Assembly (NCBI GenBank): GCA_016791105.1
Contig: JAEUNM010000054.1
Location: 1-64,000, forward strand
Direction: 5' to 3'
DNA length: 64,000 nt
DNA from: Rhodocyclaceae bacterium
GTDB lineage: Bacteria; Pseudomonadota; Gammaproteobacteria; Burkholderiales; Rhodocyclaceae
Positions 1 to 64,000 of the stretch are shown here, piece by piece (positions within the stretch are counted from its first letter, which is position 1; every line of letters begins with the position of its first letter). The position numbers and the translations under genes were made by a program. Under the pieces are notes generated by a model that made no database searches, had not been told where the DNA came from, and was given only the letters and a program-made list of their open reading frames with translations.

Positions 1-572
1 GGGCTGACCGGCCGGGCGCGGACCCCGGCCCGACGCGGGGGGCGGGGGCGCCCCGCCCGGGTTTCCACGCCCGGGGGCTGTGCGCGGGGGCGCGCCCCCC
101 GCGCCCCCAAGGCGGGCGATTTTCAGCCCTGAGGTGGTCTGAGACTTGGGCTGACATGCCTGGTGCTGAACCCGGCACGACGCTGGGGGCGCGGGCGTCC
201 CGCCCGCGTTTTCACGCCCGGCGGCTGTGATCGCGGGCGAGACGCCCGCGCCCCCAAGGCGGGCGATTTTCAGCCCTGAGGTGGTCTGAGAATTGGGCTG
301 ACATGCCTGGCGCTGAACCCGGCACGACGCTGGGGGCGCGGGCGTCCCGCCCGCGTTTTCGCGCCCGGCGGCTGTGATCGCGGGCGAGACGCCCGCGCCC
401 CCAAGGCGGGCGATCTTCAGCCCTGAGGTCGTCTGAGACTTGGGCTGACATGCCTGGCGCTGAACCCGGCACGACGCTGGGGGCGCGGGCGTCCCGCCCG
501 CGTTTTTACGCCCGGCGGCTGTGATCGCGGGCGAGACGCTGACGCCCCCAAGGCGGGCGGAAATCAGCCGGC
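1..572. repeat. 147-bp tandem repeat array, four units
   Basis: Units start at 1, 148, 295 and 442, so the period is exactly 147 bp. The second to fourth units are nearly identical; the first is diverged and more G-rich. Each unit begins with GGGCTGACATGCCTGG (or a variant) and contains two GC-rich inverted repeats, GCGGGCGTCCCGCCCGCG and CGCGGGCGAGACGCCCGCG. Reading frames inside are by-products of the repeat. The array fills the stretch downstream of pepN; no gene is seen here. Confidence 0.93.
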
Positions 573-615
573 GGGGCGCTCAACGTCGTCAGCGCCGGCT
601 TTCGCATGCACGGAC

Positions 616-632
616 AAGGCCGGCCCGGCCTT
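616..632 (-). terminator. Inverted repeat downstream of pepN, possible terminator
   Basis: AAGGCCGGCCCGGCCTT is a perfect palindrome around one central base, 31 bp after the pepN stop. There is no T-run on the pepN strand, so termination is a guess. Confidence 0.3.
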
Positions 633-662
633 CAATCCGGGCCAGACTTGCCGGCATAGCGA

Positions 663-3293
663 TCAAACCAGCGCGCGGCCCACCACTTCGCCCAGGTCGC
701 GCGAAATTTTCGGCATGGCGCGCAATTGTTCCAGGGCGGCGCGCGCCTGTTGCTGGCGGCCGGCGTCGAAGCGGCGCCAGCGGTCGAAAGTGCGTGCGAG
801 GCGTGCTGCCACCTGCGGATTGGCGTCATCCAGACCGGCGATGAAGTCCGTCGCGAAGCGGTAGCCGGAGCCGTCGGCGGCATGGAAATGCAGCGGATTG
901 GCGGCACAGAAACTACGCACCAGCGCGTAAATTTTGTTCGGATTGCGCGCGTCGAAGGCCGGGTGGGCCAGCAGGGCCTGCACGGCGGCCGGGGTGCCGG
1001 GCAGGCGCGAGGTGGCCTGTACCGACAGCCACTTGTCCACCACCAGGGCTTCGTCCTTCCAGCGCGCATAAAACGCCGCCAGCGCCTCCGTGCGCTGCGG
1101 GCAGTCGCGCTGGGCGAGCTGGGCCAGCGCGGCCATCTGGTCGGTCATGTTGTCGGCGCGCTCGAATTGCGCCACGCACAGCGCCAGCCCGGCCGCGTCG
1201 CCGGCTTCCATCAGGTAGGCCAGGGCCAGATTGCGCAGTGCGCGCGCGCCCATGGCGGCGGCATCCGGCGCATAGGGGCCGGGTACGGCAAAGCGTGCGT
1301 AAGCTGCCGCCCACTGTTCGCGCAGGCGCGTCGCCAGCGCGGACAGGAAAGCGCGCCGCGCGCCGTGGGCGGCTTGCGGATCGATCACGTCCATTTGGTC
1401 GCCCAGCCAGATTTCCGAAGGCAGCAGCAGCGCTTCGGCGGCGAATGCCGGATCGTCCGCACCGCGCGCGAGGGTGCGCGCCACTGCGGCGACGAAAAAT
1501 TCCGGTACTTCCACCGTGCCGCCGGCCTGCAGCGCCGCCACGCCCGCCAGCATGAGCCGCGTGGCGAGGCGCTGGCCGGCTTCCCAGCGGTTGAACGGAT
1601 CGCTGTCGTGCGCCATCAGCAGCGCCAGTTCTTCGTCGGTCTGTTCGTAGTCGAGCAGCACCGGGGCGGAAAAGCCGCGCAATATCGATGCCACCGGCGG
1701 CGCGTCCACGCTCTCGAACACGAATTCCTGTTCCGGCGCGGTGAGCGACAGCACCTCGGTGGCGGCCAGTTCCGCGCCCTCCGGGCCGAGCAGGCCGACC
1801 GCCACCGGAATGTGGAAAGGCTCGCGCCGGTAGGCCACGCCTTCGCGTTCCAGCGTGCGTTCGTAGGCCGTGGGCGGGCAATTTTGCGCCAGCGTGAGCC
1901 GGTAGCGCCGGCTTGCGGCATCGTAGTGTCCGCGCGCCGAAACCCGCGGCGTGCCGGCCTGGGCGTACCAATGGCGGAACTGCGCCAGATCGATGCCCGA
2001 GGCGTCCTGCATGGCCTGGGCGAAATCGTCACAGGTAACGGCCGACCCGTCGTGCCGTTCGAAATACAGACGCATGCCGGCCTGAAATTTTTCCTCGCCC
2101 AGCAGGGTATGCATCATGCGCACCACTTCGGCGCCTTTTTCATACACGGTGGCGGTGTAAAAATTATTGATTTCGACGTAACTGGCCGGCCGCACGGGGT
2201 GGGCCATGGGGCCGGCGTCCTCGGGAAACTGCCCGGCGCGCAAGCCGCGCACTTCCTGTATGCGCGCCACCCAGCGCGAATACATGTCGGCGCCGTATTC
2301 CTGGTCGCGGAACACGGTGAGCCCTTCTTTCAGCGACAACTGGAACCAGTCGCGGCAGGTGACGCGATTGCCGGTCCAGTTGTGGAAATATTCGTGTGCG
2401 ACGACGCGGTCTATGCCCTGATAGTCCACGTCGGTGGCGGTATCCGGGCGCGCCAGCACGTACTTGGTGTTGAATATGTTGAGGCCCTTGTTTTCCATGG
2501 CGCCCATGTTGAAATCGCCCACCGCGACGATCATGTAGCAATCCAGGTCCAGTTCCAGGCCGAAGCGCTGTTCGTCCCAGGCCATGGATTTTTTCAGTGC
2601 GTGCATGGCGAAATCGCACTGGTCCAGCTTGCCGGGTTCGACGAATATGCTGAGCGCGGCGCGGCGGCCGGAGCGGGTCACGAAATGATCGTCGAGCCGG
2701 TCCAGTTTGCCCGCCACCAGCGCGAACAGATAACAGGGCTTGGGGAAGGGGTCCTGCCAGCGCGCGTAATGGCGGCCGCCGGCTGCGTCCCCGCTTTCGA
2801 CAAGATTGCCATTGGCCAGCAACACCGGGTAGCGCGCGCGATCGCCGTGCAGGGTGACCGTGTAGCGCGACATGACGTCCGGGCGGTCGAGAAACCAGGT
2901 GATGCGGCGGAAGCCTTGCGCCTCGCACTGCGTGAAATAGCCGTCCTTGGAGCGGAACATGCCGGACAGGCGGGTGTTGTCGTCCGGCCGTATGCGCACG
3001 CGGGTGCGAAGCTGGAATGCTTCCGGCGCTGCTGCGATCACCAGCCGCAGGGCGGTCACTTCGTATTCGCCCGCCGCCAGTTCCCGCCCGTCGATGGCGA
3101 CGGACAGGGTTTCCAAATCTTCGCCATCCAGCACTAGCGGGCCCGGCACATTGCCGCAGCGGCGCAGCGCCAGGTCGGCCGACACCTCGGTGTAGCCGTC
3201 GAAAATCTGGAATTCCAGTTCGACCGTGTCTATGCGCCAGGACGGCGGCGTGTATTCGGAAAGATGTATGGCCTGGGGCGTGGATTCGCGCAT
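663..3293 (-). CDS. pepN: Aminopeptidase N (M1 family zinc metallopeptidase)
   Basis: Cytoplasmic zinc aminopeptidase that removes N-terminal residues from peptides. The protein shows the M1 exopeptidase motif GAMEN and the zinc site HEYFHNW with the downstream glutamate in LKEGLTVFRDQE. Its length (876 aa) is normal for the PepN group. I chose the ATG at 3293, giving an N-terminus MRESTPQAIHLSEY, because AGGAG lies 7 nt upstream; the longer frame to 3323 lacks such a site. The 147-bp repeat array lies downstream. Confidence 0.96.
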   Translation of the reverse strand: MRESTPQAIHLSEYTPPSWRIDTVELEFQIFDGYTEVSADLALRRCGNVPGPLVLDGEDLETLSVAIDGRELAAGEYEVTALRLVIAAAPEAFQLRTRVRIRPDDNTRLSGMFRSKDGYFTQCEAQGFRRITWFLDRPDVMSRYTVTLHGDRARYPVLLANGNLVESGDAAGGRHYARWQDPFPKPCYLFALVAGKLDRLDDHFVTRSGRRAALSIFVEPGKLDQCDFAMHALKKSMAWDEQRFGLELDLDCYMIVAVGDFNMGAMENKGLNIFNTKYVLARPDTATDVDYQGIDRVVAHEYFHNWTGNRVTCRDWFQLSLKEGLTVFRDQEYGADMYSRWVARIQEVRGLRAGQFPEDAGPMAHPVRPASYVEINNFYTATVYEKGAEVVRMMHTLLGEEKFQAGMRLYFERHDGSAVTCDDFAQAMQDASGIDLAQFRHWYAQAGTPRVSARGHYDAASRRYRLTLAQNCPPTAYERTLEREGVAYRREPFHIPVAVGLLGPEGAELAATEVLSLTAPEQEFVFESVDAPPVASILRGFSAPVLLDYEQTDEELALLMAHDSDPFNRWEAGQRLATRLMLAGVAALQAGGTVEVPEFFVAAVARTLARGADDPAFAAEALLLPSEIWLGDQMDVIDPQAAHGARRAFLSALATRLREQWAAAYARFAVPGPYAPDAAAMGARALRNLALAYLMEAGDAAGLALCVAQFERADNMTDQMAALAQLAQRDCPQRTEALAAFYARWKDEALVVDKWLSVQATSRLPGTPAAVQALLAHPAFDARNPNKIYALVRSFCAANPLHFHAADGSGYRFATDFIAGLDDANPQVAARLARTFDRWRRFDAGRQQQARAALEQLRAMPKISRDLGEVVGRALV

Positions 3294-3452
3294 GGGGATG
3301 CTCCTGCAGGGATGGCAATGCAACAGGGCGGCAATGTTACAGGCAGATCGGGTTTCGCTTCGTTCCGCGGCCGGCGGTCTGCGCGCGGGTGTTTTGCCTG
3401 CATGCCCAGGCCGGTCATCCGCGGCGGTGCGGGCCGACTTACCGGAACCGGC

Positions 3453-3914
3453 TCAGTCCAATATCCGCAGTTCCGCACTGGCGCGCCCGCCGTCCAGCGT
3501 GAGCAAAGCCAGCGATATGGGTAATTTGAAGCGCCGCGGCCCGGCCGAACCGGGGTTTACAAATAGCACGCCGCCTTCCTTGCGTACTGCCGGGCGGTGG
3601 CTATGCCCGGCCACCACTACGCCATAGCCCTGCGCGGCGGGGTCCAGGCGCAATTGCGCGAGGTCGTGTATGACCAGTATGGCGCAGCCCGCCAGGTGCA
3701 GGCTGGCCGTTTCCGGCAGCGTCTCGGCCCAGGCGCCGCGGTCGTTATTGCCGCGCACGGACGTGACCGGCGCCAGTTCGGCCAGGCTGGCAAGTACGGC
3801 GGCGCCGCAAATGTCGCCTGCGTGAATGATGGCGTCGCAGCCGGCCAGCGCCGCCAGGGCCTGTGGCCGCAGCAAATCGTGGGTGTCGGAAATCAGGCCT
3901 ATTTTCTGCGGCAT
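3453..3914 (-). CDS. YfcE/MJ0936-type metallophosphoesterase
   Basis: A 153-aa calcineurin-like phosphoesterase. It opens with the metal-binding motif SDTHD and continues with HAGDI, GNND and a late GHSH block, the four motifs of the YfcE/MJ0936 phosphodiesterase family. Members hydrolyse phosphodiester model substrates with Mn or similar metals; the natural substrate here is unknown. It stands alone on the minus strand between pepN and a hypothetical gene. Confidence 0.9.
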   Translation of the reverse strand: MPQKIGLISDTHDLLRPQALAALAGCDAIIHAGDICGAAVLASLAELAPVTSVRGNNDRGAWAETLPETASLHLAGCAILVIHDLAQLRLDPAAQGYGVVVAGHSHRPAVRKEGGVLFVNPGSAGPRRFKLPISLALLTLDGGRASAELRILD

Positions 3915-3964
3915 GGCTTGGTGGCCGTACTTGTGGCGCGGCGGGATGCGAAGTATCGCGCCAA

Positions 3965-4381
3965 TTACGCGGTGCTTACCCGGAACGATAAACCATCTTC
4001 GGTCTGTTCGACGCGTGCGGCGATGGAGCGCAATTCCCGCACCAGCCGCGCGCGCCCGCGTGGGCGCTTGAGTTTTGCCGGCAGGCGGCTCAGCCAGTGG
4101 CCATTAGGCCCGGCGCCGGATGCGTGGGCGCGGGAAAGTTTGCGCGTAGTTGGCAGCGGGTGCGCCGCGAGTACCGCGATGCAATGTTCCAGTTGGGCCG
4201 GAGAACTGAAGCGCAATGCGTACTGATCGAACACGATGTGCAATACCGCATAGCCCTGGTGCGGCAGCGGCTGGGGCGGGGAGCGGCGCAATCCGGCCGC
4301 GGCGCCCGGGACATGCCCCCAGAACGCCAGCGGCGCGGTGCGCCAGTCCGGCTCGAAAGTGAAGTGAAACGCAGCGCGCAT
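3965..4381 (-). CDS. Hypothetical protein, 138 aa
   Basis: I do not recognise a family. The frame extends upstream to 4489, but the extension is Arg/Pro-rich and looks non-coding. The ATG at 4381 gives MRAAFHFTFEPDWRTAPLAF, a plausible start. The protein is basic in its second half, with no signal peptide or membrane segment. It lies between creD and the phosphoesterase on the same strand. Confidence 0.55.
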   Translation of the reverse strand: MRAAFHFTFEPDWRTAPLAFWGHVPGAAAGLRRSPPQPLPHQGYAVLHIVFDQYALRFSSPAQLEHCIAVLAAHPLPTTRKLSRAHASGAGPNGHWLSRLPAKLKRPRGRARLVRELRSIAARVEQTEDGLSFRVSTA

Positions 4382-4440
4382 GGCGGTGAGCGGGGTCAAG
4401 GGGCGGTGCGCGATGGTAGCGCGCCCGCCCCGCGCGCGCT

Positions 4441-5826
4441 TCAGGCCGTACCGCCGCTTCGCACTTGCGGGCGCGCCAGGGCGTACCAATCCACCCGCCG
4501 CGTCAGCACCATGAAGGCCGCCAGCAGCGCGAATGCCAGCACTGCACCCAGCACCAGGGCGTTGTCTTCGCTCGCCAGCAGGCCGTAAAGTGCCGCGAAC
4601 ATCAGCGCGAGGCAGGCGCCGAAGCTCAGTCCGCCGCGCCAGCTGCGCATGACGTGGCTCAGGTAATAGGCCAGCAGGGAAGTGCTGGCGGCGGCGGCTG
4701 CGCCATAGGCGGTGGCAAATGCCAGGTGTTCGGACAGGCTTAGCAACAGCAGGAAAAACATCGCCAGCGCGAGCCCGGCCAGCAGGTACTGGATGGGGTG
4801 TATGGCCAGGCCTTGCAATACTTCCCAGGCAAAAAAGGCGGCGAATACCACCACCACGAACAGGACCGCGTATTTCAGTGCGCGGTCCGACAGGCTGTAG
4901 ATGGACACCGGTTGTGCGAGGCGTATGTCCAGCCGGTCTTCCACCGCGTCGGTGCAGCCGCTTCGTTTGCAGTCGGCGGCGCGGGCGATGAACTGGCGCG
5001 CGGCGTCGGAGGCCAGCGCGCTAATGCTCCACTCGGCGTGAAAACCGTCCGCGCCGGCCTGCTGGGTGGACGGGTCGGGCAGGAAGCGGCCGGTAAACGA
5101 AGGATGCGGCCAGGCCGAATCGATTTTTACGTGCGTGTCGCCGGCCAGCGGCAGCAGCCCCAGGCGCTCGGTGCCGCGCAGGCGCAGGGTGACGTGAAAA
5201 TTGCGCCGGCCCGGCGTTCTGGCGTCCGCGGCCGGCAGTGCGGCGTGCACGCCCGGCATGTCGCCCAGTTCGCTGCCGCGCTCCACTAGCGTGGGTTTGC
5301 CGTCCACGCTTAGCACCGGCACTGCCGCAAAGCCGCGCGGGTCGGATACGGCCAGGCTCAGGTAAGGCTCGCCCCAGGCGATGGTGGAATTGTCGGCGTT
5401 GCGGTTGATGGCCGGGTTGGCGGGCAGGTCGAAGCGGCCCGAAAGCGTGGCTTCCAGTTCATACACCGGCACCTCGAATATGCCGCGATGTTTGCGCTCG
5501 ACGGCAATGTGCCCGGCCACATCGAGTTGCGCCGGCATCAGATGCACGGCGCCGGGGCGTTTATGTGCCTGCCGGGTGATTACCCATTTGCCGTCACCAT
5601 CGCGCTCGCGCGTTTCGGTCGTGTAGTGCTCGACATAGGGCAGCACCAGCAGCGGGCCGGCCAGGGTTTGCGCACCGGCATAGCTGGCCGCAATTTCCTG
5701 CGTAACCTGCGCGCCGCGCGCCTGCCGCTCATACACCAGCGAGCGTATTAGGGTGAGCGGAACCAGCAGCAGCAGTGCCAGAAAAACGATGGTGGCCAAT
5801 TTGGTAAATAGCGGAAAGCGCTTCAT
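4441..5826 (-). CDS. creD: CreD-family inner membrane protein
   Basis: 461-aa membrane protein of the CreD family (cell-envelope integrity protein, part of the CreBCD regulon in enterics). One N-terminal membrane segment (about residues 10-30) precedes a large periplasmic region, and a cluster of hydrophobic segments fills the C-terminal third. The ATG at 5826 (MKRFPLF) has GGAG 7 nt upstream and is preferred to the TTG at 5841. No creBC two-component genes are adjacent, so its control here is unknown. Confidence 0.87.
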   Translation of the reverse strand: MKRFPLFTKLATIVFLALLLLVPLTLIRSLVYERQARGAQVTQEIAASYAGAQTLAGPLLVLPYVEHYTTETRERDGDGKWVITRQAHKRPGAVHLMPAQLDVAGHIAVERKHRGIFEVPVYELEATLSGRFDLPANPAINRNADNSTIAWGEPYLSLAVSDPRGFAAVPVLSVDGKPTLVERGSELGDMPGVHAALPAADARTPGRRNFHVTLRLRGTERLGLLPLAGDTHVKIDSAWPHPSFTGRFLPDPSTQQAGADGFHAEWSISALASDAARQFIARAADCKRSGCTDAVEDRLDIRLAQPVSIYSLSDRALKYAVLFVVVVFAAFFAWEVLQGLAIHPIQYLLAGLALAMFFLLLLSLSEHLAFATAYGAAAAASTSLLAYYLSHVMRSWRGGLSFGACLALMFAALYGLLASEDNALVLGAVLAFALLAAFMVLTRRVDWYALARPQVRSGGTA

Positions 5827-5975
5827 GACAAGCTCCGGCAACAGGGGCTTGCAGGCTAGCCGGGCATGCGGGTGTGGTTTCGGGCCGATTGTGGCGGGCC
5901 GCGGGCGCAGTGTGGCGGGAAGCTGGGGCTGGCGCGACGGCGCCGGCCGCAGGGATTACGGCCGGGCGTGCCGGG

Positions 5976-6863
5976 TCAGGGCAGTGCGGTGTAGCCCAGC
6001 GGGCGCAGCGCGTAATCGGCGGCGATGCCGGCGAAAATCGCCGCGCCTACCCAGTTGTTGTGCAGGAATGCCTTGAAGCAATTGGCTCTTTCACGCCCGC
6101 GTATCAGGGTGTAGTGGTACACCATGAGCAGCGAGGCGGCGAACAGGCCGGCGTGGAAGGCGATGCCCATGTGCAGCCGTTGTCCGGCCAGCACCAGCAG
6201 CGCCAGCATGAGGGCGTAGCACAGCATGACCGCCAGTACGTCGAAGCGGCCGAAGGTGAGGGCCGAACTGCGTATGCCGATGCGGATGTCGTCATCGCGG
6301 TCCACCATGGCGTATTCGGTGTCGTAGGCGATCGCCCAGAAAATATTGGCAGCCAGCAATAGCCAGGCGATATCCGGTATGGCGTACAACTGGGCCGCAA
6401 AAGCCATGGGTATGCCAAAGCCGAAGGCGATGCCCAGGTAGGCCTGCGGGATGGCGAAAAAGCGCTTCGTGAATGGATAGCTGGCGGCAAGAAACACCGC
6501 TACGACGGAAAGTTCTATCACCAGGCGGTGCAGCAGCAGCACCAGCATGAAAGCCGTGATGGACAGCGCTGCGGCCAGCCACAGCGCTTCTTTGGGCTGG
6601 ATTTCGCCAGTTGCGAGGGGACGCTTGCGCGTGCGCTCGACGTGGCCGTCGAAATTACGGTCGGCATAGTCGTTCATGACGCAGCCGGCGCTGCGCATCA
6701 GCACCGTGCCCAACACGAATATCCACACCAGGAATGGGCTGGGCTTGCCGTTGCCGGCTATCCACAGCGCCCACAGCGTGGGCCACAGCAGCAGCAAGAT
6801 GCCGATGGGCCGGTCCAGGCGCATCAGGCGCTCGTAGGCATTCAGTTTTTGCGTCCAGGTCAT
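5976..6863 (-). CDS. ubiA: 4-hydroxybenzoate polyprenyltransferase
   Basis: Integral membrane prenyltransferase that attaches the polyprenyl tail to 4-hydroxybenzoate in ubiquinone synthesis. The first Asp-rich motif is [15 protein letters not shown] and the second is [16 protein letters not shown], both diagnostic of UbiA. There are several hydrophobic helices over 295 aa. The start at 6863 overlaps the ubiC stop (ATGA), so the two enzymes of the first committed steps are translationally coupled. Confidence 0.96.
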
Positions 6864-7444
6864 GCGCTCAATTCCAGTACGGCGGGCAGGAATACTTCCG
6901 TCACCAGCAGCGGGCGGCCGTCGCGCCGGTAGACCGAGCGGCGCGCCCAAAATTCTTGCGGTGGCCTGGGGCAGGCCGCCGCCGCGCGCCGGTAGAGCGG
7001 GTGGCGCGCGTCGAGGCGGCGCCATTCCAGCACCCCGCGCGCGATGCAGGGGTCGGCAAACAGCAGCGACCCGAGCGGGCGCGCACCCAGACCGGAGAGC
7101 AAATGCCAGGCGCCGCGCTCGTGGTCAGGGTTGACCGCACTGTGCGCAAATACTACCGGACGCCCGTCGGCATGCAGCAGCACCTCGCGCACGCGCGCGA
7201 TGCGGCCGCTCGAACTGTGCAGCGTGCATGCTTCATCCGCCAGCGGGCGCGCCATGTGCTGCGCCAGCACTTCGACGCGGAAGCGGCTGCAGGCGCGGCA
7301 GATACGCGCCGTGAGCGAGCCGGCTTCGGCAAGCCAGGCGGCGTAGGCGCCGGCGGCGCGCAGCAGGCGCAGGTCGTGGCGCCACAGCGATAGCGGATCG
7401 CGCGGCGCAGTGGCGGTGCGCAGTGCAAACGAGGCCGCGTTCAT
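6860..7444 (-). CDS. ubiC: Chorismate lyase
   Basis: Converts chorismate to 4-hydroxybenzoate plus pyruvate, the entry step of ubiquinone synthesis; its product feeds UbiA encoded next. The 194-aa protein has the UbiC pattern of a central VREVLLH strand, ARSV-type [19 protein letters not shown] and a C-terminal EFWARRSVY...LLVTEVFLP segment. The ATG at 7444 overlaps the stop of the upstream gene (ATGA). The longer open frame to 7834 is non-coding extension. Confidence 0.93.
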
Positions 7445-8289
7445 GCCTGCATGGGCCTGCGTGTTACGTTGCCGGCCGCATCGAGTTGGCGCCGCAATGC
7501 GGCCAGGTAGCGCAGACCGGCAACGGCGCGTGCGCCGTACCAGGACAGCATTTCGCCATCCACCAGATGCGCGCGCAGGCCGCAGCAGGATTCCACTTCC
7601 GCCAGGTGCCGCGTGCGGAAGCGGTAAGGTTCCGAAGAAAGCAGCACGTGCCGGGCCGACGCCACCCAGTCCGCGTCCCATTCGAATTGCGGATAGCGGG
7701 CGTCCGCTACGGCGGGCAGGGTGTCCAGCCCGGCTGCGGCGAGCAAGCTCGAAATATAGGTGGCGCGCGATACCGTCATCCACGGTGAGCGCCAGATCAG
7801 GTACAGCACGGGCAGGCGCGGCAGGCCCGCGCAACTGGCTTGGAGTTCGGTCCAGGCGGCATCGAAGCCGGCTTCCAGTTCCGCCGCGCGCCGCTCGACC
7901 TCCGGCAGGGCGCCGAATAACGCGCCGAAAAGCCGGAGCAGGGTGCGATTGTCCTCCGGCTGGCAGGGATGGGTCACCACGATGTGCGGGATGTGGGCGG
8001 CCAGGTAATCGGCATGTTCGCGCCGGTTTTCATCGATATTGACAATGAGGTGGGTCGGCTCGGCGGCCAGTATGGCGGGCAGATTGGGCGTTTTCGTGCC
8101 GCCCATTTTGGGTATGCGCGCCACCGCTCCGCGCGGATGCACGCAAAAGCCGCTGCGACCCACCATGTACTGCGTCAATCCCAGTTCGCACAGCAATTCG
8201 GTCAGGCTGGGCACCAGGCTGACGATGCGCGGCTCGCCTTCGGCCTGCGCATGCACGCGGCCGAGGGCGTCCGCCAGCGGGGAACTCAC
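7441..8289 (-). CDS. BtuF-like helical-backbone metal receptor protein
   Basis: 282-aa protein of the periplasmic-binding fold type used by BtuF and ferric-siderophore receptors: RIVSLVPSLTELLCELGL at the start, GGTKTPNLPAILAAEPTHLIVN in the middle, and a C-terminal lobe. No signal peptide is visible, so it may act in the cytoplasm or may not transport. I take GTG at 8289, which overlaps the SDR stop (GTGA); the frame upstream is a shadow of the SDR gene. The ligand is unknown. Confidence 0.8.
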   Translation of the reverse strand: MSSPLADALGRVHAQAEGEPRIVSLVPSLTELLCELGLTQYMVGRSGFCVHPRGAVARIPKMGGTKTPNLPAILAAEPTHLIVNIDENRREHADYLAAHIPHIVVTHPCQPEDNRTLLRLFGALFGALPEVERRAAELEAGFDAAWTELQASCAGLPRLPVLYLIWRSPWMTVSRATYISSLLAAAGLDTLPAVADARYPQFEWDADWVASARHVLLSSEPYRFRTRHLAEVESCCGLRAHLVDGEMLSWYGARAVAGLRYLAALRRQLDAAGNVTRRPMQA

Positions 8290-9041
8290 AGCTTGAGGCC
8301 GCGCGGTTTGCGCCCGGCGCGTGCAAACAGGGAATCGAATACCGGGTTGGGCAGCAGGCGCAACATTTTCGCGACGGCACCCATTTGCCACGGCACTACG
8401 CGGTAGCCCACCCCGGCGTCTATGGCCTTGGCGATGCGGCGCGCCGCTTCGGCGGCCGGCAGCATGAAGGGCATGGGGTAGGGGTTGATGGCGGTCATCG
8501 GGGTTTCGATATATCCGGGACAAATGGTGCATACGCGCACCCCGCTGCCACGCAATTCGACCCGCAAACTTTCCAGATAGGCGATGGCGGCGGCTTTGGA
8601 ACTGCTGTAGGCGCCGGCGCCGGGCAGGCCGCGTATGCCGGCCACCGAGGCAATGCCCACCAGCCGGCCGGCGCGACAGGCGCGCATGGCGTCGACGAAA
8701 GGCTGGAAGGTGGCGACCAGCCCCAGCAGGTTGATTTCTATTACGCGCTTGAACACGGCGTAGTCTTCGGCGTGCTCGGTGAGCGTGCCGACCGATACGC
8801 CGGCATTGCCGATCACGATGTCGGGAATGCCGGCGGCTTGAATGAACTGTTCCGCCGCCTGCGCCACGGCGGCCGGATGGGTTACGTCGGCGCTATAGAG
8901 GTGTACCGCGGCATAGCCGGGCAAGGTGTCGGCCAGCACCTCGGCACGACGCGCCAGCAAGCCCAGCGTGGCGCCGCGGCCGGCATAGTGGCGGGCCAGC
9001 GCGGCGCCCAGACCGCTGGATGCGCCAGTGATGAATACCAC
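8286..9041 (-). CDS. Short-chain dehydrogenase/reductase (SDR)
   Basis: 251-aa classical SDR with the NAD(P)-binding motif TGASSGLG at the very start, NAG in the middle and the catalytic Tyr-Lys region GAYSSSKAA, where the usual YxxxK reads YSSSK. The ORF starts with GTG at 9041; the sequence before the first strand is short, so a slightly earlier start overlapping dsbA is possible. It heads a run of four genes overlapping by 4 nt. Substrate unknown. Confidence 0.9.
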   Translation of the reverse strand: MVFITGASSGLGAALARHYAGRGATLGLLARRAEVLADTLPGYAAVHLYSADVTHPAAVAQAAEQFIQAAGIPDIVIGNAGVSVGTLTEHAEDYAVFKRVIEINLLGLVATFQPFVDAMRACRAGRLVGIASVAGIRGLPGAGAYSSSKAAAIAYLESLRVELRGSGVRVCTICPGYIETPMTAINPYPMPFMLPAAEAARRIAKAIDAGVGYRVVPWQMGAVAKMLRLLPNPVFDSLFARAGRKPRGLKL

Positions 9042-9060
9042 CGGCGCGCGGCCGGCTTTG

Positions 9061-9696
9061 CTACTTGGCGGAGCGATCGGCTTTCACCTTGGCGATCAGT
9101 TCGTCGATCACGGCCACGCAGCGCTCTGCGCCGCCCTTGATGGAAGGCGCGGTGTAGTAGCGGCCATCGACAATGATCGCCGGCACGCCCTCGATGGCGT
9201 ACTTTTCGAACACCTGGCGCGAACCGCGAACTTTCGTTTCGATGCCGAATGAGTGGTAAATGTCGGTAAAGCGTTTGACGTCCACGCCTTGTTTGCTCAA
9301 CCAGTCGGCCTGAGTCTTTTCGACACTGAGGTCGATTTTGTCCTTATGTACCGCGTTGAACACGGCTTCGTGCAGACGGCCGACCTCGCCCATGGCTTCC
9401 AGCGCGTAATAGGTACGTGCCAGGGGTTCCCAGGAATCGCGCGCCACCGCGGGAATGCGCTTGAACACCACGTCCTTGGGCAGTTTGGCGGCCCAGCGCG
9501 AGAGCGTAGGCTCGAACGCATAACAGTGCGGGCAGGCGTACCAGAAAAATTCTATGACCTCGACCTTGCCGGTTTCGGCCGGCTGCGGGCGCGGGATGAC
9601 CTGATATTCGGTACCGAGCTGTGCGCTTTGGGCACCTGCACAAAGCAGGAAAAATAGCGCGCAGAGGCGCAGAATCTGTGTGTACAGTCGGTTCAT
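9061..9696 (-). CDS. dsbA: Thiol:disulfide interchange protein DsbA
   Basis: Periplasmic disulfide oxidase. A signal peptide (about residues 1-24, ending AQSA) is followed by a thioredoxin fold with the active site CPHC in FFWYACPHCYAFEP and the cis-Pro loop GVPAIIVDG. The length of 211 aa is typical. The order argS - SPOR protein - dsbA - SDR is a recurring betaproteobacterial arrangement. Confidence 0.96.
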   Translation of the reverse strand: MNRLYTQILRLCALFFLLCAGAQSAQLGTEYQVIPRPQPAETGKVEVIEFFWYACPHCYAFEPTLSRWAAKLPKDVVFKRIPAVARDSWEPLARTYYALEAMGEVGRLHEAVFNAVHKDKIDLSVEKTQADWLSKQGVDVKRFTDIYHSFGIETKVRGSRQVFEKYAIEGVPAIIVDGRYYTAPSIKGGAERCVAVIDELIAKVKADRSAK

Positions 9697-9717
9697 CAGT
9701 CAAGTTCTCCTTCGGGC

Positions 9718-10362
9718 TCAGGGTTTTACTACGCTGGCGGCGATGCCCGCCTCGGCCAGTTCGGTGCGCACGCGGCCGGCGTCTTCCGCGCTGCGGAAAG
9801 GCCCCACGCGTACGCGGAACAGCAGTCCTTTGTCCGGCACCGTCGCCTGCGCGACCTGCACGTCCAGGCCCATCAACGCGAGACGCGCTTTCAGGTTGTC
9901 TGCATCCTGCGCTGAGGAAAATGCGCCAGCCTGCAGAAACATGGGTTCGGGCCGGGTTTCGGCCGGCTTGGTGACGGGGGCCGGGGTGCGCGTTTCGACC
10001 GGCGCGGGCTTTTGATCCGCCGCGCCGGATTTGGGTTCCGCCGCGCCAGGCTTGGGCTCGCCCGGGCTATTTCCGCCCGGCAGAATGTTGTAAAAATCGA
10101 AGCGCTGCTTTTCGCCCGGCTTTTCACCGGGCTTGCCGGGCAGGGTGGCGACCTGCGGCGGCTTGTCGGCGCCTTTGCTGTCCGCCGCCGCTGAAGCCGG
10201 CCGTGCATCGCGGTTCAAAAATGGCGTGTTGCCGCCCTTGACATACCAGGTGACGCCGGCCGCCACCATGAGGCCCAGTACGAGGCCAATGAATATGCCG
10301 GTGAGGGTGCCGCCATGATTGCCGCGTGGGGGGGCTGCGCGCGCCGGTTTTTCTCGTTTCAT
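9718..10362 (-). CDS. SPOR-domain (FtsN-like) cell division protein
   Basis: 214 aa with a cytoplasmic basic N-terminus, one membrane helix (about residues 18-42), a Pro/Lys-rich periplasmic linker and a C-terminal SPOR domain (about 137-214; FLQAGAFSSAQDADNLKARL). SPOR domains bind denuded septal peptidoglycan, so a role at the division site is likely. It begins 7 nt after argS on the same strand. Confidence 0.88.
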   Translation of the reverse strand: MKREKPARAAPPRGNHGGTLTGIFIGLVLGLMVAAGVTWYVKGGNTPFLNRDARPASAAADSKGADKPPQVATLPGKPGEKPGEKQRFDFYNILPGGNSPGEPKPGAAEPKSGAADQKPAPVETRTPAPVTKPAETRPEPMFLQAGAFSSAQDADNLKARLALMGLDVQVAQATVPDKGLLFRVRVGPFRSAEDAGRVRTELAEAGIAASVVKP

Positions 10363-10369
10363 GTCTGCC

Positions 10370-12109
10370 TCACATCGATTGCGGCGCGCTCACGCCCAGC
10401 AGACGCAGGCCGTTGGCGATCACCTGTCCGACCGCAAGGCACAGCGCGAGCCGCGCCAGGCGCAGGCTTTCGGCGGCGACGAGTATGCGTTCGGCGTTGT
10501 AAAAACTGTGGAATTCGGCTGCCAAATCTTTCAGATAAAAGGCGATTACGTGGGGTGCGTAATCGCCCGCCGCATCCCGCACCGCGGCCGGAAAATCGGC
10601 CAGGCGCGCGGCCAGGGTCAATTCGCGATCGCCCACCAGGGGCGAGAGGTCCGCCTGCGCCAGTTCGGCAGTTTCGCCGGCCCATTCGCGCAGCACCGAA
10701 CAGACGCGCGCGTGGGCGTACTGGATGTAATAAACCGGGTTGTCGCTGCTTTCCGATTTGGCCAGATCGAGGTCGAAATCGAGATGCTGGTCGCTTTTGC
10801 GCAATACGTAAAAAAAGCGCGCCGCGTCATTGCCGACTTCGCCGCGCAATTCGCGCAGCGTGACAAACTGGCCGGCGCGCGTGCTCATGCTCACCTTCTG
10901 GCCGCCACGATACAGCACGGCGAACTGCACCAGCGCGATTTCCAGTTTGCCGGCATCCAGCCCCAGCGCCGTCAGCGCGCCTTTGACGCGCGCGATATAG
11001 CCGTGGTGGTCGGCGCCCCAGATGTCGATCACGCGATCGTAGCCGCGCTCGAATTTGTTCGCGTGGTAGGCGATGTCGGAGGCGAAATAGGTGTATTGGC
11101 CGTTTTCGCGCCGCACCACACGGTCTTTTTCGTCACCGAATGCGGTTGAGCGGAACCAGGTGGCGCCATCCTGCTGGTACAGATGACCGCGCCGCTCGAG
11201 CTGCGCGACGGCTTTTTCGACCATGCCCGTATCGTAGAGCGAACGTTCGGAAAACCAGTTCTCGAAGTGCACGCCGAATTGCGCCAGGTCGTCACGGCAA
11301 TCGCCCAGTTGTTCGGCCAGTGCGTGCTGGTGGATATAGGCGTAATCCGCGCCCAGCAAGTGCTTGGCGCGGGCGATGAGCGCGTCGAGGCGCGCTTCGG
11401 CGGCTTCTTCACCGGCCGGCAGATCGGCCAGCAGGGCCGCCGCCGTGGCGCCCTTGACATAGTGATCGCCGTGGCGGTCGCGTATGGTGCGCGCCATGTC
11501 GGTTACGTAATCGCCCTGGTAGGCATTGGGCGGAAACGGAATGTCCACGCCGAACAGGGCCAGATAGCGCAGCCAGGTGGATAGCGCCAGAATGTCCATC
11601 TGGCGGCCGGCATCATTGACGTAATATTCGCGGCTGACGGTCTGTCCGGCAAATTCGAGCAGGTCGGCCAGGCTCGCGCCATACGCGGCGCCGCGGCCGT
11701 GACCCACGTGCAGCGGCCCGGTCGGGTTGGCGGATACGAATTCCACCTGTACGCGGCGGCCATCGGCAGCGCTGCCGCGGCCGAAATTGGCGCCGGCGGC
11801 CAAAATGCGGCTCACGATACGCACTTTGGCGCTTGCCGCCACGAACAGATTGATGAATCCGGCCCCGGCCACTTCGGCGCGTTCGATCACGCCGCCGTGC
11901 GGCAGTTCGCGCACCAGGCGCTGTGCGATGTCACGCGGATTCTGTTTCAGGGAGCGCGCGATCTGCAAGGCGATGTTGCTCGCAAAATCGCCGTGCGCGG
12001 CTTGTTTGGGCCGTTCCAGCACGATGGGCACGCTGGCGCAATCGGGTGCCACGCTGGCCAGCGCCTGGCGCAGAGCTGCCGTCAGCGCGCTTTTGAGATC
12101 CTCAGCCAT
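10370..12109 (-). CDS. argS: Arginyl-tRNA synthetase
   Basis: Class I synthetase charging tRNA-Arg. Signature HVGHGRGA corresponds to the HIGH motif; the KMSK region reads KVSMSTRAG, a normal variant in ArgS. The C-terminal DALR anticodon-binding domain ends the 579-aa protein. It is the first gene of the minus-strand run leading to dsbA and ubiA, and is divergent from ubiB across 142 bp. Confidence 0.97.
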   Translation of the reverse strand: MAEDLKSALTAALRQALASVAPDCASVPIVLERPKQAAHGDFASNIALQIARSLKQNPRDIAQRLVRELPHGGVIERAEVAGAGFINLFVAASAKVRIVSRILAAGANFGRGSAADGRRVQVEFVSANPTGPLHVGHGRGAAYGASLADLLEFAGQTVSREYYVNDAGRQMDILALSTWLRYLALFGVDIPFPPNAYQGDYVTDMARTIRDRHGDHYVKGATAAALLADLPAGEEAAEARLDALIARAKHLLGADYAYIHQHALAEQLGDCRDDLAQFGVHFENWFSERSLYDTGMVEKAVAQLERRGHLYQQDGATWFRSTAFGDEKDRVVRRENGQYTYFASDIAYHANKFERGYDRVIDIWGADHHGYIARVKGALTALGLDAGKLEIALVQFAVLYRGGQKVSMSTRAGQFVTLRELRGEVGNDAARFFYVLRKSDQHLDFDLDLAKSESSDNPVYYIQYAHARVCSVLREWAGETAELAQADLSPLVGDRELTLAARLADFPAAVRDAAGDYAPHVIAFYLKDLAAEFHSFYNAERILVAAESLRLARLALCLAVGQVIANGLRLLGVSAPQSM

Positions 12110-12251
12110 GAAAGAAAATCAGAAAAACCGCGATTATAAGCGAGGTCGCGGCGGCGTCCCGGTGCCGCCGCAAAGCGCTCCTTGCGCCGTTCGGCGTGCG
12201 CGCTCCGCGCGCGCAGTGTAAATTCGGCGTTTTGCCTTTTCCGCCCGCCCT

Positions 12252-13775
12252 GTGCGTCTTTTCCGGCTGCTAAAAATCGTGCTCGTGAGCCTGCGTTTCG
12301 GGCTCGACCAGATGATACTGGAGCGCGAACCCAGCGGCATTTTGCTGCGCGCGTCAAAACTGGTGCTGTTCTGGCGCCGTCTCGACGAATCGCCCGCGGT
12401 GCGCCTGCGCAAGGCGCTCGAAGCGCTGGGGCCGATCTTCGTGAAATTCGGCCAGGTGCTGTCCACGCGGCGCGATCTGTTGTCGCCCGAATTGGCCGAC
12501 GAACTGGCGCGCCTGCAGGACAGGGTGCCGCCCTTTGCGTCCGAACTGGCCATCGCGGAGCTGGAAGCGTTCTACAAGCGCCCGGTGTCGGCGGTGTTCA
12601 AGACGTTCGAACGCGAGCCGGTCGCCAGCGCTTCGGTCGCCCAGGTGCATTTTGCGCAACTGCCGGACGGGCGCGAAGTTGCCGTGAAAATTCTGCGGCC
12701 CGGCGTGCGCCGCATCATCATTCACGATCTGGCGCTGCTTGAAGCCGCGGCCGCCCTCATCGAGCGCGTGTGGGCCGAAGGCCGCCGCCTCAAGCCGCGC
12801 GAGGTGGTGGCGGAATTCGCCAAATACCTCGAGGACGAGCTGGATCTGATGCGCGAGGCGGCCAACTGTTCGCAGTTGCGCCGCAATTTTCGCGATTCCC
12901 CGCTGCTGGCCGTGCCCGAGGTGCATTGGGACTGGTGCGGCAGCAATGTGATGGTGATGGAGCGCATGCACGGCGTGCCCATTTCGCAAGTGGAGCGCAT
13001 GCGCGAACTGGGCATAGATTTGCCCTCGCTGGCGCGCGCCGGGGTCGAAATATTTTTCACCCAGGTGTTCCGTGACAATTTTTTTCACGCCGACATGCAT
13101 CCGGGCAATATTTTCGTGTCCGCGACGGGCCAGTACATTGCGCTCGATTTCGGCATCATGGGCACCCTGAACGACAGCGACACGAGCTACCTGGCGCAAA
13201 ATTTCCTGGCGTTTTTCCGGCGCGACTACAAAAGTGTGGCGGTTGCGCACATCGACGCCGGCTGGGTGCCGCGGCAAACCCGGCCGGATGAATTCGAAAG
13301 CGCGATCCGCGCCGTATGCGAGCCGATTTTCGACAAGCCGCTCAAGGAAATTTCGTTCGGCAAGACGCTGTTGCGCCTGTTTCAGACCGCGCGCCGTTTC
13401 GAAATGGAAGTGCAGCCGCAACTCGTGCTGTTGCAAAAAACCTTGCTCAATATCGAGGGGCTGGGGCGTCAACTCGATCCCGATCTGGATCTTTGGAAAA
13501 CCGCCAAACCGTATCTGGAACGCTGGGTGAGCGAGCGCATGGGCGCGCGCGCCTTATTTACCCATGCCGCGCAGGAATTGCCGAAATTGGGCGTGGTGCT
13601 GCCCGCCCTGCCGCGCCTCGTGCATAAGGCGTTGTCGGAGCGCGACAGCGGCGCCAAACTTGCCGTGCTGGCACAGATCGCGAGCGAGCAGCGGCGCCAG
13701 AATGCGCGCCTGAGCCTGATCGCGCTGCTGCTGGCGGCCGTGCTGGCGCTGCAGCTGGTGGTGCTGCTGCTATGA
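12252..13775 (+). CDS. ubiB: UbiB-family ubiquinone biosynthesis atypical kinase
   Basis: 507-aa ADCK/UbiB protein supporting ubiquinone synthesis at the inner membrane. It shows the KxGQ motif ([14 protein letters not shown]), the Ala-rich loop [18 protein letters not shown], and [10 protein letters not shown] with LDFGIMG. Two hydrophobic stretches at the C-terminus ([21 protein letters not shown]) anchor it. The start codon is GTG. Neighbouring ubiC and ubiA belong to the same pathway. Confidence 0.95.
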
Positions 13776-13879
13776 GGCTGCCGATCGAACCGCGCGCATG
13801 CAGCGCAGGGGTTACCATCGCCTGTTTTGGTTGGTTAATTGCATTGCCTGATTTTTGACCGGGGGAACAAGGTTCGAGC

Positions 13880-14683
13880 ATGAATAGAAGTCGATTTGGC
13901 AATACCGAAGTGCTGGTTCGCGCTCCCCAGGCCGACCCGCGTGCTACCCCGCTGGTGTTCATACACGGCGCCTATGTGGGCGCCTGGTGCTGGGATGAGC
14001 ACTTCCTGCCGTATTTTGCCGAGCAGGGCTATTGTTGTTACGCACTTTCATTGCCGGGTCACGGCAACAGCGCTGGCCGCGGCCAGCTCGATAGTTACGG
14101 CATCGACGCCTATGTCGAATGTCTGGCCGGTGTGATCCATGCCCTGCCGGCACCGCCGGTACTGATTGGCCATTCCATGGGCGGCATGGTGGTGCAGAAA
14201 TATATCGAGGAGCGCAGCGTGCCGGCCGCCGTCCTGATGGCTTCCGTTCCGCCCCACGGATTATTGCCCTCTGCGCTATCTTTGGCGATGACGCGGCCGC
14301 AATTGCTGCTGGACCTGAACAGTTTGCTCACCCGCTCCGGTGTCGCGATGCCGGCCGTGAACAAGGCCATGTTCGCGCATCCGATCGACGGCGCGCGCAT
14401 GACGCGCTACCTGCGCCTGATGCAGCCCGAGTCGCACCGCGCGATCTGGGACATGACCTTGTTCAATCTGCCGCGCCAGTCGCGCCGGCCGCGCCCCAGC
14501 ATGCTGGTGTTGGGCGCCGCGGAGGACGGCATCATCGCGCCCAATCTGGTGCGGGCGACGGCGCGCGAATTTGGCCTTACGGCGGAAATTTTTGACGATA
14601 TGGGCCACGCCATGATGCTGGACGGCAGTTGGCAAAGCTGTGCAAAACACATTCTCGATTGGCTGCACGGCCAGGGACTATGA
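13880..14683 (+). CDS. Alpha/beta hydrolase
   Basis: 267-aa alpha/beta hydrolase. The oxyanion region is FIHGAYVGAWCWD, the nucleophile elbow is GHSMGG, the acid is likely the Asp in LGAAEDGIIAP, and the histidine lies in DDMGHAMML. Such proteins are esterases or lipases of varied substrates; none can be assigned here. The 104-bp spacer after ubiB suggests its own promoter. Confidence 0.88.
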   Translation: MNRSRFGNTEVLVRAPQADPRATPLVFIHGAYVGAWCWDEHFLPYFAEQGYCCYALSLPGHGNSAGRGQLDSYGIDAYVECLAGVIHALPAPPVLIGHSMGGMVVQKYIEERSVPAAVLMASVPPHGLLPSALSLAMTRPQLLLDLNSLLTRSGVAMPAVNKAMFAHPIDGARMTRYLRLMQPESHRAIWDMTLFNLPRQSRRPRPSMLVLGAAEDGIIAPNLVRATAREFGLTAEIFDDMGHAMMLDGSWQSCAKHILDWLHGQGL

Positions 14684-15078
14684 TTTTCGCCGGCTGCGCC
14701 AAGTGCGCCGGACACCCTCAAAGCTGACTGGCAGGAGCATCTGTTATCATCGCCCGGCACGGCGGTGAGTAATCGAGCTTCGGCGCGCAGCAATTTTCGG
14801 CCGCCCGTAAGTGTGATTTGACCAATTGCGCGCCTGGGTTTTCAGCTTGGTACAGGTATGCAGCACGCGTTGGTGGCAGGGGTGGGGGCGATGCTGGCAC
14901 TTCGTGCGGCGCTTGTCGCCGAAGCTTGCCCTCGGCAGCGCCGCAACGCTTTGCTGCAGCCTAAACTGGGATTGTTTCGCCGTGATGGAGACAAAGCCGC
15001 CGCGAGCGGCTATTTTGTCCACCTGTTCGCCGATCGCATGACGCCTGCACTTAGTGCCCGTTTCGAACTTTAGCGCCC
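14684..15078. other. Intergenic stretch, no gene recognised
   Basis: 395 bp between the hydrolase and the kinase-like gene. Short frames exist on both strands but lack ribosome sites and convincing protein character. It presumably holds the hydrolase terminator and the promoter of the kinase-like gene; I cannot point to either with confidence. Confidence 0.5.
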
Positions 15079-17346
15079 ATGATTGCCCCGACGCAAAAAA
15101 TTGCCCGCTACGAATTGGTCCGCGAAATTGGCCGCGGCGAGTCGGGTACCGTCTACGAGGCGCGCGACGGCGTGGACGGGCGCACGGTGGCGCTGAAAGT
15201 TTTCCGCCGCGATCCGGCTACGGCCGAAGACGCCGCCGCGATGGCCGAATTTTTGCGCCTCGCCCACCATCTGATGACGCTCAGTCATCCCAATATCGTG
15301 CCGATTCTCAATTGCGGCTGCGAAGCTGGGCTCAATTACGTGGTGATGGAACTGGTGCCGGCGCGTTCGCTGCGGCGTTGGCTGGACGTGGTGCCGCGCA
15401 TGTCCTTCGAGTGGGTGCTGTCCATTACGTTGCAGGTGGCCGACGCACTTACCCGCGCCCATAACGCCGGCATTTGTCACCATGCGCTCAAACCGGCCAA
15501 CATTTTGCTGGATGAAGACGGGCGCGTGAGCGTGACCGATTTTGCCATTCCGCTGTTGTTGGCGCATAGCGGCAATTCCACCGGCGTGCCCAGCGTGCCG
15601 CAATACCTGGCGCCCGAACAGGTGCGCGCGGAAGTGGTCGACGCGCGTGCCGACGTGTTTGCGCTGGGCGTAATCATGTACGAATTGCTGACCGGGCGCG
15701 CGCCCTTCGGCACCTGTGCGGACATGTCGGTCATACGCGTGCTGGAAAATATCGTGCAGCAAATACCGCAGCCGGCCAGCGCTTACGACCCCGACGTGCC
15801 GCCGGCTCTGGACCGCGTAGTGCTGAAAGCCCTGTCCAAGTCGGTCGTGCAGCGCTACGGCAGTGCCGCCGAAATGGCGCGCGATTTGCGCATGGTCGAG
15901 CGCATGTTGCGCGGCGCGTCCGCGGAACAGGTGCTTGCCGTGCCGCCCGCGCAGCCGGTGGCCGTTCCGCCGGTGGTGCCGGCACCGCCGCAGCCCGCGA
16001 TTCCGCCGTCACCTGCCACGGTCGCCAATTCGGTCCCCGAGCCGCCGGAATTCGAACGCACAGTGGTCAAGGCGCCTGCACCGCCAAGTTCCCATGCGGA
16101 CCGCGCCGCGCCACCGCCGCCGCCTATAGCGGCCCCGCCGCGCGCCCCCGCGCATCACGCGCCTGCTGATAAGGGGGCGCGCGCAGAGACAGTGCGCGCC
16201 AAGCAAGTACCGGCACGTCCGCCCGCGGCGCCTGGCATTCGAGGCGCCGACACGACCGGCAAGGAACTCGAGCGGACGGAAACGGGCGCTTTGCCGCAAT
16301 ACGATTTTCTCGACGACGGACCGCCCGCGCAGACGCCGGCCAGGCCGCTGCCGCCGGCAGCAAGTCCGGCGCCGATCAGTGAGCCCTCGCTGGCCGCCGC
16401 CATTGACGACGATTTCGCCGATCTGGCGGCGGATCTCGACGCGTTTTCGAAACAGAGCGAAGAACAGCTGCTATCCAGCCAAGGCTACGACGTGTCCAAG
16501 CGCAAGCCGATGCCGGACGGCAACAAGAACGCTGAATTTCCCTCGCTGCACGCCACTCAGCCGCCAGCCGGGCGGCCGCCCGCTGGCGGGCAGGGACGGC
16601 GCGAAGCCGGCTCCGTCCCGCAGCAGGCAGCCCCGGCCAAACCTGCCAAGCCGGCCGAGCCCGGTAATTCCGGCCTGCTCGCTCAGCTTTCGGCGGCCGC
16701 CGAACGCATACAGCAGCGCGAAGATTTGGTTACCCGCAGCAAGCGCGAAATGCGCCAGCGCGCGGAAAGCGCGCTGCCTCCCACCATGCGCGCGGCGTTT
16801 CAGTACTTTCTGCGCCTGTGCGGCCATCTGGACGTGGTGCGCCCGGCCATCGCGCGCGAATATCCGCTGTTGGGTGCGGGAGCCATACGCGGCCTGTCCT
16901 GGGTTTCCGGCCACGTCGATTTCCGCACGCGCGGCGTCGATGGTCCCGAACACATCAACCAGATTCTGATTTCCTACACCCTCGCCGGTGCAGAATCGAT
17001 ACGCGCTGAACGCGATGGCCCGTCAGTACAAAGCCTGCGCCGCGCACTCGAAGAAAACGGCCTGCACTTCGAAGAAGATTTTGCCGCTTCGGCGCGCAAC
17101 CGCGGCGAAAGCACGGTATTCACGATTTTTTCCGAAGTGAAAGCGCGCATTCTGATACGCGCGAGTTATGACGACATGCGCTTGCGCGCCATACTGCGCA
17201 ATGTCGAGCGCTTCGCTACCATAGAATATGAAATCGACGGTGCGCGCTTCGATCATGCGGCCTGGGACGAAATCGGCAAGCTCATGCTGGGGCAAACCAG
17301 CCGCTTCCTGACTTTCGCCGAACCCATGATCAACCGGATGAGGTAA
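15079..17346 (+). CDS. Ser/Thr kinase-like protein, probable pseudokinase
   Basis: 755 aa. Residues about 10-275 have the Hanks kinase fold: Gly-rich loop GRGESG, Lys40 in VALKVF, and the C-lobe. The catalytic loop reads HHALKPAN (residues 134-141), so the proton-acceptor Asp of HRDLKPxN is Ala136, and DFG reads DFA (154-156). This predicts little or no phosphotransfer. A Pro/Ala-rich linker (about 280-520) leads to a C-terminal domain (about 540-755) that I do not recognise. A possible partner, an AAA ATPase, follows on the same strand. Confidence 0.85.
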   Translation: MIAPTQKIARYELVREIGRGESGTVYEARDGVDGRTVALKVFRRDPATAEDAAAMAEFLRLAHHLMTLSHPNIVPILNCGCEAGLNYVVMELVPARSLRRWLDVVPRMSFEWVLSITLQVADALTRAHNAGICHHALKPANILLDEDGRVSVTDFAIPLLLAHSGNSTGVPSVPQYLAPEQVRAEVVDARADVFALGVIMYELLTGRAPFGTCADMSVIRVLENIVQQIPQPASAYDPDVPPALDRVVLKALSKSVVQRYGSAAEMARDLRMVERMLRGASAEQVLAVPPAQPVAVPPVVPAPPQPAIPPSPATVANSVPEPPEFERTVVKAPAPPSSHADRAAPPPPPIAAPPRAPAHHAPADKGARAETVRAKQVPARPPAAPGIRGADTTGKELERTETGALPQYDFLDDGPPAQTPARPLPPAASPAPISEPSLAAAIDDDFADLAADLDAFSKQSEEQLLSSQGYDVSKRKPMPDGNKNAEFPSLHATQPPAGRPPAGGQGRREAGSVPQQAAPAKPAKPAEPGNSGLLAQLSAAAERIQQREDLVTRSKREMRQRAESALPPTMRAAFQYFLRLCGHLDVVRPAIAREYPLLGAGAIRGLSWVSGHVDFRTRGVDGPEHINQILISYTLAGAESIRAERDGPSVQSLRRALEENGLHFEEDFAASARNRGESTVFTIFSEVKARILIRASYDDMRLRAILRNVERFATIEYEIDGARFDHAAWDEIGKLMLGQTSRFLTFAEPMINRMR

Positions 17347-17486
17347 GCCGGCCGAGTGCCGATGCGCGGGCGCGTACCTGGTTTGTGCAGTGCAGGCTGT
17401 AGCCGGTAATCGCTTCGACAGAAATTAAACCTGAAGCCCGGAGGAGACGTTAGCAGTACTGTATGACCGTTCGACGGGAGTTTGCG

Positions 17487-18455
17487 ATGAGTGGCGCCGC
17501 GATACATATTCCGCTTGCCGGATTCAGGGAAATTTACCGGGTGGGCGACGTCGACCGGGCGATGGAAGAATCCGCCCCGGCCCGCAATGAGGCGCTGACC
17601 GCGTTTTACGAAAAAATGCGCAAGCTGGGCGGCGTGCGCTACATCGTCAAACCTTCTTCGTATGACGGCATCGATCCGCTCTACGATAGTTGCCCGAATT
17701 TTTCCGAAGTCATAGACGACCTCAAAAAGTATCTGGCGCTCGCCGTGGCTGGCGACGAGGCCATGAATTTCACGCCCATCCTGCTGCTGGGTGAGCCGGG
17801 CATAGGCAAAACGCATTTCGCGAAAGAACTTGCCGCCGCTTTGGGCACCGGCTACGAATTCGTGTCCATGTCCAGCCTGACTGCCGGCTGGATATTGTCC
17901 GGCGCATCGGCGCAGTGGAATCACTCCAAGCCGGGCAAGGTGGCGCAAACCCTGGTAAATGGCGAATATGCCAATCCGGTCATGGTGCTGGATGAGGTGG
18001 ATAAGGCCGGTGGCGATTCCCGCTATGATCCCATGGGTGCCTTGTATGGGCTGCTGGAGCGCGAAACGGCGCGCCACTTCAAGGACGAGTTCGTCGAAAT
18101 CGACATGGACGCGAGCCATGTCATGTGGGTCAGCACGGCCAATGACGAACGCAGCATTCCCGAACCCATCCTGAACCGCATGAATGTCTATACGGTGCGG
18201 CGGCCCAATCGCGACGAGGCAGCCGCCATCGCGCGTTCGCTGTACGCCGAAATCGTGCGTGAACACGATTGGGGCTTCCCGCCCGAGGCGTCCGACGAGG
18301 TGGTCGATGCGCTGGCCGCGCTGCCGCCGCGTGACATGCGCAAGGTGTTGCTGGCGGCATTCGGCAATGCCAAACTCGACCGGCGCGATCGCCTGCTGGT
18401 GAAAGATCTGGAAGCCGGCCGCGCCACGCGCGGCAAGGCAAAAATCGGTTTCTGA
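17487..18455 (+). CDS. AAA ATPase, Lon-like AAA module without protease
   Basis: 322-aa AAA ATPase with Walker A GEPGIGKT (residues 102-109), Walker B VMVLDEVDK, and sensor 1 at WVSTAND. Sequence style resembles the ATPase part of Lon, but no protease domain follows. The ATG at 17487 has GGGAG 6 nt upstream and is preferred to that at 17463. It follows the kinase-like gene by 140 bp, so a joint role in signalling or assembly is possible but unproven. Confidence 0.85.
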   Translation: MSGAAIHIPLAGFREIYRVGDVDRAMEESAPARNEALTAFYEKMRKLGGVRYIVKPSSYDGIDPLYDSCPNFSEVIDDLKKYLALAVAGDEAMNFTPILLLGEPGIGKTHFAKELAAALGTGYEFVSMSSLTAGWILSGASAQWNHSKPGKVAQTLVNGEYANPVMVLDEVDKAGGDSRYDPMGALYGLLERETARHFKDEFVEIDMDASHVMWVSTANDERSIPEPILNRMNVYTVRRPNRDEAAAIARSLYAEIVREHDWGFPPEASDEVVDALAALPPRDMRKVLLAAFGNAKLDRRDRLLVKDLEAGRATRGKAKIGF

Positions 18456-18464
18456 GCGCGGGCG

Positions 18465-19613
18465 CTAAAGCGCGTGGCGGCGGTCGCCGCGCGCAAAGCC
18501 GCATAATTCGTCTGGCATCCCGCGCGAGAACGCGATCACCTTGAATAATTCCCCCATTTCCGAGGGGCTGATGAGCTTGTTTGCGGCGGCGGCGCTGCGT
18601 GTCCACTCGCTGCCCGAGTGATCCGGCGCCTGCGCCAGCACATCGGTGAGGCCGCAGTTGAGCAAAAAGGCTGCCTGGCTGGTATAGCCGGCGAGTGTCA
18701 GTCCGGCAGCGTGGGCCGCTTCCGCCAGCGCCGTAAAATCTACGTGCGCGGTAATGTCTGTAAGTCCCGGCAGGTGGAAGGGGTCGGTATGCGCGCGATG
18801 GCGGTAATGGCACATGAGTGTGCCCTGGTGACGCTGCGGATGGTAGTACTCGTGGCGAGGAAAGCCGTAGTCGATGAGCAATAGCGCGCCGCTTTGCAGG
18901 CGTTCGCCCCAGGCAGCGACCCAGGCGCGTGCTGCCAGTGCTATTTCGGACAGATAGGGCGGCTCGGCCGGCAGCGCCTGTGCCGCTGCTGCTACTGCGC
19001 CCTGCGCTGGGCGGTCGGCCCAGGCGAATCGCCCGTCCGCGGCGGTCGTGACGCCGCGCTCGCAAATTCCGTCCGCGGTCCAATGCACGAGCTGCACCGG
19101 CATGGCGTCGAGCAACTCGTTGCCAACGATCAGCCCGCGCCAGGCGTCCGGCAGGCGATCCAGCCATACCACGCGCTCGGCCAATTCTGGCACCGCCCGC
19201 GCGATGCGAGCCGCCTGACGCGCGCGCAATTCGCCTGATAGTTCGAGAATGGCATACTGTTCCGGCGCCTGCCCGGCCGCAGCCAGGGCCGCCAGCAGAT
19301 CGCAGGCCAGCGCGCCGCTGCCGGCGCCCACTTCGAGAATTGCGGGTGCGCTGGCCTGCATGATTTGCTGGGCTTGTCGCGCGATGCAGGCGCCAAATAG
19401 TGGCGACAGTTCGGGCGCAGTGATGAAATCGCCGCCGCTGCCGAATTTTTGCGCGCCGCCACTGTAATAACCCAGGCCCGGGGCATAGAGGGCCAGTTCC
19501 ATGTAGCGCGCAAATCCTATCCAGCCCGCGTCGCGCCTTATTTCGTCTTGAATATGTGCGACCAGCCTGGCGCAATGTTCGCGCGCCGCCGCGTCCGGTT
19601 CAGGAAGTGACAT
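18465..19613 (-). CDS. MidA/NDUFAF7-type SAM-dependent methyltransferase
   Basis: 382 aa of the COG1565 (DUF185) family. It has the family start YMELALYAPGLGYYSGG, then GSGGDFITAPELSPLFG and the SAM-binding ILEVGAGSGALA. The mitochondrial member methylates an arginine of a complex I subunit; the bacterial substrate is not established. It converges on the AAA gene with only 9 bp between the stops. Confidence 0.92.
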   Translation of the reverse strand: MSLPEPDAAAREHCARLVAHIQDEIRRDAGWIGFARYMELALYAPGLGYYSGGAQKFGSGGDFITAPELSPLFGACIARQAQQIMQASAPAILEVGAGSGALACDLLAALAAAGQAPEQYAILELSGELRARQAARIARAVPELAERVVWLDRLPDAWRGLIVGNELLDAMPVQLVHWTADGICERGVTTAADGRFAWADRPAQGAVAAAAQALPAEPPYLSEIALAARAWVAAWGERLQSGALLLIDYGFPRHEYYHPQRHQGTLMCHYRHRAHTDPFHLPGLTDITAHVDFTALAEAAHAAGLTLAGYTSQAAFLLNCGLTDVLAQAPDHSGSEWTRSAAAANKLISPSEMGELFKVIAFSRGMPDELCGFARGDRRHAL

Positions 19614-19791
19614 GATGTGAATAGATTACAGGCAAATAAAGGCCGCTCGGGTAGAATTGGGGGGTTGCAACGGCGCGGCCTTGGCGCGCGCCGCACCAGT
19701 GCGGGCAGCGTATCCGCGGTGGCTTGAGGAATCGATGTGATGATAGCGAAGGCGGCGGGAATCATGGGAAGTGCCGGTATGGGTGGGCGTG

Positions 19792-20685
19792 ATGGCTAGT
19801 GTTCCCAAAACACTGTGCATATTGTTTGCCGATGTTTCAGGCAGCACCACGCTTTACGAAAGGCTGGGCGATGCAGAAGCATTGCACGCCGTGGAGCGCT
19901 GCATCAATCGCATGAAGCGGGTCACGGAAGGCCATAAGGGGCGTGTGGTCAAAACCATAGGCGATGAGGTCATGGCGGTGTTTCCTGCCGCCGACATGGC
20001 GCTGCAGGCAGCCTGCGACATGCAGCAGCGCATCGACGACCTGCCGCCGATTTCCGGCATCAAGATGGCCGTGCGCATCGGCTTTCACTACGGCCCTGCA
20101 CTCGAGGAAGATGGCGACGTGTATGGCGATTCGGTGAATATCGCGGCGCGTCTGGCCGGGCTGGCCAAAGCTTCGCAAATCATCACCAGCGGGGAAACCG
20201 TCGCAACCTTGCCCCCCCTGCTGCAGCAAAGCACGCGCGACCTCGACGCCTTGTCCGTAAAGGGCAAGTCAGCGGATATCCGGGTGTTCGAAGTGCTATG
20301 GCAGGAAACCACCGATTTGACCATGAAGGCGCCCAGCCTGGTGGCACCGCGCCCGCAATCGGCGCGCCTCACGGTCAATTTTCAGGGCATGGAAGTGGTG
20401 ATCGATGCAAGCCGTGGCCGCATCACGCTGGGGCGCGACATTTCCAATGACCTCGTGGTGAAGGACCAACGCGCCTCGCGCACCCACGCGCGCATCGAAT
20501 ACCGGCGCGACAAATTCGTGCTGGTCGATCAAAGTACCAATGGCACTTTTTTGCGCGTCGAGGGCGAAACCGAAGTCGTGCTGAAGCGCGAAGAATCCAT
20601 TTTGCGTTCGCGCGGTACCATAGGTTTTGGCCACAGTGCGATGGAACAGGAATCGCAACTACTGCGCTTCGAAGTCGCCGACTGA
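19792..20685 (+). CDS. Class III adenylate/guanylate cyclase fused to an FHA domain
   Basis: 297 aa. The N-terminal cyclase domain (about 1-165) has both metal Asp sites (LFADVSGST and GDEVMAVF) and YGDSVNIAARL. The C-terminal FHA domain (about 205-285) shows ITLGRDISNDLVV, RASRTHARI and STNGTF, the phosphothreonine-binding pattern. The FHA part suggests control by the Ser/Thr kinase encoded convergently just downstream. I start at ATG 19792; GTG 19771 is an alternative. Whether it makes cAMP or cGMP is not visible. Confidence 0.93.
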   Translation: MASVPKTLCILFADVSGSTTLYERLGDAEALHAVERCINRMKRVTEGHKGRVVKTIGDEVMAVFPAADMALQAACDMQQRIDDLPPISGIKMAVRIGFHYGPALEEDGDVYGDSVNIAARLAGLAKASQIITSGETVATLPPLLQQSTRDLDALSVKGKSADIRVFEVLWQETTDLTMKAPSLVAPRPQSARLTVNFQGMEVVIDASRGRITLGRDISNDLVVKDQRASRTHARIEYRRDKFVLVDQSTNGTFLRVEGETEVVLKREESILRSRGTIGFGHSAMEQESQLLRFEVAD

Positions 20686-20728
20686 GCGGCTACGCCGCGC
20701 AGTTCGGCCGCTGTTCGGTAGTCCCCCG

Positions 20729-23191
20729 TCAGATATTGAGTTTGCGCCGCGTTTCCGGGTTCTGCACGACTGCGGCGCGGCGCGACTCCGCCGCATCCAG
20801 CAATCCGGCCGGAGGGAGCCCGGTCAGGCTGGCCACGATGGCGTCGTTCCGGCAGCCCGGGTCGAAGCCTATCGTGACCTCGCTGCCGCTCGATCCGGCG
20901 ACGTGAAAGCAGGACTTTTGCAGCTTGCGATTGAGCGGGGCGAGCACCCCTGCCTGCGCCAGTTCGCCAACGCTCAAATTACCTCCTGACAATACCGTAT
21001 CGAATACTGCCTCCTGGCGGCCCAAATCGGCGCTGCTTGCCGACAGCACGGCGCGCATTGCGGTCAGTTCGCGCATCAGGCTTTGGCCGACTTCACGGTC
21101 AGGCAGGCCGGAAAATTTGAGGCGCACGTTCTGGCCGGCGAAATTGAAGTGCTGCAGGAAAAAATTCTTCGAAAATTCTTCCCCCACCAGCCGCCCGACA
21201 TCCGCCAGCGCCTGCTCTTCGCTGGCCCAACTCTGTTTTTCCGGGATGAGCGTGTTGTAGTAAATTTCCTCGCCGGTCTTTTTATCGGTGCACTTGACCG
21301 TCCAGGAAGTCAGTACCACGCGCGACATTTCCAACCCCGATGCCGGCAATCTGACCGTCATGGTCTTGAATTTCGCCTGGCCGTCTACGCTGAAATCGGC
21401 GCTGACGTTGTTCTTGGCGGCGATGTCGTCATTCCAGATACGGAAGCCGAATGACTGTATGCGCTCCTTAAGCAAATTTTCCGCGACCGGGGAACGCGGC
21501 GCCTGGGCGTTGGGGTCGCCTTCCGCATTGCGTGCCGTGATGGCTACGGAAATTTTCGGGTCGCCGTTATTGCGTATGAAATCCACCCTTTCGTCGCGCG
21601 ACATCTGATTGAGCGACTTCTGCACATCGCGCACGCGCACGACCGCGCGCGCCGTGGATGCCATGAGGCCGTCCTTGCCGATTTGCGGGCTGGATTCTTC
21701 CAGCACCGACTGAATGAATTGCTGGCTATGCGACAGCAAGTGCTCGCGCAGGACGGCGTAATTTTCTTTCAGCGAACTCGGCTGAACGTATAGTGCGACA
21801 GCTTTTTCGACCAACTGCCGGTGTGCGTCCTCGCGCGCCGCCGCGGCGAGCGCGGTTTTGTCCTGTGCGAAGCGGGCGTCATTGGGGTCGGCCAGCCCCA
21901 GCGCGCTGATTATCATCGTGCCGCTGTCGCTGAGTGCAACGACTGCCGGGGTGTCGGGTTTCTTCCCGTCCGCGGGAGGCGCTTGCGGAATGCTCACCTG
22001 TGACACGGCAGGCGCCTTGTCGCGGGTCATGAAATACGCGCCGCCTGCAAGCGCCAGCACCAGAATGCCACCGCCTATTCCGAGCAGCGCAACGGGCATG
22101 GGTTTAGGCGATGGAACCGCCGCACCCGCGCGTACGCCGGCCTTGCCACCCGATGTCTGCGATTCGGTGCTGCGTGGCTGGCTCGGCAGCGTTGCGTCAG
22201 CGCCCGGCCGCGCCGCTTGAGCTGACTTTACGGTGGCGTCGGACACGGCGGCCGCACCGTTGCGCGCACTCGGCACGGTCTGGTCGCCGCGTATGACGGT
22301 CTGATCGCCAGCGGTGGCGACGGTCGCGTCCGCGTCGGCGCCGGCAAATGGGCGGGTGCTGTCGTCGTCACTGCCGGACATGGCGGCGCTGAGCGCGACG
22401 CGGAAGTCGCGTGCGCTCGCGAAGCGTTCCGCCGGCCGCTTGGCCAGCGCACGCCTCACCACGGCGTCAAAGCGTGGCGGAACCTGTACATTCAGCTCGG
22501 ACGGTGGCAGCGGATCTTCCTTCAGCACCTTGTGCATGATGGTGGTGAAGGTGCCGGTGAAGGGCTTTTCGCCGGTCAAAAACTGGTAGAGCAAAACCCC
22601 GGCCGAAAATACGTCGGAGCGCCCGTCTACAGTTTGTCCCATGAACTGCTCGGGCGACATGTAGGCAGGTGTGCCGATGACCGACCCGGCCTGGGTCAGA
22701 TTGGATGACTCGAGCCGCGCGATGCCGAAATCGCCAACCTTGACCGAGCCGTTTTCGAGCAGAAAGATATTGCTGGGCTTGATGTCCCTATGTACGACGC
22801 CGGCGCGGTGGGCGGCATCCAGCGCATCGAGCAATTCGCCCATGATGCGCGCCACTTCCGGCAGCGGGAAACGTTCGTCACGATCGAAAAACTCTTTCAG
22901 TTCCCGGCCTTTGACGAATTCCATCGCGATATACGTGGTGCCGGCGTCTTCGCCGAATTCGTAAATCGCCACGATATTCGGGTGGGAAAGCCGGCCCGCC
23001 GCCTGTGCTTCGCGGCGGAAACGCGCCAAAGATTCCTCGGCATCCGCACTGTCGAGACGGTCAGGCCGCACCGTCTTCAAGGCGACGCGCCGGTCTATGA
23101 ATGGGTCATAGCCCTCATAGACGATGCCCATCGCGCCCTGCCCGAGTTCGCGGCGGATTTCATATTTGCCGAGTTTGGCTGGCTGGTTCAT
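20729..23191 (-). CDS. Transmembrane Ser/Thr protein kinase with exported C-terminal domain
   Basis: 820 aa. The N-terminal Hanks kinase is intact: GQGAMG, VALKTV, HRDIKPSN, DFGIARL and the activation segment GTPAYMSPEQ. A low-complexity linker leads to one membrane helix (about 370-395, LLGIGGGILVLALAGGAYF). The roughly 420-residue exported part begins with a stretch like FlgT/LPP20 domains (AAAREDAHRQLVEKAVALYV). A CsgG-like lipoprotein gene lies 30 bp upstream on the same strand, suggesting an envelope sensor unit. Confidence 0.92.
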   Translation of the reverse strand: MNQPAKLGKYEIRRELGQGAMGIVYEGYDPFIDRRVALKTVRPDRLDSADAEESLARFRREAQAAGRLSHPNIVAIYEFGEDAGTTYIAMEFVKGRELKEFFDRDERFPLPEVARIMGELLDALDAAHRAGVVHRDIKPSNIFLLENGSVKVGDFGIARLESSNLTQAGSVIGTPAYMSPEQFMGQTVDGRSDVFSAGVLLYQFLTGEKPFTGTFTTIMHKVLKEDPLPPSELNVQVPPRFDAVVRRALAKRPAERFASARDFRVALSAAMSGSDDDSTRPFAGADADATVATAGDQTVIRGDQTVPSARNGAAAVSDATVKSAQAARPGADATLPSQPRSTESQTSGGKAGVRAGAAVPSPKPMPVALLGIGGGILVLALAGGAYFMTRDKAPAVSQVSIPQAPPADGKKPDTPAVVALSDSGTMIISALGLADPNDARFAQDKTALAAAAREDAHRQLVEKAVALYVQPSSLKENYAVLREHLLSHSQQFIQSVLEESSPQIGKDGLMASTARAVVRVRDVQKSLNQMSRDERVDFIRNNGDPKISVAITARNAEGDPNAQAPRSPVAENLLKERIQSFGFRIWNDDIAAKNNVSADFSVDGQAKFKTMTVRLPASGLEMSRVVLTSWTVKCTDKKTGEEIYYNTLIPEKQSWASEEQALADVGRLVGEEFSKNFFLQHFNFAGQNVRLKFSGLPDREVGQSLMRELTAMRAVLSASSADLGRQEAVFDTVLSGGNLSVGELAQAGVLAPLNRKLQKSCFHVAGSSGSEVTIGFDPGCRNDAIVASLTGLPPAGLLDAAESRRAAVVQNPETRRKLNI

Positions 23192-23221
23192 GCCGGCTCC
23201 CGATCAAGCTGCCGAGGCGAT

Positions 23222-24043
23222 CTATTTGTACTTGGAATCGAGGTCGTACACGCACTTCTGGACCAGCCGCTGTACCAGCGTGTCCAGTGTCAGCCCGCCT
23301 TTTGCGCTGGACGAAACGCCCATGACGGACGTGGCTTTGGCGCCGATTTCCATCTTGTCCTCCATGTAGCCCTGGGCTTTTTGCTCGGTGGTATTGGCGT
23401 CGATAATCTTGTAGCGCATGCCTATGATCCAAACCCCAGTGGCTTCGCCGGTCTGCACGGAGCCGACGACCTGGCCTGCCGCATAGCCACCGCGGCTGCC
23501 CGCGAGCGTGCCGATCACACGACCGAGCGCGCGCCCGTCGAAACCTTCCTGCGCCTGCGCCACCGGCTCGGCCTTCAGCACGTCGAACTTGACGACATAT
23601 TTGGTTGTTCTGAGCTTGCCTTTTTGCAGCATGCGGCGGGCCTTGCGCGGGTCGCCCATCGTGTAGGCGAGCTGGAATTCCTGCAGCAGCGGCCCCAGAT
23701 CGGCGCGTTCCAATACCTTGAAGTTGGCATTGGACATTTCCAGTTCACCGAAATCGGCAATATTGTTGGGGCCGAATTTCTGTGTAAACGTCGCATTGGA
23801 ACTTTTGATTTCGCCCGGGATGACGATTACTGCCGGGCCTGGCCGGGCACGATTCACGTATTCGATAGGCTGGTACATGGCGCGATCGGCCATCGCATTG
23901 GCGGTCTGCGAGGTGCTACTGCCGGCAGTCGGCGACGGATTATTGCTGGCCGCGACAGGGCCCTGGCCTGTGGTGACACAAGCGGCGAGCGCAAAGGTGG
24001 AAACAAGCGCCGCAACGGCACATGGTCGAATTCGATACGTCAT
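23222..24043 (-). CDS. CsgG/HfaB-like outer-membrane lipoprotein
   Basis: 273 aa with a lipoprotein signal (lipobox LAAC at residues 19-22). The mature part carries CsgG-family features: EFQLAYTMGDPRKARRMLQKGKLRTTKYVVKF, a Gly-rich GRVIGTLAGSRGGYAAG segment, and a closing LVQRLVQKCVYDL. CsgG proteins form curli export pores, but no curli subunit gene is present here. The kinase gene follows 30 bp downstream, probably in one operon. Confidence 0.82.
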   Translation of the reverse strand: MTYRIRPCAVAALVSTFALAACVTTGQGPVAASNNPSPTAGSSTSQTANAMADRAMYQPIEYVNRARPGPAVIVIPGEIKSSNATFTQKFGPNNIADFGELEMSNANFKVLERADLGPLLQEFQLAYTMGDPRKARRMLQKGKLRTTKYVVKFDVLKAEPVAQAQEGFDGRALGRVIGTLAGSRGGYAAGQVVGSVQTGEATGVWIIGMRYKIIDANTTEQKAQGYMEDKMEIGAKATSVMGVSSSAKGGLTLDTLVQRLVQKCVYDLDSKYK

Positions 24044-24206
24044 TTTTCAGCCCTCACAAATAAGCCTGATTGCAACAGAGAAGCACGCTGCTCGCGGATC
24101 GCGCGACAGCATGCACTATCCCGCCGCCCGGCCTGCTGGACCGGAGGACGGGAACGCGTGACACACCAGGGCCATCATTGCCCAGGCACGCCACAAGCGG
24201 TCTCCT

Positions 24207-24887
24207 TCAATTACCTCCTGTTTTTCGACCTGCTGCGCCGAACTGGCGGCAATAGCCTGAAATGAGGCGCGACACCACGCCGCCCGCCTGTTCTTCCACC
24301 AGCGTTGCGGCCATGCCGTAGGTATCGGTGCCGGAATACGATTCCGATGACGCGCCGGCTTCCGATATCGTTTCGCCACCTGCGGACAGCAGCGCGAAAT
24401 TTATGGAAACATACACTTCCGGAATATGCAGCACCGGATTGATGGCCGAGCGTGAAGATATCGCACCGCGCAACACAAGTTGCGCGCCCATTTTATTGGA
24501 TGCCGCCAATGCAGCGTCGAGGTCGTTGCGGAAATAGGCCTCCACTTCTCCCTGCGCGATATGACTGCGGATTTCTTCCTGCGTGAAGGTTTTTACGCCA
24601 TAGGCCTTGAGACGGCGGTCTATCGAATTGAAATGCGGTCCGAAGCGCGACTGGTCCGCCGCATAGCCGTTCGGCTGCCTGGCGCCCATTACGACCATGA
24701 CTTTCTTGCCGGCGAGACTGTCGCGGCAGGCCTGCGATATTTTCGGACCGCCGGCCGCCGCGCGCGCTTGGCGCGCTTTTTCCGCTGCGGCTTCGTTCTG
24801 TTCTTCTTCCGAAAAACTGAATGCCAGCGCGTTCGCGGACAGCACAAATGAACATGCCGCCAGCACGGCTCGGGTAATTTTTCGCAT
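24207..24887 (-). CDS. Exported CsgG/FlgT-like protein
   Basis: 226 aa with a signal peptide (MRKITRAVLAACSFVLSANALA). The rest resembles the alpha/beta domains of CsgG, FlgT and LpoB: DRRLKAYGVKTFTQEEI, then KMGAQLVLRGAISS and a beta segment EVYVSINFALLSAGG. I start at ATG 24887; the longer frame to 25007 hides the signal peptide. It precedes the CsgG-like lipoprotein and kinase genes on the same strand, so the three may cooperate in the envelope. Confidence 0.75.
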   Translation of the reverse strand: MRKITRAVLAACSFVLSANALAFSFSEEEQNEAAAEKARQARAAAGGPKISQACRDSLAGKKVMVVMGARQPNGYAADQSRFGPHFNSIDRRLKAYGVKTFTQEEIRSHIAQGEVEAYFRNDLDAALAASNKMGAQLVLRGAISSRSAINPVLHIPEVYVSINFALLSAGGETISEAGASSESYSGTDTYGMAATLVEEQAGGVVSRLISGYCRQFGAAGRKTGGN

Positions 24888-25054
24888 TGATTTGATGCCT
24901 GCCGGAATGATACGAGGGGTACATCGGGACGCCGCGCCGGCCGTCCGCACCAGCGCCAAGCTTGCCCGTGCGCTATGACGCGCTAAAGAGCGGAATACGA
25001 ACATCATCTGCTATACCGGGCCGGGCTGTGCCGCCGGCCCGGATGATTCAAACG

Positions 25055-25363
25055 TCAGCCCTTCAAGCAATCGCTCATGAATTTCTTGCGCGCGTCACCT
25101 GATAGGTTCTTCTCTTTTGCATCCTTGTTGCAAGTTTTCATTTTCTCCTGCTGTGCGGTTTTTTTGTCTACTTCTTCTTTTTTCTTGGCCGACAGGCAGT
25201 CCTTCATGAATGCCTTGCGCTCGTCGCCTTGCAGATTTTTCTCTTTTGCTTCGGCATTGCAGGCCTTCATTTTGTCCTGCTGCGCGCCGGCATGGGCCGC
25301 CAGCGGCACACTGAGACACAGACTGACCAGACCGGCAAGCGCGGCGTAACGGGTTTTATTCAT
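25055..25363 (-). CDS. PsiF-repeat exported protein
   Basis: 102 aa: a signal peptide (ending AAHA) followed by two copies of the PsiF repeat, MK(A/T)CN..AKEKNL.GD.RK.FM.DCL. The family is named for an E. coli phosphate-starvation gene; its function is unknown. The ATG at 25363 has GGAG 6 nt upstream, so it is preferred over the frame to 25411. Confidence 0.9.
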   Translation of the reverse strand: MNKTRYAALAGLVSLCLSVPLAAHAGAQQDKMKACNAEAKEKNLQGDERKAFMKDCLSAKKKEEVDKKTAQQEKMKTCNKDAKEKNLSGDARKKFMSDCLKG

Positions 25364-25490
25364 GATCGCTCCATCCAGGAAGGTTGTGGTGTTCATTGCG
25401 GATATCCGCAATCGGGAAGTATAGAGTCCAATTACCAGGGCGCAAGCAGATCACATTTTCATACCCCTGCCGCGGTGCCGGGCGACACGT

Positions 25491-26429
25491 CTAATCGAGA
25501 TCGTCGGCATTCAGGGCCTGCTGCTGGCGGTCTATGAATTCCAGCGTGGAATCTATGCCGCGCATTTTCAGTATTGTGGTCCGCACCGCGGTTTCGACCA
25601 GTACGGCGAGGTTGCGCCCCGCCGCGACCGGGATGATTACCTTGCGTATCTGCACGCCCAGCATATTGACGGTTTCGTGCTCGAGCGGCAGGCGCGTCGC
25701 CTCGGGTATGCCCGGCGTAGGCTTTTGCAGATACACCACCAATTGCAGTTTCATCTTGCGCCGGCACGCCGTCTCGCCAAATACGGTGCGCACGTTCAGC
25801 ACGCCCAGCCCACGCACTTCGAGAAAATCGCGCAATAGTTGCGGGCAGCGGCCTTCGAGCAAATCCGGGCCGACCAGTGCGATCTCGACGATGTCATCGG
25901 CAACCAGGCCGTGTCCGCGCGATATCAGTTCCAGCGCAAGTTCGCTTTTGCCGACGCCGGAATCGCCGGTAATCAATGCCCCCAAACCCAGCACGTCCAT
26001 GAACACGCCATGGGCGGACATGGTTTGCGCCAGTTCGCGCATCAGGTAATTGCGGATGTGTTCGATCACCATGGCGGCCGACTTGGGTGTCACGATGACG
26101 GCGACGCCATTTGCCGCGGCGTAATCGCGCACCGTCTGCGGCGGCGGGCAACCGTCTGCGACGATGAAGGCCGGCGGTCTGGCGGAAAACACCGGTTCCA
26201 GATAGGCCCCGGCCGTGGTTCCAGCCTCCTGCGCCACCCAGCGCACTTCTTCTGCACCCAGCACCTGCACGCGATCGGCATGGATATAGCTGAGGTGGCC
26301 GATCAGGTCAGCCGGAAATACCCCTTCGTGGCGGGCGACGATGGCGGCAGTGCGCTCGCCGCACAGCCATTCGAATTCCAGGCGCTCGCGGAAGTGGTCG
26401 TACAGTTTACCGACCGCTACCTGACGCAT
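25491..26429 (-). CDS. hprK: HPr kinase/phosphorylase
   Basis: 312-aa bifunctional enzyme that phosphorylates and dephosphorylates a Ser of HPr-type proteins. The Walker A P-loop is GDSGVGKSELALELI and the HprK signature follows (EVRGLGVLNVRTVFGE). It overlaps the end of ptsN by 23 nt, placing it in the nitrogen-PTS operon. The rapZ gene that often follows hprK is absent; a PsiF-repeat gene lies there instead. Confidence 0.95.
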   Translation of the reverse strand: MRQVAVGKLYDHFRERLEFEWLCGERTAAIVARHEGVFPADLIGHLSYIHADRVQVLGAEEVRWVAQEAGTTAGAYLEPVFSARPPAFIVADGCPPPQTVRDYAAANGVAVIVTPKSAAMVIEHIRNYLMRELAQTMSAHGVFMDVLGLGALITGDSGVGKSELALELISRGHGLVADDIVEIALVGPDLLEGRCPQLLRDFLEVRGLGVLNVRTVFGETACRRKMKLQLVVYLQKPTPGIPEATRLPLEHETVNMLGVQIRKVIIPVAAGRNLAVLVETAVRTTILKMRGIDSTLEFIDRQQQALNADDLD

Positions 26430-26883
26430 TCGGGTCCCATTTGACGAACAGGGAATGCACGTCGGCCGCGCCGCTGGCGGCGGTCAGTTTTTCGCGGAAG
26501 CTTTTTTCCGTGAACATGGTGGCCAGCTCGGCCAATATCTGCAGGTGCAATTCGGTCGCCTGTTCCGGCACCAGCAGAACGAATACGTGCGTGACGGGAC
26601 GGCCATCGGGGGCATCCCAGGCGACCGCGTCCTTGAGCCGGATGTAACCGCCTATGGCATCGCGCAGGCCTTTGATGCGCCCGTGTGGAATAGCGATGCC
26701 CATCCCCAATCCGGTCGAGCCCAGTCGTTCCCGCGTGAACAGACTGTCGAACACCTGGCTGCGTGCGATGCTCTGATTATTTTCGAACAATAACCCGGCC
26801 TGATCGAACACGCGCCGTTTGCTGGCGACTTCGAGGTCGAGCAGGATGTTGGAGGGGGGGAGAAGTTTTGAAATCAGATTCAT
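26407..26883 (-). CDS. ptsN: Nitrogen-PTS EIIA component
   Basis: 158-aa EIIA-Ntr domain with the phosphorylated histidine in GIAIPHGRIKGL. It receives phosphate from NPr and regulates potassium and nitrogen functions in other bacteria. It lies upstream of hprK and downstream of rpoN and hpf, the standard arrangement, but separated from hpf by about 510 bp. Confidence 0.95.
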   Translation of the reverse strand: MNLISKLLPPSNILLDLEVASKRRVFDQAGLLFENNQSIARSQVFDSLFTRERLGSTGLGMGIAIPHGRIKGLRDAIGGYIRLKDAVAWDAPDGRPVTHVFVLLVPEQATELHLQILAELATMFTEKSFREKLTAASGAADVHSLFVKWDPNASGSGR

Positions 26884-27392
26884 CGGAAGTGGCTGACCTG
26901 GACGGCAGCGTGGCTAGCGGCATAGACCAGTGGTGCCGCATGATCCCGGCTGGGAAGCTGCCCATGCGCCGGCTTGGTCCGGTTTGCACGCCGAGTCGAG
27001 CTGCTGCCCGACCTGTGCCGGTACCCGTCACGTGGAACCATTGCCCAAGGCCTTTGCAAATATCGTTGATCGGCTTGTCGGCCCGCACAGCAGAAAGCGC
27101 TGCGGGCAGGCAAGGTCGCATACTGCACGGACAGCCAGATCGCAACCGCGGCGCCACCCCATGCGGGGGCTGGTCGAATACGCTACGGATTGGATTGCAG
27201 CCGCCGCAACTCCGCTCGCCGAGTGCATTTTCATCCGCAACTTACGGTCGGGAGAATCGCCGTCTTCCTTTTGCGCCGCTCCGGGCGCGTTGCTGAATAT
27301 CCCGGGTAGGACGATGCCGGCGCACCACCAGAGTGGCGCGCCGGCATCCCAAATATATCCACGCGGCGGGCGCCTTGCAACGTCGACGTGCC
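26884..27392. other. Intergenic stretch between hpf and ptsN
   Basis: 509 bp, unusually long for this operon. I see no convincing gene on either strand. It contains the hairpin at 27313-27348. A separate ptsN promoter is likely in this space but I cannot pin it down. Confidence 0.5.
27313..27348. other. Long inverted repeat downstream of hpf
   Basis: GATGCCGGCGC at 27313-27323 pairs perfectly with GCGCCGGCATC at 27338-27348, and the loop holds a further CCAC/GTGG pairing. It could stop or stabilise the rpoN-hpf transcript. There is no T-run on either side. Confidence 0.6.
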
Positions 27393-27713
27393 TTATTCCG
27401 TCACTTGGTGCTTGATTGCCTCATGACCGTGGTCGTTACGTTTGTCCTTGTGCTTGAGTATTTGGCGATCGAGCTTGTCGATGAGCAGATCGATCGCCGC
27501 ATACAAATCCTCCGCGTCGCTTTTGACGTTGATGTCCTTGCCTCGTACATGCAGGGTCACTTCGGCTTTCTGCCGCAGCTTTTCGACCTCGAGTACGACC
27601 GACGCGCTCGTCACGTGGTCGAAATGGCGTGTCACCCGCTCTAGTTTCGATGAAATGTACTCGCGTATCGAAGGAGTGATTTCGAGGTGATGCCCGGTGA
27701 TGCTGAGGTTCAT
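27393..27713 (-). CDS. hpf: Ribosome hibernation promoting factor, short form
   Basis: 106-aa HPF/RaiA protein that binds the small-subunit decoding region and promotes ribosome dimerisation in stationary phase. It starts MNLSITGHHLEITPSIREYI and has the basic surface KLRQKAEVTLHVRGKDI. It follows rpoN by 12 bp. The long C-terminal dimerisation domain is absent, as is normal for short HPF. Confidence 0.94.
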   Translation of the reverse strand: MNLSITGHHLEITPSIREYISSKLERVTRHFDHVTSASVVLEVEKLRQKAEVTLHVRGKDINVKSDAEDLYAAIDLLIDKLDRQILKHKDKRNDHGHEAIKHQVTE

Positions 27714-27725
27714 AATGCCTCCTGA

Positions 27726-29153
27726 TCAGATGGACTTGCGCAGGTTTACCGGGGGAATGTTGAGCAATTCGCGGTATTTGGCGATGGTGCGCCGCGCCAC
27801 GACTATGCCCTGCTGCCCCAGTACTTCTGCGATTTTTGCGTCCGACAAAGGACGCTTCGGGTCTTCCGCGCTGACCAGTTGTTTGATCAGGGCGCGGATG
27901 GCCGTAGACGAGGCAGCTCCGCCGGCGTCGGTGGCGACGTGGCTGCCGAAAAAAAACTTCAATTCGTAAATGCCGCGCGGCGTGGCGATGTATTTCTGAG
28001 TCGTCACGCGCGAAATGGTGGACTCGTGCAGTTCCAGCAATTCGGCAATTTCGCGCAACGTGAGCGGGCGCATCGCGACTTCGCCGAAGTCGAAAAACTG
28101 GCGCTGGCGATCGACGATGGCCTGAGCCACGCGCAATATGGTGTCGAAGCGCTGCTGTACGTTCTTGATGAGCCACTTCGCTTCCTGCAACTGCCCGGTC
28201 ATGCCGCTGCCGCGCTGGCCCGCCAGCAGATCGGCATAGAGGCGGTTGATGCGCAGGCGCGGCATGGCGTCCGGGTTGAGCAGCGCGATCCACTGCCCGC
28301 GCAATTTGCGCACGATCACGTCCGGCACGATATAGCGCACGTCGTCCGGCGCATAGCGGGCGCCGGGGCGCGGGTCGAGCGACAATATGAGCTGATGCGC
28401 GTCGCGCAGCGCCTCGTCGGAACAATTCAGTGCCCGCCGTATGCGCCCGAAATCGCGCACGGCCAGGCTTTCGAGCTGGTCCTGCACGATGTCTATGGCC
28501 AGATCGCGTGCCGGCGTGACCGCCAGTCCGCGCAATTGCAGGCACAGGCATTCGCGCGGGCATTGCGCGGCGATGCCGGGCGGATCGAAGTTCTGCAGGT
28601 AGCGCAGCGCGATGCGCAGTTCTTCGATGTCCACCTCCATTTCGGCGGGCAGCATGGCGGCCAGTTCTTCCAGGTCCTGCGACAGGTAGCCGTCGTCATC
28701 GAGCGATTCGATCAGCAGGCGCACCAGCGCGCGGTCGCGCTGCCCCAGTTGGGATAGCCCCAACTGTGCCGTCAGGTGCTCCCGCAAAGAGGTCGTGGCG
28801 GCCTGAAATTCCTGGTAATCGGCATCTTCGTCGTCGCCGCGCGCGTGGCTGCCGCCGCCGTCCGCGCCCCATTCCGACAAGGCATTGCTTTCCAGGTCGG
28901 CGCCGTCCCTGGTGCTTTCGTGGCTGACCGCTTCTTCCGCGGGTGGCGGCGCTTCGGCGGAAGTTTGTGCGCCTTCATAGGAAAATCCGGTGGAATCACC
29001 GTCTTCGCGCTCGAGCAGCGGATTGTCCGCCAGATAGCGCTCGATTTCCTGGTTGAATTCCAGCGTGGACAGTTGCAGCAGCCGTATGGACTGCTGCAGC
29101 TGGGGCGTAAGCGCCAGGTGCTGTGAGAGCTTGAGTTGTAGCGACTGCTTCAT
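27726..29153 (-). CDS. rpoN: RNA polymerase sigma-54 factor
   Basis: 475-aa sigma-54. The Gln/Leu-rich activator region opens the protein (LKLSQHLALTPQLQQSIRLLQLS), an acidic linker follows, then the core-binding domain, the HTH for the -12 element and the RpoN box ARRTIAKYRE near the C-terminus. It lies downstream of lptB and upstream of hpf as in most proteobacteria. Confidence 0.97.
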   Translation of the reverse strand: MKQSLQLKLSQHLALTPQLQQSIRLLQLSTLEFNQEIERYLADNPLLEREDGDSTGFSYEGAQTSAEAPPPAEEAVSHESTRDGADLESNALSEWGADGGGSHARGDDEDADYQEFQAATTSLREHLTAQLGLSQLGQRDRALVRLLIESLDDDGYLSQDLEELAAMLPAEMEVDIEELRIALRYLQNFDPPGIAAQCPRECLCLQLRGLAVTPARDLAIDIVQDQLESLAVRDFGRIRRALNCSDEALRDAHQLILSLDPRPGARYAPDDVRYIVPDVIVRKLRGQWIALLNPDAMPRLRINRLYADLLAGQRGSGMTGQLQEAKWLIKNVQQRFDTILRVAQAIVDRQRQFFDFGEVAMRPLTLREIAELLELHESTISRVTTQKYIATPRGIYELKFFFGSHVATDAGGAASSTAIRALIKQLVSAEDPKRPLSDAKIAEVLGQQGIVVARRTIAKYRELLNIPPVNLRKSI

Positions 29154-29177
29154 CGAAGGTGCGTTCGAATTGGCGCT

Positions 29178-29900
29178 CTACAGCCGGAAATGTTCGCCGA
29201 GATACACCCTGCGCACACTTTCATTATAAACAATCTCGTCGGGCCGGCCGGACGCCAGCACCGCACCTTCGTTCATGATGAATGCTCGGTCGCAGATGCC
29301 CAGGGTTTCGCGCACATTGTGATCGGTAATCAGGATGCCTATGCCGCGCTCCTTGAGAAACCCAACAATTTTCTGAATGTCCAGCACGGCGATCGGGTCG
29401 ACACCGGCGAATGGTTCGTCGAGCAGAATGAAGCGCGGACTGGTTGCCAGTGCGCGCGCAATTTCCACGCGGCGGCGCTCGCCGCCGGACAGCGAAATGG
29501 CCGGGTTGCCGCGCAAATGTTCGATGTGCAGTTCGGCCAGCAGTTCGTCGAGCCGGCTTTCGATGGCCGCCGGCTGCAAATCCTGCAGCTCCAGCACGGC
29601 GCGCACGTTGTCTTCCACACTTAGTTTGCGGAATACGGAATTTTCCTGCGGCAGGTAAGACAAGCCGAGGCGGGCGCGCCGGTGCATGGGCAGGTGCGTG
29701 AGCGTGGTGCTGTCGATGCGGATTTCGCCGCCATCGGCGGCGATCAGGCCGACGATCATGTAGAAGCAGGTGGTTTTGCCGGCGCCGTTGGGGCCCAACA
29801 GACCGATCACTTCGCCGCTGGTCACGTCGAAACTGACGTCATTGACGACCGTGCGCGATTTGTAGCGCTTTTTCAGCCGCGTGACGGAAAGCTGTGTCAT
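29178..29900 (-). CDS. lptB: LPS export ABC transporter ATP-binding protein
   Basis: 240-aa ATPase of the LptBFG complex that powers LPS transport. Walker A GPNGAGKT, signature LSGGERRR and Walker [13 protein letters not shown] are intact. The start overlaps the recX stop by 4 nt. lptA and lptC, the usual upstream partners, are not here; recA-recX take their place. Confidence 0.95.
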
Positions 29901-30364
29901 TGCGCCTCGTCTTCGGCGCTGGCCGGGTCGCGCAGCAAGGCGCGGATACGGTCATGCGTAAAGCCGCGTGCCTGTAGAAAGCGCGCTTGCCGTGCCCACT
30001 CCGTTCGGTCCCCCGGGGGCTTCCCAAAACGGCTTTGCCAGATTTTTTTCAGCCGCGCGGTTTCGCTTTCCGTGCTGGCGAGCGCTTGCTCGATCGCTTC
30101 TGCATTGACGCCGCGCTGCTCGAGTTCGTGCGCCAGACGCAAATCGCCCAGGCGGCTCGCGCGCGCCGCGACATAGCTTTCGGCGTAGCGGGTATCGGAC
30201 AGATAACCGTCGGCGGCAAGTGCATCGAGCAAGCTCACTATTTCATCGGGCTCGCCATGCGCAGCCAATTTGCGCGCCAGTTCGGCGCGGCTGTGTTCGC
30301 GCTGCGCAATCATGCGCAGCGCGCGCGTGCGCAGTGCGGGCATCGCCGGGGCGCGCAGGCTCAT
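29897..30364 (-). CDS. recX: RecX regulatory protein
   Basis: 155-aa RecX, which binds RecA filaments and limits their activity. Tandem three-helix repeats are visible ([39 protein letters not shown]). It starts 18 bp after recA and its stop overlaps the lptB start, coupling lptB to the recA transcript. Confidence 0.92.
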
Positions 30365-30382
30365 ACGGGTATCGCAGCGGAC

Positions 30383-31408
30383 TTAGGCGCTTGCCGTTTG
30401 CGCGGGGGGCGGCAGTTCCTTCATGCCTATCGCGAGCCGTATGCGGTTTTCGATTTCGCGCGCCATTACCGGCTGGCCGCGCAGAAATTCCCGCGCATTG
30501 TCCTTGCCCTGGCCGATACGCTCGCCGTTGTAGGAATACCAGGCACCGGATTTGTCGACGATCTTGTGCTGTACGCCCAAATCGATGATTTCGCCTTCGC
30601 GCGATATGCCCTCGCCATAGAGGATGTCGAAATCTGCCTGTCGGAAGGGCGGCGCGACCTTGTTTTTCACGACTTTTACCTTGGTTTCGTTGCCCACCAC
30701 CTCGTCGCCCTTCTTGATGGCGCCGATGCGGCGTATGTCGATACGCACCGACGCATAGAATTTGAGCGCATTGCCGCCGGTCGTTGTTTCCGGGCTGCCG
30801 AACATGACGCCAATTTTCATGCGTATCTGATTGATGAAAATGACCAGCGTATTGGTGCGCTTTATATTGGCGGTAAGCTTGCGCAGCGCCTGACTCATGA
30901 GTCGCGCCTGCAGGCCGGGCAACTGGTCGCCCATTTCGCCGTCGATTTCGGCTTTGGGGGTGAGTGCGGCAACCGAGTCGATCACCACGATATCGACCGC
31001 GCCCGAGCGCACCAGCATGTCCGCAATTTCGAGTGCCTGTTCGCCGGTGTCGGGTTGGGAAATGAGCAAATCGCCTATGCGCACGCCCAATTTGCCGGCA
31101 TAGGCGGTATCGAGCGCATGTTCGGCATCGATGAACGCCGCGGTTCCGCCCATGCGCTGCATTTCGGCGATCACCTGCAGTGTCAGCGTGGTTTTGCCGG
31201 ACGATTCCGGGCCATAAACTTCCACCACGCGGCCGCGCGGCAGTCCACCTATGCCTAGCGCGATATCCAGGCCCAAGGAACCGGTGGACACCACCTGGAT
31301 ATCCTGTTCGACACCGCCGTCGCCCAGGCGCATGACCGAACCTTTGCCGAACTGCTTCTCAATCTGTGCGAGAGCGGCCTGTAGCGCTTTGGCTTTGTTG
31401 TCTTCCAT
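30383..31408 (-). CDS. recA: RecA recombinase
   Basis: 341-aa RecA: Walker [11 protein letters not shown], the KGSVMRLGD start region, Walker [10 protein letters not shown], and loop L2 around [32 protein letters not shown]. It forms filaments on ssDNA for repair and SOS induction. I see no clear CTGT-N8-ACAG LexA box upstream, so SOS control is not evident here. Confidence 0.98.
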
Positions 31409-31489
31409 GGCGTTTGTCCGAAACGAAGGAAACGATTATGGCACAAATCTTGCCGTGCCCTTTTTCGCGCTGTGGCAGGAATCCGATTG

Positions 31490-33925
31490 TCAGTTCCGCG
31501 CCGTCGGCGCCGCTGTCAGGAACTGCGGGCGCAGCATCTGTTCGGGCCGCGCCGGGCCTATGTAATTGCCTTGCGCATAGTCGATGCCATAGTTTTTCAG
31601 GAATTCCAGCGTTTCGGCGTTCTCGACGAATTCGGCCACGGTGCGCTTGCCGAAACCGCGCGCCACATCCACCATCGCTTTGACGAATATGCGGTCGTCC
31701 GGATTGGCCGCGAGTCCGCGCACAAAAATGCCGTCGATCTTGATAAGGTCGACCGGCAACTGGCGCAGGTAGTAAAAGGAGGCATGGCCCGCGCCAAAAT
31801 CGTCCAGCGCAAAGCGGCAGCCGATTGCATGCACCACCGCCATGAATTCGCGCGCCGCCTGAAAATCGGCCACCGCCGCGGTTTCCGTGATTTCGAACAT
31901 GAGACGCGCCGGCGCCACCCCCGAGGCCGCCAGTTCTGCGCGCAACAGCGTGATGAGCGTTTCATCGCCTATGCTGAGGCCGGACAGATTGACGGCCAGC
32001 GTGATGTTCTCGCGGCTCGCCGCCAGGGTGCGGATGGCCTGGCGCACCACGCAGCGGTCAAGTTCGCGTACCAGCCCGCCGCGCTCCGCCACTTCCATGA
32101 ATTCACCTGGCATGGCGATGCGCCCGTCGTCCAGCGGCAGGCGCAATAAAGCTTCGTGATGGATGATGCGGCCGCTGGCGAGATCCAGAATGGGCTGGAA
32201 ATACAGCACGCAGCGATCCTGTTCCAGCGCCTGTTTGATGCGCTCTTCCCAATACACCCAATTGCGCAGCCGGTCGCCCAGCGCTTCCTCGCCCGAAAAC
32301 ACATGCCAGCGGGCACGGCCAAGGGTTTTTGCCTGATACATGGCAATGTCGGCATTGGCGAGCAATTCGTTTACCGTGCTGCCGTGGCGCGGGAACTGCA
32401 CGATACCTATGCTGGCGCTGGAGCGGTGTTTTCCCGCCGCACCCAGCAGCGTCAAGGTGCCCAGACGGGCGTTGATTTTGCGTGCGACTTCCTGCGCGCC
32501 CTCGCTGCCGGTTTCTTCGAGGATCAGCGCAAATTCGTCGCCCCCCAGGCGCGAGATCACGTCTATGCCGCGCACCAGCGCTGTCAGGGCGTCGGCCACC
32601 AAGCGTAACAAACTATCACCAGCCTGATGCCCGCTGGTGTCATTGACCTGTTTGAAATTGTCCAGATCGAGGAATAACAGGGCGCCGCCGCGATCGAAGC
32701 GGCGTGCCGCGGCGAGGCGGCTTTCCAGTTCCTGCTGGAAGCGGCGGCGGTTCATGAGGCCGGTGAGCGCATCATGGTCCGCCAGATAGGCAATGCGCAG
32801 TTCGAAGCGTTTGCGCTCGGTGATGTCGAGACCGACCGACAACATGGCCGCCTGGTCGGGACCGCTGCCGGCGATGGGCGAATGGCTCCATGCGATTTCG
32901 CGCGTGGTGCCGTCGCGCGTGAGCAGCGTGGCCTCGGCCGGTATGCCTTCCGCGGCCGTGGGGCCGCTGCCGAACGGCGGAACCGCGGTAGCGTGGATCA
33001 TGCAATCGGCAAATGGGCGCCCCTGCAGTTCGGCCGCCGTAAACCCGCACATGTGTTCGGCATAGCGATTCATCGACAGCAATTCGTCGGCGGCATTGCG
33101 CGTCACGATCATGACCGGCGCGCTATCCAGCAGGCCATGCAGAAAATCTTTTTCGCGCGAAATTTGCTGCAGGGCGTCGCCCAGCGCCTGTGTGCGCTCC
33201 GCCACCTGACGCTCGAGATGTTCCAGCCGGTAGGAAAGATCGAGCGCCGTCCGGTCGACGCGATCGATTTCGTCCGCAGGCAATATCCTGCGCCGTGGCA
33301 GGATCGTGCGGCGCAATTCGGCGAATTCCTGCTCGCCCAGAAGCGGCATCGTGTCAGCCGTGCGTTGCAGGCGCCGCAACGGTGGGGACAGCAGGACGTA
33401 GAGCGCGGCAGCGCATACGACCGACGCGGTCAGCGCAGCCCACAACAGGCGCCTGGCCATACCGTGCACGCGCTCGCGTGCTTCGGTAACGTCCTCGATG
33501 GCGATGAATATGGGGCTGCGCTCGGCGTCCAGATTGGCCAGCGGTATCGCCGACAGCTGGTATTCGCGCGACTCCACGTGCGCCTGCATGGGGCTTCCCG
33601 CTGGATCGCGCGGGTTGCCCTGTGTGGCGGCCAGTACCGGCAGCATGCGGTTCCCGTTGGTCGAGCCGCGCAAGGCTAGGTCCCAATTCGGCAGGTTGCG
33701 TACCGGGGGGCCGGCTCCACCTCCGGCTTCGGCCAGAACGGCCAGATTGGCACCGGATACCCGATTGAACGCGACGACAAGATCGGCAATCGAGGTGGAG
33801 ACCAGAAATGCGCCCGCCGTGCGACCTTCCGACAATACCGGCGCCAGGGCGAACAGCCGGCACTGCTCGGCGCACTGGAGGTAACTGACCGGCGCCTCCA
33901 GCGCGCCTTTACTAAAGCAGCGCGC
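31490..33925 (-). pseudogene. GGDEF-EAL c-di-GMP protein, 5' end removed by the prophage
   Basis: Remaining parts, in order: end of an extracytoplasmic sensor domain, one membrane helix (RLLWAALTASVVCAAALYVLL), a PAS domain, GGDEF (intact in RLGGDEFALIL) and EAL (seen as EALLRL, followed by intact DDFGAGHASF). The frame stays open to the stop at 34007-34009 with no credible ATG; the only start-like codon, TTG at 33835, sits inside the sensor domain. Homologues carry a further N-terminal helix and sensor half. The gene therefore appears cut by prophage insertion and is probably not expressed normally. Confidence 0.82.
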
Positions 33926-33997
33926 GATATTTGCGGCGCGCGGCGCGAGATATTTAGAGCGCCGGAAAATTGCGCGGGAAGAAAACGAATTGCGCGG
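33926..33997. repeat. Repeats at the prophage right end, possible transposase-binding sites
   Basis: AATTGCGCGG occurs at 33968-33977 and again exactly 20 bp away at 33988-33997. GATATTT occurs at 33926-33932 and 33949-33955, each preceded by GCGCGA. Mu-type phages have two or three transposase-binding repeats of about 22 bp at each end, and this array sits precisely between the last phage gene and host sequence. The exact junction is not determined. Confidence 0.5.
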
Positions 33998-34006
33998 CCG
34001 GAAATA

Positions 34007-35236
34007 CTAAATCCGCGCACCACTCGCTATGGACTGGGTACGGGGATCGTAGCCGCTCGACGGGGTCCTCGGACCGGTCCATACAGGGCTGATGCCCACG
34101 AGTCCGCGCTGGCTCCCCTCGCCGTACCGGGTGTCCACGTACCCCGTCCAGCCGATCCACCACGCCCCAGCCGGCAGGGCGCGGATGCGCACCATATCCG
34201 GCTCCGGATCGAGGCCAGGCACATCGCCAGGGAATGTACCGCCCATCGTGTCCCAGTACTGCACCACGGCCTGGTTGTGCGATGTGGTGTAGCGCTGCTC
34301 GACCATCAGCACGCTCCCCCCGCACGTCACGCGGCTGTACGTATAGACCTCGTTGAATTGGGAGCCATCATATGAGTGCTCCCAATGGTCATCGCTGACC
34401 ACCAGCACCGCCGAGGCGCCTGAGTACACCGCCCCCAGCGTTATTGTCTGGGTCCAATCCTGCTGTGCGCCACCGACACCTGATGAGTGCGACACGTAGC
34501 TCCAGCCGGCTGCGCCGCACTGCAGCGGTGTGAGCGACACGCCCGCGCCGGTCAGTGTGATCACACCGCACCAGCACGCCATATCTGTGCTGTACCAATC
34601 GTTGTGGCTGGCCGTGAGGTGGCCGTCAATGACCACCAGCCCGCTCTGCAGCGTCGGGTCGACGTGTAGAGTCAGCCCAGTGGGCACCAGGCGCCACGCC
34701 CTATAGGGCTCCGCCTGCGTGAAATCCTCATACGGCGCCCAGAACCACCCGAGTAGCCCGGCATCGAGAGTCCCCAGGGACACCGGCGCAGCCGCCGGAG
34801 CGCCGCCGATGCGGCCCCACTCCTGCGCCGTCAGATCCACATAGGCGTGGATGCCCCGCATCTGACTGCTGTGCGGGTCGGATATCCACTCCTCGGTCTG
34901 ACGCAGACTGCCGCTTACCCGCCAGATCGTGCCGGCCGGATCGCGCATCAGCGTGGATGCGCGGCCGATGCCGGCAGAGGACATCGGGCTGTAGCGCTTG
35001 GTCTGCCCGATCAGCACCGCATCGGGCATGAGCAGGCCGCCCTGCGCGGCCAGGTCCGCCGGTGTGCTCGGCGTGGGCATCCCGAGCGAGATGTAATGCA
35101 CGTGCTGGTCGGCGGGCGCGATCGCGCCGGGCAGTATCTGCCCGTTAGTCGCGAGGCGGAGCCCCTCCGACTCCCACGTGCCGTGCCAGGGCTGCCCCCA
35201 GGCGAGCAGGCTGCCAGGCAGCGGCGGGGCGGTCAT
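34007..35236 (-). CDS. Phage protein of unknown function, last gene of the prophage
   Basis: 409 aa, rich in Trp, Ser, Thr and Gly, with no signal peptide or helix. The beta-rich composition and position after the tail-tip genes suggest a tail-tip or adsorption structure. It ends within about 100 bp of the prophage boundary. I do not recognise a family; in Mu-like phages this right-end slot also carries host-adaptive genes. Its ATG overlaps the upstream stop (ATGA). Confidence 0.75.
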   Translation of the reverse strand: MTAPPLPGSLLAWGQPWHGTWESEGLRLATNGQILPGAIAPADQHVHYISLGMPTPSTPADLAAQGGLLMPDAVLIGQTKRYSPMSSAGIGRASTLMRDPAGTIWRVSGSLRQTEEWISDPHSSQMRGIHAYVDLTAQEWGRIGGAPAAAPVSLGTLDAGLLGWFWAPYEDFTQAEPYRAWRLVPTGLTLHVDPTLQSGLVVIDGHLTASHNDWYSTDMACWCGVITLTGAGVSLTPLQCGAAGWSYVSHSSGVGGAQQDWTQTITLGAVYSGASAVLVVSDDHWEHSYDGSQFNEVYTYSRVTCGGSVLMVEQRYTTSHNQAVVQYWDTMGGTFPGDVPGLDPEPDMVRIRALPAGAWWIGWTGYVDTRYGEGSQRGLVGISPVWTGPRTPSSGYDPRTQSIASGARI

Positions 35237-35583
35237 GTGCCGGGCGCAGCGAGCTGCAGGACGATCTGACGGTCATCCGCATCGCGCAGCGTCACGCTCG
35301 CCACCGCGGCAATCTGCAGGGCAAAAATGCCATCGCTACTCATGATGGTGGTCGGAGAGTGATACGTGCGCGCCGCGTATGACGCCTCCGTGAGCGGGGA
35401 TGACACACCGCCCGCGCCGCCCGTGGGGCGCGTCTGGCCAGAGGCGGGCGCTGCGGCGGTGCCGCGCTGCGACGGCAGGGCGCCGCGCGGCGCCACCGGC
35501 GGCAGGCCCTGCGGGGTATCTGTAGCGGCGGTACTGCCGCCGCTCAGCACGCGGATGGCGCGCGCCAGGTCTGCATCGCTCAT
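35233..35583 (-). CDS. Phage hypothetical protein, 116 aa
   Basis: A Pro/Ala/Gly-rich N-terminal half is followed by a possible beta domain (about 75-116, IFALQIAAVASVTLRDADDRQIVLQL). It overlaps both neighbours by 4 nt, so it is translated with the tail-tip operon. Function unknown. Confidence 0.7.
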   Translation of the reverse strand: MSDADLARAIRVLSGGSTAATDTPQGLPPVAPRGALPSQRGTAAAPASGQTRPTGGAGGVSSPLTEASYAARTYHSPTTIMSSDGIFALQIAAVASVTLRDADDRQIVLQLAAPGT

Positions 35584-37355
35584 GCCGCCAGCTCCAGCGG
35601 GTCGATCGGGATCGCCACCCGCACATCATCGCGCGTGGCTGTCAGCGCCAGGGGGTCGCGGTCCGCTGCCGGAATCTCCGGCGCCGTAACCGAAAATGTA
35701 GCCGTCACAGCGTGGCCCGCATCGCCGAATGCCGCGGCCGAATTACCCAGGTATCCACAGACCGGCTCCGCCGTGGGCGTCTCGCCGCCGTCATGCAGCA
35801 CCGTATCCCCCACTACCGTGAGCGCGCCAGCGCCCGCCGATGTCGGCGCCGGCTTGGCCGGCGCCGTGGGCGGCTCGACCTCAACCACCGTCGGCACCCC
35901 GGTGGCCTGGGCCAGCGATAGCGCGATCTCACACTCCGTCACTGCGCTGCCGCCGTCACCATCCATCACGTGCCGCACCCGCGCAATTTTGCCCTCGCAG
36001 GCCAGGCGGTCAGTCGCCACGGCCAGGCGCTGGGGCAGATCGAGCGCGGGGTCGAGCAGCACGGACACCCGCACGCGGTGCAGCCGATGCGCGGCCAGAA
36101 TTGCCGTGCTGGCGATCGCCACCGCGGCCAGATACGCCGCCTCGGCTGCGCTGCGGCCGTCGTCGCCGTCGACGTAATCCTGCGTCACCTCACCGACCAG
36201 CAGAGACTCCTGTACCACCGGCTCGGGCAGCACAGGCAATGCCGCGGATGACGCCTCCCAGTCCGCTGCGCCCTCGAATCGGGTCTCGGTGGAATACGCA
36301 GCGGTACGCGCTATCGTGCCCAGCGCCGCTACAGACTGCGGCGCAGTAACGGTGGTTGGCCAGCCCTCCGTTACAGACTGGACGTATCGCCGCGTCATGC
36401 GCGCAGCGTAGGACCACGCGAGCGTCTGGCGCACCCCCTCGTCTATCTCCCACTGTGCCACACCGCCACCCGGTACGGCGTAGAGCTGGGTAGGCGGCAG
36501 CAGCGTCACCGTCTCAGCGCGCAGCGTCCAGCCCGTACCCGTGCACGCCTGGCGGCACTGAGTGATCAGCGGGAATGTCGGGCCGTGCTCCAGTATGAGC
36601 GGCAACGTATTGTCCGGGTGATCCCAGCGGAATAAATACGTCCGCTCTTTGAGGCGCGGATAGCGCCAGTCGAACGCGAGGGCACACTGATTGTGCACCT
36701 GCCCGCGCCCGGCGAGCTGCAGCGCTGGCGAGCCATCCAGCACATCCGCCGCGGCCAGCGTGCGCACCGGCGCCGCGCCGGACTGCCACGGCGACCAGCG
36801 CAGCACTCCGGCGGCGGAATAATCCAGCGCGCCCGGCGCGCTGGACGCCAAATCCTCGGCATAGCGATACGTGCCGCGGTCCGCAGTGACGATAGCGCTC
36901 CAGCGCCCGCCACTCACCAGCGCGGCGATGGCGGCGCGGTCCATCGCATCCAGCCGCCCGGCGCGATTATCCGTGCAGCGGAATGTCGCGCGGCGCGAGC
37001 CGTAGTCCCACTCCGGCACATCCACCACGCCCGTGAATAGCCGCACCCAATCCGAGGCACCGCTGCGGTAGTCCACCTGCACCGCAGCACCGCCCCAGGT
37101 GGCCGGCTCTATCGCCCCGGCCGCCGGCAGCAGCGTAAATGTCGCGATACGGGCCGCACCCTCCTCGGCGTCGATCTCGACACGGCCGGTCAGCCGTGCC
37201 GACACATCCACCCCGCCCAGCAGCACCTGGCACGCCCACTGCCCAGCCGGCAGCGGATCAGGCCCCGGCGGCGGAGGCGGCGGCGGCGGAGGCGGAGGCG
37301 CTGCCGCCGCGCCTGGTGTATTGAGGGCGGCGGCATTGACCGGAGCCGTGTTCAT
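35580..37355 (-). CDS. Tail-tip/baseplate-type phage protein with polyproline tract
   Basis: 591 aa. After an Ala-rich start comes a run of 11 prolines (about residues 21-31), then a beta-rich body with segments such as GRVEIDAEEGAARIATFTLLP and LFTGVVDVPEWDYGSRRATFRC, which read like hub or baseplate proteins that open with a beta-barrel. Position downstream of the tape measure fits a tail-tip component. The exact Mu or B3 counterpart is not certain. Confidence 0.72.
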   Translation of the reverse strand: MNTAPVNAAALNTPGAAAAPPPPPPPPPPPGPDPLPAGQWACQVLLGGVDVSARLTGRVEIDAEEGAARIATFTLLPAAGAIEPATWGGAAVQVDYRSGASDWVRLFTGVVDVPEWDYGSRRATFRCTDNRAGRLDAMDRAAIAALVSGGRWSAIVTADRGTYRYAEDLASSAPGALDYSAAGVLRWSPWQSGAAPVRTLAAADVLDGSPALQLAGRGQVHNQCALAFDWRYPRLKERTYLFRWDHPDNTLPLILEHGPTFPLITQCRQACTGTGWTLRAETVTLLPPTQLYAVPGGGVAQWEIDEGVRQTLAWSYAARMTRRYVQSVTEGWPTTVTAPQSVAALGTIARTAAYSTETRFEGAADWEASSAALPVLPEPVVQESLLVGEVTQDYVDGDDGRSAAEAAYLAAVAIASTAILAAHRLHRVRVSVLLDPALDLPQRLAVATDRLACEGKIARVRHVMDGDGGSAVTECEIALSLAQATGVPTVVEVEPPTAPAKPAPTSAGAGALTVVGDTVLHDGGETPTAEPVCGYLGNSAAAFGDAGHAVTATFSVTAPEIPAADRDPLALTATRDDVRVAIPIDPLELAA

Positions 37356-37367
37356 AGCGGGCGCGGA

Positions 37368-38075
37368 TCAATAGCGGTTGCCGTCAATCATCCAGGCGCC
37401 GCCGGCAGCCCAGACATGCAGCACGATGCACTGGCCCTGGGACACCGTGACGGTGTCGAACAGGATGCCCGCGCTGGCGATGAACGGCGCCGCGGCCAGA
37501 ATCTGGACCGGCCCCATCACGCTGCCGGATACCGGCGCCACCACGATTTGGCCGCGCCACACCCACCCTGCCGGCGCCGGCCCGGACGGCGGCGACAGCG
37601 TTATCGTCACGCCGTATTCGCTGCCGTTATGCGGCCGCAATATCCATAGCGGCCGCGCTAAATCGAGATACAGAAACGCCGCCTCATCGCCCTGCAGGTC
37701 GAGGACGTCCAGCGCCCCGGCTGCCGGCACCCAGGCCCCAGCGCGCAGAGACTCCAGCGCGGCACGCGGCACATACAGGCCGATCTGCGTACCGCTCGGC
37801 CATGCGGTCGCGGCGGTACCGTCGCGCCCGCGCACGACCGTGATAGTGCGCATGCCTGCGACCGCCGCCCCAAACCCCGTCACCTGTACCACCTCGCGCG
37901 GGTCCGCCGCGCCGAGCGTCAGGTAGCAGAGCGGAGACATGCCCGCCGGCGCCGCGAGTCGATCTATCAGCACCTGGGCAGCCGAGTCAGACACCACCAC
38001 CGAAGTGCTGCCGGCGCTCGCGTCGGCAGCGAGCGTGGACACCCACTCATTGGCCCACAGACAGGGGTCGCTCAT
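37368..38075 (-). CDS. Phage tail-associated hypothetical protein, 235 aa
   Basis: Begins MSDPCLWANEWVSTLAADAS and is beta-rich, with VRGRDGTAATAWPSGTQIGLYVPR resembling structural proteins of Mu-like phages. AGGAG lies 8 nt before the ATG at 38075; an ATG at 38081 that overlaps the upstream stop is an alternative. Function unknown beyond likely tail or tip association. Confidence 0.72.
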   Translation of the reverse strand: MSDPCLWANEWVSTLAADASAGSTSVVVSDSAAQVLIDRLAAPAGMSPLCYLTLGAADPREVVQVTGFGAAVAGMRTITVVRGRDGTAATAWPSGTQIGLYVPRAALESLRAGAWVPAAGALDVLDLQGDEAAFLYLDLARPLWILRPHNGSEYGVTITLSPPSGPAPAGWVWRGQIVVAPVSGSVMGPVQILAAAPFIASAGILFDTVTVSQGQCIVLHVWAAGGAWMIDGNRY

Positions 38076-38077
38076 AC

Positions 38078-38596
38078 TCATAGCTCCTCGAGCGTCACGG
38101 ACCAGCCCCAGCGGCCCTCCGCATACGCCACATGGTCCTGCGCCTCGGTGACGATACCCGCGATCAGCGGATAGTAGGCGCACTGATAGCTCACTGCACC
38201 GGCCACCGCGGCGACAGTCACCACGCGGCCGGCGATCGACACGGCGGACGGCTCGATCACCGCCGCCCCGCCGCGCATCACCGTCGCATAGCCGGCGAGC
38301 GGCGCATCGCTGCGCGCATCCATCGGCAGCGTGATCTGATTGATTGCCGCGCCGGCAGTGTGCGGCGCGACGCACGCCAGCGTGTGCTGGCCATGCAGCC
38401 CACCCAGGCCGGGCGGTACCTGGCCGGCGCCTGATAGCTGGGTACGCCAGCGGCGCCACGATACCTGCTCGATCAGCGACCCATCCAGCATGCGCTGGCG
38501 CGATATGCCGCCGAACTGCTCATAGGTCTGCGCGATGCCCAGCGCCGCGCGGGCGGGCACGGTGTAGCCGCTGATGATGAGGGCCGGCACTGTCAT
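38078..38596 (-). CDS. Phage tail-associated hypothetical protein, 172 aa
   Basis: Begins MTVPALIISGYTVPARAALG; includes FGGISRQRMLDGSLIEQVSW, a pattern seen in tail proteins downstream of tape measures in transposable siphophages. The ATG overlaps the stop of the 43-aa gene upstream. The frame to 38767 is only an extension into the tape-measure region. Confidence 0.72.
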   Translation of the reverse strand: MTVPALIISGYTVPARAALGIAQTYEQFGGISRQRMLDGSLIEQVSWRRWRTQLSGAGQVPPGLGGLHGQHTLACVAPHTAGAAINQITLPMDARSDAPLAGYATVMRGGAAVIEPSAVSIAGRVVTVAAVAGAVSYQCAYYPLIAGIVTEAQDHVAYAEGRWGWSVTLEEL

Positions 38597-38724
38597 TCTG
38601 TGTCTGGCTCCAGCAGCGCAGCGATCGCCGCCGCGTCCTGCAGCGCCTGCTCGGCACGGGTAACCTCGCCGGCCCGATCGAGCACTAACGCCCGCTGCGC
38701 GCAACATTTTTTTGCCGCGCTCAT
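38593..38724 (-). CDS. Small phage protein, 43 aa
   Basis: Reads MSAAKKCCAQRALVLDRAGE and ends LLEPDTE. Its ATG overlaps the tape-measure stop (ATGA) and its own stop overlaps the next ATG (ATGA). This double coupling is what makes it believable. It is probably one helix; the function is unknown. Confidence 0.7.
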   Translation of the reverse strand: MSAAKKCCAQRALVLDRAGEVTRAEQALQDAAAIAALLEPDTE

Positions 38725-41700
38725 CCCTGCACCCCGCCAAATTTTGCCGCCGCGCGCACCAGATCATCCACCACCCGCGGTGCTGCCGTCATCTGATACG
38801 TCCCTATGCCCGGCAGCGTGATCGCCACCGGGCGCCCGCCCGCCGCACCCGGCGCGGGCAGCGCCACAGCCGGGGGCGCAAACCCGGATAGCGCGGAGCG
38901 CTGCGCGCCCGCCAGGCTCACCAGCCCGCCGGCGGCAAAACGCGGCATGCGCATGGAATTCATGGAATCCAGCGCGGCCAGGCCGTAGTGCTGCACAGCC
39001 GCGGCGCGCAGCATGTATTCGCCGTGCGATCCCCACATCAGCACGCTATCCGACGTGCCGGTACCGGGGCCGGTCACCAGGCCGCCGGCCGCCTTGGCCG
39101 GCAGCCCGATCGTGCCCAGCGCCTGATCGGCCTGCTGGTCCGCTTTCGTGGCCGGCACCACCGTGACAGTGATGCCCTGCAGCTTCTTTTCGATCTCGGC
39201 GCGGATCGCGTCCAGGTCGTGCGGATCGAGCAGCGGCGTGAGCTTGATATCGACGCTTTTCAGCGCCTCCACCTGCTGCTTGATCTGCTCCATTTGCGCC
39301 GTGATCTTGTCGACAGCGCCGCTCGCGGCCTTTTCCTGTACGCCCGCCAAATTCTGAGCGAGCGCCTCGGCTTGCTTGGCCATATAGCCGACCACGGCCG
39401 TGTCCAGCGATCCAGCATCCGCGGCTTCAGACAGCGCCTTTTGCAGCTCAGCCTCTTTCAGGCCGGCCTTCGTGAAATCAGCTTTGGAGAGGGACTTTTC
39501 CGCCACGGAAGTGGCGGCGCGCAGCTCGTCGACATACCGCTGTAGATCGGTCAGCGACGGGCCTTCCGCGCGCTTTTGCTGGAGCCCCTGCAGCTCCTGC
39601 TGCACCGTAGCGGCCGATCGCTCGCCGCCGCGGAATACCTGTAATCCGCCGTCCCCGCCCCCGCCCTCGGCCTGGCTCTGCTCGCGCTGCTGCTTCGCCT
39701 GCAGCTCCCGTTGCAACTGCTTTTCACGCCGCGCAAGTTCATTGGCCGGCGTGGGCGCGAGCTTCTCGTTGATTGCTGCGTACTGCTGAGCAATCGCCTC
39801 CCGGCGCGCGCGCGCCGCTTCGAGGTCTTTATTAGCCTTGTCGAGCTGCGTCACCAGCTCGGCATAGTGCGTCTTCATTTCGGCGAGCATGCCGCGCTGA
39901 ATTGCCACGACACTCGTCGCGAGGCGGCGCTCGTCGGCCTCCCATACCGCATCGACCGCCCTCACCGCCACCTGGGCCGCCTGCACCATCGCCAGGCGCT
40001 CGGAATAGATCGCCGCCACCTCGCGGTTGCCGTTGCGCGCCGCCTCCGCAGCGGCTGCGCCGCTATACAGAGCGGAGCGCGCCAGCTCCTCGCTATACGC
40101 GCTCCGTTGCGCGGCTGTCATCGACTCGATTTCGTCGCGCGTGTGGATCACCACCGATGCGTATTCTGAATTCGCGGCCTGCAGACGCTGAAAATACTGC
40201 ATTTCATCTCGCGCCGCAGCCGCCGCCGAACGGTGCGAATCGATCAGCTTGGCCAACTCGGCCAACACCGCCGCAATCGCCGCCGCGACGCCCACAAACG
40301 GGATAGCGCGCACAGCCGTGCCGAGCAATGCCAACGCAGCCGCCCCACCGCGCGCCGCGAATGCCATGCCGCTCAGGCCCTCGGCCGCCGCGGCCGCCTG
40401 GCGCCCGAACGCCAGCGCGATGGCGAGGCGCCCCGCATCGGCCACCAGCCCGCCAATTTTGACGGTCGCATAGGCTGCGGCGACGGACAGCACCACGTCG
40501 CGATGCTCGACTAGCACCTGCGTCACCGTGGCCAGCACACGCAGCAGATCGCCCAGCGCCTGCGCAATCCCGGTCGCGACGCGCTGCAGCTCGCCGCTTT
40601 CCGCAGCGCGGTCGAGCTCGCGGCCGATCATTTCCACTTGGCGTGATAGCTCGGCCAGTAGGCCGCTACTTGCGATCTGCTGCTTGAACCGCTCCCACCT
40701 GTTTTCCAGGCGCTGTAACGCCGCCTGGTCCGATTCCGCCGCCTTGCCCACCGCCTCCGCCACCTGCGCGCGCAGTGTCGCCGCGAATTTGGGCAGAAAG
40801 TCGGCAGCGCGCAATTCCCCCCCAGCGAGCAGCTTTTCGAACTCGGCCGCGGTGCGCCCGATCGCTGCCCGGCCCGCATCCGCAGCGATGGGCAGCGCCT
40901 GCTCGAGCTGCAACTTCCATTCCTGAGATTGCACCACGCCTTTCGACATGATCTGCGAGATCGCGCGGAAACTGCTGCCGACCTGGTCGTTGCTCAGGTG
41001 CAATGTCGCCGCGGCTTCCGCGATCCCCGTAAAAATCTCCCGTTGCTGCTGCAGCGTGAGTCCCGATCCGCGTGCCGAGGCGCCCAGCTCCGCGTATTCT
41101 TCGGCCACCGTCTTGATCGATAGCCCGAGTCGATCTGCGGTTCTGTTCGCAAAATCCAGTTCCCGTCGGCCCTGCGCGACGGACCCAAACACGAAACTGA
41201 ACCGATTTTCCTGGGCCGCCAAATCAAGCCCGGAATGCACGATGGAGCGCACAACCTCGAGCGCCTCGCGTGCCGCCAACGCCGCCGTCACCACCCCGGC
41301 CAGTCTGGACTGCAGAGCCTGCGGCCCGGCGGCGGCATCGGCCGATGCCAGCCCGGCCATTTCCGCGCGCAGCGCGGCGGTGCGAGCCCGCGCCGCTTCC
41401 AGCGCCCGCGCCAGATCGGTCGGCCCCGCCGTAGAGGCACGCAGCGCTGACACCGCCGCTTGCACGCGCCCGATCTCCGCCGCAATCTGCGCACTCGACC
41501 GCAGCCCCAGCGCATCGAATGCCGTATCGCTACGCCCCTGCCGCGCAGCCGCGGCAGCCTGCAATGCGGCGCGGCGCGCCAGCGCCTGCTCCTGCGCCAC
41601 CTCCACGCGCGATATCGCCGCCGCCTCGCGCAGCGCCGCAGCCTCCGCCTGCTGTGCCACCAAACGCGAGGCAGCGGCCGCGCGCTCGCGCGCCGTGGCC

Positions 41701-42743
41701 AGCGCGCCGGCCGCGGCCTCGCCGCGGCGCATGGCGTCATCCGCGAGCGCCAGCTTGTGCGCCAGCCTGTCCTGCTCGGCAGACAGTGCGGCGGTATCCA
41801 CGCCCGCACGCTGCAGCCGCTCTGCCAGGCGTGCCGCCTGTGCAGATTGTTTTTCGCCCGCGGCGGCGGCCCGGTCTGCTGCCGCGATCTGCTCGCGCAG
41901 CGCAGCCACCTCGCGCGGCGCGCCGGAGCGCGTCGCAGCCAGCCGCTCACGCTCCACCTGGCGCAGCGCTTGTGCCGCCGCCAGCCGCTCTTCCTCTGCC
42001 GCCAGCGCGGCGGTATCCACGCCGGCTGCGCGCAAGGCAGCGTGCAGCGTCTCGAGGCTCGCCGCGGCGCGCGCTGAATCGCGTTCCAGCGCGCCCAACG
42101 CCTTGATGCTCCCCAGCTTGTCCGCCCAGGCCGCGGCCTTGTCGCGCAGCCTATCCTGCTCCTTGCCCAGCGCGTCCATATCCACGCCGGCCCGCTGCAG
42201 CGCCGCGGACAGCCGCCCGATCTCCGCCACGGCGGCGGCCGTAGGCGGGCCGGCGCGCGTGAGTGCCTGCAGCCGGTCGATCTGGCCGGCCTGGCGCTGC
42301 ACCTCGCGCAGCGCGCCCGCGGCATTGCGCTGCTCGTCGGCAAGGAACTGCGTCGCCACGCCGGCGCCATTCAACGTCGCGCGCAACAGCTCGGCCTGGG
42401 CACGCTGCGCCGCGAGCGCGGCGGCAGCGTCCCGTGCGCCGCCTATCTGCCCCAGCGTGCGCGCCACGCCGGCCTGCTCGGCGGCGAGTGCGCGCTCCGC
42501 TTCCGCGAGCGCCTGTGACTGCGCGCGCAGCGCGTCCAGATCGCCGCGCAGGGACTGCGCCTGGCGCCCGGCTTCGGCCGACGCCTCGCGCATACGCTGC
42601 AGTTCGCGCAGCGCCCCGATATCTTTCAGCGGGCGCGTCAGCTCGCCGGTCAGGCGCTGGTAATTCTGGCGGAGCCGGTCTGTCTCGGACAGGGCTTGTC
42701 CGCCCTCCAAGAGCACCCGGATTTTGGTTTGCAGATCGGCCAC
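38721..42743 (-). CDS. Tail tape measure protein
   Basis: 1340 aa, the longest gene in the window. It sets tail length and occupies the tail lumen. The N-terminal 430 residues are coiled coil with a repeated LxxAGVDxxxLxxEQxRL motif. The tape-measure domain (about 480-690: RLGLSIKTVAEEYAELGASARGSGL, SQIMSKGVVQSQEWKLQLEQALP) follows, then hydrophobic segments about 745-850 and another coil. It starts with GTG. A length above 1300 residues implies a long tail. Confidence 0.93.
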   Translation of the reverse strand: MADLQTKIRVLLEGGQALSETDRLRQNYQRLTGELTRPLKDIGALRELQRMREASAEAGRQAQSLRGDLDALRAQSQALAEAERALAAEQAGVARTLGQIGGARDAAAALAAQRAQAELLRATLNGAGVATQFLADEQRNAAGALREVQRQAGQIDRLQALTRAGPPTAAAVAEIGRLSAALQRAGVDMDALGKEQDRLRDKAAAWADKLGSIKALGALERDSARAAASLETLHAALRAAGVDTAALAAEEERLAAAQALRQVERERLAATRSGAPREVAALREQIAAADRAAAAGEKQSAQAARLAERLQRAGVDTAALSAEQDRLAHKLALADDAMRRGEAAAGALATARERAAAASRLVAQQAEAAALREAAAISRVEVAQEQALARRAALQAAAAARQGRSDTAFDALGLRSSAQIAAEIGRVQAAVSALRASTAGPTDLARALEAARARTAALRAEMAGLASADAAAGPQALQSRLAGVVTAALAAREALEVVRSIVHSGLDLAAQENRFSFVFGSVAQGRRELDFANRTADRLGLSIKTVAEEYAELGASARGSGLTLQQQREIFTGIAEAAATLHLSNDQVGSSFRAISQIMSKGVVQSQEWKLQLEQALPIAADAGRAAIGRTAAEFEKLLAGGELRAADFLPKFAATLRAQVAEAVGKAAESDQAALQRLENRWERFKQQIASSGLLAELSRQVEMIGRELDRAAESGELQRVATGIAQALGDLLRVLATVTQVLVEHRDVVLSVAAAYATVKIGGLVADAGRLAIALAFGRQAAAAAEGLSGMAFAARGGAAALALLGTAVRAIPFVGVAAAIAAVLAELAKLIDSHRSAAAAARDEMQYFQRLQAANSEYASVVIHTRDEIESMTAAQRSAYSEELARSALYSGAAAAEAARNGNREVAAIYSERLAMVQAAQVAVRAVDAVWEADERRLATSVVAIQRGMLAEMKTHYAELVTQLDKANKDLEAARARREAIAQQYAAINEKLAPTPANELARREKQLQRELQAKQQREQSQAEGGGGDGGLQVFRGGERSAATVQQELQGLQQKRAEGPSLTDLQRYVDELRAATSVAEKSLSKADFTKAGLKEAELQKALSEAADAGSLDTAVVGYMAKQAEALAQNLAGVQEKAASGAVDKITAQMEQIKQQVEALKSVDIKLTPLLDPHDLDAIRAEIEKKLQGITVTVVPATKADQQADQALGTIGLPAKAAGGLVTGPGTGTSDSVLMWGSHGEYMLRAAAVQHYGLAALDSMNSMRMPRFAAGGLVSLAGAQRSALSGFAPPAVALPAPGAAGGRPVAITLPGIGTYQMTAAPRVVDDLVRAAAKFGGVQG

Positions 42744-42753
42744 GGCGGCCGCC

Positions 42754-43181
42754 TCAAGTGCGGCTGGCCGCGACGTCCAGCGCGGTCAGGTAGAGGCTAT
42801 ACGGATAGTCCCACACGCCAGCATGCCCATGCATGACTAAGCAGCAGCAGGACCGCTCGATGGCGGCGAGGGCTGCGCCGGGATCGGCATCGCCGGCAGC
42901 CGATCCAGCAGCGCAAAAAAATCGGAGTTCACCTCGCGGCACACATTCCATACCTCACGGCATTCCGAGGGCGTCAGTAGCTCGATCTGCTCCTGCGTGG
43001 CCGTGGTGAGCAGCAGCAAATCATCGGCGGAAAAATCGCCGCACAGCACGCCGAGCAGCGCGTCATCACTATTGCGCGCCGCGGTGCCCTTCAGCCATTG
43101 GCGGATTTCGGCGACCGTCAGTTCGCGGACGGCGAACTCCGTCTCGCCGTCACCTGGCCGTACCTGTCGCAATGCTCGCAT
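42754..43181 (-). CDS. Tail assembly chaperone GT, made by -1 frameshift
   Basis: Predicted fusion of the G frame (89 codons from 43181) to the -1 frame at the heptamer T TTT TTT (42915-42921), adding 53 residues that end LYLTALDVAASRT; total 142 aa. The second part contains the conserved-looking WDYPYSLYLTALD. G and GT proteins made this way, just upstream of the tape measure, chaperone tail assembly in lambda and many siphophages. Confidence 0.8.
42837..43181 (-). CDS. Tail assembly chaperone G, unshifted product
   Basis: 114-aa zero-frame product: VRELTVAEIRQWLKG, then ATQEQIELLTPSECREVWNVCREVN, ending in a Pro/Ser-rich tail after the slip site. It is the gene before the tape measure and after the tail tube gene, the fixed position of G proteins. 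Confidence 0.82.
   Translation of the reverse strand: MRALRQVRPGDGETEFAVRELTVAEIRQWLKGTAARNSDDALLGVLCGDFSADDLLLLTTATQEQIELLTPSECREVWNVCREVNSDFFALLDRLPAMPIPAQPSPPSSGPAAA
42915..42921 (-). other. Programmed -1 ribosomal frameshift site
   Basis: Seven A on the plus strand give T TTT TTT in the G message (codons GAT TTT TTT GCG). The heptamer obeys the X XXY YYZ rule, and the -1 frame is open from here to 42754. Confidence 0.8.
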
Positions 43182-43252
43182 GGCGTCTCCCGTGTAGGTG
43201 CCGGTTTCGGGCGAGCGCCCAGGGAGAGCCGGCGTCCCCCACGGGAGGAGTG

Positions 43253-43987
43253 TTAGATCAGGAGCGAATAAAACTTGCTCAGACCTACGCCGCTGACGGC
43301 CGGGTCGGCCAACAGCGTAAGTTTCAGATTCAGCGTACCGAACTTGTCGCTCAAAAGCCCGAGCGTCGCCGCGGGCGGCAATTTCACGCGGTTGAACCGC
43401 ACCATGACAGGTGCGCCGGTCACCTGGTCATGCCCGCGCAGCATCAGCGCGTAGAAAGCACCGGCATTGGTCAGCGCGTGAATCAGGGTCTGATTGGCGC
43501 GCGTGTAATCCACCGTCACGTCATCGCCGGCGACCAGGCCGGCCGGCGCGAGCCAATCGACGCCATGTTCGCTGACCGTATAGTCCGTACCAGCGACAAA
43601 CGTCGTCGCACCTTTTTTCAGCACGGGCGGCACGGCCAGGTCTGCGAGAAAATCGAACGGCATGAAGGAGCCGGGCGACGCCTGATGCTCCTCCGCGACT
43701 ACCGCCAGGTCTGCCGCGACCAGCGTCGACAGCCCTTGGACCGCGCGCGCGATATTCGCGGGCGTCAATTCCGTCAGAGTCAGGTCGAGCGTGACGTCAG
43801 TCACCTCGTCATAGATATCCGCGCTGCCGCCGGAGATATCCATCATGTTCGGCACTTTATCGGACTGGATTGCGTGCGCCAGATCGCACTTCGTTGCGTT
43901 CCCCAGCCCGGCGTATGCGATTGCGGCCGCATTCGCCATGTACAGCCCGATCATCAATTGCCCGCGGAACCGCTTCGCATTTGCCAT
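43253..43987 (-). CDS. Phage major tail tube-type protein
   Basis: 244 aa, beginning MANAKRFRGQLMIGLYMANA. Segments such as IYDEVTDVTLDLTLTELTPANIARAV and VKKGATTFVAGTDYTV-type text match tail tube proteins of Mu-like siphophages, which assign values along the tube as gene neighbours of G/GT. The ATG at 43987 is chosen over 44020. No sheath gene is adjacent, so the tail is probably non-contractile. Confidence 0.8.
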   Translation of the reverse strand: MANAKRFRGQLMIGLYMANAAAIAYAGLGNATKCDLAHAIQSDKVPNMMDISGGSADIYDEVTDVTLDLTLTELTPANIARAVQGLSTLVAADLAVVAEEHQASPGSFMPFDFLADLAVPPVLKKGATTFVAGTDYTVSEHGVDWLAPAGLVAGDDVTVDYTRANQTLIHALTNAGAFYALMLRGHDQVTGAPVMVRFNRVKLPPAATLGLLSDKFGTLNLKLTLLADPAVSGVGLSKFYSLLI

Positions 43988-43991
43988 GGTG

Positions 43992-44411
43992 TCACACCCC
44001 CAAATAAACATCCGCCGCAAATGCGAGCGGGAAATTAAACGTGCCCGGCCCGAACGTCGGGCGGTACGTCGAGTCCGTCAGCGTCAGCACGTCGCTGCAG
44101 CCCTCGGGCGCCCAGCCCAGCAGCGCGGCCAGCACCCTATCCACCAGTGGAGAGGCCGCATTACGCGCCCGCTCCACCGCCTCAGTCTGCGCGGCGGTTT
44201 TCACCACGCAGATGATGTCCAGCTTCTGCGTCACCAGCGCCTGTCCGGGCGACGCATCTTTAATCCGGTATGTGCCGGGCACGATGATGGCGGCCGGTGC
44301 GCGCTCCGCCTGCTGCGCCACATCCGCGGCAGACAGCACATGGATGGCGCGGATTTCCTGCTCGCGCAGGCGCGCCGCCACCGCTTCACCGAGCGCGAAA
44401 AACCCCCTCAC
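43992..44411 (-). CDS. Tail terminator-like protein (gp37 family)
   Basis: 139 aa. FFALGEAVAARLREQ at the start, VLSAADVAQQAERAPAAIIVPGTYRI in the middle and FNFPLAFAADVYLGV at the end resemble gp37-type proteins that cap the tail at the head side. It lies directly before the tube gene, 4 bp apart. Confidence 0.7.
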   Translation of the reverse strand: MRGFFALGEAVAARLREQEIRAIHVLSAADVAQQAERAPAAIIVPGTYRIKDASPGQALVTQKLDIICVVKTAAQTEAVERARNAASPLVDRVLAALLGWAPEGCSDVLTLTDSTYRPTFGPGTFNFPLAFAADVYLGV

Positions 44412-44719
44412 CGCGCGCGCACCTTGAGCCGCACGCTGCGACTATCCCGGCGCCCGTCGCCGGACGTCACATGCACCGTCGCTGTCAGATCGCGCCCCTG
44501 CGTGCCCGGCGCGACGGCCAGCAAAGCCCAGGTGCGCGGCCCGTCGAGCCCGGACGTCAAAACCAGCACACCGTCATCGGCGGACCACTCCGCATTGGCG
44601 ATGTGATCGCCACCCAGCCAGTCCGCCCAGTCACGCCCGTAGCCGAGCGTTGCATCCGGCGCGTGCGTCCACCACGGCACACCGTCGCGGTCATAGCGGA
44701 CAGGTACGGGCAGGGCCAT
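44408..44719 (-). CDS. Phage fibre-tail adaptor-like protein
   Basis: 103 aa of the small Ig-like family with DWADWLGGDHIANAEWSADDGV, TWALLAVAPGTQGRDLTATV and a closing GRRDSRSVRLKVRAR. This pattern is annotated as a fibre-tail adaptor in related prophages. The ATG at 44719 avoids overlap with the upstream gene. It overlaps the downstream start by 4 nt. Confidence 0.68.
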   Translation of the reverse strand: MALPVPVRYDRDGVPWWTHAPDATLGYGRDWADWLGGDHIANAEWSADDGVLVLTSGLDGPRTWALLAVAPGTQGRDLTATVHVTSGDGRRDSRSVRLKVRAR

Positions 44720-44726
44720 GTCTGCA

Positions 44727-45236
44727 TCACTCAGCGCTGTCGCACTCGATAGCGAGAGAATAGGCCACGACATTCACCGCCGCGGCGCCGGCTACCACCG
44801 TGCGGCGCAGCCACAGCGCATGGCGTGCGCCGGGCGCCAGATCGCCGGGCGACACCGCCGCCGCGAGATTGGGCGCCGCCGAAAACGTCACCCCCGCAGG
44901 GGCCGTATTCTCATCGGCGATCACCTGCTCGGTGCCGCTGATACCCGACGTTCCGAGGCCGAGCGCAATAAACGTATCGGCCCGGCCCGTGTTCGCGGCG
45001 AGATATTCGGCCACACCATACGCGGTGTTCGTCGCCGATTTATTGAGCAGGTAGATGCAGCGGTACTCGACATCACCAGCGGCCGTTTCGAGGCCGCTAA
45101 CCATGTCCCATAAGTTGTGCAACGTGGTCGCCAGATCAACCGCCGTCGCAGACATTGCCCCGCCGAGAGACAGAGCCGGATTCGAGTTCCCGGCGCCGCC
45201 GGACAGCCGCCATTCCAAATCGCTGCTATTGAGCAT
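44727..45236 (-). CDS. Phage structural protein, 169 aa
   Basis: Starts MLNSSDLEWRLSGGAGNSNP and contains YRCIYLLNKSATNTAYGVAEYL and PGARHALWLRRTV. This LxWRLSGGAxNxNPxxSLGG beginning is common in minor head or tail proteins of transposable phages. Exact role unknown. Confidence 0.72.
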   Translation of the reverse strand: MLNSSDLEWRLSGGAGNSNPALSLGGAMSATAVDLATTLHNLWDMVSGLETAAGDVEYRCIYLLNKSATNTAYGVAEYLAANTGRADTFIALGLGTSGISGTEQVIADENTAPAGVTFSAAPNLAAAVSPGDLAPGARHALWLRRTVVAGAAAVNVVAYSLAIECDSAE

Positions 45237-45658
45237 CAGACCACCCTCATTTCGGCCGCCACCGGCGCATAGCGCACCCCGCGCGGCGCGCCGCTGGCCG
45301 CTTGCGACATGCGATACGCCATCGCCACATACGCCGCGACGCGCGAGCGCATCACGTAACCCGAATTAACGCCGCATGCAACGCGCTTGCGCGTGGCGAA
45401 ACTAAACGCCGCCGCGGCTGCGAGCCGGCTGCGCATCGCATAGCTGCCCGCAGCGCTGCTCATCACCTGCCGCCGCATCGAATACGCGCCAGTTGCGCTG
45501 CGCGTAATCCGGCGCCGCATCGAATACCCCGCTGCAGCTGTGCGCACCACCCGTGCCCGCATCGCATAGCCGCTCGAAGCGGCGGTCGCGACGCGCGCCA
45601 AATGCGGCATGCCGCCGCAAATATCGTAGCCACACAGCGTCTGCCCGCAGGCGGTCAT
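45236..45658 (-). CDS. Repeat-rich phage protein with seven 14-residue repeats
   Basis: 140 aa. After a Cys-containing lead (MTACGQTLCGYDICGG) come seven consecutive units of consensus R-(V/I/L)-x3-A-x3-Y-x-M-R-x, for example RVVRTAAAGYSMRR and RITRSATGAYSMRR. The lattice of Tyr, Met and Arg at fixed spacing suggests a regular helical or solenoid structure. I know no function. It is coupled to both neighbours by overlapping start and stop codons. Confidence 0.78.
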   Translation of the reverse strand: MTACGQTLCGYDICGGMPHLARVATAASSGYAMRARVVRTAAAGYSMRRRITRSATGAYSMRRQVMSSAAGSYAMRSRLAAAAAFSFATRKRVACGVNSGYVMRSRVAAYVAMAYRMSQAASGAPRGVRYAPVAAEMRVV

Positions 45659-46176
45659 GTCGGCCACCCTGTCGAATAGTCGTACTCGTATATTCCGTCG
45701 AAGTCGCCCACGGCTGCGAGTCCATTGATGGCATCGCAATGCCGCCCGCGCACGCCGGCGATGATCGGCCGCAGTGCGCTCAACCTGTCGGCACCAGCGA
45801 CTACTCGCAGCGCGATTTGCTCAATCGTGACCGGTGCAGCGGGCCGACTGCGGTACTGCGCTTCCTGCACGCACCAGGGCGCTTGGCCATCAATGCGGGT
45901 AGCCAGCCAAACGCGGGCTTGCCGCTCGATTTCCGACCACGAGCTTTTTTCTGTCGCTGAATAGCCGGAGGTCAGTGCTTCGAAAAGAGCCGCGGCGTGG
46001 TCCCACACCTGAGCGCATTTTTCGGCGGCTGCGTCTGCCGGCGTCCATGCATCCAGCACAGATTGTGCGGCGGACGCATCGACCACCCGCGGGATGCCGT
46101 TGAAAGTATGGAATCCATACTGCTCGAGGCGGCGGACTAATTCCGGCGTGAGCGGCACCGATATATTGAGGCTCAT
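45655..46176 (-). CDS. Phage hypothetical protein, 173 aa, possibly fibre-associated
   Basis: Begins MSLNISVPLTPELVRRLEQYG, has a helical centre and ends DFDGIYEYDYSTGWPT. Position right after a fibre-like gene would suit a fibre assembly helper, but the sequence does not prove this. The ATG at 46176 overlaps the upstream stop. Confidence 0.6.
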   Translation of the reverse strand: MSLNISVPLTPELVRRLEQYGFHTFNGIPRVVDASAAQSVLDAWTPADAAAEKCAQVWDHAAALFEALTSGYSATEKSSWSEIERQARVWLATRIDGQAPWCVQEAQYRSRPAAPVTIEQIALRVVAGADRLSALRPIIAGVRGRHCDAINGLAAVGDFDGIYEYDYSTGWPT

Positions 46177-47060
46177 GCCGCCACCCATCCATAGTTCGGC
46201 ATGTAGCCTGTGGACACGCCGCTGAAATATCCCACGCCGGTGGGCGCGGCCGGGTCGGGCAATGTGCCCTGCGTCCACTGCTGCATCAGGACGCGATGCC
46301 CGCCCGTGCTGGCATTGTGCCCTGGGGCGGGGACCGGGGTCTCCCACAGGCGGACGCCCTCGTTATACGCTGTGTTCGCGACAGCGAAATTCACGCCGAC
46401 GAAATACCACCCGGGCGCAATGCGCTGAATCCGCCGCGGCGCTGCACCGACGTTGGCGCCGTCGAAAATAAGAATGCCCTGGGCCGTGGTAGTCGCAGTC
46501 CCGGTCCAGCCCCAGAGCAGCCGCCCCGGCAACCCGCTCGGCAACGCCGGATAGATGCCGACGTCACATACATTGACGCTGCCGTATTTGGCACTGATCC
46601 CGGCCACAAGCCCGCCAAAATTGCACAGCGTCGGCACGTAGTGCACACGGTTTGCGGCGGAAACCGCAACCGTCGTGGCCACTACTGCGGCCGGAACGCC
46701 GCAAAAATGCACACGATCAGCCTGCGTCCCGTCGTCATAGCCGCCGCGCCGCGTGGGCTGCACGGATCCCGCCGAAATCGTCGCCTCGACGTAATTAGTG
46801 CCACTGAGAACCGCGGGCGAGTTGGCGTCCGAATACACACCGACCCAGGTTTCGGACACCGCGGTGCGGTCCAGAATCCCCGCGCCCAGCCAGGTGCCCA
46901 CCCCGGTTTCGATGGGTATGCCAGCTGCCGTGCGTATCGAGTACGTCACCAGCTCACCCACCGCCAGGCGTGCAAACGAGGGTTTGCCGGCCACGTCTGC
47001 GAGCGTGAGCGGACCGGTACCGGCCGTATTAGTCGTGGCGGTCAGGAAATTTCTGAGCAT
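46173..47060 (-). CDS. Fibre-like phage structural protein
   Basis: 295 aa. The N-terminal part (about 30-100) matches a recurrent phage pattern: ELVTYSIRTAAGIPIETGVGTWLGAGILDRTAVSETWVG, ending in VEATISAG. The remainder is Gly/Ala-rich and beta-type (HFCGVPAAVVATTVAVSA). Such proteins decorate heads or tails as fibres. It lies just after gp36 in the head-tail junction region. Confidence 0.7.
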   Translation of the reverse strand: MLRNFLTATTNTAGTGPLTLADVAGKPSFARLAVGELVTYSIRTAAGIPIETGVGTWLGAGILDRTAVSETWVGVYSDANSPAVLSGTNYVEATISAGSVQPTRRGGYDDGTQADRVHFCGVPAAVVATTVAVSAANRVHYVPTLCNFGGLVAGISAKYGSVNVCDVGIYPALPSGLPGRLLWGWTGTATTTAQGILIFDGANVGAAPRRIQRIAPGWYFVGVNFAVANTAYNEGVRLWETPVPAPGHNASTGGHRVLMQQWTQGTLPDPAAPTGVGYFSGVSTGYMPNYGWVAA

Positions 47061-47069
47061 GACGGCCCC

Positions 47070-47486
47070 TCAGAACTTGCCGCGGCCGAAGGCGGTGCCG
47101 CCGGACTGAAATTGCGCCGACCCGCCGCCCGCTGCGGGCGCAATCGGCGCAACGCCGGGCAGGCCGACGCGGCCCAGCTGCACATCGCGCAGCCAGGCGC
47201 GCGCGTCTTCGAACGCCTGGCGCGCCTGTTCGGTGGGCGCGCATACATACAGATAGTAACGCGCGACATCGAGCACACAGGCGATCAGTTGCGCCGGCAG
47301 CGGTGCGGCCAATGGCACCGCGTAGCGCCCGCTCAGATACCCGTCAGCCAGGTCGCTGGCGCGCTGTAGCGCGGCCAGCACCAGGGCCTCATCGATCGCG
47401 CCGGCCGGAGGATCGGCGCGATCGGTGAGGTCCTGAATGGTCGCCGCGCCGAACGCGGCGACCATTTCGGCGACAGACCCGTACAT
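47070..47486 (-). CDS. Mu gp36-like protein (DUF1320)
   Basis: 138 aa. YGSVAEMVAAFG at the start, then LQRASDLADGYLSGRYAVPLAAPLPAQLIACVLDVARYYLY, the hallmark of DUF1320 head-tail connector proteins. The C-terminus is Gly/Phe-rich. It is the expected neighbour of gp35 and gp37. Confidence 0.9.
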   Translation of the reverse strand: MYGSVAEMVAAFGAATIQDLTDRADPPAGAIDEALVLAALQRASDLADGYLSGRYAVPLAAPLPAQLIACVLDVARYYLYVCAPTEQARQAFEDARAWLRDVQLGRVGLPGVAPIAPAAGGGSAQFQSGGTAFGRGKF

Positions 47487-47749
47487 CAGGCCGCGCCGCC
47501 CTTGCCGCCCTTGCCGCCCTTGCCGGTGTCGCTGCCAGCATCGCTGCCGGCAGCGGGCGCGGCGTCCGGACCGGGGTGATCGCGCACGATCAGGTTGGGC
47601 TCGGCACGCAGGGCGCGCACCTGTTCGGCGGTCAATTTCGCCAGCTCCAGCACCTGCCCGACCTGGTCGAACGCCATGCCGGCGCGGCGAAACGTCTCCG
47701 GCCGCGCGGCGACGTGGATGAAATTTGCGACGGCCCTGCCTACGTTCAT
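47486..47749 (-). CDS. Mu gp35-like protein
   Basis: 87 aa. FRRAGMAFDQVGQVLELAKLTAEQVRALRAEPNLIV is the compact gp35/HI1506 motif that recognises how Mu-like heads are joined; the tail is Gly/Lys/Asp-rich (KGGKGGKGG). It shares one base with the gp36 start. Confidence 0.82.
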   Translation of the reverse strand: MNVGRAVANFIHVAARPETFRRAGMAFDQVGQVLELAKLTAEQVRALRAEPNLIVRDHPGPDAAPAAGSDAGSDTGKGGKGGKGGAA

Positions 47750-47869
47750 TTTTTGGCTCCTTTTACTGTGTTGGTGCCGGCTTTATCGGACCGGACCGCG
47801 CATCCACATAGCGCAGCCCTGGCTACCCGACTAACGGGGGTTCCCGGCGCCCCCCTGGTATTCTGGAAA

Positions 47870-48763
47870 TCAGTTCAGCCAGGCGGACCGCAACAGCGTT
47901 GCGGTGTCGTACCACGGGTTATCGCCGCCGCCGGCCAGGGTTTTTACCCCGACCACTTTGCGCGCAGCGCCTTCCAGCGTGGCCGGAAAGATGAGCAGAT
48001 CGCCCATCACGCCAAGCGGCTCGCCGTTGTCTTTGGTCATGGCGCCGAAGAGATTGCGCGCCGCCTCGTAATTGTCGGCATTGAGCGGCTGGTTGCTGGC
48101 CACAGCCAGCTGCCAGAGGCCGAAGCCCACGTTGCAGCGGCCGTCCGTGCCGTAGATCAGCTCCTTGTCGAAGAACACATTGTCATCGGAAGGAGTGTCT
48201 TTGCGGACCAGGTTGAACGCCTCGCGCTCCTGATAAATGAGCGGCTTGAGCGGCATGCTGGACACGACCAAAAACCACAGCGGGCCGGTACCGCCGCCGA
48301 GGAAATTCGACTGCGAAACTTCCCGGCCTTGCGGTCCTACCGGGTGGTCGGTGTCGAAAAAGTATTGACCATCCCAGCATTTCTGGACGACGCCGGCCTT
48401 GAGGAGCGCGTACGCCAAACGGTCCGGGAACACAGCGGTTTCATGGCCGATCTGCTCGAACATCGGCTTGTAGACGCCCAGCTGGTCGTCTTTGACTGCG
48501 TTTCTCGGCACGGCCACAGTGCCTTCGAAATCGCGGTTTTTGACCGACCAATCCGCCGTGCCGAGGTTTTGCAGGCGACGCGGGCCTATCCATTCGCGGA
48601 TGAAAAACTGCGACTTCAGCCACGGATATACATTTTCTGCGGTGGAGCTGGGCACCGTCATGCAGAACTGCGGATACTGCGGCTTCACGCCCCGGAAGGC
48701 GCCCTGAAACACCGAGGAAAAGCCCCGGAAAGCCGCCGCGATGGATTGCTGATTCAGATTCAT
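47870..48763 (-). CDS. Major capsid protein (Mu gpT family)
   Basis: 297 aa, starts MNLNQQSIAAAFRGFSSVFQGAF and has the gpT features WLKSQFFIREWIGPRRLQNL, VPRNAVKDDQLGVY and FFDTDHPVG. It forms the head shell. Normal length for the family. A 120-bp gap separates it from gp35, with no gene in it. Confidence 0.95.
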   Translation of the reverse strand: MNLNQQSIAAAFRGFSSVFQGAFRGVKPQYPQFCMTVPSSTAENVYPWLKSQFFIREWIGPRRLQNLGTADWSVKNRDFEGTVAVPRNAVKDDQLGVYKPMFEQIGHETAVFPDRLAYALLKAGVVQKCWDGQYFFDTDHPVGPQGREVSQSNFLGGGTGPLWFLVVSSMPLKPLIYQEREAFNLVRKDTPSDDNVFFDKELIYGTDGRCNVGFGLWQLAVASNQPLNADNYEAARNLFGAMTKDNGEPLGVMGDLLIFPATLEGAARKVVGVKTLAGGGDNPWYDTATLLRSAWLN

Positions 48764-48802
48764 GTCGCCTCCTGGCGAAGGTTAGATCGACTACGAGGTT
48801 GC

Positions 48803-49222
48803 TCAGCCGATGAAATCCACCCACACGCCGTCCACATCCACGCGCAGAATTTTGCCGGCGCGGGGGCGGTCATGGGCGGCGCCATCGGTTTTGCCTACCG
48901 TCTGATTGTCGATCACGTAACAGGCGAGGCCGGCATCGGCCTGGGTAATCGCGTCCGCGCCGGCGCCGGACGCAAATGCCGCCGGCTGGCGGTTTATCGC
49001 CGTGATGTACTGGCCGTCCGCCATGCCGGTCGAATCGACGTGATACGCCGACCAACCGGCGCAGCGATGGCCCGCAGCGGCGGTGGCCGGCACGATGTAG
49101 CCCGAGGCGTTGAACTCGGCCAGCGTTCCGGCGAACAAAATCTGATTGGCGGCGACGGGCTGGTCGAAAGACAGATTCGAGTCGGCGCTGCGGGTATCGC
49201 GGTCCTGCGTGATTTGGGACAT
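48803..49222 (-). CDS. Head decoration-like phage protein
   Basis: 139 aa, beta-rich and Ala/Gly-rich: ANQILFAGTLAEFNASGYIVPATAAAGHRCAGWSAY and a closing ILRVDVDGVWVDFIG. Position between the protease/scaffold and the capsid gene is where decoration or cement proteins lie in Mu-like phages. Confidence 0.7.
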   Translation of the reverse strand: MSQITQDRDTRSADSNLSFDQPVAANQILFAGTLAEFNASGYIVPATAAAGHRCAGWSAYHVDSTGMADGQYITAINRQPAAFASGAGADAITQADAGLACYVIDNQTVGKTDGAAHDRPRAGKILRVDVDGVWVDFIG

Positions 49223-49230
49223 TTGATCAA

Positions 49231-49334
49231 TCCTGTATGAGGTCGATTAAGGGCCTGGCGTTTCCGGCTCGATGCCGAGCGGCTCTGTATGAGGTCGATT
49301 AAGCGGCGGGCTTTTCCGGCTCGATGCCGAGCTG
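49231..49334. repeat. 52-bp direct repeat at the end of the protease gene
   Basis: Two imperfect copies, 49231-49282 and 49283-49334, share TGTATGAGGTCGATTAAG and TTCCGGCTCGATGCCGAGC. The right-hand copy encodes the last residues of the protease (LGIEPEKPAA) and its stop; the left-hand copy would encode LGIEPETPGP and a stop. A tandem duplication of the gene end is the simplest explanation. Confidence 0.85.
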
Positions 49335-49829
49335 CTTGCACACCGCGAGGTATTCCTCGCTATGTGCAGATTTGTCTTGCAGCCCGGCCGGCGGCTTGCC
49401 TGCGGTCTGCGTTCCGGCCAGTATCGCCAGGGGCTTGGCGGAGGCCAAGTACGTTTTGAGATGCGCGACATTGACCGCGGCGAGGGTTTGCGCCCAGACC
49501 TTTTGCTCCGGCAATAGACGCCCATCGTTCAGCGCCGCATCGATGAGGCGCTGGCCCTCGTCGGTCTGTACCTGCGTGGTCAATGCCGCGAGGCGCGTCT
49601 GCATTTCCGTCATGACGCCGATCGGCACAAATTTGGTCGGGTCCGGGGCTGCCGACTGCGCCGCCGCCACGGCCGCTTTCAGCGCCGCAACCTGGGTTTC
49701 ATGCTCCGTTTTGCATGCCGCCGTGGATGCCGCGCGCGACACCAAATCTTGCACCGCCTGCAAAATCGTTTCGGGCGTGGCGCCGGCGGCGAGGCCCAGG
49801 AGGGCGATTAACTGCTGCACAATGTCCAT
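49299..49829 (-). CDS. Scaffold protein from an internal start (Mu gpZ-like)
   Basis: An in-frame ATG at 49829 (MDIVQQLIALLGLAAGATP) is preceded by AGGAG at a 5-nt spacing (AGGAGATAGCATG), a strong ribosome site in the middle of the protease gene. Mu makes its scaffold gpZ from an internal start in gene I, so a 176-aa scaffold is expected here. Confidence 0.82.
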   Translation of the reverse strand: MDIVQQLIALLGLAAGATPETILQAVQDLVSRAASTAACKTEHETQVAALKAAVAAAQSAAPDPTKFVPIGVMTEMQTRLAALTTQVQTDEGQRLIDAALNDGRLLPEQKVWAQTLAAVNVAHLKTYLASAKPLAILAGTQTAGKPPAGLQDKSAHSEEYLAVCKQLGIEPEKPAA

Positions 49830-50324
49830 GCTATCTCCTGCTATCAGTTGCGTGAGGGCCGCGACGCGGGTGCCATCCGTCGCGGGCAAATTGGTCAGTC
49901 CAGCGCATACGAGGCCAGTGATCTGACAGTCGTCGTCATACGTGAACACGGGGCTGAGGAACTGGTATTCGCCGTCGCGGATCATTTGCGCGGCGCGGTC
50001 TGTCCACCGCAGGTCGGCAGTCACCAGGCCGACGCCTGGCCGGAATTCCATCTGCTGGAAGAACCCGGCCGCCGGTGCAGGGTGGCCGTTGTCCTTGGCA
50101 TTGAGCGTCTGGTGCTCGTAGTCGATTACATATGGCGTCCCCCGTCTGCGTCCATCGGCAATCAGCTGCGCCGCGGTCTGCTCGGTGCACTCCCAGTACT
50201 TGCCCGGCCCTGGCCGCCCGTCACGGGCGCGGAAACGACCGGCCGGCAGCAAGACAGCAAAGCCCGCCGCCGGCTCGGGAAGAGCAGCAAGGAAAGCACA
50301 CAGGGGGGCCGCGACTTTTGACAT
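49299..50324 (-). CDS. Mu gpI-type prohead protease fused to scaffold
   Basis: 341 aa. The N-terminal protease part has YVIDYEHQT, QFLSPVF and GLTNLPATDG, typical of gpI-family proteases. From about residue 166 the sequence is a coiled scaffold with AALKAAVAAAQ and a C-terminal KQLGIEPEK capsid-binding end. A second start inside produces the scaffold alone. Expected role: scaffolded head assembly followed by cleavage. Confidence 0.93.
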   Translation of the reverse strand: MSKVAAPLCAFLAALPEPAAGFAVLLPAGRFRARDGRPGPGKYWECTEQTAAQLIADGRRRGTPYVIDYEHQTLNAKDNGHPAPAAGFFQQMEFRPGVGLVTADLRWTDRAAQMIRDGEYQFLSPVFTYDDDCQITGLVCAGLTNLPATDGTRVAALTQLIAGDSMDIVQQLIALLGLAAGATPETILQAVQDLVSRAASTAACKTEHETQVAALKAAVAAAQSAAPDPTKFVPIGVMTEMQTRLAALTTQVQTDEGQRLIDAALNDGRLLPEQKVWAQTLAAVNVAHLKTYLASAKPLAILAGTQTAGKPPAGLQDKSAHSEEYLAVCKQLGIEPEKPAA

Positions 50325-50404
50325 GCCGCGGATGCTACGGGCGCCGCCGCAAGGCGATTACGGCATTTTTTGGGAGCTACCTGGCGTAAGGAATAGGGCT
50401 GCGG

Positions 50405-50605
50405 CTATTTGGCGCGCTGATTCCAGAGGCGGAGGGCAGCGCGCCGCGCCGCGGTAGTGTCGCCCTGCACCGCCGGTCCCTGGCTACCACATGCGCCGCA
50501 CCACACGACCCACCCAGTGACGTCACCATGCACATAGATAGGCGACTCGGGCGACTGACCGCAAAACGGGCACGGCATCGGGAGTGGGACGTCAACTGTA
50601 TTCAT
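50405..50605 (-). CDS. Lar-like restriction alleviation protein
   Basis: 66 aa: PCPFCGQSPESP, then VVWCGACGSQGP and AALRLWNQRAK. The two CxxC pairs and the WNxR end are the Lar family pattern, known from Rac prophage where Lar relieves type I restriction. The role here is inferred from family. It ends the accessory block next to the protease gene. Confidence 0.78.
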   Translation of the reverse strand: MNTVDVPLPMPCPFCGQSPESPIYVHGDVTGWVVWCGACGSQGPAVQGDTTAARRAALRLWNQRAK

Positions 50606-50642
50606 GTCTGATTCGCGCTCGCGCAGGGGCTGCGGTGCCTAT

Positions 50643-50912
50643 TTATGAGTTAGACCGCACAAGCACTTCATCGAGGTAGCAGTAACGAGAGATAGGGAAA
50701 CGCGGCTTTTCGATCACGGCCCAGCCATCCGGATCGCATGCAGGTTCAAAGTGCGTAGGCCCGCCCATCGCGGGCGACCTCCGTCCGATGCGGGTGCCGT
50801 CTCGGTCGTACAGCGTCACGTCTACGTGCATGCGGCCGCAAACTTCATACGGGTCAGACTTGGCCTTGCCGATCTGTTCGCAGCCATCAAAAATCCAATC
50901 GCCTTTTCTCAT
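50643..50912 (-). CDS. Hypothetical protein, 89 aa, possible cassette gene
   Basis: Begins MRKGDWIFDGCEQIGKAK and ends YLDEVLVRSNS. GAGG lies 8 nt before the ATG at 50912; a GTG at 50915 is an alternative. It lies just past the attC-like site 50933-50988, in cassette orientation. The last codons contain GTCTAAC, identical to the start of an attC core, but no hairpin follows. Family not recognised. Confidence 0.68.
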   Translation of the reverse strand: MRKGDWIFDGCEQIGKAKSDPYEVCGRMHVDVTLYDRDGTRIGRRSPAMGGPTHFEPACDPDGWAVIEKPRFPISRYCYLDEVLVRSNS

Positions 50913-50932
50913 CACGTTATCCTCGGTGTGCG

Positions 50933-50988
50933 GTCTAACAATTCATTCAAGCCGACGCCTACGGCGCGGCTTAATTCAGGCGTTAGGC
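50933..50988 (-). other. Integron attC-like recombination site B
   Basis: 56 bp bounded on the plus strand by GTCTAAC (50933-50939) and GTTAGGC (50982-50988), both fitting the RYYYAAC/GTTRRRY core consensus. Inside, AAGCCG-A-CGCC pairs with GGCG-CGGCTT around a TAC loop, leaving one extrahelical A as in true attC sites. It begins 1 bp after the stop of the 82-aa gene, the normal cassette arrangement. Confidence 0.88.
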
Positions 50989-50989
50989 G

Positions 50990-51238
50990 TCACAGACACC
51001 CCTGCAAATAATGCAACGGCCGCCACCCGTCCTCACTCTGCGCAAGCTCCAAAATTCGCGCCCGCAGTTCCGGCGCAGCGGCCTCAAACCGGCTATCAAA
51101 ATCCGGCACCAGCGCGAGTAACAGTTGGTGCGCAGTCATTTCCGCTGGCGCTGGCGGTTCGGGCGCGTCGGCCACAACCACAAAAATTTCGCCCGTCTCG
51201 ATTTTGCGAACGAAACCGACCTCTATTTTCTTATTCAT
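50990..51238 (-). CDS. Hypothetical protein, 82 aa, in a gene-cassette position
   Basis: Begins MNKKIEVGFVRKIETGEIFV and has AAPELRARILELAQSEDGWRPL. AAGGA precedes the ATG at 51238. It lies between two attC-like sites (51262-51317 and 50933-50988), with its stop touching the downstream one, so it has the exact layout of an integron gene cassette. Family not recognised. Confidence 0.78.
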   Translation of the reverse strand: MNKKIEVGFVRKIETGEIFVVVADAPEPPAPAEMTAHQLLLALVPDFDSRFEAAAPELRARILELAQSEDGWRPLHYLQGCL

Positions 51239-51261
51239 ACAAATCCTTTCCGGGCGCTGCC

Positions 51262-51317
51262 GCCCAACTCTCAATCCAGCCGACGCCTAGCGGCGCGGCT
51301 GATTTTCGGCGTTAGCC
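51262..51317 (-). other. Integron attC-like recombination site A
   Basis: 56 bp from GCCCAAC (51262-51268) to GTTAGCC (51311-51317; one base off the GTTRRRY consensus). The inner stem CAGCCG-A-CGCC pairs with GGCG-CGGCTG around TAGC with a single bulged A in the same place as in site B. Length and layout equal those of site B. Confidence 0.8.
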
Positions 51318-51325
51318 AAGCTACC

Positions 51326-51844
51326 TCAACGCTCAATCAACACCCCACGATCCCTCATGCGCGTCAGCGCCGTTGCGCACTCGGCGCCCCAGCCCAGCAT
51401 CATGGTCGCGGCGCCGCAGCGCCCGCGCTTGTGGCGGTTTTCGGCGCCGGGAATAAATTCCACGCGCCCGCGCATAAACAATATGGCGGTCGCGCTTTGC
51501 ATGGCAGCTTGACACCAAGCCGCGTCAGTGCGGGCGAATACCATCGCGATCCCATCGCCGTGCGCCGCCAGGCGCGCCACCCAGCGGCCGGTATCTGGTC
51601 CGTAGGGCGGGTTAAGCCACACGCGGCCTGCCCAGTCGCGATTTAGCCCGTCCTCAAGCCGCGTGAGTTTTACGCGCGCCGGTACCGCATCGAACACCCA
51701 GGCGGGCGTATACCACTCCACCGATTTGCCCTGTCGCGCCGGTCGCCCTCCGAATAAATCCGCTTCATAAACCGATTTATGTGGTTTATGTGGCGCGCGC
51801 AGCGCTGGCGACGTGCGTGACGGTGCGGCGGTCGGCGCGCTCAC
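51326..51844 (-). CDS. Phage DNA N6-adenine methyltransferase
   Basis: 172 aa of the phage Dam-like family: SVEWYTPAWVFDAV at the start, the catalytic NPPYG in GRVWLNPPYGPDTGRWV and AMVFARTDAAWCQ. Methylation could shield phage DNA from restriction. It starts with GTG overlapping the gpG stop (GTGA), so it was joined to the late operon. It is followed by attC-like site A. Confidence 0.9.
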   Translation of the reverse strand: MSAPTAAPSRTSPALRAPHKPHKSVYEADLFGGRPARQGKSVEWYTPAWVFDAVPARVKLTRLEDGLNRDWAGRVWLNPPYGPDTGRWVARLAAHGDGIAMVFARTDAAWCQAAMQSATAILFMRGRVEFIPGAENRHKRGRCGAATMMLGWGAECATALTRMRDRGVLIER

Positions 51845-52368
51845 GCCTGCGGCCCTAGAAACTGGTCGATCATATCGACCAGGGCCGCCGCGTCGTCGGC
51901 GCCCAGCTCGCCCGTATCGGGGTCTGCGGTGAGCATGCCGCGGCGTGGCAGTACGGGGTCGCCGCGGTCATCCTCGGTGCCGGTCTCGTGATATTGCGCA
52001 TACGGCACGCCGAACCCGACGTCGACCGCCGCGCCCGCCACCAAGTGCGACAGCGATGCCAGCATGCGGCCGCTGCGCTCCAGCAGGGTGCCGCGGCGCA
52101 CGGTTTTCTGCCCGCCCTTGCGGTCGCGTACCTTGTCCTGCTTGTCGTATGCGGCACGTGTGCCGGCGCCGAGCGGCTCCCACTCCTGGCCGGCCGGGTC
52201 CACCTTGCGCTCGAACCGTATCTGCACGCGCGCTTCGAGCGCCGCGCCGATGGCGTCCAGCACCTCGGACGGATCGGCGATGCGGCCGGCCAGGCGCGCC
52301 AGCGCGGCATCCACGCCGGCATCTGCGATCGTGACGGTCAGGCCATCTACTGCTGCGCCGTCTGCCAT
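51841..52368 (-). CDS. Mu gpG-like virion morphogenesis protein (gp31)
   Basis: 175 aa. DPSEVLDAIGAALEARVQIRFERKVDPAGQEWEPL and the closing PYAQYHETGTEDDRGDPVLPRRGML are the signature of phage virion morphogenesis (gpG) proteins. ATG at 52368 is chosen; the frame to 52485 is a non-coding extension. In Mu this gene directly precedes gpI; here the accessory block separates them. Confidence 0.92.
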   Translation of the reverse strand: MADGAAVDGLTVTIADAGVDAALARLAGRIADPSEVLDAIGAALEARVQIRFERKVDPAGQEWEPLGAGTRAAYDKQDKVRDRKGGQKTVRRGTLLERSGRMLASLSHLVAGAAVDVGFGVPYAQYHETGTEDDRGDPVLPRRGMLTADPDTGELGADDAAALVDMIDQFLGPQA

Positions 52369-52370
52369 GC

Positions 52371-52559
52371 TCAGCTCCGCAGCAGGGCGACCGCCCGGCG
52401 GATCGCCTCGGCAGCCTGCTCTGTGCGCGCGGCGCGTGCCAGCGCGTCCGCATAGCCTCGCTCTGCATACTGCGCCGACTCGCACGCCCTGGTAGCGCAG
52501 GCGCTCAGATGGTCGGCATAGGCCAGCAGTTGCGCGGGCGATAGCGTCGGATCATCCAT
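52371..52559 (-). CDS. Small phage hypothetical protein, 62 aa
   Basis: MDDPTLSPAQLLAYADHLSAC, then a helical Ala/Arg-rich run. It fits between gp30 and gpG with 3-bp and 2-bp spacings, which supports its being a gene. Function unknown. Confidence 0.7.
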   Translation of the reverse strand: MDDPTLSPAQLLAYADHLSACATRACESAQYAERGYADALARAARTEQAAEAIRRAVALLRS

Positions 52560-52562
52560 GTG

Positions 52563-53402
52563 TCACCTGCCGAGGTCGAGCGTGAGCTGATGCGCGATGG
52601 GCGCCGCGAGCCGCGCCAGTTTGTCGCGCACCATCGCATCCAGTTCGTCCGCGCGTTGCGAGGCCAAGCCCGGGTTGTAGCCGAACCCGGGGTCCACGCC
52701 GGCGGGCACCTGCACCACCGTACCGTCCGGGCGCTCGTAGTCGATCCAGCGCGTTTCTGGCGCATCCGTCTTGACCGAGAGGCCTGCCGCGCGCAAATCG
52801 TCCGCGCCGGCCGCGTCCAGGGCGTATGCGTGGCAGCGGCAGCGCCATCCGCACGGGGGGTAATGCATCTGCCACCAGACGTGGCGCACCGGCAGTGTCA
52901 CACCGTCCCACGCTGCATGGGCGGCGCGTACCCGCTCGTCGCGCTGTGTGCGGTAGCGCACCAACGGGAATTGCGCCGCGTTGCGCTCGATACGCGCCCA
53001 GCGGCCGGCGGCATAGCTCTGGCGCACGTTGACGTCGTAAATGAGGCGCAGCCGTGCGTCTGTAAATTCCGTTTTGGCCAGCTCGCCGGTAGCCGGGTCC
53101 AGCACCTCGACTGTGCCCCACCAGCCCGCTTTTTTCAGCGCGGGCTCGACCAGGTCAGCGAACGCAGACGGGCTGATGCCCTGAGTGATCGCTGCCTCGA
53201 CGGCATCGTGCACCGTCTGCAGCAGGTCGGCGCGCAGCAGCTTCGCCACCGTGAATGCGCGCGTGTGCTCCTCCTGCCACACGTCCTGCCAGGCAAACGA
53301 CGGCAGCAGCAGCGCGCGATCCGCAAACGCGGATACGGCCTCCGCCGGCGGCAGTAGCTGCAGGCGGAAATTCGGCGGCAGGGGCGTGCGGTCGGCGGGC
53401 AT
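52563..53402 (-). CDS. Mu gp30-like head morphogenesis protein (MuF domain)
   Basis: 279 aa with the MuF/SPP1 gp7 motif YPPCGWRCRCHA near residue 180, preceded by YDVNVRQSYAAGRWARI. MuF proteins associate with the portal during head assembly. It overlaps the upstream small gene by one base. Confidence 0.93.
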   Translation of the reverse strand: MPADRTPLPPNFRLQLLPPAEAVSAFADRALLLPSFAWQDVWQEEHTRAFTVAKLLRADLLQTVHDAVEAAITQGISPSAFADLVEPALKKAGWWGTVEVLDPATGELAKTEFTDARLRLIYDVNVRQSYAAGRWARIERNAAQFPLVRYRTQRDERVRAAHAAWDGVTLPVRHVWWQMHYPPCGWRCRCHAYALDAAGADDLRAAGLSVKTDAPETRWIDYERPDGTVVQVPAGVDPGFGYNPGLASQRADELDAMVRDKLARLAAPIAHQLTLDLGR

Positions 53403-53839
53403 CAGGATGACGGCGAATTCTGGTCATGCGCCTTGGTAGCGGGGCGGTATTCCCAATAGTTTTGTATTGGGTCTGGCGTTTTGCTGCGCACCAGTAGGCC
53501 CAGATCCACCAGCCGTTCAGCAACGTCGCGTCGCACAGGGCGTCCATCAAGGCCGCCAATTTGCAGCACCGCGTCATCCTCGGCCCAATTGAGTGCGCGG
53601 CGCTGCGCCGCGGTGAGCCGCATAAAACGGCGGTAAAAACGGCCGCCTGCCAGCGGCGCTTCGCCCGCAATCCGGCTCGCGCCCCGGAAATCCGGTGCAG
53701 CAGGTCCGCTGAATCGGTCAGCGCTGGAGCCTGCGCAGGCCATGGACTGGCCGTCCCCGCCGCAGTCGCTATCTGCGGCTTGCTCGGTCTCGGGTGCGGC
53801 CCGAGACGCCCGCTGCGCGCGAGATGTCGCGTTAGTCAT
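53402..53839 (-). CDS. Phage hypothetical protein, 145 aa, inserted between portal and MuF genes
   Basis: The first 70 residues are Ala/Ser/Gly-rich and unstructured. The second half, LTAAQRRALNWAEDDAVLQIGGLDGRPVRRDVAERLVDLGLLV, looks like a winged helix. Portal and MuF genes are normally adjacent, so this is probably an accessory insertion. Function unknown. Confidence 0.6.
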   Translation of the reverse strand: MTNATSRAQRASRAAPETEQAADSDCGGDGQSMACAGSSADRFSGPAAPDFRGASRIAGEAPLAGGRFYRRFMRLTAAQRRALNWAEDDAVLQIGGLDGRPVRRDVAERLVDLGLLVRSKTPDPIQNYWEYRPATKAHDQNSPSS

Positions 53840-53896
53840 GCGCCACCCCGGCGAATGACGGCAGCAGGAGCCACGAAACCGAACAGAGCGCCATCT

Positions 53897-54082
53897 TCAC
53901 GTCCGCCGGTTTTTGCGGCGCGCGAGTTTCGCCGCTTTGCGCTTCGCGCGCCGCATTTCCGCGCCGCGCTTCTTCGGCGGCTCGCCGCGGGGCCCCGTAG
54001 CCGAGCCCGCCGAAACTGGCGTCGCCACAGCCGCGAGCGCCAGCCCACCGGCCAGGAAATTTAGGATTTCCCAACGCCTCAT
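53897..54082 (-). CDS. Small basic membrane protein, 61 aa
   Basis: One hydrophobic segment (FLAGGLALAAVATPVSAG) and a very basic C-terminus (KRKAAKLARRKNRRT). The ATG overlaps the portal stop (ATGA). The frame 53832-54116 in another phase is a shadow. Function unknown. Confidence 0.62.
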   Translation of the reverse strand: MRRWEILNFLAGGLALAAVATPVSAGSATGPRGEPPKKRGAEMRRAKRKAAKLARRKNRRT

Positions 54083-55707
54083 TGCCCCGCCCCATCCGGA
54101 TCGACGCCCGCCTCACCCAGCAGCCGCGCCGTAAACCCGGCGCGGGCGAGCTGCTCGGCGAGCTGGTCTATCGGCATAGTGCGCAACAGCCCGGCCAGCT
54201 CATCGCGCAGCGCGGTCAGGGGCGCACCGGCGGCCGCGCTGCGCCACACGCTATCCAGCAGCGTAGCCACGGCCGGCTCGATCAACGGCCGGAACTGCGC
54301 GCGCGCCTGGTCGATCAGTTCATCCAGCAAATCCGGCGTAGCGGCCGGCAGCCCGGTCCGCAGTGCAGCCTGATGCTGTGCCACCGGGGCCACGCCTGCA
54401 CCGGCGCTACCCGGCAGCGGCGCCGGCATCGGCGCGACGGCAGCGGGCGCCTGCAGCACCGCCTCGCCGTTTTTCGGCGCCGGGATCCGCAGCGAGCGAT
54501 ACGCCCAGGCCGCCGGGATGGGCATCACGGGCGCCAATTTCGGCAGCGCCTCGGCGAACAGCGCCATGTCTGCCGCATCGCCCAGGTCCCAGCGGAATTG
54601 CGGGCAGCGAGCGATACCGCCGCGGCAGCGGCCGTTGAGGGCCAGTATCGGATAGGCCAGGTCGCGCGTAATGGTCGGCGCAAGCTGCTCGGCGTCGGAA
54701 TCGCGGATGTCATCGCGCACCTCCGCTTGAAGGTCGGCCGTGCCGCTGCCCAGGCCGGTACCGCGCGCCTCGGCAGACAGCGTCTGGCCCAAGATCGCCT
54801 TCGACGCGGTGCGCTCGCACCAGTCGATCATCCACGCAAACCCGTCGTGCTGGCCCTCGGCAGCCGCCTCGAAATCGATCTGCATGCCGTCCGGAATGAT
54901 GCCGGCGGCGTTGTGGCCGATGCCGACGAGGGCGCGCAACAGCGTCGCTTTTTCGTCTGGATTCGCCCCCGACGGGTACTTGCCGATGCGCACCGGCAGC
55001 CCGTAAATCTCCAGAAATTCCGCCAGATCGCGCGCCGAGTACCAGCGGAACACATACGGCCAGGCCAGCACGCGATAGAGCGCCGCGCGCGCCGGGTAGC
55101 CGGATTTCGCGGCGTGGCGGTGCAGCAGCCAGGTGAACGGGCGCAGCGGCGCACCGTCCGGGCTGGCATGGTCGTAGAGCCGGATTTCGCGCCGCGTCGC
55201 GCGGTCCGGCACGAACCAGCGCTGCGGCTGCAGCGTGGTGGCCTCGGGCAGAATTTCGCCGTCGCGGTAGCGCCAGGCTATTTCGACGGGCGCAAACCCC
55301 TTGCCTATGGCGTCAGTGAGGTCGAAGAACAATTGCTGGCGCCCGGCATACGAGCGCAGCCACTGCTCTATCCATTCCGCGTCGCGCTCCTCATCCGGCG
55401 TAGGCTGTGCGGGCGGCTCGAATTTCCACTCGCAACGCATGAGCGCGCGGCGGCGCTTGAGCATTTCGGCCAGCATGTGGCCGTCGCGATCCTCCATGTC
55501 CTCGAACAGATCGAGCTGCGCTGTCCAGGCGCCGGTTTCGGCGTCGCACAGAATCTGATGCAGCCGTGCCGGCGTAATGCCGGCCGCAGGGTGCTCGGCG
55601 TACTGCTGATGCAGATGCGCCACCGCCGCGGTTTGCGGCTGCGCGAGCTGTGCGCCATGGGCGCGGTCGAACGGGCGCCCGAACTGGTCGAGTAAGAGTG
55701 GTCCCAC
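54079..55707 (-). CDS. Mu gp29-like portal protein (DUF935)
   Basis: 542 aa portal ring subunit: LDLFEDMEDRDGHMLAEMLKRRRAL, FAPVEIAWRYRDG, then WYSARDLAEFLEIYGLPVRIGKYPSGA and AILGQTLSAEARGTGLGS, all DUF935 marks. It starts with GTG sharing one base with the gp28 stop. It is the dock for terminase and MuF. Confidence 0.95.
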   Translation of the reverse strand: MGPLLLDQFGRPFDRAHGAQLAQPQTAAVAHLHQQYAEHPAAGITPARLHQILCDAETGAWTAQLDLFEDMEDRDGHMLAEMLKRRRALMRCEWKFEPPAQPTPDEERDAEWIEQWLRSYAGRQQLFFDLTDAIGKGFAPVEIAWRYRDGEILPEATTLQPQRWFVPDRATRREIRLYDHASPDGAPLRPFTWLLHRHAAKSGYPARAALYRVLAWPYVFRWYSARDLAEFLEIYGLPVRIGKYPSGANPDEKATLLRALVGIGHNAAGIIPDGMQIDFEAAAEGQHDGFAWMIDWCERTASKAILGQTLSAEARGTGLGSGTADLQAEVRDDIRDSDAEQLAPTITRDLAYPILALNGRCRGGIARCPQFRWDLGDAADMALFAEALPKLAPVMPIPAAWAYRSLRIPAPKNGEAVLQAPAAVAPMPAPLPGSAGAGVAPVAQHQAALRTGLPAATPDLLDELIDQARAQFRPLIEPAVATLLDSVWRSAAAGAPLTALRDELAGLLRTMPIDQLAEQLARAGFTARLLGEAGVDPDGAGQ

Positions 55708-57290
55708 TACCAGCTACCTCCGTAGGTGCCGACCGGGCCGGCGGTGTCGCCGGAATGCTCCGGATAGTCCGCCGCCCGCCCGCGCGGCGCGCGCTGCAGG
55801 TCCGCCGGCACCTCGATATAGTCGATCGGCGCGACATCGCGGCGCATCGCATTGCGCAGCATCATGTGCGCCACCAGCGCGTCGCCGTGCCGCCGCTGTT
55901 TCGGTGCATCCGCGCTGCGGGTGCGTGTGGCGGGCAATTTCGCGACGCCGTTGATTACCTGCAGCGCGCGGAAATCGTCGCGCGTGTCGCTGTCCCGCGG
56001 TATGCAGTCGTAGGTGCGGTCTTCCAGCGCGGTGCGGAATTTCGGCGCGCTATCTATCCACCACCCCTCGCTGATCTGCACCGCCGCGATGCGCGCGGCG
56101 CCGTATTTTTGCACCATGAATTCCGCGACCGCGGACCCATTGCCGCCGGCGTCGAAATCCGCCGCGCGAAACCGGGGCAGGCGGTCGATGATGTATTTGA
56201 GGATTTGCTCCTGCTGCCGATGCGGACAGCAGGACAACTCGATTTGCAGGCGCACGCGCACGCACTGATCGCGCCCCTCTTCGCCGACGACGTAGACGGA
56301 TAGGTCCGCGACACGGCCGAAATCCTCGCCCAGCCCATGTGGGCGGTCGGGGTCCAGGGCGTGCAGGATCGGCTGAACCTCCTCATCCAGCCAGGCCTGC
56401 ACTTCGGCGTGGCGGACCGCATCGGACGCGTGCGCGAATTCCGGCGACCATTCGCGGCGCAGTACAGGCGTATCCGGAGACTGGCGCGATTCGATGAGCG
56501 TAATGCTGAGGTAGCGCCCGCCGCTATTGGCGGGGATCGTATCCAGTTCTTCGGCCGCATCGGCGCCGTAAAATCGGCGCACGTCGGCTACCCAGGCATC
56601 CTGGCCGGCTTGGGTCCAGGGAATTCCTTTGCGCAGGCATACGCGTACGTACAGGCCATCACTTACGGCCTGCTCGAATGTGATTTTGTGCACCTGGCCA
56701 CCGCGGCGACCGCCGCGAATGTCCTGGATCAGTTGGTTGAATGGGTTTTCCACGCCGTTGTGCGTCGAGAGCACTCGCACGCTGGCACCCCACATCAGCA
56801 TCGCCATTGCCGCTTTGAGCAGGCCCGGCAGGTCTGGCCCAAACGCGGCCTCGTCCAACACGATCGTGCCTTGCTTGCCGCGGAGGTTGGCCGGGCGCGA
56901 GGACAGCGCGACCACCCGCTTGTCGGATGGGTAGGCGATCTTGAACGTCTTGACTGTCTTACCGTCCAGATCGACGAGATCATCATCGCCCTCGCCGATT
57001 TCCGACGCAGCCAGCGCGAACGCGCGCGACCACATGGCCACGGCCTCGATGTACTCGATTGCCATGTCCTGCGCGGCGGAAATGTAGAACACGTTGTGGC
57101 CGTCGCGCACGCTGGCGATCAGGGCATCATCAGCGGCTTCGGCCCATGTCAGGCCGATGCGGCGCGATTTTTCGACCACCTTCACCGGCGATTTGTCGGC
57201 CACCCAGCGCTGCTGATACGGCAGCAGCGCCGGTGGCGGCGCCCCCTCGGCGACGCGAGCATTGAGCAGGTCGACGAGCGGATTGCTCAC
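55707..57290 (-). CDS. Mu gp28-like large terminase
   Basis: 527-aa packaging motor. The ATPase has the gp28-type P-loop VEKSRRIGLT (residues 39-48) and Walker B TIVLDEAAF. The C-terminal nuclease region has FRAADFDAGGNG and a late HGDALVAHMM. I chose the GTG at 57290 (overlap GTGA with gp27), because the frame upstream is a gp27 shadow. Confidence 0.95.
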   Translation of the reverse strand: MSNPLVDLLNARVAEGAPPPALLPYQQRWVADKSPVKVVEKSRRIGLTWAEAADDALIASVRDGHNVFYISAAQDMAIEYIEAVAMWSRAFALAASEIGEGDDDLVDLDGKTVKTFKIAYPSDKRVVALSSRPANLRGKQGTIVLDEAAFGPDLPGLLKAAMAMLMWGASVRVLSTHNGVENPFNQLIQDIRGGRRGGQVHKITFEQAVSDGLYVRVCLRKGIPWTQAGQDAWVADVRRFYGADAAEELDTIPANSGGRYLSITLIESRQSPDTPVLRREWSPEFAHASDAVRHAEVQAWLDEEVQPILHALDPDRPHGLGEDFGRVADLSVYVVGEEGRDQCVRVRLQIELSCCPHRQQEQILKYIIDRLPRFRAADFDAGGNGSAVAEFMVQKYGAARIAAVQISEGWWIDSAPKFRTALEDRTYDCIPRDSDTRDDFRALQVINGVAKLPATRTRSADAPKQRRHGDALVAHMMLRNAMRRDVAPIDYIEVPADLQRAPRGRAADYPEHSGDTAGPVGTYGGSW

Positions 57291-57832
57291 GCTGCAATGC
57301 CCAGGATGAGGGCACGGATTTGGTCCGCCGCTTCGGCCGACATGCCGCCCTTTTTGGCGATTTTCGCCGCCTTGGCGGCCGCATCTTTGGCCCGCGCGGA
57401 CACATCTTGCGCCCACTTTTTCTGTGCAATTGAGGCCCGGGTGAGTTGCGCGATGCCGCGCGCAGCTTCCGACAGCAGCGCCACGCGGTCCGCTGCGGAC
57501 ACCCCGTCCTCGGTCGATTCCTGCAGGCGCAGCAGCACGTCGAACATTTCTGTCTGGACCATCGCCATCACGGCACCGGAGCGTGCATCGGCCTCGTCGC
57601 CGGCGGCGGTCACGATGGCCTGTGCCGCCTCGGTGCTGGCGCGTATGGTGTCCATGCGCCGCTGCAGCGCCTGGCCGTAGCGGTGGATGGCGGATTTCGA
57701 AATGCTGTAGCCGCGCTCGGCGAGCGCGGCTTCGAGCGCCTCGTAGCCGGAAAAGTCGCTGTCGATCAGCGACCCATCGAGCCAGCGGCGCACCTCGTCG
57801 GGCAGGCCGCCGACCTTTGGCCGCAGCGGCAT
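57287..57832 (-). CDS. Mu gp27-like protein, probable small terminase (DUF3486)
   Basis: 181 aa: LPDEVRRWLDGSLIDSDFSGYEALEAALAERGYSISKSAIHRYGQ is the DUF3486 pattern (an HTH in phage gp27). Small terminases recognise phage DNA. The start ATG is at 57832. It overlaps the large terminase start. Confidence 0.93.
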   Translation of the reverse strand: MPLRPKVGGLPDEVRRWLDGSLIDSDFSGYEALEAALAERGYSISKSAIHRYGQALQRRMDTIRASTEAAQAIVTAAGDEADARSGAVMAMVQTEMFDVLLRLQESTEDGVSAADRVALLSEAARGIAQLTRASIAQKKWAQDVSARAKDAAAKAAKIAKKGGMSAEAADQIRALILGIAA

Positions 57833-57833
57833 G

Positions 57834-58436
57834 TCACTCGCTCCGCAGCTTGGGCGGGCGCGCGATACCAGGCCGGCAATCGACGCTGTATTCCACCACG
57901 TCGGTGCCGGGCCGCGTGAGCCGCGCCAGCCAGTGCGTCGCGGCGCGGTCGACAATTTCGACCATGGAGCGGCGCTCCAGATAGTCGAGCTGGCGGCGCA
58001 CCGTGTGCGGGTCGCTCGCATAGCCCATGTCGGCCAGATGGCGCGCGCAAATGCCCTCGGCGGTGGGTAGCCCACCGGCCAGATAGAGGCAGCGCATCAG
58101 GCGCCAGCGGATCACGTAGCGCTCGCGCACCGCATCGCTGACGCCGCCAGCCGCACGCGCAATGCCGGGCTGGCAATCGGTGGTGTACTCGACCAGATCG
58201 ATCCCGTACCAGGTCAGTGCCCAGCTATCCCCGCCGCGGTGCTGGCGCCCGATGATCAGGTCGCGGTCGCGCAGATACGCGAGCTGGGCGCGTAGCTGGG
58301 TGTCCGATATCGCCATGCCGGCATCGACCAGATCGGCCGCAATGACGCCCTCCGGGGCGCCGTCCGGCAGCAGCCGGGCGAGTAGTGCGAGGATTTTCCA
58401 CCGCGCGCATTCGCGCAGCGTCTGTTCAGCGTCCAT
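57834..58436 (-). CDS. Tandem winged-helix phage protein (two VpaChn25_0724-like units)
   Basis: 200 aa made of two similar halves. Each is a winged helix that ends alike: DLVEYTTDCQPGIAR (about 80-94) and DVVEYSVDCRPGIAR (about 179-193). Single-unit proteins of this ArsR-like type are usual between gp25/26 and gp27 in Mu-like phages; here the unit is doubled. Confidence 0.78.
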   Translation of the reverse strand: MDAEQTLRECARWKILALLARLLPDGAPEGVIAADLVDAGMAISDTQLRAQLAYLRDRDLIIGRQHRGGDSWALTWYGIDLVEYTTDCQPGIARAAGGVSDAVRERYVIRWRLMRCLYLAGGLPTAEGICARHLADMGYASDPHTVRRQLDYLERRSMVEIVDRAATHWLARLTRPGTDVVEYSVDCRPGIARPPKLRSE

Positions 58437-58454
58437 GGGCTACCTTCCGGGGGC

Positions 58455-58874
58455 TCATCGCGCCCCCTCTGCAATGTGTGCGAGCGCACCTTCTATCCGG
58501 CCCAGGGCCGTCGCGCTGTCCTGCTGCTCGGCCACCAGGCGCTCCATGCGCCCGTCGATATTCGCCGCGAAGCGAATCCAGTCCTCGCGCGCAACGTATT
58601 CCGCGCGCAGCATCTCTCGCACCTGCGAAATTGCACTATCCACTTCGCCGGCGCGTCGCGGGTAATCCGCGACGTGGCCCTCGAGCGGGCGCAGGCGCGC
58701 GTCCACGAGCTGCTGCGCCGAGGTCCAGCGCTGTTCGGTGGAGCGGACGACGAAGCGCAACCCCGCCATGGCCAGCACAGACAGCAGCGCAGACCAGAAC
58801 CCGCACACGGCAAGCAGAATGCCCGCCAGCTCGTAGAGGCTGAGCTGCAACGCCGGGGCCTGGAGCGACAGCAT
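58455..58874 (-). CDS. DUF2730-like phage protein (gp25 type)
   Basis: 139 aa with an N-terminal membrane helix (LYELAGILLAVCGFWSALLSVLAMAGL) and a long helix with LRPLEGHVADYPRRAGEVDSAISQVREML, as in DUF2730. Start ATG 58874, sharing one base with the upstream stop. Function in the phage is not known. Confidence 0.78.
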   Translation of the reverse strand: MLSLQAPALQLSLYELAGILLAVCGFWSALLSVLAMAGLRFVVRSTEQRWTSAQQLVDARLRPLEGHVADYPRRAGEVDSAISQVREMLRAEYVAREDWIRFAANIDGRMERLVAEQQDSATALGRIEGALAHIAEGAR

Positions 58875-59098
58875 CAGTGCCGCGTCCCGCAGCCGCGCAT
58901 ATCGTCGGCGACAAAATCCAGCACACCCAGCACGTAGTGCGCGCCGTAGCGCTGCCGCATCGCAGTGGCCGCGACGCACAGCATGCCCATCAGGTGGGCG
59001 CGCGTGTCATCAGGAGACAGGCCCGCGACCTGCGTTTCGAGGTCCGCAAGCGCGGCAATCAGAGGGTCCGGGGCCTGCGGGAGGGTGTGCGCATCCAT
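58874..59098 (-). CDS. Small phage hypothetical protein, 74 aa
   Basis: Begins MDAHTLPQAPDPLIAALADLE; all-helical. It is the first gene of the late minus-strand run, preceded by the divergent 182-bp control region. The longer frame to 59233 crosses the plus-strand promoter and is not used. Confidence 0.65.
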   Translation of the reverse strand: MDAHTLPQAPDPLIAALADLETQVAGLSPDDTRAHLMGMLCVAATAMRQRYGAHYVLGVLDFVADDMRGCGTRH

Positions 59099-59181
59099 GG
59101 CACCGAGTATCGGCGCCGGGCGCACAAATTCATTACGCCACGGCTTTGTGCGGCCGCACGCAAAAAAATCACGCGCACCTG

Positions 59182-59209
59182 TTGACATACACCGTATGCG
59201 GTGTATAGT
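59182..59209 (+). promoter_or_regulatory. Sigma-70 promoter of the acr-like operon
   Basis: TTGACA (59182-59187), a 16-bp spacer and TATAGT (59204-59209). It is the strongest promoter text in the prophage part. The first gene starts at 59281 behind AAGGAG. Most of the spacer lies within an inverted repeat, so a repressor bound there would block RNA polymerase. Confidence 0.85.
59187..59206. promoter_or_regulatory. Palindromic operator overlapping the promoter
   Basis: ATACACCGTATGCGGTGTAT: 8-bp arms ATACACCG/CGGTGTAT around TATG. It touches both the -35 and -10 hexamers. The HTH protein encoded at the operon end (60718-60960) is the natural candidate to bind it. Confidence 0.82.
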
Positions 59210-59280
59210 ACGAATTGTGCACGACGCACACACACCCGCCGGCGGTGAGTAGCCGGCAAAAATCTCGGAAGGAGATTGTC

Positions 59281-59667
59281 ATGGCTAGTTTCGCCGCCAC
59301 CTATGATCGCAAGTCGAGCCCGGATGATGGCCCGCTGATCAACCACATCGTGTCCGAATTCGCCGCCGGCCGCTGGACCGTGCAAAAAGTGACGCGCAAC
59401 AAGGGCGCTGCTACCAAGCTCGTAAAAAAATTGGTCGCACAGGGAAGTTTGGTGTGGGTGCGGCACCCCACCCAGGCGGACGAATATTTCGGCCCCATTA
59501 AATACGCCCATTTCACGAACTTCGGATGCTCCATCGCGCCCCATGAGGCGGATAGCGAAGGATTCCTGCGTTTCCGCGACGGATTCCAGGTTTTGCCGGC
59601 ATCTGTCTGGACGCGCGCTGAACTGTGGGTAGATCAGGCGGAAGCCGCCGTCTGCCGTCGCCGCTGA
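59281..59667 (+). CDS. Unknown 128-aa protein, first gene of the acr-like operon
   Basis: MASFAATYDRKSSPDDGPLI then NHIVSEFAAGRWTVQKVTRN, KGAATKLVKKLVAQGSLVWV and a C-terminal WTRAELWVDQAEAA. The centre could be a winged helix. AAGGAG at 59269-59274 gives a textbook start. I recognise no family. Its place ahead of an AcrVA2-like gene under one repressible promoter makes it a candidate anti-defence protein by association only. Confidence 0.8.
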   Translation: MASFAATYDRKSSPDDGPLINHIVSEFAAGRWTVQKVTRNKGAATKLVKKLVAQGSLVWVRHPTQADEYFGPIKYAHFTNFGCSIAPHEADSEGFLRFRDGFQVLPASVWTRAELWVDQAEAAVCRRR

Positions 59668-59698
59668 CCCCGCCGCGCCCCGCAAGGGGCGCCATCCC

Positions 59699-60721
59699 AT
59701 GTCCGCCAAATTCCCCCCCCGCATCCACCCCGCCCAGTCCGCCATGCGCGCCTGGGCGGCCACACAGCCGCCGGACATCTGGCAGCGCGTCGAAGCGGCG
59801 CGCGTCGACAGCGCCGCGGCGCGCGACGCACGCTATTACGCGCGGCATGCCGAAATTTGCGGCGTCATCCCGCGTCGCGGCGCGCTCGAAACCTGGGCAA
59901 CGGATGTCGCACTGGCGTCCGGCTGGTCGGCCTGGCGCATGACGCAGGGCATCTACCGCTACGATCCGCCGGTGTATGAGGCCGTGCGCAGCACGCCTAT
60001 CGAGCGCATTCCGGTCGATGTGCTCGATACCATGCCGGAATGGGCGGTAGTGATCGACACGCCCGACTGGGCGCCCGCGCTGACCGCCGGTGCGCCGTGC
60101 CCGGCCGTCATGCTGTGGCGCAACACCCTGATGGAAGGCAGCGCGGAGGTGCTGATGGCCGTTCTGCTGGCCGGACGCCAGGGCGAGATCGACTATGACC
60201 GCGAGGTGCTCGTGCTGCCGCTCGCGGGCACGCTGGATGAGGTCATTGCGCGGCGCATCGCCGAGGCGGATACCAGCGCGCGCCTGCTCGGCACCGCGGC
60301 CGTTACGGCGTCCGAAGCGGACGCGCTGCGCGATGCGCTGCCGCCGCTCCTAAATCTCCTGCTCTACCTGTGCAGCCAGGCCGCCGATATTAGCGGACGG
60401 GGTGCGCCTGGCAATCCAGCCCCAGTGCGCACGCGACGCGATGGCTGGCGCCTGTTTCCGGCGCCCGGGCCACGCACCTGGGAGGTCGGCACGCGCATGG
60501 GGGCTGCGCTGCGCGCGGCCTACCAGGCGAGGGAGATCGGCGCCGAGGCGCCAGGCGCCACCCCGCGGCCCCATGTGCGCCGCGCGCACTGGCACGGCTA
60601 TTGGACTGGCGCGCGTGCCAATGGGCCGGCGCGCCGCTTCGACTTGCGCTGGCTGCCGCCCATCGGGGTCGGCATGGCCCTCGGTGATGGCGGGCCGTCC
60701 GTGATACGGCCAGTCAAATGA
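59699..60721 (+). CDS. AcrVA2-like anti-CRISPR protein
   Basis: 340 aa. It matches AcrVA2 as I recall it at several sites: AWRMTQGIY (78-86; AcrVA2 AWRNTLGIY), a W-x-V-x-x-D stretch after a P-D/E-W, LLxLLLYLC with ADIS (AcrVA2 LLPYLLWLC, PDIT), and RPHVRRAHWHGYW (290-302; AcrVA2 RPHIRRGHWHGYW) followed by F-x-x-RW. AcrVA2 blocks Cas12a production by binding the nascent N-terminus and removing its mRNA. The target in this host is unknown. The stop overlaps the next ATG (ATGA). Confidence 0.85.
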   Translation: MSAKFPPRIHPAQSAMRAWAATQPPDIWQRVEAARVDSAAARDARYYARHAEICGVIPRRGALETWATDVALASGWSAWRMTQGIYRYDPPVYEAVRSTPIERIPVDVLDTMPEWAVVIDTPDWAPALTAGAPCPAVMLWRNTLMEGSAEVLMAVLLAGRQGEIDYDREVLVLPLAGTLDEVIARRIAEADTSARLLGTAAVTASEADALRDALPPLLNLLLYLCSQAADISGRGAPGNPAPVRTRRDGWRLFPAPGPRTWEVGTRMGAALRAAYQAREIGAEAPGATPRPHVRRAHWHGYWTGARANGPARRFDLRWLPPIGVGMALGDGGPSVIRPVK

Positions 60722-60960
60722 GCCCGCGGCAATTCGCTGCGCTGGCCCGTGTCAAATTGGGGCTGCCTTCGGATGCGGCGCTGCCGGCGCTGGCGCCGTC
60801 CGTTCAAGCCGCACGGCTCATGCTCGTGGACGGCCTGGCCAACAACGATGCCGCCCGCCTGGCTGGTGTCACGCCGCAGGCGGCGGCCAACGCGCGGCGA
60901 AAATATCTCGACGCCTGGCACGCCATTGCAGCAGCCGGCCCCTGGGACGGGGCAGGCTGA
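60718..60960 (+). CDS. KorA/TrfB-like HTH protein, candidate Aca regulator
   Basis: 80 aa. The stretch AARLMLVDGLANNDAARLAG, followed by VTPQAAANARRKYL, has the HTH layout of KorA/TrfB plasmid repressors. It is coupled to the AcrVA2-like gene by an ATGA overlap, just as aca repressors follow acr genes. I infer that it represses the promoter at 59182 through the 20-bp palindrome. Confidence 0.8.
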   Translation: MSPRQFAALARVKLGLPSDAALPALAPSVQAARLMLVDGLANNDAARLAGVTPQAAANARRKYLDAWHAIAAAGPWDGAG

Positions 60961-60965
60961 TCGCC

Positions 60966-61307
60966 TCAGGCCGCACGGCTGCGCGGACGCTCAAGTAGTT
61001 CCGGCACCGGCTCAGCGGCCAGGCTAGCAGCGTCGATGCGTCGTCCGATGCCGGCGCCAATGGCCAGTAGTACGCCAGTCAGCCATGCCACATGCCCGCC
61101 CATCCACAGCTCGGCGCGCCTGGCGCCACGCTGGAGGTTATAGACGCGGTCCGGCACGCCGGGCAGTTTGTCGACTGCGACGCCCGCATCTTTGCTCAAA
61201 GCTTGCACGGCGGGCACCCTGTCCAGATCAACGCCGGAATCGGCGTGCCACGCCTGGTAGTACAGGAAAGCGGCCAACGCGAACGCCGCTGCGGCAAACA
61301 GTCGCAT
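60966..61307 (-). CDS. Small two-helix membrane protein, 113 aa
   Basis: Hydrophobic segments at the N-terminus (LFAAAAFALAAFLYYQAW) and near the C-terminus (WLTGVLLAIGAGIG). It could be a lysis-related or surface membrane protein. ATG 61307 shares one base with the upstream stop. Converges with the HTH gene, 5 bp apart. Confidence 0.65.
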   Translation of the reverse strand: MRLFAAAAFALAAFLYYQAWHADSGVDLDRVPAVQALSKDAGVAVDKLPGVPDRVYNLQRGARRAELWMGGHVAWLTGVLLAIGAGIGRRIDAASLAAEPVPELLERPRSRAA

Positions 61308-61774
61308 CAGCGGCACTCCCGGTCGATACGGCCGCCATAGCTGGCCGCCTGCGCCTTGTAGTAGTTGTACATGTCTGCGCGCGCCCCGGCGCGCATGCGC
61401 TCGTTGAAGTAGTCCAGTTGCGCCTGGTAGTCGGAACACCGAGCGCGTTGCGCATCCGCGGCTATCTGCCGGTAGGGCTCATTGGCCGCGCGTTGCACGC
61501 GCACTTGCTGGTCTCCCGCAGCCTCCAGCCGCCGCTCATATTCCTGCTGCCGCAGCGCCCGCGCCGTGGCCGGGTCGGGCTGGCCATAGGCCGCGCCGGC
61601 GTGGCCCGCGGCGGGCCGCGAATCGACCACAGTAGCCTGGGCGCCGGCCGGGCAGGGCGCATCCGAAAACACGGTGCGCCCATCTGCCCCCTTGCATTTG
61701 TACACTTGGGCGGTCGCACCCACGGCTGCCAACGCGAGTAACGCGCCGGCCATCCAACGTATGAATTTCCGCAT
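61307..61774 (-). CDS. DUF4124-type exported protein
   Basis: 155 aa. A signal peptide (ending ATAQ) is followed by VYKCKGADGRTVFSDAPCPAG, the DUF4124 motif of periplasmic proteins, then a charged helical tail with two more Cys. AAGGAG precedes the ATG. Role in the prophage unknown; a host-derived passenger is possible. Confidence 0.8.
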   Translation of the reverse strand: MRKFIRWMAGALLALAAVGATAQVYKCKGADGRTVFSDAPCPAGAQATVVDSRPAAGHAGAAYGQPDPATARALRQQEYERRLEAAGDQQVRVQRAANEPYRQIAADAQRARCSDYQAQLDYFNERMRAGARADMYNYYKAQAASYGGRIDRECR

Positions 61775-61813
61775 TTTTGTCTCCTTGTGTGGCCGGAAAA
61801 ATTGTACTGGCGC

Positions 61814-62005
61814 CTAGCCTGGGTGGCTATCCGCCGCACGGCTGGGGTGGAGCAACTCCAGCCGCAGCATCACGGCCGCAGACTCTCCCGTGCCGATCTG
61901 CAGCGTGATAGGTCCGCTGAATTGCTCGATGTAGACATGCGCGTGGACAGTGATCTGGTCACGTCCCGCGGCTGCGCCGGCGGGCGCTTCGACGGTCACA
62001 TTCAT
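61814..62005 (-). CDS. Small protein with VTV-APxG-GRD motif, 63 aa
   Basis: Starts MNVTVEAPAGAAAGRDQITV at 62005 with AGGGG upstream; a TTG at 62071 overlapping the repressor stop would add 22 residues. Its opening mirrors the C-terminal VTVSAPGGVAVGGDMTV of the repressor encoded next door. Function unknown. Confidence 0.6.
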   Translation of the reverse strand: MNVTVEAPAGAAAGRDQITVHAHVYIEQFSGPITLQIGTGESAAVMLRLELLHPSRAADSHPG

Positions 62006-62067
62006 TATGTTGGCCCCTGTTGATGGCCCGAATATGCCACGCAGCCGACCGGCTTCGTTGACGTTCG

Positions 62068-62499
62068 TCAACCTTTGCTTTTTGGCCTAGTCCGTCGGGC
62101 TCCGACTGTCATGTCGCCGCCCACGGCCACGCCTCCCGGCGCCGATACGGTGACGGTTTTCTGCCGCTTGGGCGCCGCGGGCGGGCTCTGGGCATCCGGT
62201 ACCGGTGCCCCTAGCACTCGCCGCGCAGCGTCGCGCAGTGGCTCGGGGGCCGCGTGGTAGGCGGCCAGCAGATCGGACTCCTGGGCGCTCAGCGTGCGGG
62301 ATGCGCGCCCCCCTGTCACGACGTAGTTCACGTCGAACCCCATTTCCGCGAGCACTGAGAGATAGGCCGCGTCAGGGTACCGCCGGCCCATTTCGTAATC
62401 CACCTGAGCTTTCGGCGTCATCGCGACCCGTGCAGCAATCTGCGCCTGGGTCAGACCCAATCGCACGCGCTCCTCCCGCAGGCGTTCGCCGATACTCAC
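62068..62499 (-). CDS. XRE-family phage repressor
   Basis: 143 aa. N-terminal HTH_XRE: LREERVRLGLTQAQIAARVAMTPKAQVDYEMGRRYPDAAYLSVLAEMG. The C-terminal part is Pro/Lys-rich and ends with a VTVSAPGGVAVGGDMTVG motif. It starts with GTG. Divergence from the Ner-like gene across an operator region is the layout of a lysogeny switch. Confidence 0.88.
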   Translation of the reverse strand: MSIGERLREERVRLGLTQAQIAARVAMTPKAQVDYEMGRRYPDAAYLSVLAEMGFDVNYVVTGGRASRTLSAQESDLLAAYHAAPEPLRDAARRVLGAPVPDAQSPPAAPKRQKTVTVSAPGGVAVGGDMTVGARRTRPKSKG

Positions 62500-62518
62500 C
62501 GTTTTGACTCAAAAAAAG

Positions 62519-62570
62519 TTGACATAGGTAATTTTGGTTAGTAGCATTGGCTTAACTTAGCTTTGCTACT
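62519..62570 (+). promoter_or_regulatory. Early promoter with operator-like inverted repeat
   Basis: TTGACA (62519-62524), 17-bp spacer, TAGCAT (62542-62547), pointing to the Ner-like gene. AGTAGCA (62540-62546) is the inverted copy of TGCTACT (62564-62570), overlapping the -10. The repressor and Ner are the likely binders. Confidence 0.65.
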
Positions 62571-62657
62571 GAATTTCCTTCGTGATCGGCAAATGTTCGC
62601 GGGACGAAAGAAATTAACTGAACCGATTTTCGTAATCGTGCCGCGTGGAGTGCGCCA

Positions 62658-62939
62658 ATGGATGAAACAACCCTGCAAATCCTGATGACTGACCAGGGTG
62701 CTCTGCATCCGGAAGTGATCAAGGCGCTGCTCAAAATCAGGGGCAGCAGCAGCGCCAAAATTGCACGCGATTGCGGCTGCTCTGACGTTGCGGTGTTCCA
62801 GGTGATTGAGGGCAATTCTCGCTCGGCACGCATCGCGCGCCGAATCTGCGAGGTAACGCGCGTCCTGCCCGACATGCTCTGGCCAGGGAAGTACCCCGAG
62901 TTTGAAGTGAACCCAGTTCAGTTCCAGAAAGCCGCATAA
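62658..62939 (+). CDS. Ner-like DNA-binding protein
   Basis: 93 aa. HPEVIKALLKIRGSSSAKIA with CSDVAVFQVIEGNSRSARIA and the closing MLWPGKY match the Ner/Nlp HTH family, which down-regulates early transcription in Mu. GGAG lies 7 nt before the ATG. The gene is divergent from the repressor. Confidence 0.9.
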   Translation: MDETTLQILMTDQGALHPEVIKALLKIRGSSSAKIARDCGCSDVAVFQVIEGNSRSARIARRICEVTRVLPDMLWPGKYPEFEVNPVQFQKAA

Positions 62940-62988
62940 CCGGGTCGCCGGCCCCCGTCCCAGCCGGCCAACACACAGCGAGGAAAGC

Positions 62989-63474
62989 ATGAAGCAGACA
63001 TTGGCAGGCATCGGTCGCGGCGCTCTGCGCCGCATCGAATCGGTATTTCTATATCTAATTTGCATGGTGCTGTCGGCACTGTCGCTGCGCGCGGCGGTGT
63101 GGATGGCGACCGTCGCGCTCACCGTCGAGGACCCGCTGGAGGCCTGCGAAAGCTGGACCGGTGGCCGCGTACTGGGCCGCCTGACCGGCATCGCCCTATT
63201 CGGCATGTCAGCGGTCCTCGCCATTTTCGATCCCGGCCTGGCCGACGATCTGATCGTCATCGCCCTCATTGCGCCCGATCAGCAACCGGAGCGCATCAGG
63301 ATGGGTTCCCCCGCCAGTGCGGCGGACGTGGCGTCCGCCACCGCGAAGATGCGGTCTATGTCGCGCGCTGCGGGCGAGCGCTCCTCGCCCGCCAGCAACG
63401 CCTCGAACGCGCGTTCGAGATCCAGCCGCAGCCCAGGCGCAACGGATTCCAGGTGCGCCAACAGCACCCCCTGA
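62989..63474 (+). CDS. Membrane protein of the early region, 161 aa as read
   Basis: Two hydrophobic parts (FLYLICMVLSALSLRAAVWMATVAL and LTGIALFGMSAVLAIF...DDLIVIALIA). GAGGAAA precedes the ATG. From about residue 105 the sequence becomes Ser/Arg/Ala-rich and is antisense to the 85-aa gene at 63279-63536, so the real gene may be shorter than the frame. Confidence 0.55.
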   Translation: MKQTLAGIGRGALRRIESVFLYLICMVLSALSLRAAVWMATVALTVEDPLEACESWTGGRVLGRLTGIALFGMSAVLAIFDPGLADDLIVIALIAPDQQPERIRMGSPASAADVASATAKMRSMSRAAGERSSPASNASNARSRSSRSPGATDSRCANSTP

Positions 63475-63536
63475 TACAGCCGCATTGCATCCAGCCTTGC
63501 ATGCACAGCGGACCAGTCCATCGCGTGTGTGTCCAT
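63279..63536 (-). CDS. Small phage hypothetical protein, 85 aa
   Basis: MDTHAMDWSAVHARLDAMRLYQG, then LRLDLERAFEALLAGEERSP. GGAGGG lies 6 nt before the ATG at 63536. It overlaps the end of the plus-strand membrane gene by 196 bp. All-helical; function unknown. Confidence 0.6.
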   Translation of the reverse strand: MDTHAMDWSAVHARLDAMRLYQGVLLAHLESVAPGLRLDLERAFEALLAGEERSPAARDIDRIFAVADATSAALAGEPILMRSGC

Positions 63537-63574
63537 GGCGACCCTCCGTAACTGATGGGCGCCATGTTAAGCCA

Positions 63575-63593
63575 GGCGCAAACGATTTGCGCC
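63575..63593. promoter_or_regulatory. Inverted repeat between divergent early genes
   Basis: GGCGCAAACGATTTGCGCC: perfect 8-bp arms around CGA, between the minus-strand 85-aa gene and the plus-strand gene at 63641. Likely an operator or a transposase-related site. Confidence 0.6.
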
Positions 63594-63640
63594 GGTCGAA
63601 AAGAGCAAATTTTTAGAAACCGTAAAACTCGGGGGTTTCG

Positions 63641-64000
63641 ATGGGCACGAAAAATTGGAAAGGTCCGGCGACCAGCTTGCGCGCGGCCTTTCAGAGCGCA
63701 ACCGCGACGGCACTGAAAGAGCGCCGTCGCAACGCCGAACGCATGGCCGAAATGCTGGGCACCAGCACCGCGGCCTACTACAAGTGGCTGGAAGACCTGC
63801 GCATGCCAGTGGCGCTGCTGCCGGCGTTCGAGGAGATTGCCGGCTCCCACGCCGTGAGTGAGTACCTCGCCACGCAGGCGCACATGCTGTGCATACCGGT
63901 ACCGCGCGGCCGCAAGCCGGCGGCTGACGATATCCAGGCCGTACAGGGCACGCTGCATGAAGCGGTCGGCGCGCTGATGGATTTTGCGGCCGGCCGGCGC
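63641..64000 (+). CDS. HTH-type early phage protein, 3' end outside the window
   Basis: Open from ATG 63641 to the window end, 120 codons so far: MGTKNWKGPATSLRAAFQSA, then ERRRNAERMAEMLGTSTAAY, YKWLEDLRMPVALLPAFEEI and a domain ending DFAAGRR at the edge. The ERMAEMLGxSxAxYYKWLE stretch is an HTH of the kind found in early regions of Mu-like phages beside Ner. The stop lies beyond base 64000. Confidence 0.78.
   Translation, partial: MGTKNWKGPATSLRAAFQSATATALKERRRNAERMAEMLGTSTAAYYKWLEDLRMPVALLPAFEEIAGSHAVSEYLATQAHMLCIPVPRGRKPAADDIQAVQGTLHEAVGALMDFAAGRR

What the first reader, a model, noticed from the sequence alone, without database searches (positions are those of the whole stretch)
59182..60960. 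Candidate acr-aca operon in a transposable prophage: unknown ORF, AcrVA2-like gene, KorA-like HTH
Seen: one promoter with a palindromic operator, then three plus-strand genes against the late-gene strand. The second matches AcrVA2 at its best-conserved parts (AWRxTxGIY; RPHxRRxHWHGYW). The third is a small HTH protein joined by an ATGA overlap. Known: AcrVA2 stops Cas12a production; acr genes are often followed by aca repressors that bind inverted repeats in the acr promoter. Inference: this is a self-controlled anti-defence operon with a KorA/TrfB-type Aca, a pairing I have not met. Betaproteobacteria seldom carry Cas12a, so the target may differ.
Basis: partly seen in the sequence, partly recalled or inferred. 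Interest (0 to 1): 0.95.

Follow-up and report, generated by a model that had tools for sequence, protein, structure and literature searches.

The report
Self-regulated AcrVA2-type anti-CRISPR prophage operon
A prophage carries a three-gene operon with a relative of the anti-CRISPR protein AcrVA2 and a small KorA-like gene that is predicted to switch the operon off; because the host's own type I-G CRISPR array holds spacers matching this very prophage, the operon is likely what keeps that immune system from attacking it.

Summary

Three things go beyond the finding. (1) The host has no detected Cas12a but a type I-G CRISPR-Cas locus and 92 spacers. Three match this prophage at every base but the first, two more with 3-4 mismatches. 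Such self-targeting predicts an inhibitor in the prophage; this operon is the leading candidate. (2) Small ORFs behind AcrVA2-family genes match DNA-binding families more often than controls, and KorA-like ones recur. (3) ORF1 sits behind a structured 5' leader (variable hairpin, CCGGC-GGTGAGTA-GCCGG hairpin, Shine-Dalgarno hairpin) that recurs upstream of AcrVA2 relatives and before mostly unrelated small genes, shows covariation and has no Rfam match.

Against: csx17 (type I-G) was found in none of 50 other genomes with AcrVA2 relatives; inhibition, repression and RNA function are untested. New variant of a known kind.

The parts
59182..59209 (+). Core promoter: -35 TTGACA 59182-59187, -10 TATAGT 59204-59209
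   Evidence: Sequence
59187..59206 (.). Inverted repeat ATACACCG-TATG-CGGTGTAT, predicted operator of ORF3
   Evidence: Perfect 8+8 bp, p 0.016 against shuffles; binding untested
59204..59283 (+). Structured 5' leader as found by covariance model R1 (ends at the ORF1 start codon)
   Evidence: cmsearch 70.8 bits, the only hit at E <= 0.001 in the 5.1 Mb genome; this sequence is one of the 22 the model was built from
59216..59230 (+). Leader hairpin P1 (TGTGC-ACGAC-GCACA)
   Evidence: Sequence; P1 stem conserved with changing sequence in other leaders
59233..59236 (+). CACC, could pair with GGTG at 59244-59247 (H-type pseudoknot with P2)
   Evidence: 96.6% of cells paired in 22 leaders, no covariation
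59239..59256 (+). Leader hairpin P2 CCGGC-GGTGAGTA-GCCGG
   Evidence: 99% of cells paired, one double change and wobbles
59261..59277 (+). Leader hairpin P3 AATCTC-GGAAG-GAGATT holding the Shine-Dalgarno sequence
   Evidence: Sequence; 71% of cells paired, double changes at three pairs
59281..59667 (+). ORF1, 128 aa, orphan; possible second anti-defence protein
   Evidence: No Pfam, NCBIfam or significant PHROG/PADLOC match; no relative but itself in the protein search
59699..60721 (+). ORF2, 340 aa, AcrVA2-family protein
60718..60960 (+). ORF3, 80 aa, KorA-like helix-turn-helix protein, predicted repressor
   Evidence: Pfam KORA E 0.012; KorA chains best in Foldseek
34443..34480 (+). Protospacer of host spacer 30 (37 of 38 bases, preceded by GTT)
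58954..58991 (-). Protospacer of host spacer 52 (37 of 38 bases, preceded by CCT)
61358..61397 (+). Protospacer of host spacer 73 (39 of 40 bases, preceded by CTT)
56702..56739 (-). Likely protospacer of host spacer 8 (3 mismatches, preceded by ATT)
50202..50240 (+). Likely protospacer of host spacer 71 (4 mismatches, preceded by CTT)

Best explanation
This is a three-gene prophage operon whose middle gene encodes a relative of the anti-CRISPR protein AcrVA2; it likely inhibits the host's own type I-G CRISPR-Cas system, whose array holds spacers that match this prophage, and the last gene, KorA-like, is predicted to repress the operon at the inverted repeat in its promoter. Shown: AcrVA2 homology and predicted fold, operon anatomy, inverted repeat, recurrent structured leader, type I-G locus, self-matching spacers. 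Inferred: the promoter fires on entry before the repressor builds up. The leader RNA folds and tunes translation of the first gene through its Shine-Dalgarno hairpin. ORF2 acts as known AcrVA2 does, recognising a nascent Cas chain and lowering its mRNA, here a type I-G subunit instead of Cas12a. ORF3 then shuts the promoter, leaving enough protein for a stable lysogen. ORF1 may be a second anti-defence protein.
For: AcrVA2 homology and fold. Type I-G locus, each of five cas genes over its NCBIfam cut-off, 93 repeats, a Cas2-like ORF by eye. Of 92 spacers three match the prophage at all bases but the first and two with 3 and 4 mismatches. Five of six protospacers (one of them on contig C96) are preceded by TT, fitting the TTN PAM of type I-G (PMC9638904, passages). 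Host genes lie on the prophage's contig on both sides, so it is integrated. KorA-like genes directly behind AcrVA2 relatives in L085 and L134. Small ORFs behind AcrVA2 genes match DNA-binding families more often than control ORFs. Promoter repeats over 19 leader promoters exceed shuffles (0 of 500).
Against: csx17 in 0 of 50 other AcrVA2-bearing genomes, so the family is not dedicated to type I-G. Cas12a in 0 of 50 too (no positive control rang in either), and Cas1 in only 30 of 50, so some relatives may not act on CRISPR at all. The Cas12a epitope LSKT has no match (L[ST][KR][TS]) in the five type I-G proteins. ORF3 is below the KORA cut-off and KorA ties with FocB in VIA-align. In 6 of 19 leader promoters, including L179 with a KorA-like gene, the repeat is no better than chance (p 0.4 or more), and L177, whose regulator looks like an XRE type by eye, has a repeat close to the window's. 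Array and prophage are on different contigs. Another prophage gene could be the inhibitor.
Confidence: 0.45

Rival explanations
1. ORF2 is an AcrVA2-family protein whose real target is not a CRISPR effector but another defence or host protein recognised as it is being made; the self-targeting is tolerated because of another inhibitor in the prophage or because the CRISPR system is off.
For: Cas1 was not detected in 20 of 50 other AcrVA2 hosts; csx17 and Cas12a in 0 of 50. The prophage holds many genes of unknown function.
Against: The only studied member is an anti-CRISPR (PMC13131331, passages), and this host does self-target the prophage.
Confidence: 0.25
2. ORF2 is an ordinary Cas12a inhibitor kept for other hosts of a broad-range phage and does nothing to type I-G.
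For: Clear AcrVA2 fold with the two best-conserved motifs.
Against: Only 20-21% identity to AcrVA2 in the structural alignment; no Cas12a detected in the host or in 50 other hosts of relatives (no positive control rang).
Confidence: 0.12
3. No inhibitor is needed: the CRISPR system is silent, or array and prophage come from different cells of a population.
For: The genome is in 147 contigs and array (C71) and prophage (C11) are on different contigs; whether it is an isolate or a metagenome bin is not told.
Against: Five cas genes are open and over their cut-offs; 89 of 93 repeats match the query repeat exactly and 4 have one mismatch; completeness 98.68%, contamination 0.64%.
Confidence: 0.18

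Closest known systems
AcrVA2 (PDB 7ci1, 7ci2)
   Same: Homologous sequence, fold and conserved motifs.
   Different: About 20% identity; host with type I-G and no detected Cas12a; here in an operon with a KorA-like gene and a structured leader.
Aca4 and other Aca repressors (PMC9410906, passages)
   Same: Small helix-turn-helix protein in the acr operon, inverted repeat inside the core promoter; Aca4 also matches KORA/TrfB.
   Different: Aca4 was reported from Pseudomonas with type I-F inhibitors; ORF3 has no relative but itself in our protein search, and repression is untested.
KorA/TrfB of RK2 and ArdK of R388
   Same: Predicted helix-turn-helix fold; KorA and ArdK chains among the best structural matches.
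   Different: 80 aa; sequence match below the KORA cut-off; ties with FocB in VIA-align; phage operon, different palindrome (RK2 operator sequence recalled).
Shewanella phage vB_SbaS_Y11 ORF43 (PMC10846135, passages)
   Same: Putative AcrVA2 relative in a phage of a genus in which the paper describes type I-E, with an HTH gene (ORF47) elsewhere in the genome.
   Different: No KorA-like partner, leader or self-targeting in the passages seen.
RNA control of acr operons by Aca2 (recalled; not found in the library)
   Same: Structured acr mRNA around the ribosome binding site.
   Different: Here the leader stays nearly constant while linked regulators and promoter repeats change, so no single regulator is likely to read it in all loci.

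Membership tests
AcrVA2 family | Sequence homology to AcrVA2 | tested here: met
   phmmer E 5.2e-18 to 7ci1; two relatives carry the name AcrVA2 family
AcrVA2 family | AcrVA2 fold | tested here: met
AcrVA2 family | Lowers Cas12a production | not testable with these tools
   Needs an experiment; no Cas12a detected in the host (no positive control rang)
Aca (anti-CRISPR-associated repressor) | Small HTH gene in the same operon as an acr gene | tested here: met
   80 aa, ATGA overlap with ORF2, four-helix HTH-like model
Aca (anti-CRISPR-associated repressor) | Inverted repeat within the core promoter | tested here: met
   8+8 bp at 59187-59206 between and over the -35/-10
Aca (anti-CRISPR-associated repressor) | Represses the acr promoter | not testable with these tools
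   Needs gel shift or reporter
Aca (anti-CRISPR-associated repressor) | Homology to a named Aca family (Aca1-Aca10) | not tested
   No Aca models or sequences were used; PADLOC and NCBIfam gave no match for ORF3
KorA/TrfB (Pfam KORA PF16509) | KORA profile match over the curated cut-off | tested here: not met
   16.2 bits against 26.7; its relatives L085 (28.3) and L134 (37.6) pass
KorA/TrfB (Pfam KORA PF16509) | KorA fold | tested here: inconclusive
Known Rfam leader or riboswitch | Match to an Rfam family | tested here: not met
   Nothing over the leader at E <= 10 in the window region, nor over leaders of six other loci at E <= 1
Structured RNA leader | Base pairs kept through changes on both sides | tested here: met
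   Covariation score 0.165 against 0.101 in shuffles, 0 of 500; P1 stem score 0 of 2000. RNAalifold alone predicts only P2
Type I-G anti-CRISPR | Blocks type I-G interference | not testable with these tools
   Only indirect: self-targeting spacers beside a type I-G locus

The most novel reading that the evidence does not exclude
This prophage operon encodes the first inhibitor of a type I-G CRISPR system, an AcrVA2-family protein that silences a Cas subunit as it is being translated. It is driven by a mobile regulatory cassette, made of an operator-promoter, a new structured RNA leader and an exchangeable small repressor, that marks anti-defence genes across phages and plasmids.
Probability: 0.25. 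Interest if true: 0.92.

Novelty: new variant of a known kind. Interest (0 to 1): 0.8.

Why it matters
AcrVA2 relatives are spread over phages of bacteria in which we detected no Cas12a, so what the family targets is an open question. Here is a natural test case: a type I-G system with spacers against the very prophage that carries the gene. No type I-G inhibitor came up in our paper searches (listings only, plus passages of PMC9638904). The leader could serve as a search tag: it stands before mostly unrelated small genes, which would be candidates for new anti-defence proteins. That regulators change while the leader stays would show how phages rewire the control of such genes.

Tried and rejected
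Rejected: that the leader is a general phage or host feature. Its exact core is in 1 of 369 genomes of the class (this one) and in 13 viral contigs of about 2.9 million, 8 with an AcrVA2 relative. Rejected: that most matches of a looser pattern are leaders. Of 67 stretches I judged by eye that those with 5 of 5 P2 pairs, and L208 with 4, are leaders and the rest chance. Rejected: that AcrVA2 relatives go with type I-G in general (0 of 50).

Led nowhere: blastn of leaders against phages and plasmids gave one convincing site, on an Ahniella plasmid. ORF1 and ORF3 found no relative but themselves in the large protein search. The KorA-like alignment was too variable for a locus search. A ribbon-helix-helix nature of the proteins behind AcrVA2 in L037, L102, L104 and L114 was my reading by eye and Pfam did not back it. 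Weak leader hits (E above 0.05) may partly reflect an ordinary Shine-Dalgarno plus ATG on the coding strand and are not counted as proof. Folded alone, the window's leader is only mildly more stable than shuffles (z -1.9, 12 of 200 as good) and its best fold is not the P1-P2-P3 one throughout.

Full report

Partners of AcrVA2 relatives. I held 167 loci (L001-L167) with an AcrVA2-family gene (gene located in all 167). After leaving out 22 loci by hand (near-duplicates and the truncated L002) and genes within 300 bases of a locus end, 143 were tested, and 62 had a distinct small co-directional ORF starting from -20 to +30 of the stop. Pfam matches at E <= 0.05 in the 62: HTH_31 in 9, HTH_3 in 7, HTH_23 in 5, KORA in 3, RHH_1 in 2. 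These overlap (L085 matches both KORA and HTH_31), so I count about 13 or more distinct proteins. The control was 62 of the 117 small ORFs found behind 345 other long ORFs of the same loci: HTH_31 in 1, RHH_1 in 1, and single members for a few other DNA-binding families. Such an ORF was about as common in both sets (62 of 143, 117 of 345), and starts at -4 or -1 were 23 of 62 against 36 of 117, so the overlap itself is not special. KorA-like proteins lie directly behind AcrVA2 genes in L085 and L134 (over the KORA cut-off), upstream of one in L100, and behind a leader without an AcrVA2 gene in L179; in the last two KORA is the best hit but below the cut-off. A 2019 survey reported 0% of RefSeq AcrVA2 homologs with a neighbouring Aca homolog (PMC6739104, passages). 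KorA-type Acas are known: Aca4 (PMC9410906, passages).

The leader. The 5' untranslated region recurs. GGTGnGTAGCC occurs 19 times on the plus strand before (or within 200 bases of the start of) the AcrVA2 gene, in 15 of 167 loci, never further downstream, and 4 times on the other strand; one site (L157) looks like chance and three of the 15 loci are near-duplicates. The exact core CCGGYGGTGAGTAGCCGG is in 13 of about 2.9 million viral contigs; 8 of these carry an AcrVA2 relative and 5 do not in the DNA fetched. AcrVA2 relatives themselves were found at 92 places there, so the link is far from chance, although the pattern was taken from AcrVA2 loci. Twenty-two leaders were aligned (A2). P1 changes its sequence but keeps a stem: summed stem score 228 against 112.9 +- 13.2, 0 of 2000 shuffles as high, over 20 sequences (L169 and L240 not included; L103 lacks P1). 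On A2 the 18 pairs have a covariation score of 0.165 against 0.101 +- 0.014 (0 of 500). P1 pairs in only 61% of cells because the alignment is not in register there. P2 pairs in 99% with one double change and wobbles, CACC:GGTG in 96.6% without covariation, P3 in 71% with double changes at three pairs. RNAalifold alone predicts only P2, and the window's leader folded alone is only mildly more stable than shuffles (z -1.9). A covariance model finds sites not used to build it: L106 second copy (E 4e-9), L026 (6e-8), L037 (8e-4), L019 (0.0025 and 0.009) and weaker ones. Of 18 such non-redundant hits up to E 10, 17 are on the plus strand and 14 of these upstream of the AcrVA2 gene, but a Shine-Dalgarno plus ATG alone could cause part of that. 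By eye some weak hits show a second leader form with CCGGCGGAACCCGG and the same P3; its exact motif is in 3 viral contigs, all AcrVA2 contigs from which it was taken. The leader stands before mostly unrelated small genes (34 compared, 3 related pairs), once after the AcrVA2 gene (L019), and on an Ahniella plasmid. Rfam has no match over it. No held paper contains GGTGAGTAGCCGG.

Promoter repeats. Over 19 leader promoters the best inverted repeats sum to 120 arm bases against 76.7 +- 7.4 in shuffles (0 of 500). L036a/b and L097/L169 are not independent, and in 6 of 19 (L017, L031, L096, L170, L179, L181) the repeat is no better than chance. Arms differ between loci, for instance CACGAACA, AGTACGGA, GAATAAT and ATACACCG, as expected of operators for different repressors. 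Against a simple match of repeat and regulator: L177, whose regulator looks XRE-like by eye, has ATACACG-GAAAT-CGTGTAT, close to the window's, while L179 with a KorA-like gene has only a weak repeat.

The host. No Cas12a was detected (the control rang nowhere, so this is weak). The genome has a type I-G locus, each of five genes over its NCBIfam cut-off: cas3g, csx17, cas7g, csb2 and a cas4g-cas1g fusion. By eye a Cas2-like ORF lies between it and the array. The array has 93 repeats. Of 92 spacers, three (30, 52, 73) match the prophage at every base but the first and two (8, 71) with 3 and 4 mismatches; a sixth (81) matches contig C96, which carries a truncated AcrVA2 relative, with 3. Five of these six have TT before the first base, in line with the TTN PAM of type I-G (PMC9638904, passages); spacer 52 has CT. 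No other match with up to 8 mismatches was found in C11 (123 kb), C96 or 13 kb of C71. Self-targeting beside a cas locus is a usual sign of an inhibitor (recalled practice; one such approach is the subject of PMC6739104).

How it likely works. Known AcrVA2 recognises the nascent N-terminus of Cas12a (LSKT) and causes loss of its mRNA (review PMC13131331, passages). I infer the same act on a type I-G subunit; a simple pattern for LSKT has no match in the five type I-G proteins, so the epitope would differ. ORF3 would repress through the palindrome. The leader, constant while regulators change, would tune translation of the first gene.

Limits. Inhibition, repression and RNA function were not tested. 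csx17 and Cas12a were each found in 0 of 50 other AcrVA2 host genomes (50 of the 77 loci listed; no positive control rang, though the csx17 model does hit this host), and Cas1 in 30 of 50. Relatives therefore probably have several targets, or targets outside CRISPR.

Noticed in passing
L002 881-1420 (G000 contig C96): A second, truncated AcrVA2 relative (57% identity over residues 67-124 of ORF2) beside a terminase-like gene on another phage contig of the same genome; C96 is also matched by host spacer 81 with 3 mismatches.
   Followed up: partly
L240 3971-4052 (Ahniella affigens plasmid NZ_CP027861.1): The leader stands right before a 213-aa hypothetical protein on a plasmid; this protein is related to the leader-linked protein of L041.
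   Followed up: partly
L019 4065-4139 and 5922-5996; L005, L114, L124, L110, L120, L125: A second leader form with another P2 hairpin but the same Shine-Dalgarno hairpin, before small genes near AcrVA2 relatives.
   Followed up: partly
L179 6499-6774 (minus strand): A KorA-like gene behind a leader without an AcrVA2 gene in the fetched DNA: the promoter-leader-regulator cassette can occur alone.
   Followed up: partly
window 59699-60721: The protein database lists Pfam PF26125 for ORF2 and its listed relatives, but the local Pfam-A copy reports no family for it.
   Followed up: no
L245 9176-10195 (C11 about 71.2-72.2 kb): A DUF5131 (phrog_2045) gene in the early-gene side of the prophage contig, function unknown.
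   Followed up: no
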